64,000 nt of DNA from Longimicrobiales bacterium (GTDB lineage Bacteria > Gemmatimonadota > Gemmatimonadetes > Longimicrobiales > Gaopeijiaceae). Within the stretch, counting starts at the first letter, position 1. Every line of letters begins with the position of its first letter. Shown one piece after another: positions 1-64,000 of this stretch. The notes below the pieces were generated by a model that had not been told where the DNA came from, did not search any database, and saw only the letters and a program-made list of their open reading frames with translations. Made by a program: the position numbers and the translations under genes. The DNA is taken from NCBI GenBank assembly GCA_951828585.1, contig OX639991.1:3950001-4014000 (forward strand). Reading direction: 5' to 3'.

Positions 1-450
1 ACGCCGCCGGCCGCCCATCGCCTTCAGCCGCCACCCCGCCAGCCGCTGCAACCCCTCGCGCAGCACCTCGACGCCCTCCTTCGCCGACCACGCCGCCACC
101 CGCCGCGACAGCGTCGGCTGCGAGGGCAGGCACCCGCCCTCGCCCAGCGGAGCCGTGCCCGCCCGGTCGCCGGTGGCCAGCCGCAGCGCCGGATCGTCGC
201 GCAGCTCCGTCGCGTCGCCATGGTCCCGGCGGCCCTGCCCCGCCAGCAGCAGAAGCGTCCGCGCCAGCCGCCTCTGAGAATGCCGGATCCGGCGCCCGTC
301 CCGCTTGTCCGGCAGCCCCTCCGCCAGAAACCGCACCACCCTGCTGCGCCGCAGCAGCTCGCGCCCCGTCAGAGCCCCCGAATCCCCCGTGATCCGGTCC
401 CGGCCGGACCCAATCCTGATCGACCTGTTGAAGCTGAACGGCGCATCCAT
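1..450 (-). CDS. IS1380-family transposase, N-terminal part (cut by window edge)
   Basis: Reading leftwards from an ATG at 448-450, 150 codons stay open to the window edge. The N-terminal region has the features of IS1380-type DDE transposases: a motif reading DHGDATELRDDPALRLA around residues 85-100, followed by a LPSQPTLSR motif near residue 120. In the family these precede the catalytic DDE domain, which would lie beyond position 1. The protein would cut and join DNA at its own inverted repeats. I could not identify the terminal inverted repeat between 450 and 500. It is probably a complete gene truncated only by the window. Confidence 0.7.
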   Translation of the reverse strand, partial: MDAPFSFNRSIRIGSGRDRITGDSGALTGRELLRRSRVVRFLAEGLPDKRDGRRIRHSQRRLARTLLLLAGQGRRDHGDATELRDDPALRLATGDRAGTAPLGEGGCLPSQPTLSRRVAAWSAKEGVEVLREGLQRLAGWRLKAMGGRRR

Positions 451-495
451 TATCTTCACCCCCGACGTGATGGCTGGCAGGTGCTCGCGATCCTT

Positions 496-786
496 CTAAC
501 ACTCTGAATCTAAAGCACTTGCCGCCTCACGTCGCCTCGCCTCCCGGCCATTCGTGAATAAGGGGGGTTCAATAGGATTCGCGCCCAAAAGCAAATAGTG
601 GATATCCATGAGGTCACCCACTTCGACGTCGTTGTGAAGATAGGTCCCGGACACGCCTTGGTATGGGCCAGCCATGTAGAACAAGTCTATCCGGATTTCA
701 CAGTCCCCATCCCACGGATCGAGATTGCGGAGGAGTTTGTACTTGTCAATGTAAACAGAATCATCTCCGGCTTCACGTGCGTTCAC
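496..786 (-). CDS. Hypothetical protein, probably the frameshifted C-terminal part of the upstream lipoprotein
   Basis: A 96-residue frame begins at a GTG that overlaps the stop of the lipoprotein frame at 783-786. It has no start context of its own: the open frame continues upstream across the junction (reading SGTTRRISN before the GTG), as expected if one base was gained or lost near 790-830 in a longer gene. The sequence is acidic and rich in aromatic residues (DPWDGDCE, YMAGPY) and has no signal peptide. I do not recognise a family with certainty. It could also be a separate translationally coupled small gene. Confidence 0.4.
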   Translation of the reverse strand: MNAREAGDDSVYIDKYKLLRNLDPWDGDCEIRIDLFYMAGPYQGVSGTYLHNDVEVGDLMDIHYLLLGANPIEPPLFTNGREARRREAASALDSEC

Positions 787-1322
787 ATTGCTGATTCGCC
801 GAGTCGTGCCTGACGGCTCAAAACGATGATCTCAGTCGAATCGGAGTCCCACAGGGCTCCCAACGCAATCCGGGGTGTCCCGGTCCAAACGAGTCGGTGT
901 TCCGCAAACGGTACCACGAACTCAAGCTCTGGAAGTCCGTGAACCATTGAGAGGAACTGTACGGCGGACAGATTCAAGGCATTAGCGCTTGCCTCCAGCA
1001 AGTCCCGCGCACGCGCCTCGGTGAGGTCCGCCCCGAGAATCAGGCTGTGATCGACTCTTGATGACGCCCTCATGGCCTCCAGCACGCTTGAGCGCACCTC
1101 TGCGGATCCCATCGCCGATGCCATCGCGCGGGCGATCTCCGACAATTGGGTCTCGGGGGCAGCATCCTCCAATGGCAAGACATGCGGGTTCGATGGGATG
1201 TCGACGCATGCGGCAAGCGTACTGACGCTACCGGCAATCAGAAGAGCGCAACTCCATCGGAGCAAGAGAGATCTGAATCTCTCTCGAGGAGTGAGGACCG
1301 ACCTGCGGTTCGGGGGGGGCAC
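783..1322 (-). CDS. Putative lipoprotein of unknown function
   Basis: The 179-residue frame starts at a GTG; the true start may lie further in, near residue 15-20. A basic stretch (RERFRSLLLR), a hydrophobic segment and a lipobox-like STLAAC at about residues 34-39 indicate lipidation after cleavage before Cys39. The mature part is about 140 residues, with an alpha-helical acidic region and then a beta-rich end (PELEFVVPFAEHRLVW). The end of the frame overlaps the 96-residue frame at 496-786, and the two may originally have formed one protein of roughly 275 residues. No partner genes indicate a role. Confidence 0.55.
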   Translation of the reverse strand: MPPPNRRSVLTPRERFRSLLLRWSCALLIAGSVSTLAACVDIPSNPHVLPLEDAAPETQLSEIARAMASAMGSAEVRSSVLEAMRASSRVDHSLILGADLTEARARDLLEASANALNLSAVQFLSMVHGLPELEFVVPFAEHRLVWTGTPRIALGALWDSDSTEIIVLSRQARLGESAM

Positions 1323-1932
1323 TTGGCCGTCTTACCGTGAGCATCTCGCGCTCCTCTCAAATGGGTCGCGGCGGCATTGGCCGTGCCTCATTGAACAACC
1401 AGCCCTTCGCGACATGTCGTTCTCGGTCCGCTCCTCAGACCCCCACACCGACCCGGAACGGCACGGGCCGCACACCAGCCCAAGCCTTCCGGTGGGAGGT
1501 CACAAAAACTCTTTGCCTACCATATGTTGTGAGACCAGCAACGGCTCCGCAAGCGATCAGCTTCTGCGACCGCAGGCAGAACCCGCCCCACGTTGCTCGG
1601 CGTATCGTTGCAAGTCATTGTCCGCTAACCGGTTATGGCAATCCTGAAGCACTCAATGGTGGAGCGACACCCAGGTCCTCCGTTTGCTAACACTGCTCCA
1701 CATTCGGTCTCGCTACTCCCCGTTCGACTCCGGTCACAACCGGACCACGGTCCTGGGTTGGGAGCGGGCGGAGGATGTCGGCGCCGTTGGCCAGCGAATG
1801 TTCGTCCTGACCGGTTTCCGTATCGGGTCGGCCGCAACACCAGACAACTGCGGTGGGGCTTATAACGAATAGTTGACAAGGGCGATGGACCCTGTCACCT
1901 TTGACATAGTCACCGGAGACAGGAGGCGGAAG
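1323..1932. other. Non-coding stretch between lipoprotein and IS1595 remnant
   Basis: About 600 bases without a convincing gene on either strand; the frames present lack family resemblance and ribosome-binding sites. The right part (from about 1868) probably belongs to the left end of the IS1595-type element, with TTGACA-like sequences at about 1873 and 1903. I see no tRNA, terminator or repeat shared with the rest of the window. Confidence 0.4.
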
Positions 1933-2542
1933 ATGGCCAGCAAGGCGCCCGGCAGGGTTCACCGAAAGGGAATCACCCTGATGGAGCTGGCCGCCAGGTT
2001 CCCCGACGAGGGAGCGGCCCGGAAGTGGTTCGAGGCCCAGCTGTGGCCGGCCGAGCGGTGCTGCGGGCACTGCGGGAGCGGGCGGACGACGGAAGCCAGC
2101 CACAAGACGATGCCCTATTGGTGCTCGGACTGCCGGTCGTACTTCAGCGTGAAGACGGGTACCGCGCTGGCGGCCTCGAACGTGAAGCTGCGGAAGTGGG
2201 TGTGGGCGATCTACCTGGAGCTGACGAGCCTGAAGGGTGTGTCGAGCATGAAGCTGCACCGGGACATCGGAGTGAGCCAGAAGACGGCGTGGTTCATGCT
2301 CCACCGCATACGGGAGGCGTTCACGCGGCCGGGCGACGCGTTTTCCGGCCCGGTGGAGGTGGACGAGACCTACATGGGGGGCAGGGAGAAGAACAGGCCG
2401 AAGGGCAAGCGGGCGGGCGTGAAGGGCGGAACGGGCGGGAAGACGGCGGTGATCGCCGCGAAGGACCGCAAGACCAGGCAGGAAGCGGCTTCTCTACCGG
2501 GACCTTGTCGCGGAGACCGACCGGTCGCCGGTGGCGACCTGA
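1933..2542 (+). pseudogene. IS1595-family (ISXO2-like) transposase with internal deletion
   Basis: An AGGAGG site at about 1921 supports the ATG at 1933. The first 180 codons carry the family layout: an N-terminal zinc-ribbon with the paired cysteines CCGHCGS and CSDCRS, a helical linker (TSLKGVSSMKLHRDIGVSQKTAW), then the start of the ISXO2-like DDE domain with VEVDETYMGGREK, whose Asp is the first catalytic residue. After KDRKTRQ near 2480 the frame is wrong. In another frame RKRLLYRDLVAE then leads to a TGA at 2540-2542, which resembles the normal family C-terminus. The catalytic core between these points is missing, so the copy is dead. Confidence 0.75.
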
Positions 2543-2545
2543 ACC

Positions 2546-2650
2546 ATGTCGAGAAAGCACCCGTCCGTTCTCCAGCAGAACCCTGACGCAACTCCGGAGG
2601 ACGTCGCGACGGCTCTGCTCCAGCATTTTGTCCCCACTGTGGTTGACATT
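2546..2650 (+). CDS. Possible small passenger reading frame of the IS1595-type element
   Basis: Immediately after the transposase remnant, an ATG opens a frame beginning MSRKHPSVLQQNPDATPEDVA. The compact N-terminus looks like a small protein rather than random sequence, but the frame then runs on into sequence antisense to the helicase gene. Only the first 30 or so codons are plausible; the end given is approximate, where the element probably stops. Function is unknown and the call is weak. Confidence 0.25.
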
Positions 2651-2717
2651 ATGACAACTGCGCTTGACATCTGGGCATGGCGATCAAACCGTGGCCGTGG
2701 TGATTTCCGGGTTAGAC

Positions 2718-4976
2718 CTACAAGTAGTCCCTCTCCAACCCCGCATACCGCACCAGCAGCTTCTTTCTACCCGCGGTGTCGAAGTCGACCGCAACCTTCA
2801 GATCCCGCCCAAAACCCGAAATCTCCGCAATCGTCCCCGACCCGAAGGTCTGGTGCACCACCCGTTCACCCTTCACGTACCTGGGACGGTCCTGATTGAA
2901 GTCCGACCCGTCATCGGGCGAACCGGCGTAGTCGGTCGGCGCGCGCGACGGCTGGCTTTGTGTGGATTCCCGCCCCCGTCGCCCATACCCCGTCCACGAC
3001 CCCGAAACCAGATCGGTCGACTTCGTCTCCACGCGGTCCGCGAGCACATTCACGAACGTGGACAAGCGACCGAACATGGTCTCCCCCGCCCTCCTCCTCC
3101 GCCGCGCATGGGTCATGTAGAGTCTCTCCATGGCCCGGGTGATCCCCACGTAGAAGAGGCGGCGCTCCTCTTCCAGCAACCGCGGCTCTTCGTACGACCG
3201 CAGCAGGGGGAACAGTCCCTCTTCCAGTCCGCTGATGAACACCACGGGGAACTCCAGACCCTTGGCGCTGTGCAGCGTCATGAGGGTGACCGCGTCCGCC
3301 ACCGAGTCGTGAAAGTCCAGGTCGGTCACCAGCGCCACGTGCTGGAGGAAGAGATCGAGGTCGGTGAAGGCGTCGCGGTCGCCCTCGTCCAGCTCCATCA
3401 CCTGCTCAGCCTCGAAGTCCCGGGCCGCCGCGATCAGCTCCAGGACGTTCTCGGCCCGCTCTCGCCCGTCGGGCCCCTCCGAGCGCAGCCGCGACTCGAG
3501 GTCCAGTTCCTCGATCAGCTCCTCCAGAATCTCGCCCGCGGTCAGGAGGCCGCCCCTCTCCCGATACCTGCCGATCAGCCCGGCAAACTCCTTCAGCCCG
3601 CGCCGGGCCCCCGGAACCAGCCCCGGAACCTCCTCCCCCCGCCCCGCCGCCTCGAACAGGTCGATGCCCGCTTCACGCGCGAAGACCGCAAGCCGGCCAA
3701 GCGATGTCTTGCCGATCCCGCGGCGAGGATAGTTCACCACGCGATCGAAGCCGTCCATGTCGCGCGGGTTGGAGATGAGGCGAAGGTACGCCAGCACATC
3801 CTGGATCTCGCGCCGCTCGTAGAAGCGAACGCCGCCAACGATCTGGTACGGGAGGCCCCGCAGCCGGAACCGGTCCTCCAGCGCCCGCGACTGCGCGTTG
3901 GTGCGGTAGAGGACCGCGAAGTCACTGTGGTCGTACTCCGGGTTCGCAAGCATCAGGCGCTCGATCTCCTCGACGATCCAGCGGCCCTCGTCGGCCTCGC
4001 TCGCCGCCTCGACAAGGGTGATGGGCGCGCCTCCCACCACGTCGGTCCGCATCGTCTTTGCCTTGCGGTCCACGTTCTGCCGGATCACCACGTTCGCCGC
4101 GCCCAGGATGACCGGCGTGGACCGGTAGTTCTGCTCCAGCCGCACCACTTCCGCACCGGGGAAGCTCTTCTCGAAGTCGAGGATGTTGCGGATGTCGGCG
4201 CCGCGCCATCCGTAGATGCTCTGGTCGTCGTCTCCCACGACCATGAGGTTGCGGTGATCCGCCGCCAGCAGCTCCAGCAGACGGAACTGGGCCCGGTTGG
4301 TGTCCTGGTACTCGTCGACGAGGATGAAGGAGAAGAGTTGCCGGTACCTGCTCAGCAGCTCCGGGTTGTTCTCGAAGAGCCGGACCGGCAGGACGAGCAG
4401 GTCGTCGAAGTCCATGGCGTCCTGTCGCTTGAGCGCTTCCTGGTAGGCGCCGTACACGATGGCGACGCGGCTCAGGAAGAGGTCGCGGCCAGCGTATGTC
4501 TCCCTGAACTCCTCCACGCCTATCAGATGGTTCTTCGCGTCGGAGATCCGGTCGCGGACGGCGCGCGGCGAGCACTGCAGGGGGTCCACATCCACGCTCT
4601 TCTGCGCCTTCTTGATCTCGCGGAGCGACTGGTCCGCATCGCGGATCGTGAAGGCGCGGGTCCAGCCCAGACCGGGTGCGTGACGCCGCATCAGGCGGGC
4701 GCCCAGCGCGTGAAAGGTGCTCATCCAGATCCCCTTCGGCTCGCCGCCCAGCATCGACACGACCCGCTCGCGCATCTCCTGCGCCGCCTTGTTGGTGAAG
4801 GTGACCGCCAGGATCCGGTCCGGGGGCACCCCGTGTTCCATCACCAAGTGGCAGACCCGGGTCGTGAGTACGCGGGTTTTTCCCGATCCGGCTCCCGCCA
4901 GAACCAGGCACGGACCCTCGAAGTGCTCGACCGCGCGGCGCTGTTCGGGGTTCAGGGATTGCAGCATTCGGCGCAC
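2718..4976 (-). CDS. pcrA: UvrD/PcrA-type superfamily 1 DNA helicase
   Basis: A 752-residue 3'-5' DNA helicase of the UvrD/Rep/PcrA group, acting in nucleotide excision repair, mismatch repair and clearance of recombination or transcription blocks. All SF1A motifs are visible: Q-motif (LNPEQRRAV) and Walker A GAGSGKT near residue 30, DEYQDTN (Walker B), GDDDQSIYGWRGA, the LEQNYRS motif, TLHSAKGLEFPVVF and YVGITRAMERL. The C-terminus (VVHQTFGSGTIAEI) is the Tudor-like RNA-polymerase-interaction fold typical of PcrA. Length matches the family. It stands alone on the minus strand, followed about 90 bases upstream-of-window-left by IS remnants and preceded by the kinase gene. Confidence 0.95.
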   Translation of the reverse strand: MRRMLQSLNPEQRRAVEHFEGPCLVLAGAGSGKTRVLTTRVCHLVMEHGVPPDRILAVTFTNKAAQEMRERVVSMLGGEPKGIWMSTFHALGARLMRRHAPGLGWTRAFTIRDADQSLREIKKAQKSVDVDPLQCSPRAVRDRISDAKNHLIGVEEFRETYAGRDLFLSRVAIVYGAYQEALKRQDAMDFDDLLVLPVRLFENNPELLSRYRQLFSFILVDEYQDTNRAQFRLLELLAADHRNLMVVGDDDQSIYGWRGADIRNILDFEKSFPGAEVVRLEQNYRSTPVILGAANVVIRQNVDRKAKTMRTDVVGGAPITLVEAASEADEGRWIVEEIERLMLANPEYDHSDFAVLYRTNAQSRALEDRFRLRGLPYQIVGGVRFYERREIQDVLAYLRLISNPRDMDGFDRVVNYPRRGIGKTSLGRLAVFAREAGIDLFEAAGRGEEVPGLVPGARRGLKEFAGLIGRYRERGGLLTAGEILEELIEELDLESRLRSEGPDGRERAENVLELIAAARDFEAEQVMELDEGDRDAFTDLDLFLQHVALVTDLDFHDSVADAVTLMTLHSAKGLEFPVVFISGLEEGLFPLLRSYEEPRLLEEERRLFYVGITRAMERLYMTHARRRRRAGETMFGRLSTFVNVLADRVETKSTDLVSGSWTGYGRRGRESTQSQPSRAPTDYAGSPDDGSDFNQDRPRYVKGERVVHQTFGSGTIAEISGFGRDLKVAVDFDTAGRKKLLVRYAGLERDYL

Positions 4977-5061
4977 GCGTTGAGGACGAGGGAACTCGAC
5001 CGGGACAGGAGGCCGGCCCCTCCCGCAGGTGCCCGGCGGACGGGGTCGCGGCCCGCGGCGT

Positions 5062-6291
5062 TCAGGAGTCCGCCGCGCGGGGAAGCCGGGCCTGGAAGGT
5101 AACGCCCCGCTCGCCCCGGTCCAGCAGCTCGATGCGGCCGCGATGAACGCCCTCGACGATCCGCCGCGTGAGCGTCAATCCCACACCCCATCCGCCCGAT
5201 TTCGTGGTGACGCCCGGGTCGAACACCCGGTCCCGGATCTCTAGCGGGACGCCCGGTCCCGTATCGCGGATGCGCACGACGACCCAGCGCCGCTCGGCCG
5301 CGCGAGCCGAAATGGTGATGGATCCGCCGGTCCCCGCCATGGCGTCCAGGGCGTTCTTCACGACGTTCTCCAGCGCCCAGGCCAGCAGGACCTGGTGGCC
5401 CTGCACGTCCGGAAGGTCGTCGGGGACATCCACGTGGAGCGCCACGCCGGGGCCGAGACGGGGCAGCCTGGCCTTCATGTAGTTGCGCAGCTCGGCAATC
5501 ACCACGCCGAGCGACACACGCTTGAGCTCCGGATCCCTGCCGATCAGTTCGAATCGCCGGCTCACCCGTTCCAGGCGCACCAGATCCTCGCCGATGGCCG
5601 ACGCAATCTCCGCCTGGCCCATGTCGCCGGGACGCGCCTCGCGGGACAGCCCCAGGACCTCCACCCATCCCTGCAGCGAACTGATGGGCGTGCCGAGCTG
5701 ATGGGCGAGTTCCCTGGCCATCGCCGTCCACGCCTGCTCCGCCGTGCTGAGCCGCTGATACCGGAAAAAGGTGACCGCGAGCAGGACCGTCAGCAGGAGC
5801 CCCGCGGCCCAGAGGAAGGGAATCCACTGCAGCCGCGCCGTTTCGGGGGTGATGCCGTAGTGAACCAGCTGGCTGTTCGGGTCGCCCACCGGATCGTTGC
5901 GCAGATCCAGTTCCTCGGCGTAGCGAAGGATGCGGTCCACCTCCTCGGGCGTGGGCGAATCGGAGACATCGAAGGGAAGGTTGGCGTGGGCGTAGTAGTC
6001 GCGCCCCGGCCCCGAAGTGACCACGAACGGAACGCCGAGCTCGAGGATCAGGCGCTGCAGGTTGGTCAGGGCCGCCACGGGGGCGCCGGGATCCTGGCTG
6101 GTCAACCCGCTCTGCACCTGGGTGTAGATGCGCGTGAAGGTCTCGGCATCGTCCTGGCGGGAACGTACGATCTGCGCCGTGTAGACCATGTAGAATACGA
6201 GCAGCGCGAAGAAGAGGATGCCCAGCGCGAGTTGCCATGTACGCGGATCGCTCCTCCTGGCGCCGCCGCGCACGGGCTTCTTCCTTTTCAT
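5062..6291 (-). CDS. Membrane sensor histidine kinase
   Basis: I place the start at the ATG at 6289-6291 (MKRKKPVRGG); a longer frame to 6405 would overlap serS. The protein has a short cytoplasmic tail, one membrane helix (residues about 18-38), a periplasmic sensing region of about 110 residues, a second helix, and then HisKA with the phospho-acceptor in ARELAHQLGTP. An HATPase domain follows with the N box (ENVVKNALDA), the G1 box (RIRDTGPGVP) and the G2 region (GVGLTLTRRIVEG). No response regulator is adjacent, so it is an orphan kinase. It lies 43 bases downstream of serS and may be co-transcribed with it. Confidence 0.88.
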   Translation of the reverse strand: MKRKKPVRGGARRSDPRTWQLALGILFFALLVFYMVYTAQIVRSRQDDAETFTRIYTQVQSGLTSQDPGAPVAALTNLQRLILELGVPFVVTSGPGRDYYAHANLPFDVSDSPTPEEVDRILRYAEELDLRNDPVGDPNSQLVHYGITPETARLQWIPFLWAAGLLLTVLLAVTFFRYQRLSTAEQAWTAMARELAHQLGTPISSLQGWVEVLGLSREARPGDMGQAEIASAIGEDLVRLERVSRRFELIGRDPELKRVSLGVVIAELRNYMKARLPRLGPGVALHVDVPDDLPDVQGHQVLLAWALENVVKNALDAMAGTGGSITISARAAERRWVVVRIRDTGPGVPLEIRDRVFDPGVTTKSGGWGVGLTLTRRIVEGVHRGRIELLDRGERGVTFQARLPRAADS

Positions 6292-6334
6292 TGCCGCGGT
6301 CCGGGCGGACTGGACCTGGCCACGCCGGCGCCGC

Positions 6335-7618
6335 TCACCCTCCCGGCCCGATCTCGTCGAAGCCCAGCACCGGGGCCAGCACCGAGGGGAGCCGCACGGA
6401 CCCATCCTCCTGCTGAAAGGTCTCCAGCAACGCGACCATGAGCCTGGGCAGCGCCAGGGCCGACCCGTTGAGCGTGTGCGCGAACTCGGTCCCGGAACCC
6501 TGGGCCCTGCGGAACCGGATGTTGGCGCGCCGCGCCTGGTAGTCGGTGAAGGTCGAGCAGCTCGAAACCTCGAGCCACTGCTCCACCCCGGGCGCCCAGA
6601 CCTCCAGGTCGTAGGTCAGCGAGGCCGAGAAGCCCAGGTCGCCGGACGCGAGCAGCACGACCCGGTAGGTGAGCCCCAGCAGTTCCAGGATGCGGCAGGC
6701 GTGGCCGGTCAGCTCCTCCAGGGCCGCGGCGCTGGTCTCCGGCTGCTCGAAGCGTACCAGCTCCACCTTGTCGAACTGGTGCACCCGAAGCATCCCGCGA
6801 GTGTCCTTGCCGGCTGCGCCCGCCTCTCTCCGGAAGCACGGCGAATATGCCACGTATTTGCGGGGAAGCGTGTCTCCGCGCAGGATCTCGCCCCGGTGGA
6901 TGTTCGTCACCGGCACCTCGGCCGTCGGGATCAGCCAGAGGCCGTCGCGGGGGGTCACGTACGACTCGTCGGCGAACTTGGGCAGCTGTCCCGTGCCCGT
7001 CATGCTGCTCTCGCGCACCAGGTAGGGGACTCGGAGTTCGGTGTAGCCGTGGTCGGCCGCGTGCAGGCCGATCATCCAGTTGATGAGCCCCCTCTGCAGG
7101 GCGGCGCCCCTGCCCCGCAGCATGAAGAATCCGGACCCCGACACCCGGACTCCCGCCGCGAGGTCGAGGATCCCCAGCGACTCGCCCAGTTCCCAGTGGG
7201 GCCGGGGAACGAAGGGGAATTCAGGCGGTGTGCCCCAACCGCGCACGATCTCGTTGGCCTGCTCGCCGCCGGTGGGCACGCGTTCGTCGGGCAGGTTCGG
7301 AATGCCGGCAAGTTGCTCCGCGATCCACGCGTCGGCGGCGGCCACCTGTGCGTCGAACTCCGCGATCTCCGCGCCGACACTGCGCATCCTCGCGATCTCC
7401 GCCTGCGCGTCGCCGCCCTCCCGCTTCGCCTTGCCGATGCGCTTCGAGACCCGGTTCCGGAGCGCCTTCAGGTCGTTGACCCGTCCCAGCGCCTCACGCC
7501 GGGTCCGGTCCCGCTCGGCCACGGCCATGACCAACCCGGCCATCCCCTCTCCCCCCCGCCGCTCCAGCGCCGCGCCGACACCCGCCGGATCGCGGCGCAA
7601 GACCTTTGTGTCCAGCAT
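6335..7618 (-). CDS. serS: Seryl-tRNA synthetase
   Basis: Charges tRNA-Ser (and the tRNA-Sec precursor where present) with serine in the cytoplasm. At 427 residues it has the family length. The N-terminal 110 residues form the tRNA-binding coiled coil (RNRVSKRIGKAKREG and flanks). Class II motif 1 lies around ALQRGLINWMIG, motif 2 is YSPCFRREAGAAGKDTRG, and motif 3 is NGSALALPRLMVALLE with the usual QEDGSVRLPSVL end. Nothing is missing. The neighbouring kinase gene downstream is unrelated in function. Confidence 0.96.
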   Translation of the reverse strand: MLDTKVLRRDPAGVGAALERRGGEGMAGLVMAVAERDRTRREALGRVNDLKALRNRVSKRIGKAKREGGDAQAEIARMRSVGAEIAEFDAQVAAADAWIAEQLAGIPNLPDERVPTGGEQANEIVRGWGTPPEFPFVPRPHWELGESLGILDLAAGVRVSGSGFFMLRGRGAALQRGLINWMIGLHAADHGYTELRVPYLVRESSMTGTGQLPKFADESYVTPRDGLWLIPTAEVPVTNIHRGEILRGDTLPRKYVAYSPCFRREAGAAGKDTRGMLRVHQFDKVELVRFEQPETSAAALEELTGHACRILELLGLTYRVVLLASGDLGFSASLTYDLEVWAPGVEQWLEVSSCSTFTDYQARRANIRFRRAQGSGTEFAHTLNGSALALPRLMVALLETFQQEDGSVRLPSVLAPVLGFDEIGPGG

Positions 7619-7710
7619 TCAGAGAACCACCCCGGCCGTTAGCGGCCCGTGGACATGCCCGCGCGGACGCATCGGCGCTCGATTGCCGGAAGGCCCTTCT
7701 TCACGAGCGG

Positions 7711-8265
7711 TCAATCCGGCGGGACGAGGTCGCGGCTGTTGCAGATACGGTTCACATCGAACTGGAACCGGACCGTCCCGACGATGCTGTCCGTCTCCAG
7801 GACTTCGATCTTCCCGTAGTAGTTGCACACGGAGAAGGTGCCCTGGTGGCGCCGCGTGCGGATGACGTAGATCGGGTCGAGCCGGATCGGGATCGGCGCA
7901 TCGCTCACGTATTCCGTGGTATCGGCGGGAGCTTCCTCGGCCGTGTCGAAGGTGTGCCCTTCGAGGGTCGCGAGGGCAGCGTCCGAGGTGATCCCCAGGG
8001 CCCCCGGGGGAAGCCAGACGAACTGCCCGTCCTGGTAGTCGACCGTGAGGTCCCACAGGTCGCCCGTGGTCGGGGCTTCCAGCCGCTTCGGGATGCGGCT
8101 GAAGAAATCAAAGGCCGACAGCAGGTTGGTCTCGGGCCGGGAAAGCACGTACAACTCGACCGTGTCCGGGTTCTCGACCCAGTTGAGGGCGAACGGGTCG
8201 TCGTCGCACGCGGCCAGACCAGCCGCGCTGACAACGATCACGAGCGCCAGATTGCGAATCTTCAT
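7711..8265 (-). CDS. Putative lipoprotein, unknown function
   Basis: 184 residues starting MKIRNLALVIVVSAAGLAAC, a classic lipoprotein signal with lipobox GLAAC, so the mature protein would start at Cys20 and be anchored in a membrane. The remainder is beta-rich and acidic and contains two later cysteines (SVCNYYG and NRICNSRD) that could form a disulphide. I recognise no domain. It lies 92 bases upstream of serS on the same strand. Confidence 0.7.
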   Translation of the reverse strand: MKIRNLALVIVVSAAGLAACDDDPFALNWVENPDTVELYVLSRPETNLLSAFDFFSRIPKRLEAPTTGDLWDLTVDYQDGQFVWLPPGALGITSDAALATLEGHTFDTAEEAPADTTEYVSDAPIPIRLDPIYVIRTRRHQGTFSVCNYYGKIEVLETDSIVGTVRFQFDVNRICNSRDLVPPD

Positions 8266-8577
8266 GGCTCAATCTACCCGCCTCGGATCATTCGGGTCAA
8301 CTCTGGAAAACCGCAGGCGGCTCGTGGAGAACCCGGTGTTGGGCGGCGGGCGGCAGGGCGTCGGGCGGGCTGGCACCGGCGAGGATGAAGGGCGCTGTTG
8401 GCGTAGTGTTTTCCAACCCGGACATGATCATGAACGAGCCGGGGGGGAGGGGCCGAGGTTGGGGGGTGTGATGGTGAGGGGTGGATGGAGGTTGGGATGG
8501 TGGGGTGGGGGAGGGGGCGGCGCAAGGGCCGCCAGCCCCGAGGCGAGCGGAGCGAGCCGAGGGGCGGGCGGGGCCGG
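8266..8577. other. Non-coding G-rich stretch
   Basis: About 310 bases without a gene. From about 8437 to 8522 the plus strand is dominated by runs of three or more G separated by short spacers (GGGGGGAGGGG, GGGGTGGGGGAGGGGG), which could form G-quadruplexes. No promoter is evident. The right end abuts the stop of the rve transposase and may include that element's terminus. Confidence 0.4.
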
Positions 8578-9864
8578 TCATGCTGCGGGGTTCAGCGCCT
8601 TGGCGATGAGGTGGAAGAGCGCCTTGCGGGCCCGCTGGACCTCCTGGCCCGCCTTGAGGCTGTCCACGGCGTGCGCCGCGGCGTCAATCTGCTCGAAGGT
8701 GATGCCGGGCTTCAGAAAGCCGTCGGCCCCGGGCAGCGATCCGAGCTTTTCGTACGGGGTCATGACCAGCTCCTGGGGGTACTTCCTGCGGCGGTGCCCG
8801 TTCGCATCCTCGACCTCGACCGCGAAGAGGCAGGTGCGGTGATGGTTGAGAAAGGGCGAGAGATGGTCGCGCAGGAACGCGTCGGCATCCGGTGCCAGAG
8901 ACTCCGGGATGTGGCTGCGCCCCAGCCACCGGCGTACGACGTTGCCGTTCTTGGACTCGACCAGCGCGTTGTCGTTCGAGCGCCGGGGCCGCGACTTCGT
9001 GAACTCTTCGACGTGCAGCTTGTTCAGCATCTCCGCGACCCGGTGGTTGATGTACTCCGACCCGTTGTCGGAATGGAAGGCCAGGACGCGGAAGGGGAAC
9101 GCGCCGACGAGCTCCTCGAGCACGGGGACCATGAACTGCTCGGTGATCCGCCGAACCGACGCAAGTTGTTGGTACTGCGTCACTTCGTCGACCATGTTGA
9201 TCACGTAGGCCCCCTTCTCGCCGTCGCGGTCGCCGCTGTGCACGGTGTCGACCCGCACGAAGCCCGGGCGGCCCTCCGGCCGGGGCCTGCGCCGCTGCCC
9301 GATCGGCGACGACGAGCCCCGCGTCGCGCGGTACGTGGTCCGGGCACGCCGGTACGCCCGGCGGGCACGCAGGTTGTAGATGTGGCCGTTCGAAATCCCC
9401 GCCAGGCGCTCGAAGCGCTTGTCGCCGAAGACATGGTACATGCGCCACAGGATCCTCTTCGTCGCCGGTCCCGAGAGCTGGCCGAAGGCCTCGTCCACCT
9501 CCGCCAGCAGTATCGCGTCAGCGGTCGTGTAGACCGTGGCGAAGGGACGCGAAGGAGGGCGCAGCCGGTGGTCGCGGATGCGGCCCGTGCGGCGCTGCTG
9601 CCTGATCAGCCGCGTCAGCTGGGCGTCCGAGTAGCCGGTGACCTTGGCGGCGTACTTCCTGACCAGGCCCTTCCCGGCCCTCGACAGGCCGAAGTGGTAG
9701 CGGAACCGGACCAGCGTCCGCTCAATGAACGCGTATGCCGCCTCACGGTCGTGGGGGGCGATGTCCGCCGCCTCGCTCCCGCCGGGGAAGGCGCGGATGT
9801 CGTCGAGCGTCCGGATCCGTTCGGTGCCGAGTGTCACGATCATGCTCCCATGATCTGCTCGCAC
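8578..9864 (-). CDS. Integrase-core (rve, DDE) transposase
   Basis: A 428-residue transposase; a second ATG at 9841-9843 would give 421 residues. The N-terminal third is a helical DNA-binding region (VTGYSDAQLTRLIRQ). The catalytic core shows the three acidic residues in order: RVDTVHSGDRDG, then FHSDNGSEYINH, then NALVESKNGNVVR, with the SRPRRSNDN motif between the last two. This group is usually annotated simply as integrase catalytic region transposase (IS481/ISNCY-like). Terminal inverted repeats were not identified. It is divergent from the IS110 gene at 10080 and appears full length. Confidence 0.85.
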   Translation of the reverse strand: MRADHGSMIVTLGTERIRTLDDIRAFPGGSEAADIAPHDREAAYAFIERTLVRFRYHFGLSRAGKGLVRKYAAKVTGYSDAQLTRLIRQQRRTGRIRDHRLRPPSRPFATVYTTADAILLAEVDEAFGQLSGPATKRILWRMYHVFGDKRFERLAGISNGHIYNLRARRAYRRARTTYRATRGSSSPIGQRRRPRPEGRPGFVRVDTVHSGDRDGEKGAYVINMVDEVTQYQQLASVRRITEQFMVPVLEELVGAFPFRVLAFHSDNGSEYINHRVAEMLNKLHVEEFTKSRPRRSNDNALVESKNGNVVRRWLGRSHIPESLAPDADAFLRDHLSPFLNHHRTCLFAVEVEDANGHRRRKYPQELVMTPYEKLGSLPGADGFLKPGITFEQIDAAAHAVDSLKAGQEVQRARKALFHLIAKALNPAA

Positions 9865-9887
9865 CCCCGCTCATGCTTGTCTGTTAG

Positions 9888-11027
<1,140 letters not shown>

Positions 11028-11334
11028 TGGCTACGCGGCATCTCTTGCTCCAGACCCGCTCGCACTGGAGCTGCGACTCGCCCCGCCGGCTTGCGACATG
11101 GATACTCACTTCCCGTTGGAAACCGGCTCCCCGCTCATGATCATTTCTCATTGGACAACGCTGCGTCGTGACTTTTCCGGTGGTACCGGCTAGCTTGAGC
11201 CGGGTCTCTCCCTCTCCGGGTCGGAGTGCAATCGTTCCGCGCCCGACGGCCAGGTTCACTTGCGGCATGTGGAGGACGCTTCATGGGTGAAAAGGCGACC
11301 GTATACGGGCTGCGGCCGCGGCGCGCACACGCCC
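11028..11334. other. Non-coding interval between IS110 and the sugar-nucleotide genes
   Basis: About 300 bases. The left part probably belongs to the IS110 right end. No clear promoter or terminator is seen; the only start signals are weak TTG and GTG codons in frame with the guanylyltransferase from 11260. Confidence 0.35.
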
Positions 11335-12420
11335 GTGACTGAGGCGGTCCCGGTCTGGGTCACGATCCTGGCGGGCGGTGCCGGCCACCGGTTCTGGCCG
11401 CTGAGCACACCCGAACACCCGAAGCAGCTGTTGCCGCTGGCCAGCTCCCGGCCTCTCATCTTCGACACGATCAAGCGGGTGCGGGGCTTCGTTCCCGCCG
11501 AGCGGCTGCGGATCCTGGCCGGCGAGCACCTCGTGGAACAAATTCGGGCCGCAACCGGACTCGGGCGCGAGTCCTTCCTGGTGGAGCCCCGCGTCAAGGG
11601 TACCGGCCCGGTCCTGGCCCGCGCCGCGTGGGAGATCGCCCGGGCCGACCCCGGCGCGATCATGATTTCGCTCCACTCGGATCACGTCATCGAGCCGGTG
11701 CAGGCCTTCCGGGACGTCCTGGGCGCCGCCGTCGCAATCGCGCGCCGGGACCGGCTTCTGCTCACGGTGGCGGTGCCTCCCGACCGGCCCGAAACCGGCT
11801 ACGGCTACATCCGTCCCGGCGAGGCACTCGAAGCTCCCCCGGGTTATCGCGCGTACCGGGCCGGCGCCTTCGTGGAGAAGCCCGACCCAACCACGGCAGC
11901 CCGCTACATCGACGAGGGCTACCGCTGGAACACCGGAATCTTCGTTTGGGCGGCCGGCGTCTTCCTGCGCGAAGTGGAGCGGTGCGCGCCCGAGATGGCC
12001 GGTGCGCTGCCTCGTCTGGAAGAGGGAGACACCGGCGCCTTCTTCGACGAAACCGCGAGGATCAGCGTCGATGAAGCGGTGCTGGAACGGAGCGGGCGGG
12101 TCGCCTGCATCGACGCGGGGTTTCGCTGGGACGATGTGGGCAGTTGGGAATCGGTGGCCCGCAACCGTTCCGCCGACGAGGACGGCAACGTGCGCGAGGG
12201 CGAGGTGCACCTGACCGGTTCGTCGGGAAACATCGCGCTGGCCGCGCATGGCCGGCTCGCGCTGTTCGGCGTCGACGACCTCCTGGTCGTGCAGACGGAG
12301 CACGTCACGCTGGTCATGCCGCGCTCCGAGTCCCCCCGCCTGAAGGAATACCTGCGCGACCTGCCCCCGCAACTGCTCGGACCGGCTTCCGGTCGAGACC
12401 CCGACTCGCCGCCCGGTTGA
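11335..12420 (+). CDS. manC: Mannose-1-phosphate guanylyltransferase
   Basis: Makes GDP-mannose from mannose 1-phosphate and GTP, for polysaccharide or glycan assembly. I chose the GTG at 11335 because it places the nucleotide-binding signature a few residues in (VWVTILAGGAGHRFWPLS), as usual. The frame stays open back to a TTG at 11260. Other family marks are the EHPKQLL lysine motif, the FLVEPRVKGTGP substrate region, MISLHSDHVI, the FVEKPD motif, RWNTGIFVW and DAGFRWDDVGSW. At about 361 residues it is the short form without the C-terminal isomerase domain. Its stop overlaps the next gene's ATG, so the two are translationally coupled. Confidence 0.9.
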   Translation: MTEAVPVWVTILAGGAGHRFWPLSTPEHPKQLLPLASSRPLIFDTIKRVRGFVPAERLRILAGEHLVEQIRAATGLGRESFLVEPRVKGTGPVLARAAWEIARADPGAIMISLHSDHVIEPVQAFRDVLGAAVAIARRDRLLLTVAVPPDRPETGYGYIRPGEALEAPPGYRAYRAGAFVEKPDPTTAARYIDEGYRWNTGIFVWAAGVFLREVERCAPEMAGALPRLEEGDTGAFFDETARISVDEAVLERSGRVACIDAGFRWDDVGSWESVARNRSADEDGNVREGEVHLTGSSGNIALAAHGRLALFGVDDLLVVQTEHVTLVMPRSESPRLKEYLRDLPPQLLGPASGRDPDSPPG

Positions 12421-13631
12421 TGCCCACCCGGCTGTTCCTCTTCGACGATCCGGTGGCCCGGGATTGGCGCCCCTTCACGCTGACACGTCCGGCCGGCGAA
12501 CTCCTCTTCGGTACGGAGACGCTGCGCGCCCGCGCCGAACGCGTCTGGGGACCGAGATGCGAAGGCCACCTGGCCGGAAACGCCCTCCTGGACTACGACG
12601 AACCGGGTGCCCCCCGCTGCGTCCCCCCGGAGGCGATCGGGAGCGAGGGAGACCGGCTGTTCCTGTCCAGCCGCTTTGCCTGTGACGCCGGGGAAATCGC
12701 GTTTGGCGGGCCCACCCTGTTGACGGCCGGAGGAACCGAACCCGTCGGCCTCTGGATCCCGGACGGGACGGCGTTTCCGACCTCGGTCCTGCACGGGGAG
12801 TGGCCGGACTGGCCCGAGACCGGGCTCGACGGGACCCTGCTGCGGTCGGTGTGGGACCTCATGGAGAAGAACGGTGACCGTCTGGCGGCCGACGGCTCGA
12901 GGTTCGCGGACACAGGGCTGCCGCGGCACGCTCACCGAATCGGCGGCGGCGGCGTGAGTGTGGGAGAAGGGGCGGTCATCGAGCCGGGAGCGGTGCTCGA
13001 TACACGCAACGGACCCGTGATCGTGGACGCCGGCGCACGCGTGCAGGCTCCGTGCCGCATTGCGGGGCCCGCGTACATCGGTCGCGGCTCCGCGGTTTTG
13101 GGCGGCGTGCTCGAGAACGTCGGCATCGGGCCCGTCTGCAAGGTGCGGGGCGAGGTCGAAGCGAGCGTCTTCCTGGGATTCGCGAACAAGGCGCACGACG
13201 GCTTCCTGGGACACTCGGTGGTCGGGCAGTGGGTGAATTTGGGCGCGATGACCAGCAACTCCGACCTGAAGAACACGTACGGCGCGGTGCGCGCCGTGGT
13301 GGAAGGCCGCGTGATCGACACCGGATTGACCAAGGCGGGGTGTCTGCTGGGCGACCACGTCCGCACCGGGATCGGCACGCTTCTCGACACCGGCGCCACC
13401 GTGGGCGCGGGTGCGAGCCTCTTCGGTGGGGGCATGATGCCGAGAGATGTGCCGCCGTTTTCGTGGGGGGGTGCCGGCGGACTCGTGGATCACGAGATCG
13501 ACCGGTTCCTCGAAACGGCGGCGCGGGCGATGGCGCGGCGCGGCGTCGAGCTCACGGCCCGTACCCGCCGCCTCTACCGGCGGGCCTTCGCGGACACGGC
13601 CCCGCTGCGATCCGAAAAAGGCGGCCGCTGA
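12420..13631 (+). CDS. Putative sugar nucleotidyltransferase with left-handed beta-helix (GlmU-like)
   Basis: 403 residues. The N-terminal half begins MPTRLFLFDDPVARDWRPFT with LTRPAGELLFGTETL, the degenerate nucleotidyltransferase fold of the NTP_transf_4 group. From about residue 180 the sequence shows hexapeptide repeats (VIEPGAVLD, VIVDAGARV, YIGRGSAVL) forming a left-handed beta helix with VGQWVNLGAMTSNSDLKNTYG, characteristic of this GlmU-like family. It may transfer nucleotidyl or acetyl groups to sugar phosphates; the substrate is not evident. The start codon overlaps the manC stop, and the MBL gene follows 3 bases downstream, indicating one operon. Confidence 0.8.
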   Translation: MPTRLFLFDDPVARDWRPFTLTRPAGELLFGTETLRARAERVWGPRCEGHLAGNALLDYDEPGAPRCVPPEAIGSEGDRLFLSSRFACDAGEIAFGGPTLLTAGGTEPVGLWIPDGTAFPTSVLHGEWPDWPETGLDGTLLRSVWDLMEKNGDRLAADGSRFADTGLPRHAHRIGGGGVSVGEGAVIEPGAVLDTRNGPVIVDAGARVQAPCRIAGPAYIGRGSAVLGGVLENVGIGPVCKVRGEVEASVFLGFANKAHDGFLGHSVVGQWVNLGAMTSNSDLKNTYGAVRAVVEGRVIDTGLTKAGCLLGDHVRTGIGTLLDTGATVGAGASLFGGGMMPRDVPPFSWGGAGGLVDHEIDRFLETAARAMARRGVELTARTRRLYRRAFADTAPLRSEKGGR

Positions 13632-13634
13632 ACG

Positions 13635-14456
13635 GTGCGCTTCTCGGTGCTCGGCAGCGGCAGCCGCGGCAACGCCACCCTGATCGCCTCCGGACGGACC
13701 CAACTGCTGGTCGACGCGGGGTTCAGCGCGCGCGAGCTGACGAAGCGGCTCGCCGTCATCGGCGTGGAGCCGGCCGAGGTTTCGGCCATCCTGGTGACCC
13801 ATGAGCACGGGGACCACACGCGCGGTGCGGGCGTCTTCGCCCGGGCGCACGGCACGCCGCTGATGATGACCGAGGGTACGCTCGGCGCCTGTGCCAAGCT
13901 CCTGCGGGGCAGCGAGGAGGTTCGCACCTACCGCGCCGGTTTCCCGGTCGAGGTGGAGGATCTGGAGGTCGAACCGTTCATCACCGTCCACGACGCGGTC
14001 GATCCGGTGGCCGTGGCGGTGCGCGAAACCGCCACCGGACTGCGCCTTGGAATCGCCACCGACATGGGACGGCCGACCCTCCAGGTCATGCACGCGCTGC
14101 GCGGATGCGACGCCCTGGTCGTGGAATCGAATCACGACGAATCGATGCTGTGGGCCACCGGCTACCCGGCTTCGGTCAAGGCCAGAATCGCCTCGAGTCA
14201 CGGACACTTGTCGAACGACGCGGCAGCCCGCCTGGTCCTGGAACTGCTGAGCCCGAAATTGACGGTCGTCGTGCTGGCCCACCTGTCGGAGGAATCGAAC
14301 ACCCCCGGTTTGGCGAAGGGCGCGATGGAGCGCGCGCTGGCAACGAAGGGATTCACGGGGATGGTCGAGGTGGCCCGTCCGGACCGCCCCACTCCCCTTC
14401 TGGACCTGGCCGTGCTCCGCGAGCAGACGGGCCCGCGTCAGCTGTCGTTCTTCTGA
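13635..14456 (+). CDS. YycJ/WalJ-like MBL-fold metallohydrolase
   Basis: 273 residues from a GTG start three bases after the preceding stop. It opens with FSVLGSGSRGNATLI and carries the metallo-beta-lactamase metal motif THEHGDHT (residues about 55-62), a later aspartate (ATDMG), an SSHGHLSND segment and LAHLSEESNTP near the C-terminus, typical of the YycJ family. Family members are exonuclease-like phosphodiesterases associated with DNA repair and cell-wall regulation. The link to the sugar-nucleotide genes is positional only. It converges on rseP. Confidence 0.85.
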   Translation: MRFSVLGSGSRGNATLIASGRTQLLVDAGFSARELTKRLAVIGVEPAEVSAILVTHEHGDHTRGAGVFARAHGTPLMMTEGTLGACAKLLRGSEEVRTYRAGFPVEVEDLEVEPFITVHDAVDPVAVAVRETATGLRLGIATDMGRPTLQVMHALRGCDALVVESNHDESMLWATGYPASVKARIASSHGHLSNDAAARLVLELLSPKLTVVVLAHLSEESNTPGLAKGAMERALATKGFTGMVEVARPDRPTPLLDLAVLREQTGPRQLSFF

Positions 14457-14482
14457 TTTCGGTCGGGCGGTGGAACGTCCGG

Positions 14483-15901
14483 CTAAAGCCCCAGGAAGCG
14501 AAGCAGGTCGTTGCCCAGCGCCCAGACCATAAGAAGGATGACGAACACGAGTCCGACCTGGCTCCAGCGCACCCGCTGCTTCACCGACAGCTTCTGGCCC
14601 CGCACGAGTTCGATCCCGAGGAAAACCAGGTGACCCCCGTCGAGTACGGGTATGGGAAGCAGGTTCAGGATGGCCAGGTTGATGCTGAAAAGGGCCATGA
14701 ATTCGAGGAAGGCGGGCAGCCCCGCGGCGGCCGTTTCGCCAGCCACCACCGCGATGGTACCGATCGAACCGACCGAACGCGGTGACACGTCGAGGGTGAA
14801 GAGATCCCGCAGAAAGCCCAGAATGCGAAGGGTGATGTCATAGGTCCGCGTCCATCCGAGGGCAATCGCTTCGCCGAAACCAACGGAGATGGTGCGCGTT
14901 TCCGGTTGGGAAGTGAAAACCCCCAGCCTGCCAGTCCGCTCCCCGTCTCCCTCGCCTTCGATATCGTCCAGCTCCACCACGCGGGTCAGCTCGGATTCGC
15001 CCCTGAGGAGGCCGATTTCCACGGTCTCGCCCGGCCGGGATCCCACCTCCCGGATGATATCCGCCCAGCTCTCCACGGGAGCCCCGTCCACGCTGGTAAT
15101 CCGGTCCCCCCGCTCGATCGACGAGCCCACGGCGGGACCTCCCGGCTCGAGATCCCCCACGATGGGGTCGACCCAGTACTGCAATGCGGAGGCCAGGGCC
15201 CGGCGCTCGTCCCCGTCGTCCGGCACGACGATATCCAAGGTTTCGGCAGGAGACTCGGTGGCAAGCGTGAGAGGGCCCGCGGGGCCTTCGAGGAACGCGC
15301 GCTGGACATCTCCCCACGTGTCCGGCTCGATTCCGCCCACCCGCGAAATCTCGGCTCCGGGGGTGATCTCCGCCAATGCCTCGGCTCCCTCGGGCAGGGT
15401 TCCTTCGTCCACACCCATGACGCGGGTGCTCGCCAGTTCCTGCACGCCCCAGGCGGCCGCCACCAGCGTGTAGAGGAAAAAGGCGAAGATCATGTTCATG
15501 ATGACCCCCGCCGAGATGACGAAGGCGCGCGCCAGGAGCGGCTGGGCATCGAAATCCGAGGGACGGGGTTCTCTGGCCACCTCGGACGTGCCCCGAGGAT
15601 GCGTCGGCGCACGAGAATCCCGGCGGGCCGGGGGACGGCTCTCCTTCGCGTCCTCGGACCCGCCGCCTTCGATGTGCTCCATAACCTCGTCATCCATCCC
15701 CTGCATCTTCACGTAGCCGCCCAGCGGAATGGCGGAAACGACGTACTCGGTGCCCCCCCGTTCAAACCCCCAGATACGCGGCCCCAGGCCGATGGAGAAG
15801 CGCTCGACCCCGATTCCCACGGACTTTGCGGCCCAGAAGTGCCCCAGTTCGTGTACCAGGATGAGAACGCCGAGAAGGACGACCGTGGCCAGTATTGTCA
15901 T
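14483..15901 (-). CDS. rseP: RseP-type site-2 protease
   Basis: A membrane zinc protease that cleaves transmembrane anti-sigma factors and remnant signal peptides. The catalytic HELGH lies in LVHELGHFWAAK (residues about 17-27). The second metal-ligand motif is near the C-terminus in NLLPIPVLDGGHL. Between them are a PDZ tandem (GDRITSVDGAPVESWADI) and an unusually polar insert at residues about 75-115 (EGGGSEDAKESRPPARR). It has four membrane helices and is 472 residues long. Its ATG overlaps the dxr stop by 4 bases (15898-15901), so the two are coupled. It ends the rplM-to-rseP block. Confidence 0.93.
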   Translation of the reverse strand: MTILATVVLLGVLILVHELGHFWAAKSVGIGVERFSIGLGPRIWGFERGGTEYVVSAIPLGGYVKMQGMDDEVMEHIEGGGSEDAKESRPPARRDSRAPTHPRGTSEVAREPRPSDFDAQPLLARAFVISAGVIMNMIFAFFLYTLVAAAWGVQELASTRVMGVDEGTLPEGAEALAEITPGAEISRVGGIEPDTWGDVQRAFLEGPAGPLTLATESPAETLDIVVPDDGDERRALASALQYWVDPIVGDLEPGGPAVGSSIERGDRITSVDGAPVESWADIIREVGSRPGETVEIGLLRGESELTRVVELDDIEGEGDGERTGRLGVFTSQPETRTISVGFGEAIALGWTRTYDITLRILGFLRDLFTLDVSPRSVGSIGTIAVVAGETAAAGLPAFLEFMALFSINLAILNLLPIPVLDGGHLVFLGIELVRGQKLSVKQRVRWSQVGLVFVILLMVWALGNDLLRFLGL

Positions 15902-17052
15902 GCACCAATCCTTTCGACTTCCGCGGCCGCGTGGCGCCTCGCGGCCCGGTCCACCTGCAATACCTCCCGGATGTTACACGCGGTGCGTCCCTCGAGCGCC
16001 TCGAGGACGGCCGCCACGACTTCCGACATGCCAAAGAAGGTAACCCTGCCCGTCAAAAAGGCTTCAACAGCCACCTCGTTCGCCGCGTTGAAGACGGTCG
16101 GCGCGGCGCCTCCCGCGCGGCCCGCGCTCACGCCCAGGCGAAAGAGCGGAAAGCGAGCCCCGTCCACCGGTTCGAAGACCAGAGGAGAGAGTTCGACCGG
16201 ATCGAAGTCCCGCAACACGGGATCCGGGGGCCTGCGCGGCCAGGTAAGCGCGTGAAGTACGGGCAGTTCCATGGTTGGCACGCCCATCTGCGACAGAACG
16301 GAGCCGTCGACGAATTCGACGAAGGAGTGGACGATCGAGGACGGATGCACCACGACCTCGATGCGCTCGTAGGGCAGACCGTAAAGGAAATGCGCCTCGA
16401 TCACCTCCAGCGCCTTGTTGGCCAGCGTGGCCGAGTCGATCGTGATCTTCGCTCCCATGTCCCAGGTGGGGTGTTGCAGTGCCTTCGACGCCGTGGCCTC
16501 CCTCATCGCTTCGGCGCCGGTTTCGCGGAAGGGCCCGCCGCTGGCGGTGAGGATCAGACGGTGAATCTCCTCCGGCCGCGCGGATCCGATACACTGCAGG
16601 ATCGCGGAGTGCTCGCTGTCGACCGGCACGAGCTCTCCGCCTCCCTGGCGGGCGGCCTCCAGCACCAGTTCTCCGGCCGCGACGAGCGATTCCTTGTTGG
16701 CCAGTGCACACCGCTTGCCGGCCTCCAGCGCGGCCAGGGTCGGCTGCAGTCCTGCCACGCCCACCACCGCGTTGACCACCACGTCTGCGCCGGGCAGCGC
16801 GGCAAGTTCCACCACGCCCTCGGGACCGGCCCGCCAGCCCGCGGCCAACAGGTCGGGGCGATCATTCAGCGCCGAGGGGTCGGCCACCGCGACTTCGTGC
16901 GTTTCGAACTCGGCGGCCAACCGTTCCAGCTTCCCGACGGACCGGTGGCCGGACATGGCGACAACCCTGAACCGTCCGGGGTGCCTTCGAATCACGGCCA
17001 GGGTCGAAAGCCCCACGGAGCCCGTAGCCCCCAGCACCGCGACGCCGGTCAC
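15898..17052 (-). CDS. dxr: 1-deoxy-D-xylulose 5-phosphate reductoisomerase
   Basis: Second step of the MEP isoprenoid pathway: converts DXP to MEP with NADPH. The 384 residues start with the NADPH-binding motif AVLGATGSVGLSTLAVI. Also visible are LANKESLVAAG, PVDSEHSAILQC (metal ligands in the VDSEHSA motif), LTASGGPF, HPTWDMGAKITIDSATLANK and the substrate-loop region. It precedes rseP and overlaps cdsA (stop of dxr frame downstream; the cdsA stop overlaps dxr's start at 17049-17052), an arrangement common for these genes. Confidence 0.96.
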   Translation of the reverse strand: MTGVAVLGATGSVGLSTLAVIRRHPGRFRVVAMSGHRSVGKLERLAAEFETHEVAVADPSALNDRPDLLAAGWRAGPEGVVELAALPGADVVVNAVVGVAGLQPTLAALEAGKRCALANKESLVAAGELVLEAARQGGGELVPVDSEHSAILQCIGSARPEEIHRLILTASGGPFRETGAEAMREATASKALQHPTWDMGAKITIDSATLANKALEVIEAHFLYGLPYERIEVVVHPSSIVHSFVEFVDGSVLSQMGVPTMELPVLHALTWPRRPPDPVLRDFDPVELSPLVFEPVDGARFPLFRLGVSAGRAGGAAPTVFNAANEVAVEAFLTGRVTFFGMSEVVAAVLEALEGRTACNIREVLQVDRAARRHAAAEVERIGA

Positions 17053-17927
17053 GACAGATGACGGGTCAGGATGAGCAGCCCGTACGCCAGCGGCAAAGTG
17101 AAGAAGAGTGCGTCCAGCCGGTCCAGCACTCCGCCGTGTCCCGGGAGGATCGCTCCCGAATCCTTCACCCCCGCCCCCCGCTTGAGGACGGACTCGGCGA
17201 GGTCCCCCACCTGGGCGGCCGCCCCGAGCACGAGACCGATCACACCCCCGGCGAGCGGCGTCACGGGGACGGTGCCGTAATCGTCCAGCACGAATCCCGC
17301 GGCCACACCCACCGCCACCGAGGCGACCAGTCCCCCGACACCCCCCTCCACCGTCTTCCCCGGGCTGACCCGGGGCGCCAGACGGGTCTTGCCGATGCTA
17401 CGGCCCACAAAGAAGGCCGCGCTGTCGCCGGCCCAGGTGATCGCCAACGGCAGGAGCACCAGCAAGGTGCCTTCCCATCGCTGCGCCGGCACCGTCCCCA
17501 TGGCTTCGGGCAGGTGACGCAGGAGAACCGCGAAGGAAAGCGTGCCGCCCGTGTAGAGTGCGCCGAGCACGGTGGCCGAAGCCGAGAGAAGGGGCTCCTC
17601 CTCGATTTTCCGGGAGAACACAACCGCGCAGGCGGTCAGCAGGACCAGGACAACGACGAGCGTCACTGCCCGGTCGCCCCAGACCCCGAACACGGCGTCG
17701 TGGACGGCCAGCAGGACCAGCAGCGTTGACCCTGCCATTGCCAGCCAGCGCACGGGACGCGCGGCCCCAACCGACGCCAGCGAGTGGAACTCGTGTGCTC
17801 CGATCGCTGCCGCCACCATCAGGAGCGCTCCCAGGTACCAGCCCCCCTGGTGGATCAGCAGGACTGCCAGCGGGATTCCCGCCGCGGCAACCAGAACCCG
17901 GGCCCTGAGTTCCGCCGACATCCTCAC
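17049..17927 (-). CDS. cdsA: Phosphatidate cytidylyltransferase
   Basis: Makes CDP-diacylglycerol from phosphatidate and CTP in the inner membrane, the precursor of all anionic phospholipids and phosphatidylethanolamine. It is 292 residues with about eight hydrophobic segments. The family signature is complete near the C-terminus: SPGKTVEGGVGGL, then AQVGDLAESVLKRGAGVKDSG and ILPGHGGVLDRLDAL with the Asp residues that bind metal. It is coupled to dxr by a 4-base overlap and lies 13 bases from uppS. Confidence 0.94.
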   Translation of the reverse strand: MRMSAELRARVLVAAAGIPLAVLLIHQGGWYLGALLMVAAAIGAHEFHSLASVGAARPVRWLAMAGSTLLVLLAVHDAVFGVWGDRAVTLVVVLVLLTACAVVFSRKIEEEPLLSASATVLGALYTGGTLSFAVLLRHLPEAMGTVPAQRWEGTLLVLLPLAITWAGDSAAFFVGRSIGKTRLAPRVSPGKTVEGGVGGLVASVAVGVAAGFVLDDYGTVPVTPLAGGVIGLVLGAAAQVGDLAESVLKRGAGVKDSGAILPGHGGVLDRLDALFFTLPLAYGLLILTRHLS

Positions 17928-17940
17928 GCGGCTTCCGATG

Positions 17941-18711
17941 TCACCCGGCGGCGACCCGGCCGAAGCGGCGTTCGCGCTGCTGGTAGTCGAGGATCGCGGC
18001 GAAGAGGTCGTCGCGGGTGAAGTCCGGCCAGAGGCTCGGGGTGATGTACAGTTCGGTGTAGGCCAGCTGCCAGAGCAGGAAGTTGCTGAGGCGGAACTCG
18101 CCGGATGTCCGAATGAGAAGGTCCGGATCCGGGAGACCGGAGGTAAACAGGGCGCCTTCGAAGGCCTCTTCGTCGATCGACTCCGGATCCAGCGTTCCGT
18201 TCCTGGCCTGTTCGCATAGGGACCGCGCCGCGCGAACGAGCTCTTCCCTGGCGCCGTACGACACCATCAGGTTGAGCCGCAGGACCGACCCGCCGCGGGT
18301 CGCATTCTCGATCTGCCTTACGGCCTCGCGCGCGGCCGGATCGAGTCGCTCGACCTCGCCCAGAACCCTGGCCTCCACGCCCGCCCGCGCCAGCTGTTCC
18401 CGCTCCTTCTCGGCATACACCTGCAGCAGTCGCATGAGCGCGTCGATTTCGCTCCGGGGCCGCTTCCAGTTCTCGGTGGAGAAGGCAAAGAGAGTGAGAA
18501 TCTCGACTCCCGTGGCGCAGGCGCCCTCGATGGCTTCGCGAACCGCGTTCATCCCCTCCCAGTGCCCTGCGTGTCGCGGGAGACCCCTCTTGCGGGCCCA
18601 GCGGCCGTTGCCGTCCATGATGATGGCCACGTGACGCGGCACGCGGGGGTTCATCAGGATCCGGTCGAGCAGGTCAGACGGCATGATCCGGGTGGGACGG
18701 CGACCTGGCAA
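17941..18711 (-). CDS. uppS: Isoprenyl (undecaprenyl) diphosphate synthase
   Basis: cis-Prenyltransferase that builds the C55 carrier lipid for peptidoglycan and polysaccharides. The 256-residue frame begins at 18711; an internal ATG at 18684 (MPSDLLDRIL) is an alternative start. Signature residues are IIMDGNGRWARKRGL (the catalytic Asp in the MDGNGRWA box), FAFSTENWKRP, LNLMVSYGAREELV and the C-terminal LLIRTSGEFRLSNFLLWQLAYTE with WPDF. It lies between frr and cdsA, the usual neighbourhood. Confidence 0.95.
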   Translation of the reverse strand: MPGRRPTRIMPSDLLDRILMNPRVPRHVAIIMDGNGRWARKRGLPRHAGHWEGMNAVREAIEGACATGVEILTLFAFSTENWKRPRSEIDALMRLLQVYAEKEREQLARAGVEARVLGEVERLDPAAREAVRQIENATRGGSVLRLNLMVSYGAREELVRAARSLCEQARNGTLDPESIDEEAFEGALFTSGLPDPDLLIRTSGEFRLSNFLLWQLAYTELYITPSLWPDFTRDDLFAAILDYQQRERRFGRVAAG

Positions 18712-19263
18712 TCAGATCGCCATCACCTCCTTCTCCTTGGCACCCAGGAGTTTCTCGATTCTGCCAATATGCTCGTCCGTGACCTTCTGCACCTCGGTCA
18801 TCGTGCGGTGGGCGTCGTCCTTGCCGATCTCGTGCTCCTTGAGCATCAACTTGACGAAGTCGTTGGCCGCGTGGCGAGCGTGGCGAATCGAGATCTTTCC
18901 GTCTTCCGCCATCTTGTTCAGCAGACGCACGTACTCCCTGCGGCGCTCCTCGTTGAGAGGCGGGATCGGCACCCGGATCAGGGTTCCGTTGTTGGAGGGA
19001 TTGAGACCTAGCCCCGCGGACCGGATGGCCTTTTCGATCGCTTCGATCACTGAAGGGTCGAAGGGCTGGACCGCCAGCAGCGTTGCGTCCGGGGCCGACA
19101 CGGTGGCCACCTGGTTCAGCGGCATTCGGCCGCCATACGCATCGACCAGGACACCGTCGAGAATCGTCGGAGCGGCCTTTCCCGTCCGAACCGTGGCGAA
19201 TTCGCGCCGGACCGCGTCCACGGCCTCGTCCATTCTGGTTCTGGTTTCGTCCACTATTTCCAC
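18712..19263 (-). CDS. frr: Ribosome recycling factor
   Basis: Works with EF-G to split the post-termination ribosome. At 183 residues it matches the family, with the three-helix bundle and a small beta domain: RMDEAVDAVRREFATVRTGKA, then LNQVATVSAPDATLLAVQPFD, GLNPSNNGTLIRVPIP and EERRREYVRLLNKMAEDGK. It starts MEIVDETRTRMDEA. Its stop is immediately adjacent to the first base of the uppS frame, and pyrH lies 66 bases upstream. Confidence 0.96.
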   Translation of the reverse strand: MEIVDETRTRMDEAVDAVRREFATVRTGKAAPTILDGVLVDAYGGRMPLNQVATVSAPDATLLAVQPFDPSVIEAIEKAIRSAGLGLNPSNNGTLIRVPIPPLNEERRREYVRLLNKMAEDGKISIRHARHAANDFVKLMLKEHEIGKDDAHRTMTEVQKVTDEHIGRIEKLLGAKEKEVMAI

Positions 19264-19329
19264 GTTGCTCTCCTGCCGCTCGACGCCGCGATCACCCTCC
19301 TGACGGCGTGTTGATCATGTCGGATGCGT

Positions 19330-20091
19330 TCAAGATACCAGCGTTCCGACGTGCTTCCCCCGGATCGCCCGGTGCACCGCACCCTTGTCCTCCAGATTCA
19401 GGACGATAATCGGCAGATCGTTCTCACGGCAAAGTGAGACGGCTGCCGCATCCATGACACGGAGGTCGCGGGCGACGACTTCGTGAAAGGTAATGTCGGG
19501 AATGAACTCGGCGTCGGGATCGCGGGCGGGATCGGCCGTGTACACCCCCTTCACCTTGGTCGCCTTGATCACGACGTCGGCGTCCATTTCGATGGCTCTC
19601 AGCACCGCCGCGGTGTCCGTCGAGAAGTAGGGGTTTCCCGTCCCTCCGGCGAAGATGACGATCCGCCCCTTTTCGAGGTGTCGCACCGCGCGCCGGCGTA
19701 TGTAGGGCTCGGCGAGTTGGGGCATCCGGATGGCCGTCATGACCCGCGTGTCGATGCCCTTCTTCTCGAGCAGATCCTGTACGGCCAGCGCGTTCATGAT
19801 CGTGGCCAGCATGCCCATGTAGTCCGCCGAAACGCGATCCATCCCGCGCCTGCTGGCAATGGCCCCACGGACGATGTTCCCGCCCCCGATCACCAGCCCG
19901 AGCGAGACGCCTACTTCGTGAATGGCCCGGATCTCGTTGGTGATTTCGTCCACGACCGGCGGGTCGATCCCGAAGCCCCGTTTCCCGGCCAGTGCCTCTC
20001 CCGAGAGCTTCAGGATGACGCGATCATAGCCCGAACTCCGCCGGTCGCTCGCGGCGGACGCCTTGCCGCTCCCGGAACCGCGGCCCGGCAT
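19330..20091 (-). CDS. pyrH: UMP kinase
   Basis: Phosphorylates UMP to UDP with ATP. It is 253 residues with an N-terminal extension of about 20 residues rich in Ser and Gly before [13 protein letters not shown], the nucleotide-binding start of the amino-acid-kinase fold. Also present are [12 protein letters not shown], the [19 protein letters not shown] segment and [20 protein letters not shown]. The long N-terminus suggests the real start could be downstream, but no internal ATG or GTG with a better context is obvious. Nine bases separate it from tsf. Confidence 0.95.
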
Positions 20092-20100
20092 GGAGGCCCC

Positions 20101-20694
20101 TCAGCCCCCGACCTGGAATCGTGAGAACCGCGCCACCCTGATCTTCTCTCCGGTACGGGCCGAGACTTCGGTGATGAGTTCACCGACGCTCCGGTCCGGA
20201 TCCTTCACGTACGCCTGCTCCAGCAGCACCCGTTCCCTGTAGAACTTGGCCAGCTTGCCGTCGACAATCCGGTCGCGGATGTGTTCGGGCTTCCCTTCCA
20301 GGGCCACCTGTCCCATGAAGACCTTGCGTTCCCGTTCCACGACCGATGCGTCCAGGTCCTCGGTGGCGACGGCGATGGGGTCCGATGCGGCCACGTGCAT
20401 GGCGATGTCCCGGGCCAGGGTCTGGAAGCCGTCGGTGTTGGCCACGAAGTCCGTCTCGCAGTTCAGCTCCACCAAAACGCCGATTCGCCCGCCGTGGTGG
20501 ATATAGCTGGTGACGGTGCCTTCGTTTGCGGCCCGCGCGGCCCGCTTGGCGGCCTTCGCCTCACCCTTGCTTCGCAGCAGGTCGATGGCGGCTTCGATGT
20601 CGGCGCCGGTGGCCTCCAGCGCCCGCTTGCAGTCCATCATCCCCACCCCGGTCCGGTCACGGAGCTCCTTCACCAGTTTCACGCCGATCTTCAT
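20101..20694 (-). CDS. tsf: Elongation factor Ts, short form
   Basis: Nucleotide-exchange factor for EF-Tu. It starts MKIGVKLVKELRDRTGVGMMDCKRAL, containing the RxRTGxGMMDCKxAL signature of the UBA-like N-terminal domain. It continues into the core (IHHGGRIGVLVELNCETDFVA) and ends at 197 residues. This is the short, single-subdomain type known from Thermus and many other phyla, not a truncation. It is separated from its usual partner rpsB by an IS element and a repeat (20809-22460). Confidence 0.95.
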   Translation of the reverse strand: MKIGVKLVKELRDRTGVGMMDCKRALEATGADIEAAIDLLRSKGEAKAAKRAARAANEGTVTSYIHHGGRIGVLVELNCETDFVANTDGFQTLARDIAMHVAASDPIAVATEDLDASVVERERKVFMGQVALEGKPEHIRDRIVDGKLAKFYRERVLLEQAYVKDPDRSVGELITEVSARTGEKIRVARFSRFQVGG

Positions 20695-20879
20695 CGTAGA
20701 CTCTTGCCTGCCTTGCGCCGGTGGCGCCTGGAGTTAACCTGCCGTCGGCCGCGCCAGCCTGGACTCAATCGCCGCCCGAATGCAGCGGGGATTCCTTCCA
20801 CGATACTACTAGCAGTCCGTATGTGGACGCCCCAGGGTGGGCAAGCCCGGATGCGGGAACCGAGTCGGTGGCAATCTGG

Positions 20880-21025
20880 TCAGGTACTGTCGTATGTCCG
20901 GCCTCTTGATGCGGCTCTCGTTGGCCGCGGGCCCGTATGGTGTTCGTGAGATCGGATCCAAATCGTGGAAGCGGGCTCTCAGGCCCTGGACTGCTAGCTG
21001 GTTTTTCCGATCCCGTCTCATCGAC
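20880..21025 (-). ncRNA. Predicted bridge/seek RNA of IS1111-type copy 1
   Basis: This is the non-coding segment downstream of the transposase; its limits are approximate. On the element strand it contains CTAGCAGTCC (20997-20988), a GGGC/GCCC hairpin and TCCACG (20969-20964). The first is complementary to one half of the insertion target and the second identical to the other half, as in a bridge-RNA target loop. A second loop has CACCAT, a GCGGC/GCCGC hairpin and ACATACG (20897-20891), matching the IS end next to the CG core. Guide segments and hairpins are unchanged relative to copy 2. Naming follows established IS110 biology; expression is inferred. Confidence 0.7.
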
Positions 21026-21110
21026 CGTTTGCCCTTACTCCGTTCGTGCGTCCTGCCGCCCAATTCTCCCGTCGGCTTTTCTGCTTCGCTACTTTCCTTT
21101 CGCTGCCCGC

Positions 21111-22127
21111 TCAGGCGACAGCGCGGTACGCCTCCTTCCTGGCGGCCAGGGCCCAGACCCTCCGCGCCGTCCTGTTGGCGAGCGCTACCGCAACCAGCTT
21201 CCTGGGCTTGCGCGCCAGCATCCCGGCCAGCCACGGATCCGCAGCCTCACCGCCCCGGCTCGCATGCCGAATGACCGCCATGGCTCCCGTGACCAGGAGG
21301 CGTCTCAGGTCGCGCTGGCCCATCTTCGATATCCTGCCCAGCCTCGGCTTGCCGCCGGTGGTGTGCTGCCGAGGCACGAGGCCGAGCCAGGCCGAGAAGT
21401 CGCGCCCGCACCGGAAGCCCTCCATCGGCGGTGCGAAGGCCTGGATGGCCATCGCGGTGACCGGCCCGATTCCGGGGATCGTCATCAGACGCGCCGTCTC
21501 TTCACACTCCCGGGCGCTCACCCGGATCTCGCGGTCGAGCCCATCGATCTTCTCGTCAAGCTCATCGATCCGACCGAGCAGCAGACGGCCCAGCTCGACG
21601 ACCGCCTCCGGAAGGCCACAGTCGCCGTCCTCGAGCACCCGGGCCAGCTGCCCGATCCGGGACCTGCCCTGCGGAGCCACAACGCCGTACTCGGCCAGGT
21701 GGCCCCGAAGCGCGTTGATCGTCTGCGTGCGCTGGCGCACCAGCAGGTCACGGGTGTGAAAGAGCATCCCCCGCGCCTGTTGCGCCTCGGTCTTTACCGC
21801 CACGAAGTGCATCGTCGGACGCTGCGCGGCCTCCGTAATCGCCTCCGCGTCGGCCGCGTCGTTCTTGTGGCGCTTGACGAAGGGCTTCACGTAGATCGGA
21901 GGAACCAGCCTCACCTCGTGGCCGAGTGCCATGATCTCCCGGCCCCAGTAGTGGGCGCTGGCGCACGCCTCCATCGCCACCGCGCAAGGCGGCTGCGCGG
22001 CGAGAAAGCCCAACAGCTTCCCGCGGCTCAGCTTCCTGCGGTACGCCACCGACCCGTCCGCCTTGGCCCCGTGCACCTGGAAGCTCCGCTTTGCCAGATC
22101 GATCCCGATGATGCTAACCTCTTCCAT
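21111..22127 (-). CDS. IS1111-group transposase, copy 1
   Basis: 338 residues from the ATG at 22125-22127 (MEEVSIIGID); longer upstream frames run into the repeat. The DEDD RuvC-like residues are D10 (GIDLAKRSF), E53 (AMEACASAHYW), D90 and D93 (KNDAADAEA). A coiled linker is followed by the Tnp_20 domain with TIPGIGPVTAMAI and GLVPRQHTTGGKPRLGRISKMG. The residue aligned with the usual catalytic serine appears to be Thr256. It differs from copy 2 at about seven residues. The enzyme should excise and insert the element using the RNA from its 3' end. Confidence 0.9.
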   Translation of the reverse strand: MEEVSIIGIDLAKRSFQVHGAKADGSVAYRRKLSRGKLLGFLAAQPPCAVAMEACASAHYWGREIMALGHEVRLVPPIYVKPFVKRHKNDAADAEAITEAAQRPTMHFVAVKTEAQQARGMLFHTRDLLVRQRTQTINALRGHLAEYGVVAPQGRSRIGQLARVLEDGDCGLPEAVVELGRLLLGRIDELDEKIDGLDREIRVSARECEETARLMTIPGIGPVTAMAIQAFAPPMEGFRCGRDFSAWLGLVPRQHTTGGKPRLGRISKMGQRDLRRLLVTGAMAVIRHASRGGEAADPWLAGMLARKPRKLVAVALANRTARRVWALAARKEAYRAVA

Positions 22128-22217
22128 GTGGATGCCTCCTCCCTCAGATGGTTCGACATATCGCTCAGTACCATCTTGGCACATTGCGATGCCGTCGGGA
22201 GGGGGCGTCCACTCCAT

Positions 22218-22460
22218 CGTGGATAAAGCCGCCCGAGCACCGAGAGCGGCGAGGCGCCGGGCTGGCAAGGCGCGACGAGAGGTGAATAGCACCGCTATTC
22301 GCCCGAGGAGCAACGCAGAGCGAAGCCTCGGAACCGCCGAATGTATACTGTGATTGACAGAATGTAACGTTGTCTTTACCTCGTGAACCGGCGAAGCGAA
22401 GCGGTCCAGCGCGGATGCATCGCCGCTCGAATGCCGGGGGATCTTATCCACGGGCTGCTA
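22218..22460 (+). repeat. Dispersed structured repeat, long form, copy A (interrupted by IS)
   Basis: Together with 20810-20819 this makes an intact unit of about 251 bp, split by the IS at a CG. The inverted ends are AGCAGTCCGTGGATAAAG and its counterpart reading CTTATCCACGGGCTGCT. Internal hairpins are GAATAGC-ACC-GCTATTC and GCGCC-10 nt-GGCGC. An AT-rich block (about 22335-22375) marks the long form. The right end supplies the TAG stop of rpsB (22458-22460). Confidence 0.88.
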
Positions 22461-23390
22461 GCTCGCGGGGGGCCCGGACTCGCCCTTCGACTCCGGCGTC
22501 CGCTTGCGGCGGCGGGGACGCTTGGGCGCTCCTTCGCCCTCGCCCGCCTTCCGCACCTGCGCGATGGCTTCGGGCCGGGGGCGCCGCTTCCGTGGACGGG
22601 GTCTGAACTCACGCGTGTCGGCGGTCTTCTCACCGGTTTCGGTGGAGTAGGTCGTCGCCCCGAGCTCGGCCTGCCGTCTGAGCTGTTCGTCGGGCACCTC
22701 GCGGCGGGCGATCTGGATCGTCTCGGCGATTCGGCCCGCGATCAGGTTGACGGAGCGGATGGCGTCGTCGTTGCCGGGGATGGGGTAGTCGATGAGAGAC
22801 GGGTCCACATTGGTGTCGGCAATCGCGATGACCGGAATCCCGAGCCTGTGAGCCTCGCGCACCCCTATGATCTCGCGCCTGGCGTCGACCACGAAGATGG
22901 CGCCCGGCAGCCGCACCATGTCGCGCAGGCCGATGAAGTACTTCTCCAGCTTCACGCGCTCCCGCTCGAGGAGCAGGCGCTCCTTCTTGGTGTAGAACTC
23001 GAAGGCGTTCTCTTCCTGGCCGCGTTCGAGCTCCTTCATCCGGCGAATCTGACGGCGGATGGTCTGGAAGTTGGTGAGCATTCCCCCGAGCCAGCGCTCG
23101 GTGACGTAGAGCGCGCCGCAGCGCTCGGCCTCCTCCTCGATGACTTCCCGCAGTTGCCGCTTCGTGGAGAGGAAGAGGACTCTCTGGCCCTTGAGCACGA
23201 CCCTGCGCACCGCTTCGCACGCCTGGTCCAGCCGATCGAGGGTCTTGCGCAGGTCGATGATGTGGATCCCGTTGCGCTCTCCGAAGATGTAGGGGCGCAT
23301 CTTGGGGTTCCAGCGTCTGGTCTGGTGCCCGAAATGGACACCGGCATCCAGCAGATCGGTCAGTCCGACGTTGTCTTCGGCAGGGTTCAT
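22458..23390 (-). CDS. rpsB: 30S ribosomal protein S2
   Basis: Core S2 sequence from the ATG at 23390: [23 protein letters not shown], then [60 protein letters not shown] and [25 protein letters not shown]. After about residue 230 there is a basic, Pro/Arg-rich tail of roughly 75 residues ([26 protein letters not shown]) not found in most S2 proteins. A longer upstream start would read into repeat B and is rejected. The stop codon TAG coincides with the end of repeat A. Confidence 0.95.
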
Positions 23391-23404
23391 GAAAGTGGGT
23401 CGCC

Positions 23405-23580
23405 TAACAGTCCGTGGATAGAGCCGCCCGAGCACCGAGAGCGGCGAGGCGCCGGGCTGGCAAGGCGCGACGAAAGGTGAATAGCAGGGCTATTCGCCCG
23501 AGGAGCAACGCAGAGCGAAGCGGTCCAGCGCGGATGCATCGCCGCTCGAATGCCGGGGGGATTTTGTCCACGGGCTGCTA
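23405..23580 (+). repeat. Dispersed structured repeat, short form, copy B
   Basis: 176 bp between rpsB and rpsI. The ends AACAGTCCGTGGATAGAG and TTTTGTCCACGGGCTGCTA are inverted copies. It has the hairpin GAATAGC-AGG-GCTATTC and lacks the AT-rich block of the long form. Its right end overlaps the TAG stop of rpsI (23578-23580). The IS target sequence is intact, so this is an empty site. Confidence 0.88.
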
Positions 23581-23973
23581 TCGCTTGCTGAACTGGAAAC
23601 GCTTGCGCGCCTTGGGGCGGCCCGGCTTCTTTCGCTCGACCTTGCGGGAGTCCCGGGTCAACATCCCGTTCTCCCGGAGCGGTCCCCGCAACTCCTCGTC
23701 GTGGCTCAACAGCGCCCTGGCCAGACCCATTCGGATCGCGTCCGCCTGGCCTGTCAGTCCGCCCCCGTGGACCCGGGCCGCGACATCGAAGCGACCCTCG
23801 GCATCGGCGACTCGCAACGGGTCCTCAATCCGGACCCGGTGGGCCGGACGGGGGAAATAGTCTTCGGGCGTCCGGCCGTTGACGGACCAGCGACCGCCGC
23901 CCGGACGCAGAGAGACCCGTGCGACGCTGGTCTTGCGGCGTCCAACGGCCTGGATCGGTACTTCAGCGGGCAT
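23578..23973 (-). CDS. rpsI: 30S ribosomal protein S9
   Basis: 131 residues from an ATG (MPAEVPIQAVGRRKTSVARV). It carries the S9 hallmarks: the GRRKTSVARV start, GGGLTGQADAIRMGLARAL and the basic C-terminus LTRDSRKVERKKPGRPKARKRFQFSKR. The last residues reach into the decoding P site. It lies 17 bases downstream of rplM, the usual pair. Its stop codon is formed by the first bases of repeat B. Confidence 0.96.
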   Translation of the reverse strand: MPAEVPIQAVGRRKTSVARVSLRPGGGRWSVNGRTPEDYFPRPAHRVRIEDPLRVADAEGRFDVAARVHGGGLTGQADAIRMGLARALLSHDEELRGPLRENGMLTRDSRKVERKKPGRPKARKRFQFSKR

Positions 23974-23990
23974 GCGTCTCCTCGCGCAGG

Positions 23991-24422
23991 TCAGATTTCA
24001 AGGGGCCTGGGACCCTGGGCCTGATGCGGGTGCACCGCATCCGGGTAGACCCGGAGCTTGCGTCGCATGGACCGCCCCAGCTTGTTCTTGGGCAACATCC
24101 CCTTTACGGCCAGCTCGATCACCCTGTCCGGGAACCGCTCGAGCATCTTCTTGAAGGGGATGTGCTTGTCGCCACCCATGTACCCGGAGTGGCGGAAGTA
24201 GGTCTTCTGCTCGGCCTTGCGGCCGGTGAGCACCACCTTCGACGCGTTGACGACGATCACATGGTCGCCCGTGTCGAGGTGGGGCGTGTAGATCGGCTTG
24301 TGCTTGCCGCGCAGGATGCGGGCGACCTCGGTCGCCAGCCGGCCCAGTGGCTTGCCGTCGGCGTCGACGACCCACCAGCTGCGGTGGATATCCTCTTTTC
24401 TGGGAGTGATTGTGGTCGTCAC
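23991..24422 (-). CDS. rplM: 50S ribosomal protein L13
   Basis: 143 residues from the GTG at 24420-24422 ([21 protein letters not shown]); this start matches the family length, whereas the longer frame to 24473 would use part of the leader. Family motifs are [51 protein letters not shown] and [18 protein letters not shown]. It is the first gene of the ribosomal block and is preceded by a strong promoter with a leader of about 75 bases. Confidence 0.95.
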
Positions 24423-24503
24423 GGATTCCCCATGCCCTGCGAAACGAAGCCGTCCCGCGATACAGGATCGCAAGGTCGGCCAGAAAATGAACTACAGCAT
24501 GAA

Positions 24504-24532
24504 ATCATATCCAGACCGTTGAAGCGTGTCAA
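24504..24532 (-). promoter_or_regulatory. Sigma70-like promoter for the rplM operon
   Basis: On the minus strand TTGACA (24532-24527) is followed after exactly 17 bases by TATGAT (24509-24504). It is the best consensus promoter in the window. Transcription would start near 24497, about 75 bases before the rplM GTG, leaving room for an L13-type leader. The -35 overlaps the end of the upstream cytochrome gene. Confidence 0.8.
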
Positions 24533-26259
24533 CGGGATGTGGCAGCGGAATCCCGGGCGATCAGAAGCGCCGACGCGTGGGCCATCTCCCGGTAATACCG
24601 TACGAAGCGCCGGGTCTCGGGCGAGTCGTACCCGGCCAGGTTTTCTGCCCAGCGGTATCCGATCGGCTGGAACCAGAGTTCGGCCTCGACCGTGAAGGGG
24701 CCGTCCTCCGGCTTGACGGGGACCGTGTAGTGCACCCCGTCGGATCCGGCGGCGAAGTCCGGGTCGCCCGCCGCGATGCCGACGACCTGCACGCGGGGGT
24801 CGGCGCGCGCGGGATCGAAGCCATCGGGGAGGATGCGGTTGTCCTTCACCCACGCGTGCGCGGACATGAGACCGGTGGTCACCGCTCCACCCCCGTCCAC
24901 CATGACGGCCTGGTAGATCTGCACCTCATCCGGCGAGGTGATCACGGTGTGGTGGGGCTCGTAGAGCGAGCCGTCGGCGTCGTGGTCGTCGCCCATGACG
25001 CGGCCGTCGGGTGAGAAGGCGCCCGATTCGAACACCCGCTCTCCCCATGTGTCCGTGACGGCGAAGCGCAACCAGGCCCGCCGCGAAGGATAGGCCGTCG
25101 GAAACTTGTGGCCGGCCTGGTTGCGCACGGTCACCGTGGCTTCGAGCCGTTCTCCCCCGACACCCGCCCCACTGATCTCGACGCTGGCGGTGGCGGTGCG
25201 GAGGTGGTCGGCGGTGCGCTTGGCCGCGAGCTCCATCTCCTGTGGCAACGCGGTGACACCGAGTTCGTCTCGGTAGCGGTTCAGCATGCGTAGCATGAAG
25301 AAATTGCCGCCGCGGAAGACGTGCCGGGAGACCTCGGGGCGGGCGCGGCCCAGGACCCCGGTGACCGGGACATCCTCGCCGACCTCTGGCATGTGGCAGT
25401 CCTGGCAGCTGTGCTCGCGCTCCGCGCCGTCCGCATAGACGCTCGCCTGCCACTCGAGGAAGGGGGACTGTTCGGGGAATGGGGGACCTTCTCCACCGGG
25501 CCGCACGGCATGGGTGATCACGGTATGACACGAAGCACACAGCCCCGATGACGTCACGTGTTCTCCCTGGGCGGGGCGGAACCCGGTGGCCGAGTGCATG
25601 ATGCCCTCGCCGCCCTGGTCGGGTTCGAAGGGGCCGAAGATGGTGCGACCCTCGTCGGGCGTCTCGCTCTCGATGCGGAAGCGCGCGGTGAAGGTCTCCT
25701 CCGTGCCCAGGCCGTCCGGCTGGATCTGGTGGCAAAGGGAGCAGGAGACGCCGTCGGCCGCGAGGTCGGCGTAGGGTCCATCCGCGCCTCCGATCGGAAG
25801 GTTGGCGAAGACCTCGCCGGAACGTCCGTCCTGCAGCGCTGCGACGGTGGCCATCGGCATGTGGCAGCGCGAGCACTCGCCTTCGATCGCGGCCGCAGCC
25901 TCGGGATGGTCCATGACCTCGCGCCGCACCGCGGCCTGGAAGTACGGATCGCGGGCGCTGTTGGCCATCATTGAGGCGCGCCAGTCGAAGCCGATCGAAA
26001 CGTCGGTGCCATCCGGGGCGGAGACGCTCTTGTGGCAGGCGATGCAGCGGTCGGCGGTGTGGAAGTTGTCGGTGGGATCGAGTGGGACGGTCGCCTGGAC
26101 GGGCAAGGAGGCGCCGGGCGAAGGGAGACCGGACGTCGGGCCGTCGGGGCGTGGCGCGCTTCGTGCCGGGGCACCCGCCGCAATCAGCAGGCTGCCCAGC
26201 AGGGCGCAGGCGGTCGTGAGCCCGCCGATCGGAAGGCGGAGGAGCGGCATCGTCACCAT
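24529..26259 (-). CDS. Periplasmic pentaheme cytochrome c
   Basis: 576 residues with a hydrophobic export signal (about residues 12-35). Five haem-attachment motifs are visible: CIACH, CSRCH, CSLCH, CASCH and CQDCH, all within the first 300 residues. The remaining 270 residues are beta-rich with no haem motif (NQAGHKFPTAYPSRRAWLRF), resembling the C-terminal part of cytochrome c554-like or uncharacterised multihaem proteins. It is probably an electron carrier or reductase in the cell envelope; the substrate is not evident. It overlaps the upstream cytochrome-barrel gene by 7 bases, so the two are very likely coupled and partners. Confidence 0.8.
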   Translation of the reverse strand: MVTMPLLRLPIGGLTTACALLGSLLIAAGAPARSAPRPDGPTSGLPSPGASLPVQATVPLDPTDNFHTADRCIACHKSVSAPDGTDVSIGFDWRASMMANSARDPYFQAAVRREVMDHPEAAAAIEGECSRCHMPMATVAALQDGRSGEVFANLPIGGADGPYADLAADGVSCSLCHQIQPDGLGTEETFTARFRIESETPDEGRTIFGPFEPDQGGEGIMHSATGFRPAQGEHVTSSGLCASCHTVITHAVRPGGEGPPFPEQSPFLEWQASVYADGAEREHSCQDCHMPEVGEDVPVTGVLGRARPEVSRHVFRGGNFFMLRMLNRYRDELGVTALPQEMELAAKRTADHLRTATASVEISGAGVGGERLEATVTVRNQAGHKFPTAYPSRRAWLRFAVTDTWGERVFESGAFSPDGRVMGDDHDADGSLYEPHHTVITSPDEVQIYQAVMVDGGGAVTTGLMSAHAWVKDNRILPDGFDPARADPRVQVVGIAAGDPDFAAGSDGVHYTVPVKPEDGPFTVEAELWFQPIGYRWAENLAGYDSPETRRFVRYYREMAHASALLIARDSAATSR

Positions 26260-27539
26260 CCCTCGAAGAATCCGCCGTCGAACCAGTCGAGGAGGAGATA
26301 GGCCAGAAGGCGCAACGGAGGACGTTCGCCGGCTTCCGCGCCGGTCGGGATCAGGAGCCCGACGTTGGCCAGAACGTGTTGGCGGGTGTTGAGGGAGAAC
26401 TGGACCTGGGGCACCAGGTCGATGCGCGTCCCGCCCCCCCCTTCAAGGTCGCGTTTGGCCTGCACTTCCAGCATGGGCGACCACGCGCGCCCCCACTTCC
26501 CCTCCGTCCACGTTCTGCCCACCAGAATGCGCCCGAACCCCTCGCTGGCCGCACCGTCGTACAGGGGCACGGCCGCGCCGGCCTGGGCCTGCAGGAAGGC
26601 GTCGGAGGGCAGGATCTGGCCGAGCGAGAGGAAAGCCTCGACCTCGGTTCCCGGGGCACCCAACCCGGCATCTTGGTCGCCCGTGGGGAGAATGACCTCG
26701 CCCATCAGGGAGACGATCGTGCCCGCGCCGAGGTCGTGGTACAGTGAGTGCTTGACTGCAAGCACCAGGTCGCCGATCCCGTGGCTGGCCCCCTCGGTCG
26801 AGTGCGCGTCGTCGTGATCGTCGTGGTTGTCCTCGTCGCCGCCCCCCCTACGCCAGCCGTACGGGATCACCACTTCGATCTGGCTGCGCGGCCCGAAGCG
26901 CTGCTCGTAGACGTACGCCCCCATCGCGCTGCCTTCGCTCTCGAGGTCCACCCCCACCTCCACCACCCATTCGTCCTCGGGGTAGGCCTTCTCGGTGAGC
27001 AGGGCGCGGGGAAGGTTCAGTTCCCCTCTCGGCCAGTTCTGGTCGGTGCAAAGCGTGCGGATGTATCCCATCACCCGCCCGAGCTGCTCCTCGGTGAGCG
27101 CGCCGCGGAAGGCGGGCATCATTTCGCTGAAACCGCGCACCGGGCCGCCCTCGTGCGCCACCGCGATCCAGTCGGCGTCGGGCTCGCGCGCTGCGAAATC
27201 GCAGTCGGAGAAGTCGGGAAGCTCCTCCTCGAAGGCGACCAGGGAGGGGGCGAGGCCGGTCCCGTCGAGCCCGTGGCAGTTCGCGCACGACGCCGCGTAG
27301 ATCGCCTCGCCGTCTGCGTCTGCCAACTCGGCTCCGACACTGCCTGGCTGGAGCTGGGCGGTCAGGGGGGTTGCGAGCGTGAGGACCCACAGTGGCAGCG
27401 CGCTTGCAATCCATCGGCGGCACCGACGGCGTGGGGCGGAGTCGCGGGAGCGGGCTACGTAGGGGACGAGAGCAGGCACTCGAACCTCGGCAAGTGTGAC
27501 GCTCGGCTTCCGAGCGCGGAGCGGACCATGGGGACGCAA
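26253..27539 (-). CDS. Cytochrome c fused to a probable outer-membrane barrel
   Basis: 428 residues; the real start may be 15-20 codons in. An arginine-rich leader and hydrophobic stretch (WIASALPLWVLTLATPLTAQ) form a signal peptide. A mono-haem domain follows with CANCH (about residue 92) and a distal Met region (FSEMMPAFRGAL). The last 270 residues alternate polar and hydrophobic residues in strands ending in aromatic residues, finishing FDGGFFEGW with a C-terminal Trp, as in outer-membrane barrels. A His/Asp-rich loop (GGGDEDNHDDHDDAHS) lies between strands. The barrel call is inference. It is coupled to the pentaheme gene and may pass electrons across the outer membrane. Confidence 0.7.
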   Translation of the reverse strand: MRPHGPLRARKPSVTLAEVRVPALVPYVARSRDSAPRRRCRRWIASALPLWVLTLATPLTAQLQPGSVGAELADADGEAIYAASCANCHGLDGTGLAPSLVAFEEELPDFSDCDFAAREPDADWIAVAHEGGPVRGFSEMMPAFRGALTEEQLGRVMGYIRTLCTDQNWPRGELNLPRALLTEKAYPEDEWVVEVGVDLESEGSAMGAYVYEQRFGPRSQIEVVIPYGWRRGGGDEDNHDDHDDAHSTEGASHGIGDLVLAVKHSLYHDLGAGTIVSLMGEVILPTGDQDAGLGAPGTEVEAFLSLGQILPSDAFLQAQAGAAVPLYDGAASEGFGRILVGRTWTEGKWGRAWSPMLEVQAKRDLEGGGGTRIDLVPQVQFSLNTRQHVLANVGLLIPTGAEAGERPPLRLLAYLLLDWFDGGFFEGW

Positions 27540-27669
27540 ACAAACCTAAGGAGCGAAGAGGCCGCCCGCATCACCCGGGCAGGAATTCCAACCCGCGGCA
27601 CGACATCGTCGCCGAAGTAGCTGCGGGAGTTGGTCCCAGCCGTCGGGGTCCTCGGACCGCGAAGACCAC

Positions 27670-29205
27670 CTACCCCGTCCGATACCTCTCGGTCACATCC
27701 TCCCCCGCCCACCCAGACAGCAGCCGGTATTCGTCCGGCCGCAGGAGCGGGTCGTCGCGCAGGTCCAGGCGCAGGCGCGTCCGCTGCGAGAGCTTCCTGA
27801 CAAACCGGGGCTCGAACTCCATGATCTGCAGGGCCACCTGCGGATGCACGCGGATGAGGATCTGGCGTTCACTCGAATCAAGCGCGGCCCTGCTGACCGA
27901 CCGCTCGATTTCGCGAACCAGGGTGGGGGCCGTCCAGATATGGCCGCTGCCCTCGCAGATCGTACAAGGCTGGGTTAGCGATTGCAGTATGGACGGGCGC
28001 ACCCGCTGCCGCGTCATCTCGATCAGACCCAGCTCCGACACTTCCCAGGTACGGGTCCGGGCCCGGTCGCGCCCCAGGTGGGTCCTCATTTCGTGCAGGA
28101 CCCGGTTGCGGTTCTCCTGGGACTCCATGTCGATGAAATCGATCACGATGATTCCCCCGATGTCGCGCAGCCGCAGTTGCGTCGCGATCTCGCGGGCCGC
28201 GTCCAGATTGGTCTTGAGGATGGTGTGCTCGGGGTCCTTTTTCCTCCCCGTGAAACGACCGGTGTTGACGTCCACAGAGACGAGGGCCTCGGTTGGCTCG
28301 ATGATCACGTGGCCACCCGACGGCAACTCGACCCTGCGCCGGAAGGAGCGCTGAATCTCCTTCGCGATGCCCGCGTGATCGAAGAGGTGTTCGCGCTTCT
28401 CGTAATAATGGATCCGGTCCAGGAGTTCCGGATCGAAGGCGCGCACGTACGCCACGATCTGCTCATGGACCTCGCGATTGTCGATGGTGACGGCGTCGAA
28501 GCGGTTGGTAAAAAGATCCCGGATCACCCCCGAGATGAGCTTCGCCTCCGCATGGATGAGGGACGGGGGATCGGACTTGCGGGCCCTGGCCTTGATCGAC
28601 TGCCACTGCCGGCGCAGCTGGGAGTACTCCTTCTCCAGCTTCTGCTGCGTCAACTCCTCGCCGGCGGTGCGGACAATCACACCCCCCGGACCCCCCTCCA
28701 CCACATTCCTGGCCATGGCGCGCAAACGCGAGCGTTCACGGCGGTGGTCGATCTTGCGGCTGACGCCCACCTGGTCCGAGTCCGGGATGTAGACCAGGAA
28801 CCGGCCCGGCAGCGAAATCTGCGCGGTGGCGCGCGGCCCCTTCGTGGAGATCGCCTCCTTCGTCACCTTGACCAGGATCTTCTGGCCCCTGTTGATCACC
28901 TCCTGGATGGGCCTTGTGTTGCGATCCCTCCCATGGCGCGACTGTCCCCGCCGACCCTTTCCGTCGCCGTCTTCCTGGTCACGTGCCACGTCCGACGCGT
29001 GAAGGAACGCCGCCTTCTCCTCGCCGATGTCTACAAACGCCGCCTGGATGCCGGGCAGGACCGCCTCCACGCGGCCCAAGAAAATATCACCGACCAGGCG
29101 GTCCTGATCGGGCCGGTCGAACATGAGTTCGGCGAGGCGGCCGTCTTCCTTGAGTGCGACCCAGGACTCTTCGTCCGAGGCGCTGATGAGAATTTCTCTC
29201 TTCAA
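27670..29205 (-). CDS. rng: Ribonuclease G/E family endoribonuclease
   Basis: Processes rRNA and degrades mRNA at single-stranded sites. I start at the TTG at 29205 (LKREILISASDEESW) because GGAGAAAGC precedes it; the frame itself opens at 29319. An S1 domain (DIFLGRVEAVLPGIQAAFVDIGEEKAAFLH) carries a basic insert. The RNase H-like and catalytic domain follow with SVDVNTGRFTGRK and IVIDFIDMESQENR (metal-binding Asp residues). The zinc-link CTICEGSGH is present. At 511 residues it is the short RNase G type, without the degradosome tail. Confidence 0.92.
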   Translation of the reverse strand: MKREILISASDEESWVALKEDGRLAELMFDRPDQDRLVGDIFLGRVEAVLPGIQAAFVDIGEEKAAFLHASDVARDQEDGDGKGRRGQSRHGRDRNTRPIQEVINRGQKILVKVTKEAISTKGPRATAQISLPGRFLVYIPDSDQVGVSRKIDHRRERSRLRAMARNVVEGGPGGVIVRTAGEELTQQKLEKEYSQLRRQWQSIKARARKSDPPSLIHAEAKLISGVIRDLFTNRFDAVTIDNREVHEQIVAYVRAFDPELLDRIHYYEKREHLFDHAGIAKEIQRSFRRRVELPSGGHVIIEPTEALVSVDVNTGRFTGRKKDPEHTILKTNLDAAREIATQLRLRDIGGIIVIDFIDMESQENRNRVLHEMRTHLGRDRARTRTWEVSELGLIEMTRQRVRPSILQSLTQPCTICEGSGHIWTAPTLVREIERSVSRAALDSSERQILIRVHPQVALQIMEFEPRFVRKLSQRTRLRLDLRDDPLLRPDEYRLLSGWAGEDVTERYRTG

Positions 29206-29397
29206 TTGCTTTCTCCGATGGTCGAGTCCGGACCGGGCGGCCGTTGCCGAACCCGTCCTGGCCGCGTCCCCGTCCCAATTGGACGTGACACGCGAACCAG
29301 CCAGCGGGCTCCGGAACAACGGTGCCGGACGCCGGACTTCGAAATAGTGTGGCTCGGGTTGCCGGGAACACCCGTGCGGCCCATTGCGCAGGCCCTG

Positions 29398-30609
29398 TCA
29401 CGATTGCAGCTCCCTCAGCAGGTGCCGAGCGATTACGATTTTCTGGATTTCCTTCGTTCCCTCGCCGATCTCGCACGCCTTGGCGTCGCGCATCATGCGC
29501 TCGACCGGATGGTCGGAGGTGTACCCCGCTCCTCCCAGGAACTGAACCGCGGTGCGGGCGGCCTTCCCCGCCAGGCGGGCGGCGACGAGCTTCGCCATGG
29601 CCGCCTCCTTGGCAAAGGGCCGGCCGCTGTCCTTGAGCCAGGCCACATGGTACGTCAAATGCCGGGCTCCCTGCACCTCGGCTGCCAGATCCGCGAGTCC
29701 GAATTGAATGTCCTGGAACTCCCAGACCGGGCGGTTGAACTGCCGTCTGCGGGCCGTGTAGTCGAGCGCGATGTCAAGGGCTCCCTGGGCGATGCCGAGG
29801 GAAAGTGCCGCGATACCGATTCTGCCGGCGTCGAGGATCTGCATGAAGTTGCGGAAACCCCGACCCTCGTCGCCGAGGCGCTGATTCGCGGGCACCCATG
29901 CGTCCTGGAAATGCAGTTCGCGGGTGTCCGAGGCGCGCCATCCGAGCTTGTCCTCGCGGGCCCCGGCCGTCACTCCGTCCGAATACGGCAGTGCGGGCCG
30001 GTGCCCGACTCCGGTCCGCGTGGCCTCCTCCCGGTCGACGGTCGGCTTGCAGATCACGAAGCTGGAAATGCCGCGATGCCCCGCACCCGGGTCGGTTACC
30101 GCCGTGACGACGAAGATCTCGCCCACCCCCGCGTGCGTGATGAAGATCTTGCTTCCTGCAATGCTGTACCCTCCGTCCGTCGCGACCGCCCTGGTGCGCG
30201 TCCCCGATGAATCCGAACCAGCCCCGGGCTCCGTCAGTCCGAAGCCGCCGAGCACCTGGCCCGACGCCAGCAGCGGTACGAAGCGTTCCCTCTGCTCTGC
30301 CGTTCCGAAGGCAAGGATCGGCGACATGGCAAGGGTAGTGTGGGCAGAAACCGTGATGGCGTGGCTGGCGTCGTGTTTCGCCAGCTCTTCGATCACGAGG
30401 ATGTAGCTGAGGTAGTCCCGGCCCATCCCGGACAGTTCGGCCGGTACCGGGACACCAAGCCACCCCCGTTCACCCATGGACTTGACGTTGTCCCAGGGGA
30501 AACGGCCCGTCTCGTCCAGTTCGCGGGCGACAGGAACGATTCTATCGAACGCGAACCGGCGGACATCGGCTTGCAAACTCAGATGGTCGGGGTCGAGATA
30601 TGGATCCAT
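29398..30609 (-). CDS. Acyl-CoA dehydrogenase
   Basis: FAD enzyme that inserts the alpha-beta double bond into acyl-CoA. 403 residues with the family order: N-terminal helical domain, the FAD and substrate motif FGLTEPGAGSDSSGTRTRA, the beta domain (YSIAGSKIFITHAGVG), and the C-terminal helical domain with LDYTARRRQFNRPVWEFQ, QFLGGAGYTSDHPVERMMRDAKACEIGEGTKEIQK. The glutamate in this last stretch lies where short-chain enzymes have their base. It probably works in the catabolic set downstream (enoyl-CoA hydratase, carboxyltransferase, AtuA) on branched-chain or terpenoid acyl-CoA. It is followed by rng at a distance of about 190 bases. Confidence 0.92.
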   Translation of the reverse strand: MDPYLDPDHLSLQADVRRFAFDRIVPVARELDETGRFPWDNVKSMGERGWLGVPVPAELSGMGRDYLSYILVIEELAKHDASHAITVSAHTTLAMSPILAFGTAEQRERFVPLLASGQVLGGFGLTEPGAGSDSSGTRTRAVATDGGYSIAGSKIFITHAGVGEIFVVTAVTDPGAGHRGISSFVICKPTVDREEATRTGVGHRPALPYSDGVTAGAREDKLGWRASDTRELHFQDAWVPANQRLGDEGRGFRNFMQILDAGRIGIAALSLGIAQGALDIALDYTARRRQFNRPVWEFQDIQFGLADLAAEVQGARHLTYHVAWLKDSGRPFAKEAAMAKLVAARLAGKAARTAVQFLGGAGYTSDHPVERMMRDAKACEIGEGTKEIQKIVIARHLLRELQS

Positions 30610-30634
30610 CGCGCGCGGGCGATTGGTTCTTGAT

Positions 30635-32170
30635 TCAGGCAGGCTGGTTCAGCGCGGCGGGACTCCGACGGCGCTCGCACCTGTCGCAGGAGCCGCATGA
30701 CCGGCGGCCGGGTACCTCTCCAAGGTAACGCAACAGGGCCATCCTGCGGCATCCCCGGCGGCCGCAGTACCGTTGCATGGCCCGGAGCCGCCCAACGGCC
30801 TGCCGGCGGGCGGCCACCAGCGGTCTCAGATCCGGCGCGCTTCCGGTGGGTGTGACCGGCGGTCCCGAGACGGCAGGCGGCTCCCCCTCCTCGCGGTCGG
30901 GCCAGTTGTCGATCCACTCGGACAGCGTGGGATCCACCCGGATCGCACCGGACCGCATCAGCCACTTCAGGTGGGGAACCTTGTCGGATCCCGGGCCCAG
31001 GAGTGCCGTCGGCGACACCACGGACCCGCGCGAGCACATGGACTCGATCCTTTGCAGCACCTTGAGCACGTCTCGCGGCCGGGGATAGGCCCGGTCAAGG
31101 AACGCCTCGGGAACCTTCCAGTCGTCGCGGTGGACGAAGCCGAGCGCCATCGACTGGGCTCCGTCGCGACCCGCCCGGCCCGCCTCCTGGTAGTAGCTCT
31201 CCAGGGAGCCCGGGAAGGCGTAGTGGAATACGGCCCACACGTCCCCGCGGTCGATGCCCATGCCGAAGGCGCACGTCGCCACAACCACATTGGACTCGCC
31301 GGACATGAACCGCTGCTGCACGGCCTGTCGTTCCTCGCTCGGGAGCGCGGCGTGATACGCGTCGCCGATTACGCCGAGGCTGGCAAGGGCCCGACGGACG
31401 GCGACTACCAGCCGGCGCGTGGGGGCGTACACGATGAGCGCCCGTTCGCGGCACTCGGGCGGAGCCCCGCGGACAAGGCGCACCATGGCGCGAATGCGGT
31501 CGGGGCCCGCGCGCGACCGCGCGACCAGCCAGCGGATGTTGGGGCGGTCGAAGGAGGTGACCACCCTGAACGGGTCCGTCATTCGCAGGACCTGCGTGAT
31601 GTCGTCCCGGACCGCGGGAGTAGCGGTGGCGGTCACGGCCAGCACCGGTGCCGCGATGATCGAACGGAGGCGGTGGATGCGCCGAAAGGCGGGCCGGAAC
31701 TCGTGTCCCCACTCGGAAATGCAGTGGGCTTCGTCGATGGTGATCAGCGACACCGGCGCCTTGCCCAGAAGGGTCCGCAACCTGGCGGCCTCCAGTCGCT
31801 CCGGCGAGCAGAAGAGCAGGTCGAGCGTACCGTCGGCGATGGCCGCCTCGGTGCGCTGTTGGGACTCCTTCGGGTCCTGCGAGGTGAGCGAGGAGGCGTG
31901 CAGCCCGAGCTTCCGGGCGCGGTCGACCTGGTCCTGCATGAGGGAGATGAGCGGGCTGACCACAATCACCAGGCCGTCCATCATGAAGGCGGGGATCTGG
32001 TAGCAGAGCGTCTTGCCGCCCCCCGTCGGAAGAACTCCGAGGGTGTCGTGTCCCGAAAGGACGCTGGTGATCAGGCGTTCCTGCCCGGGACGGAAGCCGT
32101 CGAAGCCGAACTTGTCGCGCAGGACGGCGCGTGCGGCGGGGTTGGGTGGGGATTCGTTCTCCGGTGACAC
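30635..32170 (-). CDS. recQ: RecQ-family ATP-dependent DNA helicase
   Basis: A 3'-5' helicase for recombination and stalled-fork processing. 511 residues: FGFDGFRPGQERLI (motif 0), PTGGGKTLCYQIPA (Walker A), SPLISLMQDQV, DEAHCISEWGHEFRPAFR (DEAH box), TATATPAVRDDI, RERALIVYAPTRR and the motif VI region QEAGRAGRDGAQS. The zinc-binding domain has four cysteines in YCGRRGCRR and SCGSCDRCE. There is no HRDC domain, so this is a short RecQ. The preceding gap contains a degenerate repeat copy and an AT-rich promoter-like stretch. Confidence 0.93.
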   Translation of the reverse strand: MSPENESPPNPAARAVLRDKFGFDGFRPGQERLITSVLSGHDTLGVLPTGGGKTLCYQIPAFMMDGLVIVVSPLISLMQDQVDRARKLGLHASSLTSQDPKESQQRTEAAIADGTLDLLFCSPERLEAARLRTLLGKAPVSLITIDEAHCISEWGHEFRPAFRRIHRLRSIIAAPVLAVTATATPAVRDDITQVLRMTDPFRVVTSFDRPNIRWLVARSRAGPDRIRAMVRLVRGAPPECRERALIVYAPTRRLVVAVRRALASLGVIGDAYHAALPSEERQAVQQRFMSGESNVVVATCAFGMGIDRGDVWAVFHYAFPGSLESYYQEAGRAGRDGAQSMALGFVHRDDWKVPEAFLDRAYPRPRDVLKVLQRIESMCSRGSVVSPTALLGPGSDKVPHLKWLMRSGAIRVDPTLSEWIDNWPDREEGEPPAVSGPPVTPTGSAPDLRPLVAARRQAVGRLRAMQRYCGRRGCRRMALLRYLGEVPGRRSCGSCDRCERRRSPAALNQPA

Positions 32171-32227
32171 ACCGGGAATGAGGGGGGGGTGGCCGGGCGG
32201 AAGAATGGTGGTTCGGGACAGAACAGC

Positions 32228-32373
32228 CGGTAGCCCGCGGACGACTCGTTATGTGATGTATACTACACTTCACATTAAGTAATCTACTCATTACATAATG
32301 AATGAAGTTAAGCGATCCCACGCGGATGCCTCGCCGCTGCAATGCCGCAGGGTTTCTGGTCCACCGGCTGCCA
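32228..32373 (+). repeat. Degenerate copy F of the dispersed repeat
   Basis: Contains an AT-rich block with GTATACT and TTAAGTAA (as in copy E) followed by a decayed right half: ACGCGGATGC, TCGCCGCT, AATGCCG and finally GGTCCACCGGCTGCCAG. A TIR-like TAGCCCGCGGACGA at about 32230 may be the other end. The hairpin half is missing, so this is an internally deleted remnant of a long-form copy. Confidence 0.6.
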
Positions 32374-32385
32374 GTTGCGAGAGGG

Positions 32386-32574
32386 TCAGTCTCGGGGGGG
32401 AAGGAATCGCAGGACCACCGCCACCGCCAGGACCGCGATGCCGACCCACACGAGCCACGACAGCGACATGGCCATTCCCGCGAATGCCGCGACCGCACCG
32501 GTCACGAAGAGGCGGACCTTCCAGGCCAGAAAGCGATCCTCTCCCTCCCTGCTCTTCCTTGATGGGCGAAACAT
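32386..32574 (-). CDS. Small membrane protein, unknown
   Basis: 62 residues: a charged N-terminus (MFRPSRKSREGEDRFLAWK), then two closely spaced hydrophobic helices (residues about 21-38 and 40-56) ending RFLPPRD. It lies 9 bases downstream of the enoyl-CoA hydratase on the same strand. No family is recognised. The regular hydrophobic pattern and tight spacing make it likely to be real. Confidence 0.55.
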   Translation of the reverse strand: MFRPSRKSREGEDRFLAWKVRLFVTGAVAAFAGMAMSLSWLVWVGIAVLAVAVVLRFLPPRD

Positions 32575-32583
32575 CTGTTCTCC

Positions 32584-33366
32584 TCAGTGCCCCTTCCGGT
32601 CAAGAAAGCGTTTGACGCCGTCCCTGCACTCCGTGGTCAGGCGGGCCATGGCGTTGATCTCCGCGCCCCTGGCGATGGCTTCCTCGAAGGCGACGCCATT
32701 GAGGCCATGGAAAAGGCGCTTGGCGAGCGTGATGGCGGTGGCCGGCCGACTGGCGAGCTCCCGGAGGTATTCGTCCGCGGCGGCTTCGAAGTTGTCTCCG
32801 GGAAGGACCCGGGTGGCGAGCCCGAGCGCGACCGCCTCGGCGGCGGCGATCCGGTGTCCCCGCATGACCAGCTCGAGGGCGGCCGCTTCGCCCACCTTGC
32901 GGCGGAGCGGCGCCATAACCAGCGCGGGCACAAAGCCGAGATGGACCTCCGGATACCCGAAGATCGCGCCTTCGTGGGCCAGCACGATGTCGCAGGCGCT
33001 GGCCAGACCGCACCCTCCGCCCAGCGCCCTCCCCCGGACGAGCGCGACTACGGGCCGGTCCATGCGGTGGATCCGGACGAAGACCTCGCCCAGACCGCGG
33101 GCGTCGGCGAGCCCGGCCTCCGGACCCTCCTGCTGAGACGTTGCAATCTCGGACAGGTCGGCGCCCGCACAGAAATCCGGTCCAGCACCCCGCAGGGCGA
33201 CCACACGCACCTCTGGGTCGGCGCCTGCCCGGGTCAGCCCTTCCGACAGTTCAGCCACCAGTCCCGACGACAGCGCGTTGCGTTTGTGGGGGCGGTTCAG
33301 GGTCAGCGTCGCAACCCCGCCGCGGGTCTCGCAACCGACGAGCGACTCCCGGCCCGGACCGCTCAT
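32584..33366 (-). CDS. Enoyl-CoA hydratase/isomerase family protein
   Basis: 260 residues of the crotonase fold. The oxyanion-hole regions are visible: LRGAGPDFCAGADLSEIA (first backbone NH donor) and ALVRGRALGGGCGLASACDI (second). Catalytic-glutamate regions: FGYPEVHLGFVPALV contains the first Glu position (PEV). It resembles methylglutaconyl-CoA hydratases of leucine or acyclic-terpene breakdown (LiuC/AtuE type), and its neighbours (AtuA proteins, carboxyltransferase) support that, but the substrate is inferred. Its start overlaps the stop of the AtuA C-terminal-domain gene (33363-33366). Confidence 0.88.
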   Translation of the reverse strand: MSGPGRESLVGCETRGGVATLTLNRPHKRNALSSGLVAELSEGLTRAGADPEVRVVALRGAGPDFCAGADLSEIATSQQEGPEAGLADARGLGEVFVRIHRMDRPVVALVRGRALGGGCGLASACDIVLAHEGAIFGYPEVHLGFVPALVMAPLRRKVGEAAALELVMRGHRIAAAEAVALGLATRVLPGDNFEAAADEYLRELASRPATAITLAKRLFHGLNGVAFEEAIARGAEINAMARLTTECRDGVKRFLDRKGH

Positions 33367-33746
33367 CGGGAGTCCCCCGCGCCACCGCCCGGATACCGCC
33401 CCCGGCCCCGCACCCGTTCGGCCACCTCGTCCGGCACCTCGATCTTCATGCGCAACAGCGCCGTGCTGAACACCTTGCCCTGCGCGTCGGTCATGAGCGA
33501 AACGGTCCCGCCGCCGTCGAGCGCACCGTGCAGCAGAAAGTTCACCGCGTGCAGGTTGTCGAGCTCGAAGCGTTCCACGGGACCCTTAACCAAACCTTTG
33601 AAGTGTTTCTTTACACGATCAGACGTAACCATTTTCAGAATAATAGGATAATCTTCCTCGTCATAGACCATCAAGCCCACGTTCGCGATGTCGCCCTTGT
33701 CCCCCGAGCGGGCGTGCGCCAGCTCGACCAGCCGTACTTCAGCCAT
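33363..33746 (-). CDS. AtuA C-terminal-domain-like protein
   Basis: 127 residues starting MAEVRLVELAHARSGDKGDIANVGLMVYD, the signature of the domain normally found at the end of AtuA (DUF1446) proteins. It continues with FELDNLHAVNFLLHGALDGGGTVSL. Here it is a separate protein, with the N-terminal AtuA protein encoded upstream. Repeat copy C sits between them. The two probably act together in acyclic terpene or branched-chain acid breakdown; the biochemical role of the family is unsettled. Confidence 0.82.
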   Translation of the reverse strand: MAEVRLVELAHARSGDKGDIANVGLMVYDEEDYPIILKMVTSDRVKKHFKGLVKGPVERFELDNLHAVNFLLHGALDGGGTVSLMTDAQGKVFSTALLRMKIEVPDEVAERVRGRGRYPGGGAGDSR

Positions 33747-33747
33747 T

Positions 33748-33921
33748 TAGCAGTCCGTGGACAAAGCCGCCCGAGCACCGAGAGCGGCGAGGCGCCGGGC
33801 TGGCAAGGCGCGACGAAAGGTGAATAGCAGCGCTATTCGCCCGAGGAGCAACGCAGAGCGAAGCGGTCCAGCGCGGATGCACCGCCCCTCGAATGCCGGG
33901 GGGGTTTGTCCGCGGGCTGCC
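33748..33921 (+). repeat. Dispersed structured repeat, short form, copy C
   Basis: 174 bp between the two AtuA genes. Ends are TAGCAGTCCGTGGACAAAG and TTTGTCCGCGGGCTGC. It has the hairpin GAATAGC-AGC-GCTATTC and no AT-rich block. The IS target at the left end is intact and unoccupied. Confidence 0.88.
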
Positions 33922-33997
33922 CGCACGCTCCCGGCCCCCGGGTACGCCGGATTCGGCACTGCCTCCACCCGTGGCCGCCCTGCCGATGACACCATCC

Positions 33998-35440
33998 TCA
34001 CACCTCCACCATGTCGACCGCCACCCCGGGCTCGACGGCCCGGCGGTCGATCAGCGCTGGCCAGTACGCCACGATCTCCTGGACCCGGGGACGCCCCCCG
34101 GCAAACCCGGTCACGGAGGGAGGGCCGGTCAGCACCAGCGGCGCCACCTCGCGGGTGAAGCGCTCAACCGGGGCCCGTTCCGTTCCCCGAACACCAACCC
34201 GCAGCTGCACTTCGGGAAGATCCGCCGGGGGATCGCCGGCCAGGTGTCCGTGGGTGGCGTCCCATCCCACCAGCTCCACGAGCACCCTTTCGAAGGTCAG
34301 CCCGAGCCGGTCCAGGCGTTCGCGCAGGATCCTCGCGGCCGCCCGGGCCTTGGCGACGGCATCGGGCCACGTGTATACGAGCGTGCCCACCGCTTTGTAC
34401 CCGGCCGAATAGGCCACCGAGACCTTCAGGAAAGGTGTCGGCGGTCCTCCCCGCACGCCGTGGACCCCAACCCGGTCCCGTCCCTCGTCCTCCAGCCGGA
34501 TCGTCGTGAAGTCCGCGACCACGTCGGGCGTGATGTAGGACGAAGGGTCGCCCATCTCGTAGAGGATCTGCTCCTTGACGGTGCGCAGGTTGACCGCACC
34601 ACCCGAGCCCCGGTGCTTGGTCACCACAAAGCTACCGTCGGGGCTCGCTTCGACGATCGGAAAGCCGACGCCGGCCAGGTCGGGAATGGACCACCACTCG
34701 GCCGAACAATTGCCGCCGCTGGCCTGCGCCCCGCACTCGTTGATGTGGCCCGCCACGACCCCGCTCGCCAGCAGATCCCAGGCGTCGCGGGGCCAGCCGA
34801 ACTCCCACGCCATCGGGCCGTAGGTGAGCGCGGTGTCCGTGGAGCGCCCCGTGACGACAACCGTGGCCCCACCGGCCAGCGCCGCGACAATGGGCCGCGC
34901 CCCCAGGTAGACGTTCGCGCTCCGCACCCGGTCCCGGATCCCGGCCAGGGGCCGCCCGGTCTCCATGTGGCCGAGGGAATGACCGCTGGCGAGCAGTTCG
35001 TCGAGCCGGTCCATGAGGTCGTCTCCGGTCACCACGCCGATCCGGGCGCGCCCCCCCGCCCCCGCCCGCCGTCCCGCTTCGGCCACGGCCGTGGCGCACT
35101 CCGCCGGGTTCACCCCGCCCGCGTTGGTCACGACCCTGATGCCGCGCTCGACGCACGCCGGGAAGATCCGCTCCATCAGGGGGACGAAGTCGCGTGCGTA
35201 TCCGGCGCGGGGGTCGCGCGCCCTCTGCTTCTGCATGATCGACATCGTCACCTCGGCCAGGTAGTCCAGCATGAGGTAGTCGATGTGGCCCCCGTTCACC
35301 TGCCGGACCGGTGCCTCCAGGTCATCGCCCCAGAAACCCTGGCCGCTGGCTACCCGAACCGGGCCCGGCGGGGAGCCGCGCCGGGACCGTGGTGCGTTCG
35401 ACGCGGCCGGGACCGCGCGGCGGCTGGTTGTGCGCGTCAC
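33998..35440 (-). CDS. AtuA-family (DUF1446) protein
   Basis: 480 residues; the first 25 are Arg/Ser-rich and may precede the true start. Core motifs of the family are VASGQGFWGDDLEAPVRQV, GHIDYLMLDYLAEVTMSI, RVVTNAGGVNPAECA, GAIVVTGRSTDTALTYGPMAWEFGW-like spacing and QASGGNCSAEWWSIPDL. AtuA is essential for citronellol/geraniol use in Pseudomonas, but its reaction is unknown. The stop is followed by repeat C and then the detached C-terminal-domain gene. Its start overlaps the carboxyltransferase stop (35437-35440). Confidence 0.85.
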   Translation of the reverse strand: MTRTTSRRAVPAASNAPRSRRGSPPGPVRVASGQGFWGDDLEAPVRQVNGGHIDYLMLDYLAEVTMSIMQKQRARDPRAGYARDFVPLMERIFPACVERGIRVVTNAGGVNPAECATAVAEAGRRAGAGGRARIGVVTGDDLMDRLDELLASGHSLGHMETGRPLAGIRDRVRSANVYLGARPIVAALAGGATVVVTGRSTDTALTYGPMAWEFGWPRDAWDLLASGVVAGHINECGAQASGGNCSAEWWSIPDLAGVGFPIVEASPDGSFVVTKHRGSGGAVNLRTVKEQILYEMGDPSSYITPDVVADFTTIRLEDEGRDRVGVHGVRGGPPTPFLKVSVAYSAGYKAVGTLVYTWPDAVAKARAAARILRERLDRLGLTFERVLVELVGWDATHGHLAGDPPADLPEVQLRVGVRGTERAPVERFTREVAPLVLTGPPSVTGFAGGRPRVQEIVAYWPALIDRRAVEPGVAVDMVEV

Positions 35441-37185
35441 GGGCCCCTCCCGTCCAGCCCGGGCGGAAGCACGAACGGCCCCAGGTGGGGACCCGGATTG
35501 CTGGTGGCGGCCCGGAGCAGCAGGGTGAGCCAGTCGCGCAGCTCCTCGGGGAGCACCACCGCGTCCACGAACCCGCGGGCCGCCGCGAAGGTGGCGTCCA
35601 GCTGGCGGTCGTAGTCGGCCTGGACTTCAACCATGACGGCCTGCATCTCCCCGTCGGGAGCCTCTCCCGCGGCCCTGAGCCGGTCGAGTTCGCCGCCGAA
35701 GAGCGCCATGACCGCGCTGGCCCCCTCCATGACCCCCATCCGCCCGGTGGGCAGCGTGAGGATGAAGTCGGGGTCGAAGCCCTGCCCCGCCATGGCGTAG
35801 TAGCCCGCCCCGGAGGCGTGGTTCAGCGTGACGACCAGCTTGGGAACGACTGCCGTGGCCATGGCCTCGACGAAGCGTGCCCCGGCCCGGATGATCCCGT
35901 TCTGTTCGGCCTCGGGGCCGACCATGAAGCCGGAGACGTCCTGCACGAACAGGATCGGGGTCCCCTGCCGGTTCATGGCATCGATGAAGAAGGCGGCCTT
36001 CTCGGCCGACTCGGCGTAGACGATGCCGCCCAGCCGGGGAGGGCCTCCGCGCGGGTCCGTGACCATGCCGCGCCGATTCGCGATGACGGCAACGGGGTGT
36101 CCCGACAGCGTTCCCGTGCCGCAGATCAGTTCGGCGGCGTGGTCGGGCTGGAACTCGGAGAGGCCGCCGCCGTCCAGCAGGACCTCGAGAACGGCGTCCA
36201 TGTCGTACGGGTGGCGGTGGTCGTCGGGGAGCAGTTCGTAGAGGGCGGCGACGGGTCGGGTGGGGGGGGTGGAGGCGGTTGGGGGGGCGGGCCGGGGGGC
36301 GGGGGGAAGGCCCGCCACCAGCTCCCTCAACCTGGCGACGCACGCCTCGTCGTCGGCGCAGCTGTAGTGGGCCACGCCGCTGACACCGGTGTGGACGGCC
36401 GCACCGCCCAGCTCTTCCCTGTCCACCACCTGCCCGGTAGCCCCCTTCACCAGATTCGGTCCGCCGAGCCCCATGAAGCTCGTCCCCTCCACCATGAGGA
36501 TGACGTCGGAAAGTGCCGGCAGATACGCGCCGCCGGCGATGCAGGGGCCCATGACCGCCGCGAACTGGGGGACACGGAGGTAGCGGCGCATGATGGAGTT
36601 GTAGTAGAAGATCCGAGCCGCGCCGTACTGGCCCGGAAAGACGCCCCCCTGGTACGGCAGATTGACCCCCGCCGAATCCACGAGATAGATGATGGGGATC
36701 CGGCAGCGCATGGCGATTTCCTGGGCCCGCAGCATCTTCCTGATGGTCTCGGGCCACCAGGAGCCGGCCTTTACGGTGGCGTCGTTGGCCACCACCACGA
36801 CCTCGCGTCCGGACACGACACCCACGCCGGTCACGACGCCGGCGCCGGGGGCCTTTCCTTCGTGAAGGTCGTGTGCAACCAGCAGTCCCACCTCGACCCA
36901 CGTCGCGTCGCGGTCCAGCAGAAGGTGGAGCCGGTCGCGCGCGGTCAGCTTTCCCCGGTCGCGCTGCCGCCGGATCTTCTCCGTGCCGCCACCAAGCCTC
37001 AGGCGGTGGCGCAGCGTCTCGAGCTCCCGGCAGAGCTCGGCAAGCCGACCATTGGGACGGGAAGAATCGTCCCCTGCTGGCTGCTCCGGTGGGCTAATAG
37101 GGATCCTCCCGTTCGGCGAACCAGTCACGGATGTACTCGATCGCTTCGGTGGTCGAAGTGCCGGGCCCGAAGACGCGTCCGACAC
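35437..37185 (-). CDS. Acyl-CoA carboxylase carboxyltransferase (beta) subunit
   Basis: Transfers the carboxyl group from biotin to an acyl-CoA, as in methylcrotonyl-, geranyl- or propionyl-CoA carboxylase. It has the two-crotonase layout: N half with [37 protein letters not shown] and [15 protein letters not shown] half with [29 protein letters not shown] and [14 protein letters not shown] Pro-rich linker (residues about 298-318) joins the halves. The first 40 residues overlap the B12-domain gene, so the start is probably internal (a GTG at 37128 is one option). No biotin carboxylase subunit is in the window. Confidence 0.88.
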
Positions 37186-37513
37186 CGAGATCGGCCAGAA
37201 CCGCCGCGTCGTCGCCGGGGATGATGCCTCCCCCGGTCAGCAACACGTGCTTCAGTCCCTCCCGGTTCAGGAGGTCGCGCACCCTGGGGAAGAGCGTCAT
37301 GTGGGCACCTGACAGCACGGACATGGCCACCACGTCCACATCTTCCTGGACCGCGGCCGCAACCACCATTTCGGGCGTCTGGTGCAGCCCGGTGTATATG
37401 ACCTCGAAACCGGCGTCCCGGAAGGCCGCGGCGATCACCTTGGCTCCCCGGTCGTGTCCGTCCAGGCCCGGCTTCGCGACCAGGATTCGGACCCTCCTGT
37501 CGGGAAATGACAT
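37094..37513 (-). CDS. Cobalamin-binding domain protein (methylmalonyl-CoA mutase C-terminal type)
   Basis: 139 residues forming one B12-binding Rossmann domain. It has the base-off cobalamin motif in [23 protein letters not shown] (DxHxxG with the cobalt-ligand His in DGHDRG), then [15 protein letters not shown] and [15 protein letters not shown]. It is the size of stand-alone mutase small subunits that pair with a separate catalytic subunit. None is nearby, so the partner must be encoded elsewhere. It overlaps the carboxyltransferase frame by up to 92 bases, consistent with propionyl-CoA-type metabolism. Confidence 0.88.
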
Positions 37514-37594
37514 TCAATCTCCTGGATCGGAGCGGGGTGGTGGGGTGGAATGCTACAAAATAAGGCAATCCCCCGTCTCGCGGGCGGCACCCCT

Positions 37595-37843
37595 GGCAGC
37601 CCTTGGACAAGATCCCCCCGGCATTCGAGCGGCGATGCATCCGGGCTGGGCGCTTGCTGTACCGGTTCACGATGTAAGGACAACGTTACATTTTGTCAAT
37701 CACAGTATACATTCGATGGCTCCAAGGCTTCGCTCTGCGTTGCTCCTCGGGCGAATAGCCCTGCTATTCACCTCTCGTCGCGCCTTGCCAGCCCGGCGCT
37801 TCACCGCTCTCGGTGCTCGGGCGGCTTTGTCCACGGACTGCTG
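37595..37843 (-). repeat. Dispersed structured repeat, long form, copy D
   Basis: About 249 bp in the opposite orientation to copies A-C. Ends read GGCAGCCCTTGGACAAG and CTTTGTCCACGGACTGCT. It has the hairpin GAATAGC with loop AGG (reverse strand) and an AT-rich block at 37671-37715 containing AACGTTACATTTTGTCAATC and GTATACATT. The IS target is intact and unoccupied. Confidence 0.88.
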
Positions 37844-37901
37844 GGCGAACCACGCCGGCGTAACGGGGTGGAGCGCCCCACCCAACATCCCGTTGAGCTT
37901 G

Positions 37902-38609
37902 CTACACCACCTCTCCGCCGACCGGGCTCACGCCCTCTCCCACAACCTGTCCGTCGAAGAGGTGGATGGCGCGATCCGCGGCGTTCACGTACCTCGGATC
38001 ATGGGTAACCATGCAGATCGTGGCGCCGTCTGCGTGGAGTTCGCCGAGGAGGTTCATGACGCCTTGCCCATTGCTGGAATCCAGGTTTCCCGTGGGCTCG
38101 TCGGCCAGCAGGATAAAGGGGGTACCGACAATGGCGCGGGCCACGGCGACCCTCTGTTGCTGGCCTCCGGACAGCTGCGACGGGTAGTGGTTCACCCTGT
38201 GAGCCATCCCGACACGCTCCAGGGATTGCAGTACGCGCTCCTTCCGCTCCTTTCCCGGCATATCCCGGTAGGTCAGGGGAAGCTCGACATTCTCGAAGAC
38301 CGTGAGGTCGCCGATCAGATTGAAGGCCTGGAAGATGAAGCCGATGGACCGGTTTCGAATCTCCGCCCGCCGGGATGGAGAGAGTCCGTCCACCGGCTCG
38401 CCATTCAGCAGGTACACGCCCTCCGTTGGCGAATCGAGCAACCCGAGAATGGACAGAAGCGTCGTCTTGCCGCACCCGGAGGGGCCCGCGATGGAGACGA
38501 ATTCACCCGTCTTGACTTCCAGGGTGACATTGGAGAGTGCGTGGGTCTCGACCTCGTGGGTGTGGAACACCTTGCCGAGCCTATCGAGCATGATCAGGTG
38601 CTTTTCCAT
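37902..38609 (-). CDS. LolD/MacB-type ABC transporter ATPase
   Basis: 235 residues from the ATG at 38607-38609, which has GGAGGGGGCCGGA upstream; a longer frame to 38897 is non-coding leader. It has Walker A (GPSGCGKTTLL), the Q-loop (FIFQAFNLIGDLT), the signature LSGGQQQRVAVARAI, Walker B with LLADEPTGNLD, and the H-loop MVTHDPRY. This class powers MacB-like or lipoprotein-release permeases. No permease gene is adjacent; repeat D lies downstream instead, so the rest of the transporter is missing or encoded elsewhere. Confidence 0.9.
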   Translation of the reverse strand: MEKHLIMLDRLGKVFHTHEVETHALSNVTLEVKTGEFVSIAGPSGCGKTTLLSILGLLDSPTEGVYLLNGEPVDGLSPSRRAEIRNRSIGFIFQAFNLIGDLTVFENVELPLTYRDMPGKERKERVLQSLERVGMAHRVNHYPSQLSGGQQQRVAVARAIVGTPFILLADEPTGNLDSSNGQGVMNLLGELHADGATICMVTHDPRYVNAADRAIHLFDGQVVGEGVSPVGGEVV

Positions 38610-38966
38610 TCCGGCCCCCTCCTTGTGGATTCGCTGATGACGAGCTGAATCGATGTCCGTGACAATGCGACAATCTGAGGCATCCCGACACCGATGGGCA
38701 GGTCCCGAACGACCTCCCGGGACAGTGATACACCGTGACTCGCGCGAGTTTCCCTGACCGGGGATTCGGGCACGCTGCAGCGAAGCGTTGCCGGGACGGG
38801 GTCTCCACGGTGTCCTCGTACCAGCGGGACAAAGGCTCCGGCCGGAGAAGCGTGCCACGATGGTGGTCATGTGTTTATAGTGTTGTACTACAATCACTTA
38901 CTGTGCATCGTGGAGACACTTCATCGAGCACTGCAGTGACCGGTTCCGGGACGGGCATGTGCGGCT
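38610..38966. promoter_or_regulatory. Divergent intergenic region with an operator-like dyad
   Basis: About 350 bases between the LolD-type gene and murB. The only AT-rich part (38868-38905) holds AGTGTTGTACTACAATCACT at about 38879-38898, a near-perfect dyad (AGTG-TTGTA / TACAA-TCACT). This resembles operators of GntR- or PadR-type repressors, which often control MacB-like transporters. A TACAAT within it could be a -10 element for murB. The call as an operator is inference. Confidence 0.4.
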
Positions 38967-40022
38967 TTGGACAACCGATGGAGCTACTATGGGAGTTGCC
39001 GCGGGGCAACTTGGAGGCGAGACTTCAAGCTGATCCCCCGCTCAACGCCACTTTCCCCGGCCATCCACCCGGTGAAGCACCCGGAACCGTCGCTCCTCGA
39101 CCACTACGCCGCATCCGTCGACCCCGATCGGGTTCACCGCGGCATCCCGCTGGCGCCACTGACCACCTTCAGGATCGGGGGCCCGGCAGACCTGTTCTAT
39201 CGGGCCCGCTCAGCAGAAGAGCTCCAACGGGCCGTTGCCCGCGCGCGGCAACTGGAGATTCCATGTTTCGTGCTCGGGCGCGGCGCGAACATACTGGTGG
39301 GGGACCGGGGATTCCGCGGCGTCGTGGTGAAGTGTGACATCTCCGGCGTGGAGTTCTTCCCGGAGGGGCGGGTGCGGGCCGGTGCCGGCGTGGACACCTT
39401 CCCCGACCTGATCAATGCGACGGTGGCGCGCGGGCTGGGGGGCATCCACCACTTCGTGGGGATACCCAGCACGGTCGGAGGAGCGGTGTGGCAGAACCTC
39501 CATTTCCTTTCGCCCGCCCCCGCGCGGGAGCGCACGATGTTCTGGGAAGAGGTCATGGAAGGTGCAACGATCCTGACCCCGGCGGGGGAGATACGGGAGG
39601 TCGACACCGCGTATTTTCGCTTCGGATACGACTACAGCGTCATTCACGACAGCGGCGACCTGGTGCTGGACGTCTCGCTGAAGCTACATCCCACTCCGGT
39701 CGAGGAACTGCGCAGGGTCGTGCGCGAGAACCTGGCCTGGCGGGACACGCGTCACCCCGACCTGTGGCTGTATCCCTGCGTGGGATCCATCTTCAAGAAG
39801 ATCGAGGGGATCGGCGCGGGCCGCCTCATTGACGAATGCGGCCTGAAGGGGTACGTGCGGGGCGCCGCGGAGATCTTCCACAAGCACGCCAACATCATCG
39901 TGAACCTGGGCGGAGCGACGGCGGCCGAGGTCCTGGAACTCATTGAACTGGCCCGCTCGACCGTGGAGCGGGAAACGGGCTACGAACTCGCGACCGAAAT
40001 CTGCTTCGTGGGAGAATTCTGA
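38967..40022 (+). CDS. murB: UDP-N-acetylenolpyruvoylglucosamine reductase
   Basis: FAD enzyme that reduces UDP-GlcNAc-enolpyruvate to UDP-MurNAc in peptidoglycan synthesis. The frame opens at a TTG (38967); a GTG at 39072 (VKHPEPSLL) is an equally good start and gives the usual N-terminus. Motifs are APLTTFRIGGPADLFY, VLGRGANILVGDRGFRGVVV, FVGIPSTVGGAVWQN, FGYDYSVIHD, the serine in YPCVGSIFKKI, and the C-terminal HANIIVNLGGATAAEV with LATEICFVG (catalytic Glu region). No other mur gene is adjacent. It converges on the MATE pump gene. Confidence 0.93.
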   Translation: MDNRWSYYGSCRGATWRRDFKLIPRSTPLSPAIHPVKHPEPSLLDHYAASVDPDRVHRGIPLAPLTTFRIGGPADLFYRARSAEELQRAVARARQLEIPCFVLGRGANILVGDRGFRGVVVKCDISGVEFFPEGRVRAGAGVDTFPDLINATVARGLGGIHHFVGIPSTVGGAVWQNLHFLSPAPARERTMFWEEVMEGATILTPAGEIREVDTAYFRFGYDYSVIHDSGDLVLDVSLKLHPTPVEELRRVVRENLAWRDTRHPDLWLYPCVGSIFKKIEGIGAGRLIDECGLKGYVRGAAEIFHKHANIIVNLGGATAAEVLELIELARSTVERETGYELATEICFVGEF

Positions 40023-40115
40023 CCGCGCCCGCACACGGCTGAACCCGACGCCGCGTCACGCATTCCTCGCCGGCCCCGTCCAGCCGGGGTTCCTGGCTCC
40101 GGCCGACCTAACGCG

Positions 40116-41513
40116 TCATCCGCCGTGCGTCAGCGAGAAGCGCTCGAGCGGTCTGCGCAGGCGAATCCACATCCGTCCCAGGAGCAGGACGGCGACCGCA
40201 CCCAGCCCGGCCGCCAGTCCCCACCACAGACCCTTCGGTCCCATGTCGACCCGGAAGCCCAGCCACAGGCTCAGCGGCATCCCGAAGAGCCAGAACCCCA
40301 GCATGTTGTAGATCATTGGGCGCATCGTGTCGGCAACGCCGCGCAGTGCGCCAGTGCACACCACCTGCAGGCCGTCGAAGAGCTGGAACATGCCGGCGAC
40401 CGGAATGAGAGCCGCGGCCACTGCCGCGACCCGGGTCTCCGTGGTAAACTGGTCCGCCAGGACCCTGGGCAGACCAAGGAAGACCGCCGCGGTGGCCGCC
40501 ATGACCAGACAGCAGACCACCACCGCCCCTCCCGCCGACCGTCGCGCGGCGGCCGAATCGCCGCGCCCCACCGCCCTGCCCACGAGGATCGCGGCCGCCT
40601 GCGAGATGCCGAGCGGGATCATGAAGGCGAAGGCGGCCAGGTTGAGGGCGATCTGGTGGCCCGCGATCGCCACGGTTCCCAGCCATCCCATCAGAATCCC
40701 GATCGCACCGAAGGCGCCGAATTCCAGGAAGAGCTGGAGACCGATCGGCGACCCCAGACGTACGATCCGCTTCAACGGTCCCGGGGCGAAGAGGTCGCGA
40801 CGCACGCGCCGCAAGTAGGGGGTCAGCACACGCCAACCCAGCGCGAGCGAGCACAGCCACATGAACCACCGGGAAATCGCGGTGGCCCAACCGGATCCCA
40901 CCGCGCCGAGTTCCGGTAGTCCCAGGTTGCCGAAGATGAGGATCCAGTTGAGGAATGCGTTCAGGACGTTGGCCAGCAGAATCGTCCAGACCACCGGAGC
41001 CACCCTGCCAACCGCCTGCAGAACCTGGCGAAAGACGATGAAACCGTAGAACGGCAACATGCCCGGGATCTGGGTGCGGGCGTACGCGGCGGCGACCGGC
41101 ACCACCTCCTCCGGCTGGTTCAGAAGGACGAACACCGGTTCCGCCACGGCCAACAGTACGGAGGCCGCGACGGCGATCGCGACGCTCAGGACCAGACCGC
41201 GCTGGATGGCGACTTCGATCGCGTCCCGGTCTCCCGCCCCGAAGGCCTGCGACACCAGCGGGTCGAGGGCGATGAGAAGCCCCATGCCGAAGACTGCCAC
41301 GCTGAAGAAATAGAGATTGCCGAGCGTGACGGCGCCCAGCTGCGCCGCGTCGACCCGACCCACCATGGCCGTGTCCACCAACCCCTGGGCCACGAGGCCC
41401 ATCTGCACGACCGCCACGGGAAGGGCCAGCGCGACGAGGGCGCGAAGTTCCACGACCCGGGGTCGGAAGGCGGAGAGGCGGGCCCGCGGGACGGCCGCGG
41501 CGGAAGAGGACAA
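40116..41513 (-). CDS. MATE-family efflux transporter
   Basis: Multidrug or metabolite efflux coupled to Na+ or H+ at the inner membrane. 465 residues with about twelve hydrophobic helices in two repeats. It starts with a polar leader, followed by ALVALALPVAVVQMGLVAQGLVDTAMVGRVDA, the typical first-helix sequence, and contains FGMGLLIALDPLVSQAFGAGD and the equivalent second-half segment GISQAAAILVGRAVGRGD. It is adjacent to the sensor kinase gene (1 base apart), so it may be the last gene of the signalling operon that starts at 46090. Confidence 0.92.
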   Translation of the reverse strand: MSSSAAAVPRARLSAFRPRVVELRALVALALPVAVVQMGLVAQGLVDTAMVGRVDAAQLGAVTLGNLYFFSVAVFGMGLLIALDPLVSQAFGAGDRDAIEVAIQRGLVLSVAIAVAASVLLAVAEPVFVLLNQPEEVVPVAAAYARTQIPGMLPFYGFIVFRQVLQAVGRVAPVVWTILLANVLNAFLNWILIFGNLGLPELGAVGSGWATAISRWFMWLCSLALGWRVLTPYLRRVRRDLFAPGPLKRIVRLGSPIGLQLFLEFGAFGAIGILMGWLGTVAIAGHQIALNLAAFAFMIPLGISQAAAILVGRAVGRGDSAAARRSAGGAVVVCCLVMAATAAVFLGLPRVLADQFTTETRVAAVAAALIPVAGMFQLFDGLQVVCTGALRGVADTMRPMIYNMLGFWLFGMPLSLWLGFRVDMGPKGLWWGLAAGLGAVAVLLLGRMWIRLRRPLERFSLTHGG

Positions 41514-43736
41514 TCAGGACTGCGCCGTTACCGGCTCGTAGCTCTTGCGGGGCAGCGTGATCCTGAATTCGGTACCCTCCCCGACTTCGGTCTTGACCTC
41601 GATCTTGCCGCCGTGTTCCTGAATGATCTCATGGGAGATCGAGAGACCGAGTCCCGTTCCCTGGGTCCCCGACTTGGTGGTGAAGAAGGGATCGAAGATC
41701 TTTCGCAGGACCTCATCCGGCATACCGGTGCCGTTGTCACGGACGGTCACGCACACATCCTGCTCACGTCCGTCCGTGCCGACGGTCACCTGGGGCAGGA
41801 AGGTGTTGTCCTCCTTGCGTCCACGGGCCTGGGTGGCGTGGCAGGCGTTGGTGATGATGTTCAGGAAGACCCGGCTCAGATCGCGGGCGATCCCGTCGAC
41901 CGTGCCCGCGTCCTTGTCGTACTGGTGGATCATGTCGACGTTGAAGGTGGAGTCCGTGCCGCGTATCCCGTGGTATGCCAGTTTGGCGTACTCCTGGACC
42001 ATCAGGTTGATGTCGATGGACTCCACTTCTCCCGCCTCGTCGCGGGAGTGCGCCAGCATACCCTCGACGATGCGGTTGGCGCGCTGCCCGTGCTCGTTCA
42101 CCTTGACCACGTTGGTGTTGAGGTCCCCCAGGATCTCGTCGAGGTACTCCTGGTCCAGATCGCCGTCGCCGTTGGTGGCCTCTTCAAGCTCCTCCTTCAG
42201 TTCCTCGATGAGCTCCGACGACAGCGCGGCAAAGTTGTTGATGAAGTTGAGCGGGTTCCGGATCTCGTGCGCGATGCCCGCGGTCAGGGCACCCAGCGAT
42301 GCCAGCTTCTCCTGCTTGACCACCTGCTGCTGGGTGCGACGCAGGTTCTCGAGCGTGTCTTCCAGCTTGTCGTTCTTGGCCTGAACCTCGGCCGCCAGCT
42401 TCTCGACCAGGTTGAGGCGCTGTACTTCAACTGCATGCTGGCGGAAGACTTCCAAGGCTCCGGCCATGTCGGTCAGCTCGTCGTCCCCCTCGATTTCCAC
42501 CTGGACATCCAGGTCACCCTTGGACATCTGGCGCGTCGCGCTGGAAAGCCGGCCCATCCTGACCAGCAGTCGCTCGCCGAAGAACTTCCAGGCGACGTAG
42601 GCCATGCCGATGGTCAGGATGGTGATCACCAGCAAGGACCAGAATCCCAGCTGTACGAGGGCGTTGGAGCGCTCGGCCGCACTCTCCGCTGAGCGCTCGG
42701 CCGAACCCACCAGCGTCTCGACGCGGTTGACCAGATCCTCGGCGACCTGCCGGCTGTGCCCGACCAGAGAGTCGGCGTTGGCGATTTCCTCCAGCTCCCC
42801 GGTGCGTGTGGCGAAAACGCCGTCGGGCGCCCCGTGCAGCTCCCTCAGCTCCTGTACCAGCGACTGCAGGCGGGACCTCAGCCGGTAACGGATCTTCTCG
42901 AGCGAGCCGTCAACGTTCTCGAGCGCGGTGTTCACCCGCGCCTGGTGCGCATCCAACTGCACGATGTCGTTCTCGGCCAACGCCCGGTTGATGTATTGGG
43001 TCGCCTCGTTCTGGTAGGCCTTGAAGTTCAGGAGGCCGACATAGTGATCCATCTCCGCGGTGGTCCTTCGCTGGGACATCGGAACGGGAGCGTCGTTCAG
43101 TTCGCGCAGCCCGGTGTACATGAAGAAGTGCTGATCGTCGAGCTCCGGCTCCAGAATCTCGTTCTGCAGCTGAAGGACGAAGCTGGCAAGCTGTTGCTCC
43201 AGCTCTTTGAGACGCGCCTGATGGGCCATCCTGCGCCTCATCGACTGGTCGATCTCCCGGACCATTGCATTCAGGCTGTCGACGAGCGGTGCCACCCTGG
43301 CGCCGACATCACCCCCCGCCTCGGACCGCACGACCTCGTCAACCGCGCTCGTGAGCGCTGATTGCGTGACCGTCACGTCCCTCATCACCGCATCGAGCCG
43401 GGGCAAGTCGACGGCGGTCACCAGCCGGGGCGTCGCCTGGACGAGTTCCGCACTTCTCTCGGAAACGTTGAAGGCTCCCACCAGGGCCGGCATATGGACT
43501 TCCGTGACCTCCCCCTGCCGGTCACTGACGATTGACATAAGCACCAGCGCCATGACGATGGCGCCAACCGTCAGCAGAACTCCACCGCCCAGACCCAGGA
43601 CGATCTGGGTGCCGATTCCCAATCGCCCTCCGGTCCTCTTGCGCACCCAGTCCCCGAGACGGTCGGGCAGACGCTTCAGGACCCAGTTGAAGGCCGAGTG
43701 CAGCCGGTGGTCCAGCGTCCTGGTTCTATCCTTCAT
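41514..43736 (-). CDS. Membrane sensor histidine kinase with long periplasmic coiled coil
   Basis: 740 residues. One membrane helix near residues 40-65 ([23 protein letters not shown]), a periplasmic region of about 290 residues rich in helices, a second helix ([24 protein letters not shown]), HAMP ([17 protein letters not shown]), a coiled coil, then HisKA with [18 protein letters not shown]. The HATPase part shows [14 protein letters not shown] (N box), [13 protein letters not shown] and [20 protein letters not shown]. Its start overlaps the stop of the substrate-binding protein gene (43733-43736). It probably senses that protein and signals to the receiver domain encoded two genes upstream. 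Confidence 0.93.
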
Positions 43737-44935
43737 CGCCGCAACTCGGTTATGGCAACGAAGCGCCCCTGCATTATCTCGGTCAGAAACACCCTGTCCG
43801 AGCCCTGGTTGTCACCGGGTCCGTACTCGATCTCAAACCCCCCGAGATCATAGGGACCGGCATCCACAAGCCATTGAAGGAACGCCTCGCGGGTGGGCGG
43901 TGGCCCCCCTGGTTCGGTCGAGGCGCGCAGGGCTTCCACCACCAGGCGACCGGCCAGATAACCTTCCAGGGAGACGAAGCCGGGCTGGGCTGACGCATCG
44001 ATCTGCCTGATCGCGGCCTGGTAGTCCCTAACCACGGGAATGTCGGTATCGCGCGGGAAGGGCACTACCTGGGTCACCACGACACCATCGCCGTTGCCCC
44101 CGAGTTCATCCAGAAGGCTGTTGCTTCCGACGAAGGAGACATTCAGGTGAATGGCCCGCATGCCGAGCTTCTTGGCCCACAGGATGAACTGGGCTGCTGC
44201 CCGGTATGCGCCTATGGTGATGATCGCCTCGGGGTTGCTCTCGCGGATGTCCAGCAGGGCCCGCTTGACCGCCGCGGTATTGCGGACGTAGGTGCCTTGT
44301 CCGACCAGGGCCAGATCGCGCTTGTTCAGGGCCTGGCGCACGCCGGTCAGACCTGCCTGTCCATAGCTGTCATCCTGATAGAAGATCGCGATGCGGCTGA
44401 ATCCGAGGTCCTCGGTGAGTCTCTTCACCATCTCCTCGGTTTCCTGGGCGTAGGACGCTCGCAGATTGACCACGTAGGGCTGGTCCGTCCCCCTCAGGAG
44501 TCCCGCGCCCGTGAATGCCCCGATGTACGGCACCTGGGCGTCGCTGGCGATCCCCCATGCGAGCCTGGAAGTGGGCGTACCGACCGGGCCGATCAATGCG
44601 AACACGCCGCGGGCGATGAGTTCCCTGGTCATTTCCACCGCGAGTTCGGCCTCGTACCTGTCGTCCCTCGTGACGAGCCGCAGAGCACGGCCGTGGATTC
44701 CCCCGGCCCGGTTGGCTTCCTCGAAGGCGGCACGCACCCCGAGGTTCATGTTGAGCCCCAGTTCGCTGTTCTCCCCGCTCATCACCGCCGACTGGCCGAA
44801 GACGATGGAGTCGGGAAACACACCGTCACCACCCGAACCCTCCTCCTGGCCCCGCACTCCCGGCGCAAACACGGCCGAGGCCAACGCCGCCGCGATGGCG
44901 ATCCCGGAAGCCGCCCGAACCGGGAACATTCTCAA
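43733..44935 (-). CDS. Periplasmic ligand-binding receptor (Peripla_BP_6, branched-chain amino-acid type)
   Basis: 400 residues with a signal peptide (FPVRAASGIAIAAALASAVF). The type I binding fold is clear: IVFGQSAVMSGENSELGLNMNLGVRAAFEEANRAGGIHG, LVTRDDRYEAELAVEM, FALIGPVGTPTSRLAW, IAIFYQDDSYGQAGLTGVR and FVSLEGYLAGRLVVEAL. These are usually ABC-transporter receptors, but no permease or ATPase gene is present. It lies between the phosphatase and the kinase genes with 1- and 4-base junctions. I infer that it is the sensory receptor of the kinase rather than a transport component. Confidence 0.88.
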   Translation of the reverse strand: MRMFPVRAASGIAIAAALASAVFAPGVRGQEEGSGGDGVFPDSIVFGQSAVMSGENSELGLNMNLGVRAAFEEANRAGGIHGRALRLVTRDDRYEAELAVEMTRELIARGVFALIGPVGTPTSRLAWGIASDAQVPYIGAFTGAGLLRGTDQPYVVNLRASYAQETEEMVKRLTEDLGFSRIAIFYQDDSYGQAGLTGVRQALNKRDLALVGQGTYVRNTAAVKRALLDIRESNPEAIITIGAYRAAAQFILWAKKLGMRAIHLNVSFVGSNSLLDELGGNGDGVVVTQVVPFPRDTDIPVVRDYQAAIRQIDASAQPGFVSLEGYLAGRLVVEALRASTEPGGPPPTREAFLQWLVDAGPYDLGGFEIEYGPGDNQGSDRVFLTEIMQGRFVAITELRR

Positions 44936-46090
44936 TTACGATTCCCTCAGATACCTCAGCGTGAGGCAGGTGATGTCGTCGGACTGGGCGGCTTCGCCGG
45001 CGTGCTCCTGCACGGCCTGCACTGCCTTGCGGTTGAAAGTGGCCGCGCTCGTGCCCGACGTCTCCGCCAGCACCGCGGTCAGTTCGTCGTCCCCGAACTC
45101 GACTCCATCCTCGTCCATCGCCTCGGTAATGCCGTCGGTGTAGAAGAACACCGCGTCGCCGGGATCCAACCGGATCGACCCTCCCGGGAACTCAAAGTCC
45201 GGCATGATCGCCAGCACCAGCCCCGCGTCGCAGTCGATGGCATGCACTTCGCCGTCCGCCCTGACAACGTAGGGCAGATTGTGCCCCGCGTTCGCGAAGT
45301 CGAGGACGCCGGTCGCCGGATCGAAGCTGGCGTAGAAGACGGTCACGAACATGGATTGTTCGTTCGACTCGACCAGCAGCTGGTTCACCTCCTCCAGGCA
45401 CTTCGCCGGATCGTTCTCGCCGATGGCGGTCCCCTTCATCAGGGTGCGGCTCACCATCATGAAGAGCGCGGCCGGCACCCCCTTCCCCGACACGTCCGCC
45501 ATGACGATGCCGATCCGACCGCCCTCGAGCTTGAAGAAGTCGTAGAAATCGCCCCCGACCTCTTTGGCCGGCGTCATCCAGGCATGAATCTCGTAGCGGG
45601 AATCCTCGGGGAACCGGGTCGGAAGGATCGATTCCTGCATGCGGGCCGCAACCCCGAGTTCCTGGCGCAGCGCCACCAGTTCGTCCCGGGAGCGGAGCGC
45701 CTCCCGCATGACCTCCAGGTGGGCCAGCGTCTTGGAGATGGTGGTCTCCAGGTCCTTGAAGTCGAGAGGTTTGGTGACGAAGTCGAAGGCACCCCGGTTC
45801 ATGGCGGTGCGGATGTTCTTCATGTCCCCGTACGCGGTCACGATCACCGCCCGCAGATCGTAGTTCAGTTGGTTCAACTGGTGCAGGAGCGTGAGGCCGT
45901 CCATCTGGGGCATGTTGATGTCCGACAACACCATGTCGACATCGTGATGCACCTTGAGTTGCTCCAGAGCTTCGACCCCGTTCTGGGCGAAGACCATGGT
46001 CAACTCACCCTTTCGGACCTTCCACCGGAACTTCTGACGGAGGAGGAGTTCCAGATCGGGCTCGTCATCAACGACCAGAATCTTCGCCAT
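44936..46090 (-). CDS. Response regulator with PP2C-type (SpoIIE/RsbU) phosphatase
   Basis: 384 residues from the ATG at 46088-46090. Receiver domain: ILVVDDEPDLEL, phospho-acceptor D57 in LSDINMPQMDG, the switch Thr in VTAYGD and the Lys in VTKPLDF. A coiled coil of about 30 residues follows (REALRSRDELVALRQELG). The phosphatase domain has EVGGDFYDFF, IVMADVSGKGVPAALFM, FANAGHNLPYVV, FYTDGITEA and the C-terminal SDDITCLTLRY. Phosphorylation should activate dephosphorylation of the STAS protein at 47159. It is the first gene of the receptor/kinase operon and divergent from the RsbW/V pair. Confidence 0.92.
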   Translation of the reverse strand: MAKILVVDDEPDLELLLRQKFRWKVRKGELTMVFAQNGVEALEQLKVHHDVDMVLSDINMPQMDGLTLLHQLNQLNYDLRAVIVTAYGDMKNIRTAMNRGAFDFVTKPLDFKDLETTISKTLAHLEVMREALRSRDELVALRQELGVAARMQESILPTRFPEDSRYEIHAWMTPAKEVGGDFYDFFKLEGGRIGIVMADVSGKGVPAALFMMVSRTLMKGTAIGENDPAKCLEEVNQLLVESNEQSMFVTVFYASFDPATGVLDFANAGHNLPYVVRADGEVHAIDCDAGLVLAIMPDFEFPGGSIRLDPGDAVFFYTDGITEAMDEDGVEFGDDELTAVLAETSGTSAATFNRKAVQAVQEHAGEAAQSDDITCLTLRYLRES

Positions 46091-46667
46091 CAAGTCGCAT
46101 CCAGGTTCTTGGGAGGTGGGGAGAAGTGGGGCAGGCGTCCTTCGCGCGAAACCGTCCCCCCGACGGCGGCACGAACCATAAGTCTAAGTATTGCGCGCCA
46201 TTCTGCCCACTGCGGGGGCCCGCACTAGGCGGCATGGACCAGCCACATCAGGGGCAACCTGGATTTCGGCTTGCGCGGTGGGATGGGTCACCCAATTCGG
46301 GGGCCCCGCGGCTCCGCGGATTAATATTCGGGGAGCGTCGGGCTCCGTCAAGCAGATCAACCGCGGTCACCGACCTTCGAGCTATCCAGGATCGGTCCGG
46401 CCTCGAAATCGCTACCAGGGAGGCCCTGTTCGGACCGGGACACCGTTGCGGCGGACTTCAGTCTTCTTCTTCTGGACCTGGAGTTACTTGCCCAATATGT
46501 TACTATGCTGTACGCTCGCGAATTCCCACAGCCGTGCCACTGGAGCTACGCCTACGTGTCTCGACGCCCTTGCCGCGGCCGGATGCCTCCCCGGGGGGGA
46601 GGTCCGCGTGCCGGTCGGCGCTACCCGAATGCAGCGCTCGGTCGAGGCCATTCCCAGGATAAGTCTC
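46091..46667. other. Divergent intergenic region of the partner-switching locus
   Basis: About 575 bases between the phosphatase gene (minus) and the anti-sigma kinase gene (plus). It should hold promoters for both directions. I see an inverted repeat CCGCGG-CT-CCGCGG at about 46307-46320 followed by an AT-rich ATTAATATT. I see no consensus -35/-10 pair. The open frames here are not convincing genes. Confidence 0.4.
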
Positions 46668-47162
46668 ATGTTGCCCGAGGCCTCGGTGAGCCGACACTCT
46701 GAATCCGGAAGAATCACGGTGGACGCCAAGCTCGATCTGGAAGTTGGGCTCGACAGGGACGAACCCCGGAGGGCGGTCGAGCAATTCGAGCAGTTTGCCC
46801 TCGAGCACGACCTGCCGATGGGCCTGACCTTCAAGTTCCAGCTGGCCCTGGATGAACTGCTGACGAATGTCGTGTCGTACGCTTTCGAGGAAGGCGCCGC
46901 CGCACCGGTGATCACACTTGCCCTGCACCTGACGGACGACAAGCTGGAAGCCCGTCTTCAAGACAACGGCCGACCGTTCAACCCGTTACGGGACGCGCCC
47001 GTACCCGATCTGGACCTTTCCGCCGAGGACCGCCGCTTGGGTGGACTCGGCATTCACCTCACCAAGGCGTTCGTTCACGCGCTCAACTATGAGCGGGTGG
47101 ACGGTTGGAACCGCCTTTACCTCGTGCAGCCACTCGGGGCGCACCAGGAGGACCCAACATGA
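46668..47162 (+). CDS. RsbW-like anti-sigma serine/threonine kinase
   Basis: 164 residues from the ATG at 46668, with AGGA at a good distance; an in-frame ATG at 46629 is possible. It has the GHKL ATPase fold of anti-sigma kinases: FKFQLALDELLTNVVSYAFEEG (N box with ELLTN), LEARLQDNGRPFNPL (G1 box) and RRLGGLGIHLTKAFVHALNY (G2 box). In partner switching such kinases phosphorylate the STAS antagonist and hold a sigma factor or another target. No sigma factor gene is adjacent. The stop overlaps the ATG of the STAS gene. Confidence 0.9.
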   Translation: MLPEASVSRHSESGRITVDAKLDLEVGLDRDEPRRAVEQFEQFALEHDLPMGLTFKFQLALDELLTNVVSYAFEEGAAAPVITLALHLTDDKLEARLQDNGRPFNPLRDAPVPDLDLSAEDRRLGGLGIHLTKAFVHALNYERVDGWNRLYLVQPLGAHQEDPT

Positions 47163-47497
47163 ATGTGGAGACCAGCTACTCCGGAAGCACGGCCGTCGCG
47201 GTGGTCGACGGTCGAATCGATTCCGCGAACGCTAAGGACTTCGACGAGGAGCTGAGCGCGATCATAGACCGGGGGGTAAGCAGCCTCGTGGTCGATTGCG
47301 GTGACCTCAACTACATCAGCAGTGCCGGCCTGCGCGTCCTCCTGATCGCGATCAGGAAGACGAATGAGGCCGGCGGTGGTCTGGCGCTCTGCTCCGTGCC
47401 GGATCACATCCGCGAAGTGCTCGAGGTCAGCGGATTCGTTCGCCTCACGAAGGTCTTCGCGACGGCCGACGAGGCGCGGGCCAGCTTCTCCAAGTAA
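47159..47497 (+). CDS. STAS-domain anti-sigma factor antagonist (RsbV-like)
   Basis: 112 residues. The phosphorylation loop is DCGDLNYISSAGLRVLL, with Ser54/Ser55 as the target of the kinase encoded just upstream and of the RsbU-type phosphatase encoded divergently. The N-terminal strands (STAVAVVDGRIDSAN) and the C-terminal helix (ADEARASF) complete the family fold. It is translationally coupled to the kinase gene by a 4-base overlap and followed by a hairpin terminator. Confidence 0.93.
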   Translation: MNVETSYSGSTAVAVVDGRIDSANAKDFDEELSAIIDRGVSSLVVDCGDLNYISSAGLRVLLIAIRKTNEAGGGLALCSVPDHIREVLEVSGFVRLTKVFATADEARASFSK

Positions 47498-47566
47498 CGC
47501 GCAGGTCGTAAAGCTCCCCGCGCCCGTTTTGGAGCGGAACAATGGGGGCGGGGGAGTTCGCTGAAA

Positions 47567-47591
47567 GCCGATCCACCCCGGGGGGGTCGGC
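47567..47591 (+). terminator. Hairpin terminator after the STAS gene
   Basis: The arms CCGATCCACCCC and GGGGGGTCGG form a strong stem 70 bases after the STAS stop, followed 20 bases later by GTTTTT. A second GC-rich stem (CTCCCCGCGCCC with GGGGGCGGGGGAG, 47515-47556) precedes it. The T run is not directly adjacent, so this is a likely rather than textbook intrinsic terminator. Confidence 0.5.
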
Positions 47592-47967
47592 CTGTTCCGT
47601 CATACCCTGTTTTTCTTCAGGACCCCCGCTCCAAACCGGCTCTCACACCAGCCAGTTCTCTTGCCTCCCCCCCACTCCGTATGCCGGCATCCTCGCCCAC
47701 GCGACGGGATCCAGCCTGTTCAAGCGGCTGGCCGACGATGGCCAGACTCTGCACGACCGGGTGATGGCCGCCAGATGGGACTGATTCTGGGGAATGGGGG
47801 ATCCTTGGGGATAGTCGGCCACTGTAAACTGAACGTTACAAAATGTCATGTGTGGTTGACATTCAGAACGAACCCCGAAGGGCCGACCTCGGCGAGCCGG
47901 CAGCGCAACGGGCGCGTCATGCGAACCCTCGGGCCCCACCCGGCCTGCCACAAGACCGATCCTCGGT
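47592..47967. repeat. Non-coding stretch with an isolated AT-rich repeat core (G)
   Basis: No gene. At 47825-47869 the sequence ACGTTACAAAATGTCA followed by GTTGACATTC aligns with the AT-rich block of long-form repeats A and D (reverse strand: ACGTTACATTCTGTCA, then ACATTCG). The flanking hairpin half and the inverted ends of the repeat are absent. Confidence 0.45.
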
Positions 47968-48201
47968 GGACTGTACATCGCACCCGACGGAAAGCTCTGG
48001 GTCGAGGTGAAACGCACGGCCGACAACCGCGGGGAGGTCTTCGACGCCGACGGGCGACTCCTCGGCAGCGTTCTCCCGCCCCCCCGCAAGCGAGGCATCG
48101 CGCCGGCCTTCGACGCTTCCGACCACCTGCTGACGATCCGCTAGGACAGCCTCGACCTGGACCACGTGGACATCTGGCGGCTGGAACGGGGGAGATCCTA
48201 G
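47968..48201 (+). pseudogene. Remnant of a 6-bladed beta-propeller protein
   Basis: In one frame the translation reads GLYIAPDGKLWVEVKRT, then VFDADGRLLGSVLPP and FDASDHLLTI. This is followed by an in-frame TAG at 48142-48144 and DSLDLDHVDIWRLERG to a TAG at 48199. It has the blade pattern (D-DGR-L-) and C-terminal end of the lipoprotein family represented by the intact gene at 48251. Start and most of the body are missing. It is a decayed paralogue. Confidence 0.6.
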
Positions 48202-48250
48202 CGCGAAGGGCTGGGTGAGAACTCGTTAACGCGAATTCCCCACCACCAAC

Positions 48251-49492
48251 TCAATCCAGCTTCTCCCGATCCAATCGCACGACCAGGATGCTCTGCCCTC
48301 CGAACTCGTCAGTTCGCCGGTAGGCCATCAGTCCATCCGGGCCGAACGCCGCCGGAAGTCCGAGGTCTCCCGGGTGCCAGGTGCCCAGGTATGCGCCGTC
48401 CACGGTGATCAGATCGATCGGTCCGTCCCCCCCTCCCATGGAGTCGCTCCGGGCAACCCAGACCCGGCCGCCCCAGTCCGCTCGCAGGCGGTCGATCACT
48501 GGAACGTGACTGGCAAAGCGACGTTCCGCGATAAGGGCGCAGGAGTTTTCCTGAACCTGGGACAGGTCAACTTGTCCGAGCCTGATCCCCATCGCCGCTT
48601 GCATCTCCTCCAGGCCCCGAGCCAACCCTCTCTCATCCAGGAGACCCGCGATCAGCCGCTCGCGCTCGGCTTCCATCACTTCTTCGGAAACCGGCCACGG
48701 GGCGACCGACCGTTCAAGGGTACCGTCCACCGCCCTCTCCGTGGAGATGATGTCAATCCGGCACCCCACGGCTGATTCGGCGGCCACGATCCGGCCGTCG
48801 GGAAGCGCAGCATGGCGCAGGGAGGGGACGAAGCTCACGTCGTCCTCGGTCGAGCGCCAGGCGACGAAAAGCAGCTCGGATCCGAGAGAGTCGTGCTCAA
48901 GGGAAAACCGGTATACCGGCCGCTCGTTGTCCCTCGCGCTGCCGCTGGTCATCCAGGGGTCATGGGGCCCAACCAGCCGCGCCCCAGCCAGGGCTACCGC
49001 GCTGTTGCCCGGGACAGGGCTGCCCGCCATTCCCGGGATGGGACCGCCCGCAATTCGAATGTTGCCCACATGCCGGCCGGCCGCATCGAAGGTCACCAGG
49101 GCGCGATGGCCGATGTCCAGGACCGCGACCGTGCCGTCCCGGAACACGTAGGCACCCCGCAGGGTCCGGAATTCGCCCGGACCGTCGCCCCTCGACCCGA
49201 AACGCCGGATCATCCGGCCATCACCGTCCCAGGACGTGACTTCATGCGCATCGGTGTCCAGTACGTGAAGCCGTCCTGAAGCGTCGAAGCCGACAGACGA
49301 AACCCGGACGAAGTCGTGCTCGCCCTTGGTAATACCGATGTGATACACCGTATCCATCGCGAGCGTGATCAACCGATCACTGTCCTGAAGTCCGCCGACA
49401 CGGTAGGCGCCTTCACATGCCCCGAGGCCGGCTGTGAGGGCCGCGGCGAGTACAATGCGTCTCAACATCGTGATCCTGGACGGACGGGACAT
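48251..49492 (-). CDS. 6-bladed beta-propeller lipoprotein
   Basis: 413 residues from the ATG at 49490-49492 (MSRPSRITMLRR); a second start at 49468 is possible. A signal peptide ends in a lipobox (AALTAGLGAC), so the mature protein is membrane anchored. Repeated blades are visible: SVGFDASGRLHVLDTDAHEVTSWDGDG, RRFGSRGDGPGEFRTL, VFRDGTVAVLDIGHRALVTFDAAGR and FGPDGLMAYRR. Such proteins are abundant in Gemmatimonadota and Bacteroidota; ligands are unknown. It is followed by a truncated paralogue on the opposite strand. Confidence 0.75.
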   Translation of the reverse strand: MSRPSRITMLRRIVLAAALTAGLGACEGAYRVGGLQDSDRLITLAMDTVYHIGITKGEHDFVRVSSVGFDASGRLHVLDTDAHEVTSWDGDGRMIRRFGSRGDGPGEFRTLRGAYVFRDGTVAVLDIGHRALVTFDAAGRHVGNIRIAGGPIPGMAGSPVPGNSAVALAGARLVGPHDPWMTSGSARDNERPVYRFSLEHDSLGSELLFVAWRSTEDDVSFVPSLRHAALPDGRIVAAESAVGCRIDIISTERAVDGTLERSVAPWPVSEEVMEAERERLIAGLLDERGLARGLEEMQAAMGIRLGQVDLSQVQENSCALIAERRFASHVPVIDRLRADWGGRVWVARSDSMGGGDGPIDLITVDGAYLGTWHPGDLGLPAAFGPDGLMAYRRTDEFGGQSILVVRLDREKLD

Positions 49493-49509
49493 TCTGAGTT
49501 CACCCCCTT

Positions 49510-49860
49510 TTAGTTCGCTCGACCGATGAGATGCAGCGTTGAGCCTGAACCCTCGGGAACTTCGTCCAAGAAGGTCCATCCGCCACCGCCGACCTGCCTG
49601 GCAACCAGGAATTCGGCGTCTCGATCACTCGCGGGCAGTTCGGCAATGGAGGTCCACAGCGCTTCATTCTCCTGGTATGGTATCCGTGGGTCGTAATCGA
49701 CAAGAAGCAATCCCAACTCGGGTACGGTGGACTCCCCGTCCGAGGTCGAGCGAAGGTCGTGCGCTTCAATCCAGACCTCGTCGGGATGCCTGGGCACGCG
49801 GGCCGTCGAGCCTGCGTCCCCCTCAACCGGGGACAGACGCGAGTGGAGGTCCCATATCAC
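49510..49860 (-). CDS. Hypothetical protein, possibly a gene fragment
   Basis: 116 residues from a GTG. Most of it reads like a folded soluble domain (LGLLLVDYDPRIPYQENEALW, FLVARQVGGGGWTFLDEVPEGS), but the first 15 residues look like shifted sequence next to the truncated BlaR1 gene. It may be the tail of a gene whose front was lost in the same deletion. No family is recognised. It lies 9 bases downstream of the M56 frame. Confidence 0.45.
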   Translation of the reverse strand: MIWDLHSRLSPVEGDAGSTARVPRHPDEVWIEAHDLRSTSDGESTVPELGLLLVDYDPRIPYQENEALWTSIAELPASDRDAEFLVARQVGGGGWTFLDEVPEGSGSTLHLIGRAN

Positions 49861-49868
49861 GGAGTCGG

Positions 49869-50531
49869 CTACCAGATCGAAATCCAGCGGACGAGGTGGT
49901 CGCGGCGCCGGACGTGCGCCAGTTCATGCGCCAGAATCCAACGTGACTGGGTGGGCTCCATACCCCGAAGGAGAGCTGACGGGATGTACACGCGCACTGC
50001 GCCGCCGCTCCAGCAGACCATCGGGGAAATGAGTGCGTCAGTCGTGTAGATCGCCGGAACCGTCGCGAGGCCAAGGGTGTGCGCGATCTCGCTCGCCTCC
50101 CGCTGTAGTGCGGCCGGGGCTTCGCTCGAAGCTCCCAGCAGGAAGCGGTGGAAGAGTCGTGCCCGCACTACCGTCCAACCCAGGACTGCCGCAACGCCGA
50201 GGATCCAGAGGGGGACGAACCCGGCCCTTGCGATTCGCACAAACCACGGTCCTTCCACGGCGTCCCCGGCGACAACGGGCGGGGCCTCGGCGCCGACCGG
50301 GGAAGTCGCTACCGCGAGCGGGGGGTCTACCGACAAGGCGGCAGGGAGTTCGGGCCCCAGCAGGGGGATGGCGATCAGCGGGGGGACGAGCAGAGCCGAG
50401 AGCAGCAAGAGACAGAGTGCGTGGCACAGGCGCGGCCGTCGGTCGCCCGCCGCCGCGAGCCACACCACACCGCCGAGGACGATCGATATCGCAAGCTTGC
50501 TGCCGGCGATCTGCAGGGCCAGATCCGTCAT
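49869..50531 (-). CDS. Truncated BlaR1/MecR1-like M56 peptidase
   Basis: 220 residues with three or four membrane helices (residues 10-30, 32-60, 103-125). It ends directly after the zinc-protease motif HELAHVRRRDHLVRWISIW. Family members normally continue for 200 or more residues with a further helix and a sensor or effector domain. The metal motif HExxH is present but the rest is gone, so the protein is probably non-functional or reduced. Its start overlaps the BlaI repressor stop (50528-50531), the standard BlaI-BlaR1 arrangement. Confidence 0.75.
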   Translation of the reverse strand: MTDLALQIAGSKLAISIVLGGVVWLAAAGDRRPRLCHALCLLLLSALLVPPLIAIPLLGPELPAALSVDPPLAVATSPVGAEAPPVVAGDAVEGPWFVRIARAGFVPLWILGVAAVLGWTVVRARLFHRFLLGASSEAPAALQREASEIAHTLGLATVPAIYTTDALISPMVCWSGGAVRVYIPSALLRGMEPTQSRWILAHELAHVRRRDHLVRWISIW

Positions 50532-50896
50532 CTCTCCTCCAGCAGGCGGCGCAGGTGTTCCATGTCGGCGTCGGAGAGTTTCCGCTCCTCCACCAGGTGC
50601 GTGATCATCGGCACGAACGAGCCGCCGGTCACCCGATCCGCCAGGGACTCCAGACGACCCGCAGCATAGGCCGCCCGGCTGATCCGCGGCGAAAACAGGT
50701 GAGCGGCCCGGTCGCTGTCCCGGTCAACGAATCCTTTGTCCTCCAACCGCTGCAGCAGCCTCTGGATCGTGCCATGCATCGGTTTCCTGGCGTCCGGGTA
50801 AAGCTGCTCCCGGAGCTGGCGGGCCGTCACACTCCCCTCCTCCCAGACCTGGTTCATGACCGCGAGTTCCGCGTTCGCAAGCTTCGGTACTGTCAT
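50528..50896 (-). CDS. BlaI/MecI/CopY-family repressor
   Basis: 122 residues: a winged-helix domain (LANAELAVMNQVWEEGSVTARQLREQL, HGTIQRLLQRLEDKGFVDRD) and a C-terminal dimerisation part (RLESLADRVTGGSFVPMITHLVEERKLSDADMEHLRRLLEE). In the family the DNA-bound dimer represses its own operon until BlaR1 cleaves it. Here the BlaR1 partner is truncated. Two dyads upstream (50916-50952) overlap a promoter and are the probable operators. Confidence 0.93.
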   Translation of the reverse strand: MTVPKLANAELAVMNQVWEEGSVTARQLREQLYPDARKPMHGTIQRLLQRLEDKGFVDRDSDRAAHLFSPRISRAAYAAGRLESLADRVTGGSFVPMITHLVEERKLSDADMEHLRRLLEER

Positions 50897-50915
50897 CGGC
50901 GGTTGTCTCCTGTGC

Positions 50916-50960
50916 TACGACATTCTATCGTATAATGCGACATTGTGTCGTACTTGTCAA
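50916..50960 (-). promoter_or_regulatory. BlaI-type promoter with two operators
   Basis: Two 17-bp dyads, TACGACATTCTATCGTA (50916-50932) and TGCGACATTGTGTCGTA (50936-50952), are spaced 20 bp centre to centre, two helical turns, so repressor dimers would lie on the same face. On the minus strand TTGACA (50960-50955) is followed after about 17-18 bases by an ATTATA/TTATAC stretch. The operators cover the core promoter of the BlaI gene. Confidence 0.75.
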
Positions 50961-51047
50961 GTATCCAAGTGCTATTCCCCCGTCGAGATCACCGCTTGAG
51001 TACCCTCGAAGCTCCCTCTCTGTCCGCAGATCACGCGCCGCCGAACG

Positions 51048-51076
51048 TTGACATTGTCATACCTACAGTGTACAGT
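51048..51076 (+). promoter_or_regulatory. Promoter of the XRE-ImmA operon
   Basis: TTGACA (51048-51053), 17 bases, then TACAGT (51071-51076). The near-palindromic pair TACAGTGTACAGTA (51064-51077) overlaps the -10, a plausible autoregulatory operator for the XRE protein. The first ATG with a GGAGG site is at 51098. Confidence 0.65.
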
Positions 51077-51097
51077 ATCTGACATGGAGGACGTACG

Positions 51098-51187
51098 ATG
51101 AGCGACGGACCATGGAAGAGCCTGCCGATGCGAGCGCATTGGAAGCAGGTTCGTTTGTCCAAAACTGGATTCGGGGGTGACCGATGA
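51098..51187 (+). CDS. Small leader ORF, probably a truncated conserved gene
   Basis: 29 codons, starting MSDGPWKSLPMRAHWKQVR, with GGAGG 8 bases upstream and a stop overlapping the next ATG. The beginning (DGP-KSLPMR--WK) resembles the conserved N-terminus of a small protein family often encoded beside XRE/ImmA regulators. The rest of that protein is missing, so it is either a decayed gene or a short coupling leader. Recognition is from memory of the family and is tentative. Confidence 0.45.
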   Translation: MSDGPWKSLPMRAHWKQVRLSKTGFGGDR

Positions 51188-52368
51188 CCTTGAGTACCGA
51201 GAGGTTGACCGATCGCGCCATCGGCCAACGACTCCGGATCGCGCGACAGGTGGCGCGGCTCAGGCAAGCCGACGCGGCTGAAGCGATCCGGATTGCGCGT
51301 ACCACGCTCGTCGCCATCGAACAGGGGCGGCGGCGAATCAGGACCCGAGAATTGCAGGAGCTTGCGTTCCTGTACGGGACGTCCGCAAACGCGATAGTGC
51401 GACAGGATGCGGTCCATCTCGACCTCGTGCCCCAGTTCCGAAGACTGCCGCGAAGCGCCGACCGGGCGACCGATGAAGCCGCGCGACTGCTGACTGACTT
51501 GGTGAGCGCCGAGGTGGAGCTGGAAAATGCTCTGGGAGTCGAGCGGCATCGCAACTATCCTCGCGAGAGAAACATCCTTCCAGGCGATGTCCGCGCCCAG
51601 GCGGAACAGGACGCGCAGGACTTGCGTGTCTGGCTGGGGCTTGGAGCAGGTCCGGTCAAGGACGTCGTTTCCATGGTGGATCTGGACCTCGGAATCCGCG
51701 TGTATCTGCGGCCTCTCGACAGCCGCATCTCGGGACTGTTTGCCTACGATGACGCGGTGGGCGCATGTATGCTCTTGAACGCCAACCATCCCATCGGCCG
51801 GCGCGCGTACACGGTCGCACACGAGTTGGGACACTTTACCTCGACCCGGCGGGATCCTGGTGTCCTGAGGTCCGACTGCAGCCCGCGCTCGCGGGAAGAG
51901 CGATACGCGGACTCCTTCGCGCGTTCCTTCCTGACTCCCGCACGCGCCGTCAAGCAGCGATTCGCCGAACTGACGGCAGGCCATTCGCACCTGACTCGAC
52001 GTCACGTGATTCTTCTGGCTCGCAGCTTTGGGGTCTCGCGCGAAGCCATGGTCCGCCGACTCGAAGAACTGGGGCTTGCTCGCGATGGAACCTGGGATTG
52101 GTTTCAAGCCCACGGGGGCATTACGGACAGGCAGGCGGAGGAAGTGTCAAGAGCGTCGCCCCACCAGGAAATGGACAGGACCTCGCATCGGGACCACGTC
52201 CCGCCACGTTTGGCGCTTCTGGCACGCGAAGCATGGAAGAAGACCTTCTACAGCGAGGGACAGCTCGCACGATTGCTCAGGCTTCATCGTCTCGAGGTGA
52301 GGCAGCTTCTTGACGGCGTGGAGACCGAAAAACACGAGGCGGATGAACTGGTCAAGCTTCCCCGCTAG
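51184..52368 (+). CDS. XRE-family regulator with ImmA/IrrE metallopeptidase domain
   Basis: 394 residues. The N-terminal helix-turn-helix spans residues 13-66 (IGQRLRIARQVARLRQADAAEAI). The peptidase region is around residues 160-260, with the zinc motif HELGH at 213-217 in YTVAHELGHF and the downstream acidic region EERYADSFARSFLTP. In known systems such proteins cleave their own or a partner repressor on a signal, as with ImmA of ICEBs1 and DdrO/IrrE. It starts in a 4-base overlap with the leader ORF and is followed by an overlapping PIN-domain gene, so it is likely the regulator of a toxin module. Confidence 0.9.
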   Translation: MTLSTERLTDRAIGQRLRIARQVARLRQADAAEAIRIARTTLVAIEQGRRRIRTRELQELAFLYGTSANAIVRQDAVHLDLVPQFRRLPRSADRATDEAARLLTDLVSAEVELENALGVERHRNYPRERNILPGDVRAQAEQDAQDLRVWLGLGAGPVKDVVSMVDLDLGIRVYLRPLDSRISGLFAYDDAVGACMLLNANHPIGRRAYTVAHELGHFTSTRRDPGVLRSDCSPRSREERYADSFARSFLTPARAVKQRFAELTAGHSHLTRRHVILLARSFGVSREAMVRRLEELGLARDGTWDWFQAHGGITDRQAEEVSRASPHQEMDRTSHRDHVPPRLALLAREAWKKTFYSEGQLARLLRLHRLEVRQLLDGVETEKHEADELVKLPR

Positions 52369-53005
52369 CCCATGCGTCCCGGTCGTGACCGATGCCAGCG
52401 TGATCATCAACCTCAACGCGACCACGAGCGCGACCGCGATCATCGGTGCTTTCCCGAACCCGTTCTTCGTGACGCCCAACGTCCGCCGGGAGCTGTCCAC
52501 GGGTGAGTCCCAGGGACATCGATGCGGGGAGCAACTCGAGGCATTGATCAGCCAGCGGGTGGTTGAGTTGGCGGAGCCAGGGCCTGGGGATGATCTGGTC
52601 TACCGTTCGCTCGTCGAGGGTGGATTCGAGGGGACTCTGGACGACGGCGAAGCCGCAACAATCGCCTACGCCGTGGGGCATGATGGCATCGCGCTGATCG
52701 ACGAACGCAAGGCGAGGAGGATATGTGCTGCCCGCTTCCCGGACCTGCTGTTCGCGTCGACAGTCGAAGTGCTACTCCACCCCTTGGTGGCTGAGCGACT
52801 TGGGGGGTCTGGCCAGAGCGAGGCGATCTTCCTGGCGTTGCGCGATGCGCGCATGCAGGTTCCTCGCCAGTGGCTGCAGGAAGTCATCGAGCGGATTGGT
52901 GCGGACCGTGCAGGCGAGTGCCCGAGTTTGCCTCGAGCGTTTCGCGACGTCTGGACGCGCCGAGACGACGCAACACAGGATCATCAGCATGAGGAGGGCC
53001 AATGA
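52343..53005 (+). CDS. PIN-domain protein, probable toxin nuclease
   Basis: 220 residues from the ATG at 52343, which lies inside the end of the XRE gene; an earlier in-frame ATG exists at 52310. PIN-fold acidic residues are visible: VVTDASVIINLNAT (first Asp), FVTPNVRRELSTGES (Glu), LDDGEAATIAYAV (Glu in DxGE) and IALIDERKARRI (Asp). The order matches PIN RNases of the DUF3368 or VapC type. The ATG of the BrnA-like gene overlaps its stop. Together with the XRE-ImmA gene it looks like a toxin module; RNase activity is inferred. Confidence 0.78.
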   Translation: MNWSSFPASPCVPVVTDASVIINLNATTSATAIIGAFPNPFFVTPNVRRELSTGESQGHRCGEQLEALISQRVVELAEPGPGDDLVYRSLVEGGFEGTLDDGEAATIAYAVGHDGIALIDERKARRICAARFPDLLFASTVEVLLHPLVAERLGGSGQSEAIFLALRDARMQVPRQWLQEVIERIGADRAGECPSLPRAFRDVWTRRDDATQDHQHEEGQ

Positions 53006-53260
53006 ACGAGAACGACGACTCTACGGCCCGAGGTTTTGACCCCGACACAGCCCCCGATCTCTCGAAGGACGGCTGGCCGGAGAAGCTCGCCAAGGCCCCC
53101 GTTCGTCGGGGCCGTCCCCCCAAAGCGCGACCGAAGGTATCGACTACCATCCGGTTGTCCCGCGAGGTCATCAGACCATTTCCGCGCGGGAGGGCGCGGT
53201 TGGCAGACACGAATCGACCACGCCCTGCGCGACTGGATCAAGCAGCACGATGTTGCTTGA
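53002..53260 (+). pseudogene. BrnA-like antitoxin gene with a single-base frameshift
   Basis: The frame from ATG 53002 reads FDPDTAPDLSKDGWPEKLAKA, then RRGRPPKARPKVSTTIRLSREVI, the BrnA-type N-terminus and ribbon strand. At about 53170-53175 (CATCAGACC) one extra base shifts the frame. The expected continuation DHFRAGGRGWQTRIDHALRDWI and a TGA at 53258-53260 is read in another frame. The uninterrupted frame runs on to 53331 with unrelated sequence. BrnA normally pairs with the BrnT RNase; here it is encoded after a PIN protein. A sequencing error could mimic this. Confidence 0.7.
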
Positions 53261-53369
53261 GCGGGCCGAGGCTCAGAAAAGCCATCGAGGAGTACCGAGG
53301 GGTTGATTGCGCGTCCAATTGGCGAGCATAATTGGCGAGCATCACCCCCCCCAAATCACGTAACTTCAA

Positions 53370-53443
53370 TCGGGGCGGCCGGATTCGAACCGGCGACCTC
53401 CTGCTCCCAAAGCAGGCGCGCTACCGGGCTGCGCCACGCCCCG
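53370..53443 (-). tRNA. tRNA-Pro (anticodon UGG)
   Basis: Minus-strand cloverleaf: acceptor CGGGGCG pairs with CGCCCCG plus discriminator A. The D arm is GCGCAGCCCGGTAGCGC. The anticodon stem CCTGC/GCAGG carries loop TTTGGGA with anticodon TGG. The T arm contains GGTTCGAATCC. No CCA is encoded. It lies 110 bases after the BrnA remnant, so the toxin-like operon is next to a tRNA, a common integration site. Confidence 0.95.
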
Positions 53444-53571
53444 ATACCCCGCTAGCGCGTCCCGGCCACCCCCAAGACACGGACCGGCCCCCACCACGCC
53501 ACGCCGGTGGTATCTTTCCAGAAGATCGCCCATTCGCCGCTCACGCGGTAGGCTGACGGAAAGGAGACCCC

Positions 53572-54927
53572 TTGCACCTGAAGCGACGTCGTCCCGGCAG
53601 GATGTCCGTACCGCCGCGCGCTCTCCTCGCGCGGCTTCCCTGGCTGCGGACGTTGGCGGCGCTGCTCCTCTTCGCCACCCCCCTCCCCGCCGCCGCCGCC
53701 CAGGAACCGGACACCCTCCCCCCCCTCACCCCACCCCCCGGCTCCTCCCTCTCCGTCTACCTCCTCACCATCGAGCCGGGCGACCTCATCTGGGAGCTCT
53801 TCGGTCACAACGCCCTCGTCGTTCGAGACGCCGAGACCGGATACGAGGAAGCCTTCAACTACGGGATCTTCGACGACACCGACGCGGGCTTCTACCTCCA
53901 GTTCCTGAAGGGGCTGATGATGTACCAGGTCGACGCCCACCCGGTCCCCCAGCTGCTCCGCGCGTACCGCGCCCGCAACCGCAGGATCTGGGCGCAGGAA
54001 CTGAACCTGGAACCGGACCGCAAGGTTCGCCTTCTCCAGCTGCTTCAGACCGCCGTCCTGCCCGAGAACTACATCTACCCGTACCAATACTACCTCAACA
54101 ACTGCTCCACAAAGCTCCGGGACGCGCTCGACACCATCCTCGATGGACAGTTGCGGGCCGCCACCGACGGCCCCCCGACCGGCTCCACCTGGCGGCGGGA
54201 CACTCGTCGCCTCACCTCGACGGACGCGGTCGGCTACCTCGCGATCGACATCGTACTCGGTCCCAAGGGAGACGAGCCGACGAATCGCTGGGACGAGATG
54301 TGGATCCCGATGAAGCTGCGCGACACGGCCGGGGGCCTGTTCGTCACCCGGGCCGACGGCACGCGCACTCCGCTCGTCCGTTCGGAGGAGCTGTGGGTGG
54401 ATTCGACGCGGGAGCACGAGCCCGTGGCCGCGCCGTCCCTCGACCTGCTGTTCCTCCTGACGGGACTCGTCACCGGTCTGGTCCTTTCGCTCCTGGGGTA
54501 CAGGGCCGCGGCGGGTTCAAGGCTGGGCCGGCTGGGGCTGGGGTTGGGCGCGTCGGTATGGGGACTCTTCTGCTTCGTGGCCGGTACGGTCATGATCGGT
54601 GTTCACTGGACCGATCACGACTTCATGTACTGGAACCAGAACGTCCTGCTGTTCACTCCTCTCGGCATCGGCGTGGCGGCGGCGGTGCTCCGGGCCATCA
54701 GGAAGGGACGAACGAGCATCTGGGGACGGAGATTCGTCCTGGGGGCGCTGGGACTGGCGGTCGTGGCGCTGATCCTCAACCTGATTCCGGCGACTTCGAC
54801 GGGGAACCGGCAGATGATCGCCTTCGCGCTCCCCGTCCACCTCGCAATCTGCTGGGTCATGCTGGGGATTCACAGGATGGACCACGCCCTGGTCTACGGG
54901 GACTCGGTGTCGGGGCGCGGGAGGTAG
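53572..54927 (+). CDS. DUF4105-type membrane protein
   Basis: 451 residues from a TTG with AGGAG 6 bases upstream; an ATG at 53602 is too close to any site. After a signal peptide (LLARLPWLRTLAALLLFATPL) the N-terminal domain has YLLTIEPGDLIWELFGHNALVVRD and YYLNNCSTKLRDALD, matching the DUF4105 periplasmic domain with its conserved His and Cys (NlpC/P60-like permuted fold). The C-terminal half has five membrane helices. The function is unknown; a thiol enzyme acting on lipid or peptidoglycan is a plausible inference. It follows tRNA-Pro and converges on rdgB. Confidence 0.8.
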   Translation: MHLKRRRPGRMSVPPRALLARLPWLRTLAALLLFATPLPAAAAQEPDTLPPLTPPPGSSLSVYLLTIEPGDLIWELFGHNALVVRDAETGYEEAFNYGIFDDTDAGFYLQFLKGLMMYQVDAHPVPQLLRAYRARNRRIWAQELNLEPDRKVRLLQLLQTAVLPENYIYPYQYYLNNCSTKLRDALDTILDGQLRAATDGPPTGSTWRRDTRRLTSTDAVGYLAIDIVLGPKGDEPTNRWDEMWIPMKLRDTAGGLFVTRADGTRTPLVRSEELWVDSTREHEPVAAPSLDLLFLLTGLVTGLVLSLLGYRAAAGSRLGRLGLGLGASVWGLFCFVAGTVMIGVHWTDHDFMYWNQNVLLFTPLGIGVAAAVLRAIRKGRTSIWGRRFVLGALGLAVVALILNLIPATSTGNRQMIAFALPVHLAICWVMLGIHRMDHALVYGDSVSGRGR

Positions 54928-55009
54928 CGGGACGGCAGCGTAGCGGACCCACCCGGTCCCGCACGCGGACGCCGCACGCACGCCGCCGGGACGTCTTTTC
55001 CAGCGGTTG

Positions 55010-55639
55010 CTACAACCGGTCCACCAGGAACCTCGCGAATGCCCGGAACGCCTTCCCACGGTGGCTGCGAGCGTTCTTCTCGGCCTCGGTCAGTTCGGCG
55101 AAACCGCGCCGCAAATCGTCGTCCCAGAAGATGGGATCGTAGCCGAAGCCGCCGGTCCCGCGCCCCTCGCGAAGGATTCTCCCCGGTGCCTCGCCCCGGA
55201 AGTGGGCGGTCTCGCCGCTGACCGGATCGATGAAGCTGGCCACGCACACGTACCGCGCCCCGCGCTCACGCATCGGCACATGCCCCAAACGCTCGATCAG
55301 GTAGCGATTGTTGGCCTCGTCACGCGAAAGATCGGGATAGCGTCCCGAAGGCGCGAATCGCTTGGTGCGAACACCGGGACGCCCCCCCAGCGCGTCCACT
55401 TCGATGCCGGAGTCGTCGGCAACCGTGGGAAGGCCCGAGAGACGGGCAAAGTAGCGCGCCTTAGAAGCGGCGTTCTCCTCGAAGGTGTCGAACGGTTCCA
55501 GCGATTCCTCCACGGGAGACCAGGGAATCGAAGCGTCCTCCAGGGTGGCGAGCAGGAGATTCCCGCCCCACCCCTCCCCCAGAATCCGCGCGACTTCCCG
55601 GGCTTTGTGGGCGCTCCGGGTGGCCAGAAGCAGCCTCAC
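55010..55639 (-). CDS. rdgB: XTP/dITP diphosphatase (Ham1/RdgB)
   Basis: Removes non-canonical purine nucleotides (ITP, XTP) from the pool. 209 residues with family motifs LLLATRSAHKAREV at the start, FEENAASKARYFARLSGLPTVADDSGIEVDALGG, GGFGYDPIFW, and SHRGKAFRAF near the end. The frame overlaps the adenylyltransferase stop by 4 bases (55636-55639), indicating an operon of two genes. Confidence 0.95.
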   Translation of the reverse strand: MRLLLATRSAHKAREVARILGEGWGGNLLLATLEDASIPWSPVEESLEPFDTFEENAASKARYFARLSGLPTVADDSGIEVDALGGRPGVRTKRFAPSGRYPDLSRDEANNRYLIERLGHVPMRERGARYVCVASFIDPVSGETAHFRGEAPGRILREGRGTGGFGYDPIFWDDDLRRGFAELTEAEKNARSHRGKAFRAFARFLVDRL

Positions 55640-56124
55640 CGCCCCTCACGGATGCGCCGCACCAGCGCGCTCGTCGAGTATCCAGGCACCAGCGGCACGA
55701 TCACCACCCGCCCCCCACCCCCCCACACCACCCCCGCTCCGGCCACCTCGGCCTCCAGATAGTCACCCCCCTTCACCAACACGTCCGGCCGCACCTCGGC
55801 GATCAGCTCCTCCGGCGTCTCCTCGTCGAAGAGGGTCACCCAGTCCACGCACCCCAACCCCGCCACCACCCTCGCGCGCCCGTCCTGATCCACGAGCGGC
55901 CGCCCCTCCCCCTTCCCCAGCCCCCGCACGGACCGGTCGGTGTTCACCGCCACCAGCAGCGCATCGCCCAGCCGCCGTGCCCGCTCCAGACAGTCGACAT
56001 GGCCCGGGTGCAGCAGGTCGAAGCAGCCGTTCGTGAAGACCAGGCGGAACGATCGCCCCGGCCCCAGCCGCTCGACCACCTCGGCGCGGCCAAGGATCTT
56101 CTCTTCCGCCGCACGGAACTTCAC
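55636..56124 (-). CDS. RfaE2/HldE C-terminal-type nucleotidyltransferase
   Basis: 162 residues from the GTG at 56122-56124 (VKFRAAEEKILGRAEVV); a longer frame reaches into repeat E and is rejected. It has the cytidylyltransferase fold: LVFTNGCFDLLHPGHVDCLERAR with the HxGH motif, LLVAVNTDRSVRGLGKGEGRP, VDWVTLFDEETPEELI, VLVKGGDYL and GYSTSALVRRI. This is the stand-alone adenylyltransferase that makes ADP-D-glycero-beta-D-manno-heptose for LPS core. No heptose kinase is nearby. It is translationally coupled to rdgB downstream. Confidence 0.92.
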   Translation of the reverse strand: MKFRAAEEKILGRAEVVERLGPGRSFRLVFTNGCFDLLHPGHVDCLERARRLGDALLVAVNTDRSVRGLGKGEGRPLVDQDGRARVVAGLGCVDWVTLFDEETPEELIAEVRPDVLVKGGDYLEAEVAGAGVVWGGGGRVVIVPLVPGYSTSALVRRIREGR

Positions 56125-56220
56125 GCGTGTCCCTCCCGCTCGCGCTCTTCCCACATTCCGGCCTTGGCACACCCCGGCAGCTTCCCGCCCCGGTCCAAGT
56201 CCGTCACCCCGGTTCGCCCC

Positions 56221-56463
56221 AGCAGCCCGTGAACAATACCCTCCCGGCATTCGACCGGCGATGCATCCGGGCTGGACCGCTTCGCCCACCCCTCTCGCGA
56301 TGTGATGACAACATTACATTAAGTAAGGTAAAGTATACATTATACCTCTCCAAGGCTCCGCTCTGCGTTGCTCCTCGGGCGAATAGCCCCGCTATTCCCC
56401 TCTCGTCGCGCCTTGCCAGCCCGGCGCCTCACCGCTCTCGGTGCTCGGGCGGCCTTATCCACG
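56221..56463 (-). repeat. Dispersed structured repeat, long form, copy E (interrupted by IS)
   Basis: Together with 57863-57870 it makes an intact unit of about 251 bp. The inverted ends are AGCAGCCCGTGAACAA and CTTATCCACG plus GACTGCTA. It has the hairpin GAATAGC with loop GGG (reverse strand) and an AT-rich block at 56305-56345 with ATTACATTAAGTAAG and GTATACATTA. The IS split occurs after TCCACG, the same base as in copy A. The far end forms the TAG stop of the antiporter gene. Confidence 0.88.
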
Positions 56464-56553
56464 ATGGAGTGGACGCCCCCTCCCGACGGCATCGCAATGT
56501 GCCAAGATGGTACTGAGCGATATGTCGAACCATCTGAGGGAGGAGGCATCCAC

Positions 56554-57570
56554 ATGAAAGAGGTTAGCATCATCGGGATCGATCTGGCAAAGAGGAGCTT
56601 CCAGGTACACGGGGCGACGGCCGACGGGTCGGTGGCGTACCGCCGGAAGCTGAGCCGCGGGAAGCTGATGGGCTTTCTCGCCGCGCAGCCGCCTTGCACG
56701 GTGGCGATGGAGGCGTGCGCCAGCGCCCACTACTGGGGCCGGGAGATCATGGCGCTCGGCCACGAGGTGAGGCTGGTGCCCCCGATCTACGTGAAGCCGT
56801 TCGTCAAGCGCCACAAGAACGACGCGGCCGACGCGGAGGCGATTACGGAGGCCGCGCAGCGTCCGACGATGCACTTCGTGGCGGTAAAGACCGAGGCGCA
56901 ACAGGCGCGGGGGATGCTCTTTCACACGCGTGACCTGCTGGTGCGCCAGCGCACGCAGACGATCAACGCGCTTCGGGGCCACCTGGCCGAGTACGGCGTT
57001 GTGGCTCCGCAGGGCAGGTCCCGGATCGGGCAGCTGGCCCGGGTGCTCGAGGACGGCGACTGTGGCCTTCCGGAGGCGGTCGTCGAGCTGGGCCGTCTGC
57101 TGCTCGGTCGGATCGATGAGCTCGACGAGAAGATCGATGGGCTCGACCGCGAGATCCGGGTGAGCGCGCGGGAGTGTGAAGAGACGGCGCGTCTGATGAC
57201 GATCCCCGGAATCGGGCCGGTCACTGCGATGGCCATCCAGGCCTTCGCGCCGCCGATGGAGGGCTTCCGGTGCGGGCGCGATTTCTCGGCCTGGCTCGGC
57301 CTCGTGCCTCGGCAGCACACCACCGGCGGCAAGCCGAGGCTGGGCAGGATATCGAAGATGGGGCAGCGCGACCTGAGACGCCTCCTGGTCACGGGAGCCA
57401 TGGCGGTCATTCGGCACGCGAGCCGGGGCGGCGAGATCGCGGATCCGTGGCTGGCCGGGATGCTGGCGCGCAAGCCCAGGAAGCTAGTCGCGGTAGCGCT
57501 CGCCAACAGGACGGCGCGGAGGGTCTGGGCGCTGGCCACCAGGAAGGAGGCGTACCGCGCTGCCGCCTGA
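56554..57570 (+). CDS. IS1111-group transposase, copy 2
   Basis: 338 residues from the ATG at 56554 (MKEVSIIGIDLAKRSF), with GGGAGGAGG upstream. The DEDD set is D10, E53, D90 and D93, as in copy 1. The Tnp_20 domain has GLVPRQHTTGGKPRLGRISKMG, with Thr where the nucleophilic Ser is usual. About seven residues differ from copy 1 (for example K2/E2, T22/K22, M39/L39, I/A in RGGEIAD). It is apparently intact. Confidence 0.92.
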   Translation: MKEVSIIGIDLAKRSFQVHGATADGSVAYRRKLSRGKLMGFLAAQPPCTVAMEACASAHYWGREIMALGHEVRLVPPIYVKPFVKRHKNDAADAEAITEAAQRPTMHFVAVKTEAQQARGMLFHTRDLLVRQRTQTINALRGHLAEYGVVAPQGRSRIGQLARVLEDGDCGLPEAVVELGRLLLGRIDELDEKIDGLDREIRVSARECEETARLMTIPGIGPVTAMAIQAFAPPMEGFRCGRDFSAWLGLVPRQHTTGGKPRLGRISKMGQRDLRRLLVTGAMAVIRHASRGGEIADPWLAGMLARKPRKLVAVALANRTARRVWALATRKEAYRAAA

Positions 57571-57654
57571 GCGGGCGGCGAAAGGAAAGAAGCGAAGCAG
57601 AAAGCCGACGGGATAATTGGGCGGCAGGACGCACGAACGGAGTAAGGGCAAACG

Positions 57655-57800
57655 GTCGATGAGACGGGATCGGAAAAACCAGCTAGCAGTCCAGGGCCTG
57701 AGAGCCCGCTTCCACGATTTGGATCCGATCTCACGAACACCATACGGGCCCGCGGCCAACGAGAGCCGCATCAAGAGGCCGGACATACGACAGTACCTGA
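57655..57800 (+). ncRNA. Predicted bridge/seek RNA of IS1111-type copy 2
   Basis: Approximate limits. Target loop: CTAGCAGTCC (57683-57692), complementary to GGACTGCTAG on the right of the insertion point; a GGGC-CTGAGA-GCCC hairpin; then TCCACG (57711-57716), identical to the left of the insertion point. Donor loop: CACCAT (57738-57743), partly complementary to the IS left end ATGGAGTG; a GCGGC/GCCGC hairpin; then ACATACG (57783-57789), identical to the IS right end. Both loops share the same order. Function follows from IS110-family RNA-guided recombination; no promoter was identified. Confidence 0.72.
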
Positions 57801-57867
57801 CCAGATTGCCACCGACTCGGTTCCCGCATCCGGGCTTGCCCACCCTGGGGCGTCCACATACGGACTG

Positions 57868-59577
57868 CTAGAAGAATTGCAGAAACAGGAAGGCCGCCAA
57901 CAGAATCGAAACCCACAACACCATGCTCCCCGCAGGCCACGTACGCGCTAGAATGCCCCGGGGCCCGAGCGCCCGGAACGCGCCGCGCAGCGTCCTGTCC
58001 ACCGTCTTCAGCACCTTGCCCCGGAAGGCCCCGTCCACGGCCGCGACCACCGAACCCGTCCAACCCGTCACCTTCACCGCCGCCCGCCGGTACACCCAGT
58101 CCGCGTCCAGGTTCACCGACGGGATCTCGGCCGGGTAGATCTTCCACAGGTGGAAGGCCGCCACCGCCCCGATGGCGAAGCAGAGGAGCTGGATCTGGGT
58201 GAGAATATGAGTATATGAGTAGGGTTCATACTCAACATCGTACGGAAGCATCCCGTACAGCAGGTGCGGCCAGATGCCGATCGCCAGGCACGCCGCCGCC
58301 CCGATCCACATCGCCACCAGCATGTTCCACGGCGGTTCACGCGTCCGAATGCCCGAGTCGTGCGCGAAAAAGGCGAAGTAGGGGATCTTGATCCCCGCGT
58401 GTTCAACCACCCCGGCCGAGGCGAAGAGCATGACCGGCCAGACCCAGTTGAAGTGCTCCTCGAGGAGCGCCGACATGATCATGCTCTTGGACACGAAGGC
58501 GTTGAAGAAGGGGACCGCCGAGATCGACAACGCACCGATGATGCAGAGGGTGGCGGTCCAGGGCATCGTCTTGTAGAGGCCTCCCAGCTCCGACGCCTTG
58601 GTCTTCCCCGTCATGTGCATGACCGCGCCCATGGCCATGAAGAGCAATCCCTTGAAGAGCACGTCGTTGAAGGCATGCGACACGGCCCCGTTGATGGCCA
58701 GGTGGGTGCCCACTCCGATCCCGCAGACCATGAAGCCGATCTGGTTGATCATCGAATAGCCCAGCGTGCGCCGGAGGTCGTTCTCGATGACCGCGTAGAA
58801 GATCGGGAAGCAGGCCATGACGGCGCCGATGTAGATCAGGGCGTCGGTGCCGGCGTACCCGCGCGCCAGAGCGTACACCGCCACCTTGGTGGTGAAGGCG
58901 CAGAGGAATACGGTGCCGGTGGGCGTGCTTTCGGGATAGGCGTCGATCAGCCAGCTGTGCAGCAGCGGGAAGGCGGCCTTGACCCCGAAGGCCAGGAGGA
59001 CCAGCCACCCGGCCAGCCCCTCCAGCCCCATCGGGCCGAATTCTAGACTTCCGGTGTCGTGGGCGTGCACCATGGCCCCTGCGAGCAGCGTCACCCCCGA
59101 GACCACGTGCACCAGCAGATAGCGCATCCCGGCACGGACGGAGCGCGGGGACCGCCGGGCCCAGATCAGGAAGACGGAGCTGACGGCCAGCAGTTCCCAG
59201 AAGACGAAGAGCGTGATGAAGTCGCCCGCGAAGACCGCGCCCAGCCCGCTCCCCGCGTAGATGACCGCCGAGGTGTGCTGCACGGTGGGACGGTCCCCGC
59301 CCTTCAGATGCAGCGAGTAGACGATCGAGATGAAGGCGCCGAGGTGGAAGAGGTAGCCGAAGAGAAGGCTCAGGCGGTCGGCGCGCACCGGAGTCAGCGT
59401 GTAGCCCAGGAACTGGAACTGGAGCTCGTATCCCTCCTGGATCCCCATCACGTTGAGCGCGCCCACGATCGGGATCAGGACGAGCCACGCCGCGCGGACC
59501 ATGGGGACGCGCCGCAGGAAGGGCACCACCAGCGCGCCGGCGAGGAAGATCAGGAACGGGGGGACGCTACCCATCAT
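57868..59577 (-). CDS. Proton-conducting NuoL/M/N (MnhD)-like antiporter subunit, third copy
   Basis: 569 residues with about 14 membrane helices. The Proton_antipo_M core is clear: FVFWELLAVSSVFLIWARR (Glu), FGVKAAFPLLHSWLIDAYPESTPTGTVFLCAFTTKVAVYAL (Lys in GVKAAF and the LHSWL motif), TLGYSMINQIGFM and HAFNDVLFKGLLFMAMG (lumen Lys/His). The C-terminus has a cytoplasmic-looking amphipathic stretch and a final helix (VLWVSILLAAFLFLQFF). It is the last gene of the antiporter operon. Its TAG stop coincides with the end of repeat E carrying IS copy 2. Confidence 0.9.
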   Translation of the reverse strand: MMGSVPPFLIFLAGALVVPFLRRVPMVRAAWLVLIPIVGALNVMGIQEGYELQFQFLGYTLTPVRADRLSLLFGYLFHLGAFISIVYSLHLKGGDRPTVQHTSAVIYAGSGLGAVFAGDFITLFVFWELLAVSSVFLIWARRSPRSVRAGMRYLLVHVVSGVTLLAGAMVHAHDTGSLEFGPMGLEGLAGWLVLLAFGVKAAFPLLHSWLIDAYPESTPTGTVFLCAFTTKVAVYALARGYAGTDALIYIGAVMACFPIFYAVIENDLRRTLGYSMINQIGFMVCGIGVGTHLAINGAVSHAFNDVLFKGLLFMAMGAVMHMTGKTKASELGGLYKTMPWTATLCIIGALSISAVPFFNAFVSKSMIMSALLEEHFNWVWPVMLFASAGVVEHAGIKIPYFAFFAHDSGIRTREPPWNMLVAMWIGAAACLAIGIWPHLLYGMLPYDVEYEPYSYTHILTQIQLLCFAIGAVAAFHLWKIYPAEIPSVNLDADWVYRRAAVKVTGWTGSVVAAVDGAFRGKVLKTVDRTLRGAFRALGPRGILARTWPAGSMVLWVSILLAAFLFLQFF

Positions 59578-59815
59578 CGTAGTAGTCCTCCCGGCGCATC
59601 ACCAACCGCCTCAGCACCTTCGAGATCAGGATCAGCAGCGAGATCCCCACGAACCCGAAGACCGGGTACATGATCTTCCACTCCTCGAGGGGATGATGCA
59701 CCTCGCGGTCGGCGAAGAAGTCCCACCCCAGCACGACCGCGCACAGGACGAAAAAGATCACCAGGATCCGGCCCGCCCAGGGCGACGGCACGCTGTTGGG
59801 CTTGTGCTCGCTCAT
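59567..59815 (-). CDS. Small membrane subunit of the antiporter operon
   Basis: 82 residues from the ATG at 59813-59815. Two helices (ILVIFFVLCAVVLGWDFF and IMYPVFGFVGISLLILISKVLRRLV) are separated by a short polar loop (ADREVHHPLEEWK). It overlaps the upstream antiporter stop (59812-59815) and the downstream antiporter start (59567-59577), so it is certainly part of the operon. No family is recognised; by position it may be a small accessory subunit of the Mrp/Mbh-like complex. Confidence 0.75.
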   Translation of the reverse strand: MSEHKPNSVPSPWAGRILVIFFVLCAVVLGWDFFADREVHHPLEEWKIMYPVFGFVGISLLILISKVLRRLVMRREDYYDDG

Positions 59816-61359
59816 GGTCCCGCCACCATGCTCATGAGCCGGTAGAACGGCTCGGGGTACAGGAAGAGCGCCAGGCAGGCCGCCGCCGTGGTTACGATCG
59901 CGACCAGCGACCACGCGGGCGCCCGGTGGTAGTGACCGTGGGCATCGTGTGAGTCCTCGCCGTGGCGCCCGTGATCCCCGTCGTCGTCGTGCCCACCGGG
60001 CTGATGCATGTGTCCCTCGTGGCCACCCACCTCCGCCTCCGCCTTCCCGAAGAACCCCTTCAGCGGAATCTCCATCAGGTACGCCAGCGACAGCAGCGAG
60101 CTCACCATCAGCACCGCCACCAGCCCCACCTGCCCCGCCTCCAGCGATCCCAGGCCCAGGAACCACTTGCTCCACGACCCTCCCGTGGGCGGCAGTCCCA
60201 CGATCGAGAGCGTCCCGATGAAGAATGCCGCGAAGGTCACCGGCATCTTGCGGCCCAGCCCTCCCAGCTGGCTGACCTCGCTCTTGTGGGCGGCCACCAT
60301 GATCGCGCCGGCGCAGAAGAAGAGGGTGATCTTGCCGAAGGCGTGCATGGCGATGTGCATGCCGCTCCCGATCACGCCCCAGCTATTCGCCAGCATGGCT
60401 CCCAGCACAACGTAAGACAGCTGGCTTACCGTCGAGTAGGCGAGCCGCGCCTTGAGGTTGTCCTTGGTGAAGGCCACCAGCGACCCGAGGATGATCGTCG
60501 CCGCGGCGACCCACATCAGCCACACGGAAGCGCCGGACGCGCCCAGGAAGTCGATCCCGAAGACGTACACGGCCACCTTGAGCACGGCGAACACCCCCGC
60601 CTTGACGACCGCCACCGCGTGCAGCAGCGCGCTCACGGGGGTGGGCGCCACCATGGCGGCCGGGAGCCAGCGGTGGAACGGCATGACCGCCGCCTTCCCG
60701 ATCCCGAAGACGTAGAGGCCCAGCAACACCGGGACGACCGCCCCCGCGGCCCGCCCGTTCAGGATTCCCCCGTCCTGGAAATCCAGCGTGCCGGTGATGG
60801 CGTACGTCCACACGATGGCCAGCAGCTGAAAGGCGATCGAGGTGCCGAAGAGGATGCCCAGGTAGACCCGTCCCGCCCGCTTCGCCTTGTCGGTGCCGGC
60901 GTGGGTGACCAGCGGGAAGGTGGTCAGCGAGAGAAGCTCGTAGAAGACGAAGAGGGTGAAGAGGTTGCCGGCGAAGGCGACGCCCATCACGGACGCGATT
61001 GCGAAGGCGAAGAAGAGGTAGAAGCGCGTCTGGTTCTTCTCGTGGTGGCCCCGCATGTACCCGATCGAGTACATGGTGGTGACGATCCACAGAAACGATG
61101 CGACCAGCGCGAAGAGCACGCCGAGGGGTTCGGCCTCCAGCGCGAGCGGGATCCCCGGAATCGGCTCGGCCAGCACCACCGATGGGCGGCCACCCTCGCT
61201 CACGGCCGCGTACACCTGCAGGACGATGGTGAAGAGCGCCCCCGCGGTGACCAGGCTGGCCGCCTCGCGCGCATTGGGGCTCTGGCGCAGCAACACGATC
61301 GCCGCGGCGCCGACGACCGGCACGGCCAGCGAAAGCCACAACATCGACTCGATCGTCAC
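59812..61359 (-). CDS. Proton-conducting NuoL/M/N (MnhD)-like antiporter subunit, second copy
   Basis: 515 residues. Core motifs: FVFYELLSLTTFPLVTHAG (Glu), GIGKAAVMPFHRWLPAAMVAPTPVSALLHAVAVVKAGVF (both Lys), RLAYSTVSQLSYVVLG and HAFGKITLFFCAG. Between the last helices is a His/Asp-rich cytoplasmic or periplasmic segment (GGHEGHMHQPGGHDDDGDH and HDAHGHYH) of about 35 residues, a likely metal-binding loop not usual in this family. It lies between the 495-residue homologue and the small subunit. Confidence 0.9.
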   Translation of the reverse strand: MTIESMLWLSLAVPVVGAAAIVLLRQSPNAREAASLVTAGALFTIVLQVYAAVSEGGRPSVVLAEPIPGIPLALEAEPLGVLFALVASFLWIVTTMYSIGYMRGHHEKNQTRFYLFFAFAIASVMGVAFAGNLFTLFVFYELLSLTTFPLVTHAGTDKAKRAGRVYLGILFGTSIAFQLLAIVWTYAITGTLDFQDGGILNGRAAGAVVPVLLGLYVFGIGKAAVMPFHRWLPAAMVAPTPVSALLHAVAVVKAGVFAVLKVAVYVFGIDFLGASGASVWLMWVAAATIILGSLVAFTKDNLKARLAYSTVSQLSYVVLGAMLANSWGVIGSGMHIAMHAFGKITLFFCAGAIMVAAHKSEVSQLGGLGRKMPVTFAAFFIGTLSIVGLPPTGGSWSKWFLGLGSLEAGQVGLVAVLMVSSLLSLAYLMEIPLKGFFGKAEAEVGGHEGHMHQPGGHDDDGDHGRHGEDSHDAHGHYHRAPAWSLVAIVTTAAACLALFLYPEPFYRLMSMVAGP

Positions 61360-61372
61360 GGCGCGCCCCCGG

Positions 61373-62860
61373 TCATGGCCCGACCCCCGTCATTAGCACC
61401 TCGGCCGCCCGTTCCGCCACCTGGGCCGTGCGCACCGCGTTCATCCCGAAGTAGAGGTTGGCCCCTACCAGCACCCAGGTTGGCGCCAGCAGGCTCCACG
61501 GCGCCTCCCCCGCCCCCTCGTCCCCCTCGTCCCCCTCGTACGGCCGGAAATACGCCGCCTCGACCACGCGCCACACGTACACCAGCGCCAGCACCGAAGT
61601 CAGCAGCACAATCACCGCCACCGGCCACCACCCCCGCTCCAGCGCCCCCAGAATCAGGAACCACTTGCTCACGAACCCCACCGTGAGCGGCACCCCCACC
61701 AAGCTCAGTCCCCCCACCACGAAGGCCGCCATCGTGAACGGCATCCGCCTGCCCAGCCCGGCCATCGCGTCGATGTGCACCGAGCCGATCCGGTAGACCA
61801 CGCACCCCAGCGCCATGAAGAGCGCCCCCTTCATGAGCGCGTGGTTGAAGAGGTGCAGCAGGGTGGCCGTCAGCCCGGTCACCGACGCGAAGGACAGTCC
61901 CAGAATCATGTAGCCGATCTGCGCCACCGACGAATACGCCAGCAGGCGCTTCACGTCGACCTGGAAGATCGCCACCAGCGACATGCTCACGATCGCGACC
62001 AGCGCCAGCGGCAGCAGCACCCGGTCGAGCGCCATCACGCCGAAGGAGAAGGGCGCCCCGAAGATGGTCAGGAAGAACCTGAGCAGCATGTACACCGCGA
62101 CCTTGGTGGCGGTGGACGCCATGAAGGCCGTGACCGAGGAGGGCGCGAAGGCGTAGGCGTTCGGGAGCCACAGGTGGAGCGGGAAGAGCGCCAGCTTGAG
62201 GCAGAACCCCACGCCAAGGAACCCGTACGCGACCTTGACGGTGCGCGAATCCCACACTTCCGGAAGCAGCACCGCCAGATCCGCCATGTTCAGCGAACCT
62301 GTCATCACGTAGAGGAGACCGATGCCGATGACGATGAAGGTCGCCCCCACCGAACCCATGATCAGGTAGCGGAATGCCGCCGTCAGGGCGCGGCGGCGCG
62401 TCCCCATCGCGATGAGCGCGTACGCCGACAGCGAAGAGATCTCCAGGAAGACGAAGACGTTGAAGACGTCGCCGGTGATCGCGATCCCCAGCAACCCGCA
62501 GAGGCAGAGCAGGTAGGCCGCGTAGAAGAGCGGGATGCGGCGGCGTTCCACCTCGTCCTCGACGCTGGTGATCATGTACGGCGCCACAGCAGACGCGATC
62601 GTGGCCACAATGACCAGCACCCAGGCGTTGACGATGTCGACCCGGTACTCGATCCCGATCGGCGGTGCCCAGTCGCCGATGGCGTAGGAGATCACGCCGG
62701 CGCTCATGACGTCGCCAAGAAGGGAAAGGGCGATCGCCAGCGCCGTCCAGCTGGCCAGCACCGCCACAATGGCCGCCGCCCGCGCGTTCCGGAGGAAAGC
62801 GCAGAGGGGGGCCGCCAGCAGCGGCACCACCACCTGGAGGACGGGGAGATGGACGGACAT
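61373..62860 (-). CDS. mnhD: Mrp-type antiporter subunit D (MnhD-like)
   Basis: 495 residues with about 14 membrane helices. It has VFNVFVFLEISSLSAYALIAMG (Glu), FCLKLALFPLHLWLPNAYAFAPSSVTAFMASTATKVAVYMLLRF, RLLAYSSVAQIGYMILG and HLFNHALMKGALFMALG. Of the three homologues it is the closest to MrpD, and it follows the MnhC gene as usual. The complex exchanges Na+ for H+, or may couple to a membrane-bound hydrogenase-like module not present here. It ends 13 bases before the second homologue. Confidence 0.92.
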   Translation of the reverse strand: MSVHLPVLQVVVPLLAAPLCAFLRNARAAAIVAVLASWTALAIALSLLGDVMSAGVISYAIGDWAPPIGIEYRVDIVNAWVLVIVATIASAVAPYMITSVEDEVERRRIPLFYAAYLLCLCGLLGIAITGDVFNVFVFLEISSLSAYALIAMGTRRRALTAAFRYLIMGSVGATFIVIGIGLLYVMTGSLNMADLAVLLPEVWDSRTVKVAYGFLGVGFCLKLALFPLHLWLPNAYAFAPSSVTAFMASTATKVAVYMLLRFFLTIFGAPFSFGVMALDRVLLPLALVAIVSMSLVAIFQVDVKRLLAYSSVAQIGYMILGLSFASVTGLTATLLHLFNHALMKGALFMALGCVVYRIGSVHIDAMAGLGRRMPFTMAAFVVGGLSLVGVPLTVGFVSKWFLILGALERGWWPVAVIVLLTSVLALVYVWRVVEAAYFRPYEGDEGDEGAGEAPWSLLAPTWVLVGANLYFGMNAVRTAQVAERAAEVLMTGVGP

Positions 62861-62873
62861 CAGCGGCGGGCCC

Positions 62874-63275
62874 TCACTCCCCCGCCTCCGTCTCCGCCTC
62901 GATGCGGTTGATCTCGTCCTCTTCGATCGTCCCGTACGCCTCCTTGATGCGGACGGCCAGGGCGAGCCCCACCGAGGTGGTGGCGATGCCCACCACGATC
63001 GCGGTGAGGATCAGGACGTGGGGCAGCGGGTTGGAGTACATCACCTGCTCCGCCGCCTCCCCACCGCCATGGCCTCCGTCGACCAGAATCGGCGGCGTCC
63101 CCCCGGTGATCTTTCCCATGCTGATGTACAACATGAAGACAGCGGTCTGAAATACATTCAGCCCAACGATTTTCTTGATCAGATTACCGCGGGAAATGAG
63201 GATGTAGAACCCCACCATCATCAGGAAGATGACAACCCAGTAGTTGTATTGGGAGACGAAGAAGTCGAGCCTCAC
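62874..63275 (-). CDS. mnhC: Mrp-type antiporter subunit C (NuoK-like)
   Basis: 133 residues with three helices: YNYWVVIFLMMVGFYILIS, IVGLNVFQTAVFMLYISMG and VLILTAIVVGIATTSVGLALAVRI. The NuoK/MrpC pattern GLN in helix 2 and the PLPHVLILTAIVVG segment are present. It has a Gly-rich extracytoplasmic loop (VDGGHGGGEAAEQ). Its start overlaps the MnhB stop (63272-63275). Confidence 0.92.
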   Translation of the reverse strand: MRLDFFVSQYNYWVVIFLMMVGFYILISRGNLIKKIVGLNVFQTAVFMLYISMGKITGGTPPILVDGGHGGGEAAEQVMYSNPLPHVLILTAIVVGIATTSVGLALAVRIKEAYGTIEEDEINRIEAETEAGE

Positions 63276-63706
63276 GAGCCCCTCCTTCCCCGCCCGGCGA
63301 AGAGGTAGAAGACCGTGACCATCACCCCGAAGACCGTCACCAGAACGCCCAGCTCCACGAGCAGGATGCCGTAGTGCTGGCCGTGCTCGGGGTGCGTGGG
63401 GTCGGAGGCGAGCGCGTTGTAGCCCAGGTAGTTATGGCCCAGAAGCATCGTCACCACGCCCACGCCCGCGAAGATCAGCACCCCCAGCGCCGCGCACATG
63501 CGGGTGAACCGGAGCGGCAGCACCTTCTGCACCGCTTCCAGCCCGTAGACCAGCGCCAGCAGGGCGAAGGCGGCGGCCAGGATCACACCGGCCTGAAAGC
63601 CCCCGCCCGGGCTGTAGTCGCCGTGGAAGTGGACGTAGAGCGCGAACATGATGATGAAGGGGGCCAGGAATTTCGCGCCCACGCGGATGATGACCTCCTC
63701 TCTCAT
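63272..63706 (-). CDS. mnhB: Mrp-type antiporter subunit B (MnhB domain)
   Basis: 144 residues with four helices. The MnhB signature is visible in FLAPFIIMFALYVHFHGDYSPGGGFQAGVILAAAFALLALVYG, containing HGxxxPGGGFQAG. It overlaps both neighbours by 4 bases, so the genes are translationally coupled. Confidence 0.93.
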   Translation of the reverse strand: MREEVIIRVGAKFLAPFIIMFALYVHFHGDYSPGGGFQAGVILAAAFALLALVYGLEAVQKVLPLRFTRMCAALGVLIFAGVGVVTMLLGHNYLGYNALASDPTHPEHGQHYGILLVELGVLVTVFGVMVTVFYLFAGRGRRGS

Positions 63707-64000
63707 CCGGCGTCTCCCTTCCCTGCCCCGCCACCGGTGTCACGCCCCTCGCCAGGGGACGCACGCGACCTCGCCCGCCTGGCCCCCGACAGCAGCAGCA
63801 TCACCCCCACGGCCGCCGCGAAGACCACCGTCGTCTCGCCCATGGTGTCGTAGCCCCGGTACGAGGCCAGCACCGAGGTCACCACGTTGGGGATGCCGAT
63901 CTCGTCGTAGCTCTCCTCCAGGTAGTGGTCCGCCACGTGATGGTGCACCGGGTTGCCGGGGTGGCCGAAGCCGGGCATGTCCATGGTCCCGTAGACAAGC
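63703..64000 (-). CDS. MbhE/MrpA C-terminal-like subunit (cut by window edge)
   Basis: The frame is open to the right edge (LVYGT before the ATG at 63984), so this is the 3' part of a longer gene. It reads MPGFGHPGNPVHHHVADHYLEESYDEIGIPNVVTSVLASYRGYDTMGETTVVFAAAVGVMLLLSG. This is the segment found in MbhE or at the end of MrpA, with the conserved NVVTxVLxxYRGYDTxGE motif and a last helix. It is the most upstream gene of the antiporter operon seen here; further subunits should lie beyond the window. Confidence 0.88.
   Translation of the reverse strand, partial: LVYGTMDMPGFGHPGNPVHHHVADHYLEESYDEIGIPNVVTSVLASYRGYDTMGETTVVFAAAVGVMLLLSGARRARSRASPGEGRDTGGGAGKGDAG

Follow-up and report, generated by a model that had tools for sequence, protein, structure and literature searches.

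A cytochrome c–outer-membrane barrel fusion with exchangeable redox partners: a candidate redox module in Gemmatimonadota and other phyla

What can a cytochrome with a single haem do when it is fused to an outer-membrane barrel and encoded together with a multihaem protein? The question is raised by two overlapping genes, here called A and B, which are flanked by rng (RNase E/G) and rplM and share the minus strand with both, in the window (the whole stretch of 64,000 nucleotides that was analysed). The original prediction, made from the sequence, had placed here a gene joining one CANCH motif to a strand-rich C-terminal part, overlapped by a downstream gene with five CxxCH motifs. Both reading frames were found in these positions, and the C-terminal part of A is indeed rich in strands and ends in GW; the corrections concern the start of A and the details of the overlap (Table 1). 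The open frame of A extends from TTG 27539 to 26253, and its likely start is GTG 27479, with GAGG five bases upstream; residues of A are numbered from this codon. The overlap with B amounts to 4-7 bases, depending on whether B starts at ATG 26259 or GTG 26256, and is lost if the alternative ATG 26250 is used, which has a GAGGG in the end of A nine bases before it. As this GAGGG resembles a Shine-Dalgarno sequence and lies inside A, the sequence makes translational coupling of the two genes likely. Elsewhere in the window, a gene for an IS110-family transposase (Transposase_20, DEDD_Tnp_IS110; 21111-22451, minus strand) separates rpsB (22458-23435) from the apparent tsf (20101-20694), in a translation operon that is usually compact.

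Table 1. Features of the A/B locus in the window and cupredoxin-like genes at related loci
Feature	Position	Strand	Remarks
Gene A, cytochrome c–outer-membrane barrel fusion	26253..27479	-	408 aa, GTG start; open reading frame and homologues
Class I cytochrome c domain (Cytochrome_CBB3 / Cytochrom_C)	27045..27326	-	with conserved Cys93-Cys144 pair
Haem motif CANCH	27273..27287	-	residues 65-69 of 408
Distal Met121	27117-27119	-	conserved motif
Linker WPRGELNLPRALLTEKAYPED	26973..27044	-	24 residues, nearly invariant; probably enters barrel mouth
Predicted 12-stranded outer-membrane beta-barrel, COG4313 / Phenol_MetA_deg-like	26286..26972	-	Pfam, model, fold matches
His/Asp-rich extracellular loop 2 (EC2)	26790..26846	-	residues 212-230; variable, not defining
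C-terminal tail WFDGGFFEGW	26256..26285	-	conserved, past last strand
Gene B, pentahaem cytochrome c	24529..26259	-	signal peptide and C-terminal Ig-like region
B haem motif 1, CIACH	26032..26046	-	
B haem motif 2, CSRCH	25861..25875	-	
B haem motif 3, CSLCH	25729..25743	-	
B haem motif 4, CASCH	25525..25539	-	
B haem motif 5, CQDCH	25393..25407	-	
Part of B Ig-like region, motif GHKFPTAYPSRR	25015..25164	-	with His384 and Tyr390
Cupredoxin-like gene, locus L117	9099-9905		in B's slot
Cupredoxin-like gene, locus L134	2609-3364		in B's slot
Cupredoxin-like gene, locus L148	9127-9900		in B's slot

Architecture of the two proteins

The N-terminal part of A is recognized by Pfam as Cytochrome_CBB3 (E 3e-10) and Cytochrom_C (E 1.5e-8), and these families (PF13442 and PF00034) match 79/79 homologues. 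Cys65, Cys68, His69, and the Met121-Pro122 motif are invariant in the 79-row alignment, with a constant distance of 60 residues between CxxCH and Met-Pro in 78 of the 79 proteins. The motif thus points to an ordinary class I cytochrome c whose haem has His/Met ligation. Cys93 and Cys144 are also nearly invariant and may form a disulphide. In two homologues (L034 and L036), the chain continues beyond the GW with an additional CxxC (GWKGWCPGCEP and GWKGRCTGCEH).

For the C-terminal part, an AlphaFold2 model built on the 79-row alignment predicts a 12-stranded outer-membrane barrel with high confidence (mean pLDDT 85.2, pTM 0.81; twelve long strands spanning residues 170 to 398), as the original prediction had supposed; a single-sequence run reached a pLDDT of only 35. 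Foldseek ranked FapF first and the COG4313 channel next, and VIA-align gave similar values for both (FapF, Z 19.9 over 221 residues at 2.6 Å; 4rl8, the COG4313 channel, Z 19.5 over 219 residues at 3.0 Å); the barrels of KdgM, NanC, and autotransporters followed with Z 14-17. Neither the model nor these fold matches support a soluble jelly-roll or propeller, the result that the original prediction had named as its refutation. FapF is an amyloid exporter of the fap operon with a 12-stranded barrel and an N-terminal coiled-coil, and it passes unfolded chains; the N-terminal domain of A is a cytochrome. Beside the barrel fold, A shares a weak sequence match with the COG4313/Phenol_MetA_deg channels (Pput2725, 4rl8): PF13557 scores 23.2 bits in A, just above the cut-off of 22, and matches 64/79 homologues at E up to 0.1. 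A therefore has both the predicted 12-stranded barrel and the family match that define this group, although COG4313 channels have neither a haem domain nor a cytochrome partner.

In the COG4313 structure, an N-terminal segment that precedes strand 1 fills the lumen, which would be 10-12 Å wide without it (PMC4493636). As the alignment with 4rl8 begins with its residue 2 on residue 161 of the A model, the near-invariant linker of A (residues 146-169) probably occupies and plugs the lumen in the same manner. The cytochrome domain, being too large for the lumen, would have to sit at the periplasmic mouth. The conservation map, drawn under the usual assumption that both termini are periplasmic, gave higher mean values for the periplasmic turns (0.75), linker (0.82), and C-terminal tail (0.88) than for the strands (0.62) and extracellular loops (0.52), with 0.95 for the LNTRQH turn. 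These values indicate that the conserved face of A looks inward, to the haem domain and a periplasmic partner, and no conserved extracellular site was seen among the 79 homologues. The His/Asp-rich loop to which attention had been drawn does exist, as EC2, but it is not conserved, and a functional role for it finds no support: at least three His are found in only 11/79 homologues, and the idea of a metal site was rejected on account of this variability.

B contains five CxxCH motifs followed by an Ig-like region with GHxxP, the combination that defines the pentahaem superfamily and that it shares with c552 of T. tepidum (5ze8), MccSep, ExtKL, and the cable-bacteria PHC. The similarity is distant (E 9e-6 to 0.01): the B profile matches 5ze8 at E 9e-6, mostly via the Ig-like region, and MccSep more weakly, again mainly through this region, where Tyr390 (99% conserved) aligns with, and replaces, the selenocysteine of MccSep. 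ExtKL of Geobacter likewise has a selenocysteine, unlike B, and the ExtKL equivalog NF040886 gives B 24.5 bits against a cut-off of 250, with weak matches to 22/23 B members. Judged by sequence, B is a distant relative of the ExtKL/c552 family. In work on cable bacteria, ExtKL and c552 were assigned to a single pentahaem family, for which a link to the archaeal nanowire protein AvECN was also drawn (PMC11976967). Besides the His of the CxxCH motifs, only His234, His313, His384, and His436 are conserved above 95%. With four additional His for five haems, four haems may be bis-His-ligated and one Met-ligated or open. Lipobox-like Cys residues are only scattered and mostly lie in out-of-gene extensions, so B was rejected as a lipoprotein. 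Distant relatives of B (E about 1e-85; G242:C317:3930-5534 and G285:C53:39777-41369), perhaps another pentahaem subfamily, occur in genomes without a match to A.

Distribution of the pair and exchange of the partner

A search of genome contigs for A yielded 298 relatives, from which we kept 80 loci. Matches at E up to 1e-10 occur in 67/298 genomes of the window's phylum, some by the cytochrome domain alone. The 80 loci come from Gemmatimonadota, Acidobacteriota (with Aminicenantes), Latescibacterota, Balneolota, Rhodothermota, and Pseudomonadota, and include those of two isolates, Fodinibius sediminis (L112) and Rhodohalobacter sulfatireducens (L122). Homologues of A are full-length across phyla, with a mean column identity of 46%, and the fusion is therefore not a chance event. 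More distant full-length homologues (L037-L048; 28-35% identical) have neither a pentahaem nor a cupredoxin gene next to them.

The pair itself is conserved and adjacent across several phyla, with B directly downstream of A on the same strand in 72/80 loci. All paired loci but one encode a B with five CxxCH motifs, the exception having four, and in the phylum sample 35/35 genomes with a strong B match have an adjoining A. The distances of A and B correlate at 0.91 (shuffled maximum 0.12), which indicates that the two genes travel together and does not separate co-evolution from common descent. A wider operon was considered and rejected, as the most frequent neighbour other than A and B is present at just 10/80 loci. 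At one locus (L115:8917-12333, genome G124), a masked stretch (X) cuts the B frame, and a second B fragment (profile positions 413-559) lies elsewhere in the genome.

Eight loci lack B. One ends just after A (L121), two have no redox neighbour (L132 and L138), and five (L117, L134, L148, L150, and L153) encode a cupredoxin-like protein in B's slot. This protein is exported, has 250-270 residues, and carries TLHNV and CDIHGWM motifs followed by a carboxypeptidase-regulatory-like domain (CarboxypepD_reg). We read the two motifs as those of an amicyanin-like type 1 copper site (C-x2-H-x2-M). Pfam gives the copper domain no name, so that the apparent type 1 site, and with it the cupredoxin assignment, rests on the motif. 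The same replacement was found in the four whole-genome loci of family f7 that lack B (L080-L083), some or all of which belong to the same species as the five loci above. On the tree of A, three changes of partner state are needed. That two unrelated redox proteins occupy one slot is the best evidence that A serves electron transfer, and a barrel-cytochrome with interchangeable redox partners argues for such a role. As a suggestive parallel, Cyc2 of Acidithiobacillus has rusticyanin as its partner, which likewise is a cupredoxin (PMC10654088).

Relation to known systems

The locus had been proposed to encode a conduit of a type distinct from MtrAB and porin-cytochrome pairs. The difference from MtrAB is supported: the predicted barrel has 12 strands, the haem protein is fused to it, and PF11854, the family of the 26-stranded MtrB/PioB barrels, has no match in A or in the genome. 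Moreover, MtrAB, PioAB, and MtoAB have a decahaem MtrA-type partner inside the barrel, whereas the partner here, B, has five haems. A fusion of haem protein and barrel is, however, not new as a type. Cyc2 is a fused cytochrome-porin iron oxidase (PMC8406198), and Cyc572 of Leptospirillum combines a cytochrome with a 16-stranded PorB-like barrel (PMC10654088). Like Cyc2, A has a signal peptide, an N-terminal domain with a single c-type haem expected at the periplasmic mouth, and a C-terminal barrel in one chain. Unlike Cyc2, its modelled barrel is of the COG4313 type with 12 strands instead of 16, its haem domain is a full class I cytochrome c with a Met ligand, the protein lacks the PXL motif, and a gene for a fixed pentahaem or cupredoxin partner lies beside it. 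The Cyc2 motif AXPXFAR[QK][TY] upstream of CXXCH (PMC8406198) is found in 0/79 homologues and is absent from the window protein. Set against Cyc572 by its description, A is again a cytochrome-barrel fusion, with 12 strands versus 16.

The pairing of a barrel with a pentahaem cytochrome of B's superfamily also has a precedent. In Geobacter, the genes for the outer-membrane barrel ExtI and the periplasmic pentahaem cytochrome ExtKL occur together, and deletion of extHIJKL lowered Fe(III) citrate reduction (PMC6148476), while deletion of extI lowered selenite and tellurite reduction (PMC5877670). However, ExtI is haem-free and far larger than A, and no rhodanese-like gene was seen beside the A/B pair, in comparison with ExtHIJKL. 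Both ideas, the fusion (Cyc2, Cyc572) and the barrel with a pentahaem protein (ExtI-ExtKL), are thus already known. No description of the A fusion or of the A/B pair was found in the full-text literature searched (few subscription journals, no preprints), nor was the combination of a small COG4313-type barrel, an interchangeable partner, and taxonomic breadth.

Proposed function and alternatives

The evidence is strong for the fusion itself, for the barrel as predicted, for conservation of the pair, and for the partner swap, and from these we infer how plugging, docking, electron exchange with the outside, and the direction of flow might fit together. The class I cytochrome c domain of A, with its Met ligand, would be held at the periplasmic mouth of the barrel, and the conserved linker would enter from below and largely plug the lumen. 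The exported pentahaem B would dock on the conserved periplasmic face and exchange electrons with the haem of A, a cupredoxin taking its place in some relatives. A small redox-active molecule would pass through the barrel to this haem, a route that has been proposed for Cyc2. Class I haems with His/Met ligation usually have a high potential. For c552, the relative of B, a low potential is indicated by the title of Chen et al. 2019 as cited in PMC11976967, and outward flow from B to A would be favoured if the haems of A and B resemble these.

As an explanation of the whole, we lean, by a modest degree of confidence, towards A and B forming an outer-membrane redox module that exchanges electrons with a small molecule outside the cell. 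The term "envelope electron conduit" keeps its basis in the barrel, the fusion, and the conserved pair, but overstates the case: with only one haem beneath a narrow and probably plugged barrel, A cannot on its own carry electrons across the outer membrane, and the genes next to the pair do not encode an extracellular haem protein. Against a redox port also speak the periplasmic position of the conserved surface, the closest sequence family of the barrel, which is tied to the uptake of hydrophobic compounds and not to electron transfer, and the loci that have neither B nor a cupredoxin next door (L037-L048, L132, and L138). The probably plugged lumen, the uptake-linked family, and the lack of a conserved outer site give real weight to two other readings.

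One is that A does no more than anchor a periplasmic cytochrome in the outer membrane, with B or the cupredoxin as its periplasmic partner, for instance as an oxidoreductase of oxyanions or sulfur compounds, and with no electrons leaving the cell. We consider this unlikely. In its favour, conservation lies on the periplasmic face while the extracellular loops vary, the closest channel structure has a plugged lumen (PMC4493636), and a haem of B that may be open or Met-ligated would fit an enzyme. However, a simple anchor would not need a conserved barrel lumen, and many charged and polar strand residues are conserved over phyla; a lipid anchor would also be cheaper.

A slightly more doubtful reading is that the COG4313-like barrel imports a hydrophobic or aromatic compound, or an oxyanion, which the periplasmic haem proteins would oxidize or reduce on entry. 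The PF13557 matches in the window protein and most homologues agree with it, as do the link of COG4313 channels to the uptake of hydrophobic molecules (PMC4493636) and the effect of ExtI loss on selenite and tellurite reduction (PMC5877670), but no catabolic or transport genes are conserved by the pair (none recurs in more than 10/80 loci). Finally, it is most improbable that a FapF-like barrel secretes or anchors B, taken as a relative of the filament-forming cytochromes of archaea, to form a haem fibre outside the cell. In structure, FapF does match A best, and the pentahaem family is linked to AvECN (PMC11976967). However, a folded pentahaem protein would not fit through a plugged 12-stranded barrel, its haems would already be attached in the periplasm when export began, and comparison of B with solved structures gave no sequence match to AvECN.

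We retain the redox module as the best explanation. The broader proposal, that A represents a separately evolved class of cytochrome-barrel fusions forming a modular outer-membrane redox port in at least six phyla, with a plugged 12-stranded barrel of the COG4313 type and a periplasmic dock for a pentahaem or blue copper protein, is more tentative, and we hold its chances to be a little under even.

Catalogues of outer-membrane electron transfer have been built mostly on Mtr, Pcc, Ext, and Cyc2. If the proposed function is true, this two-gene module would extend extracellular redox chemistry to lineages that are not usually counted as electroactive, namely Gemmatimonadota, Acidobacteriota, Latescibacterota, and some Balneolota, Rhodothermota, and Pseudomonadota, many of them known only from MAGs. 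As the module is carried by the isolates F. sediminis and R. sulfatireducens, it is open to experiment, and the partner swap provides a natural experiment in the choice of a redox partner by a haem tethered to a barrel.
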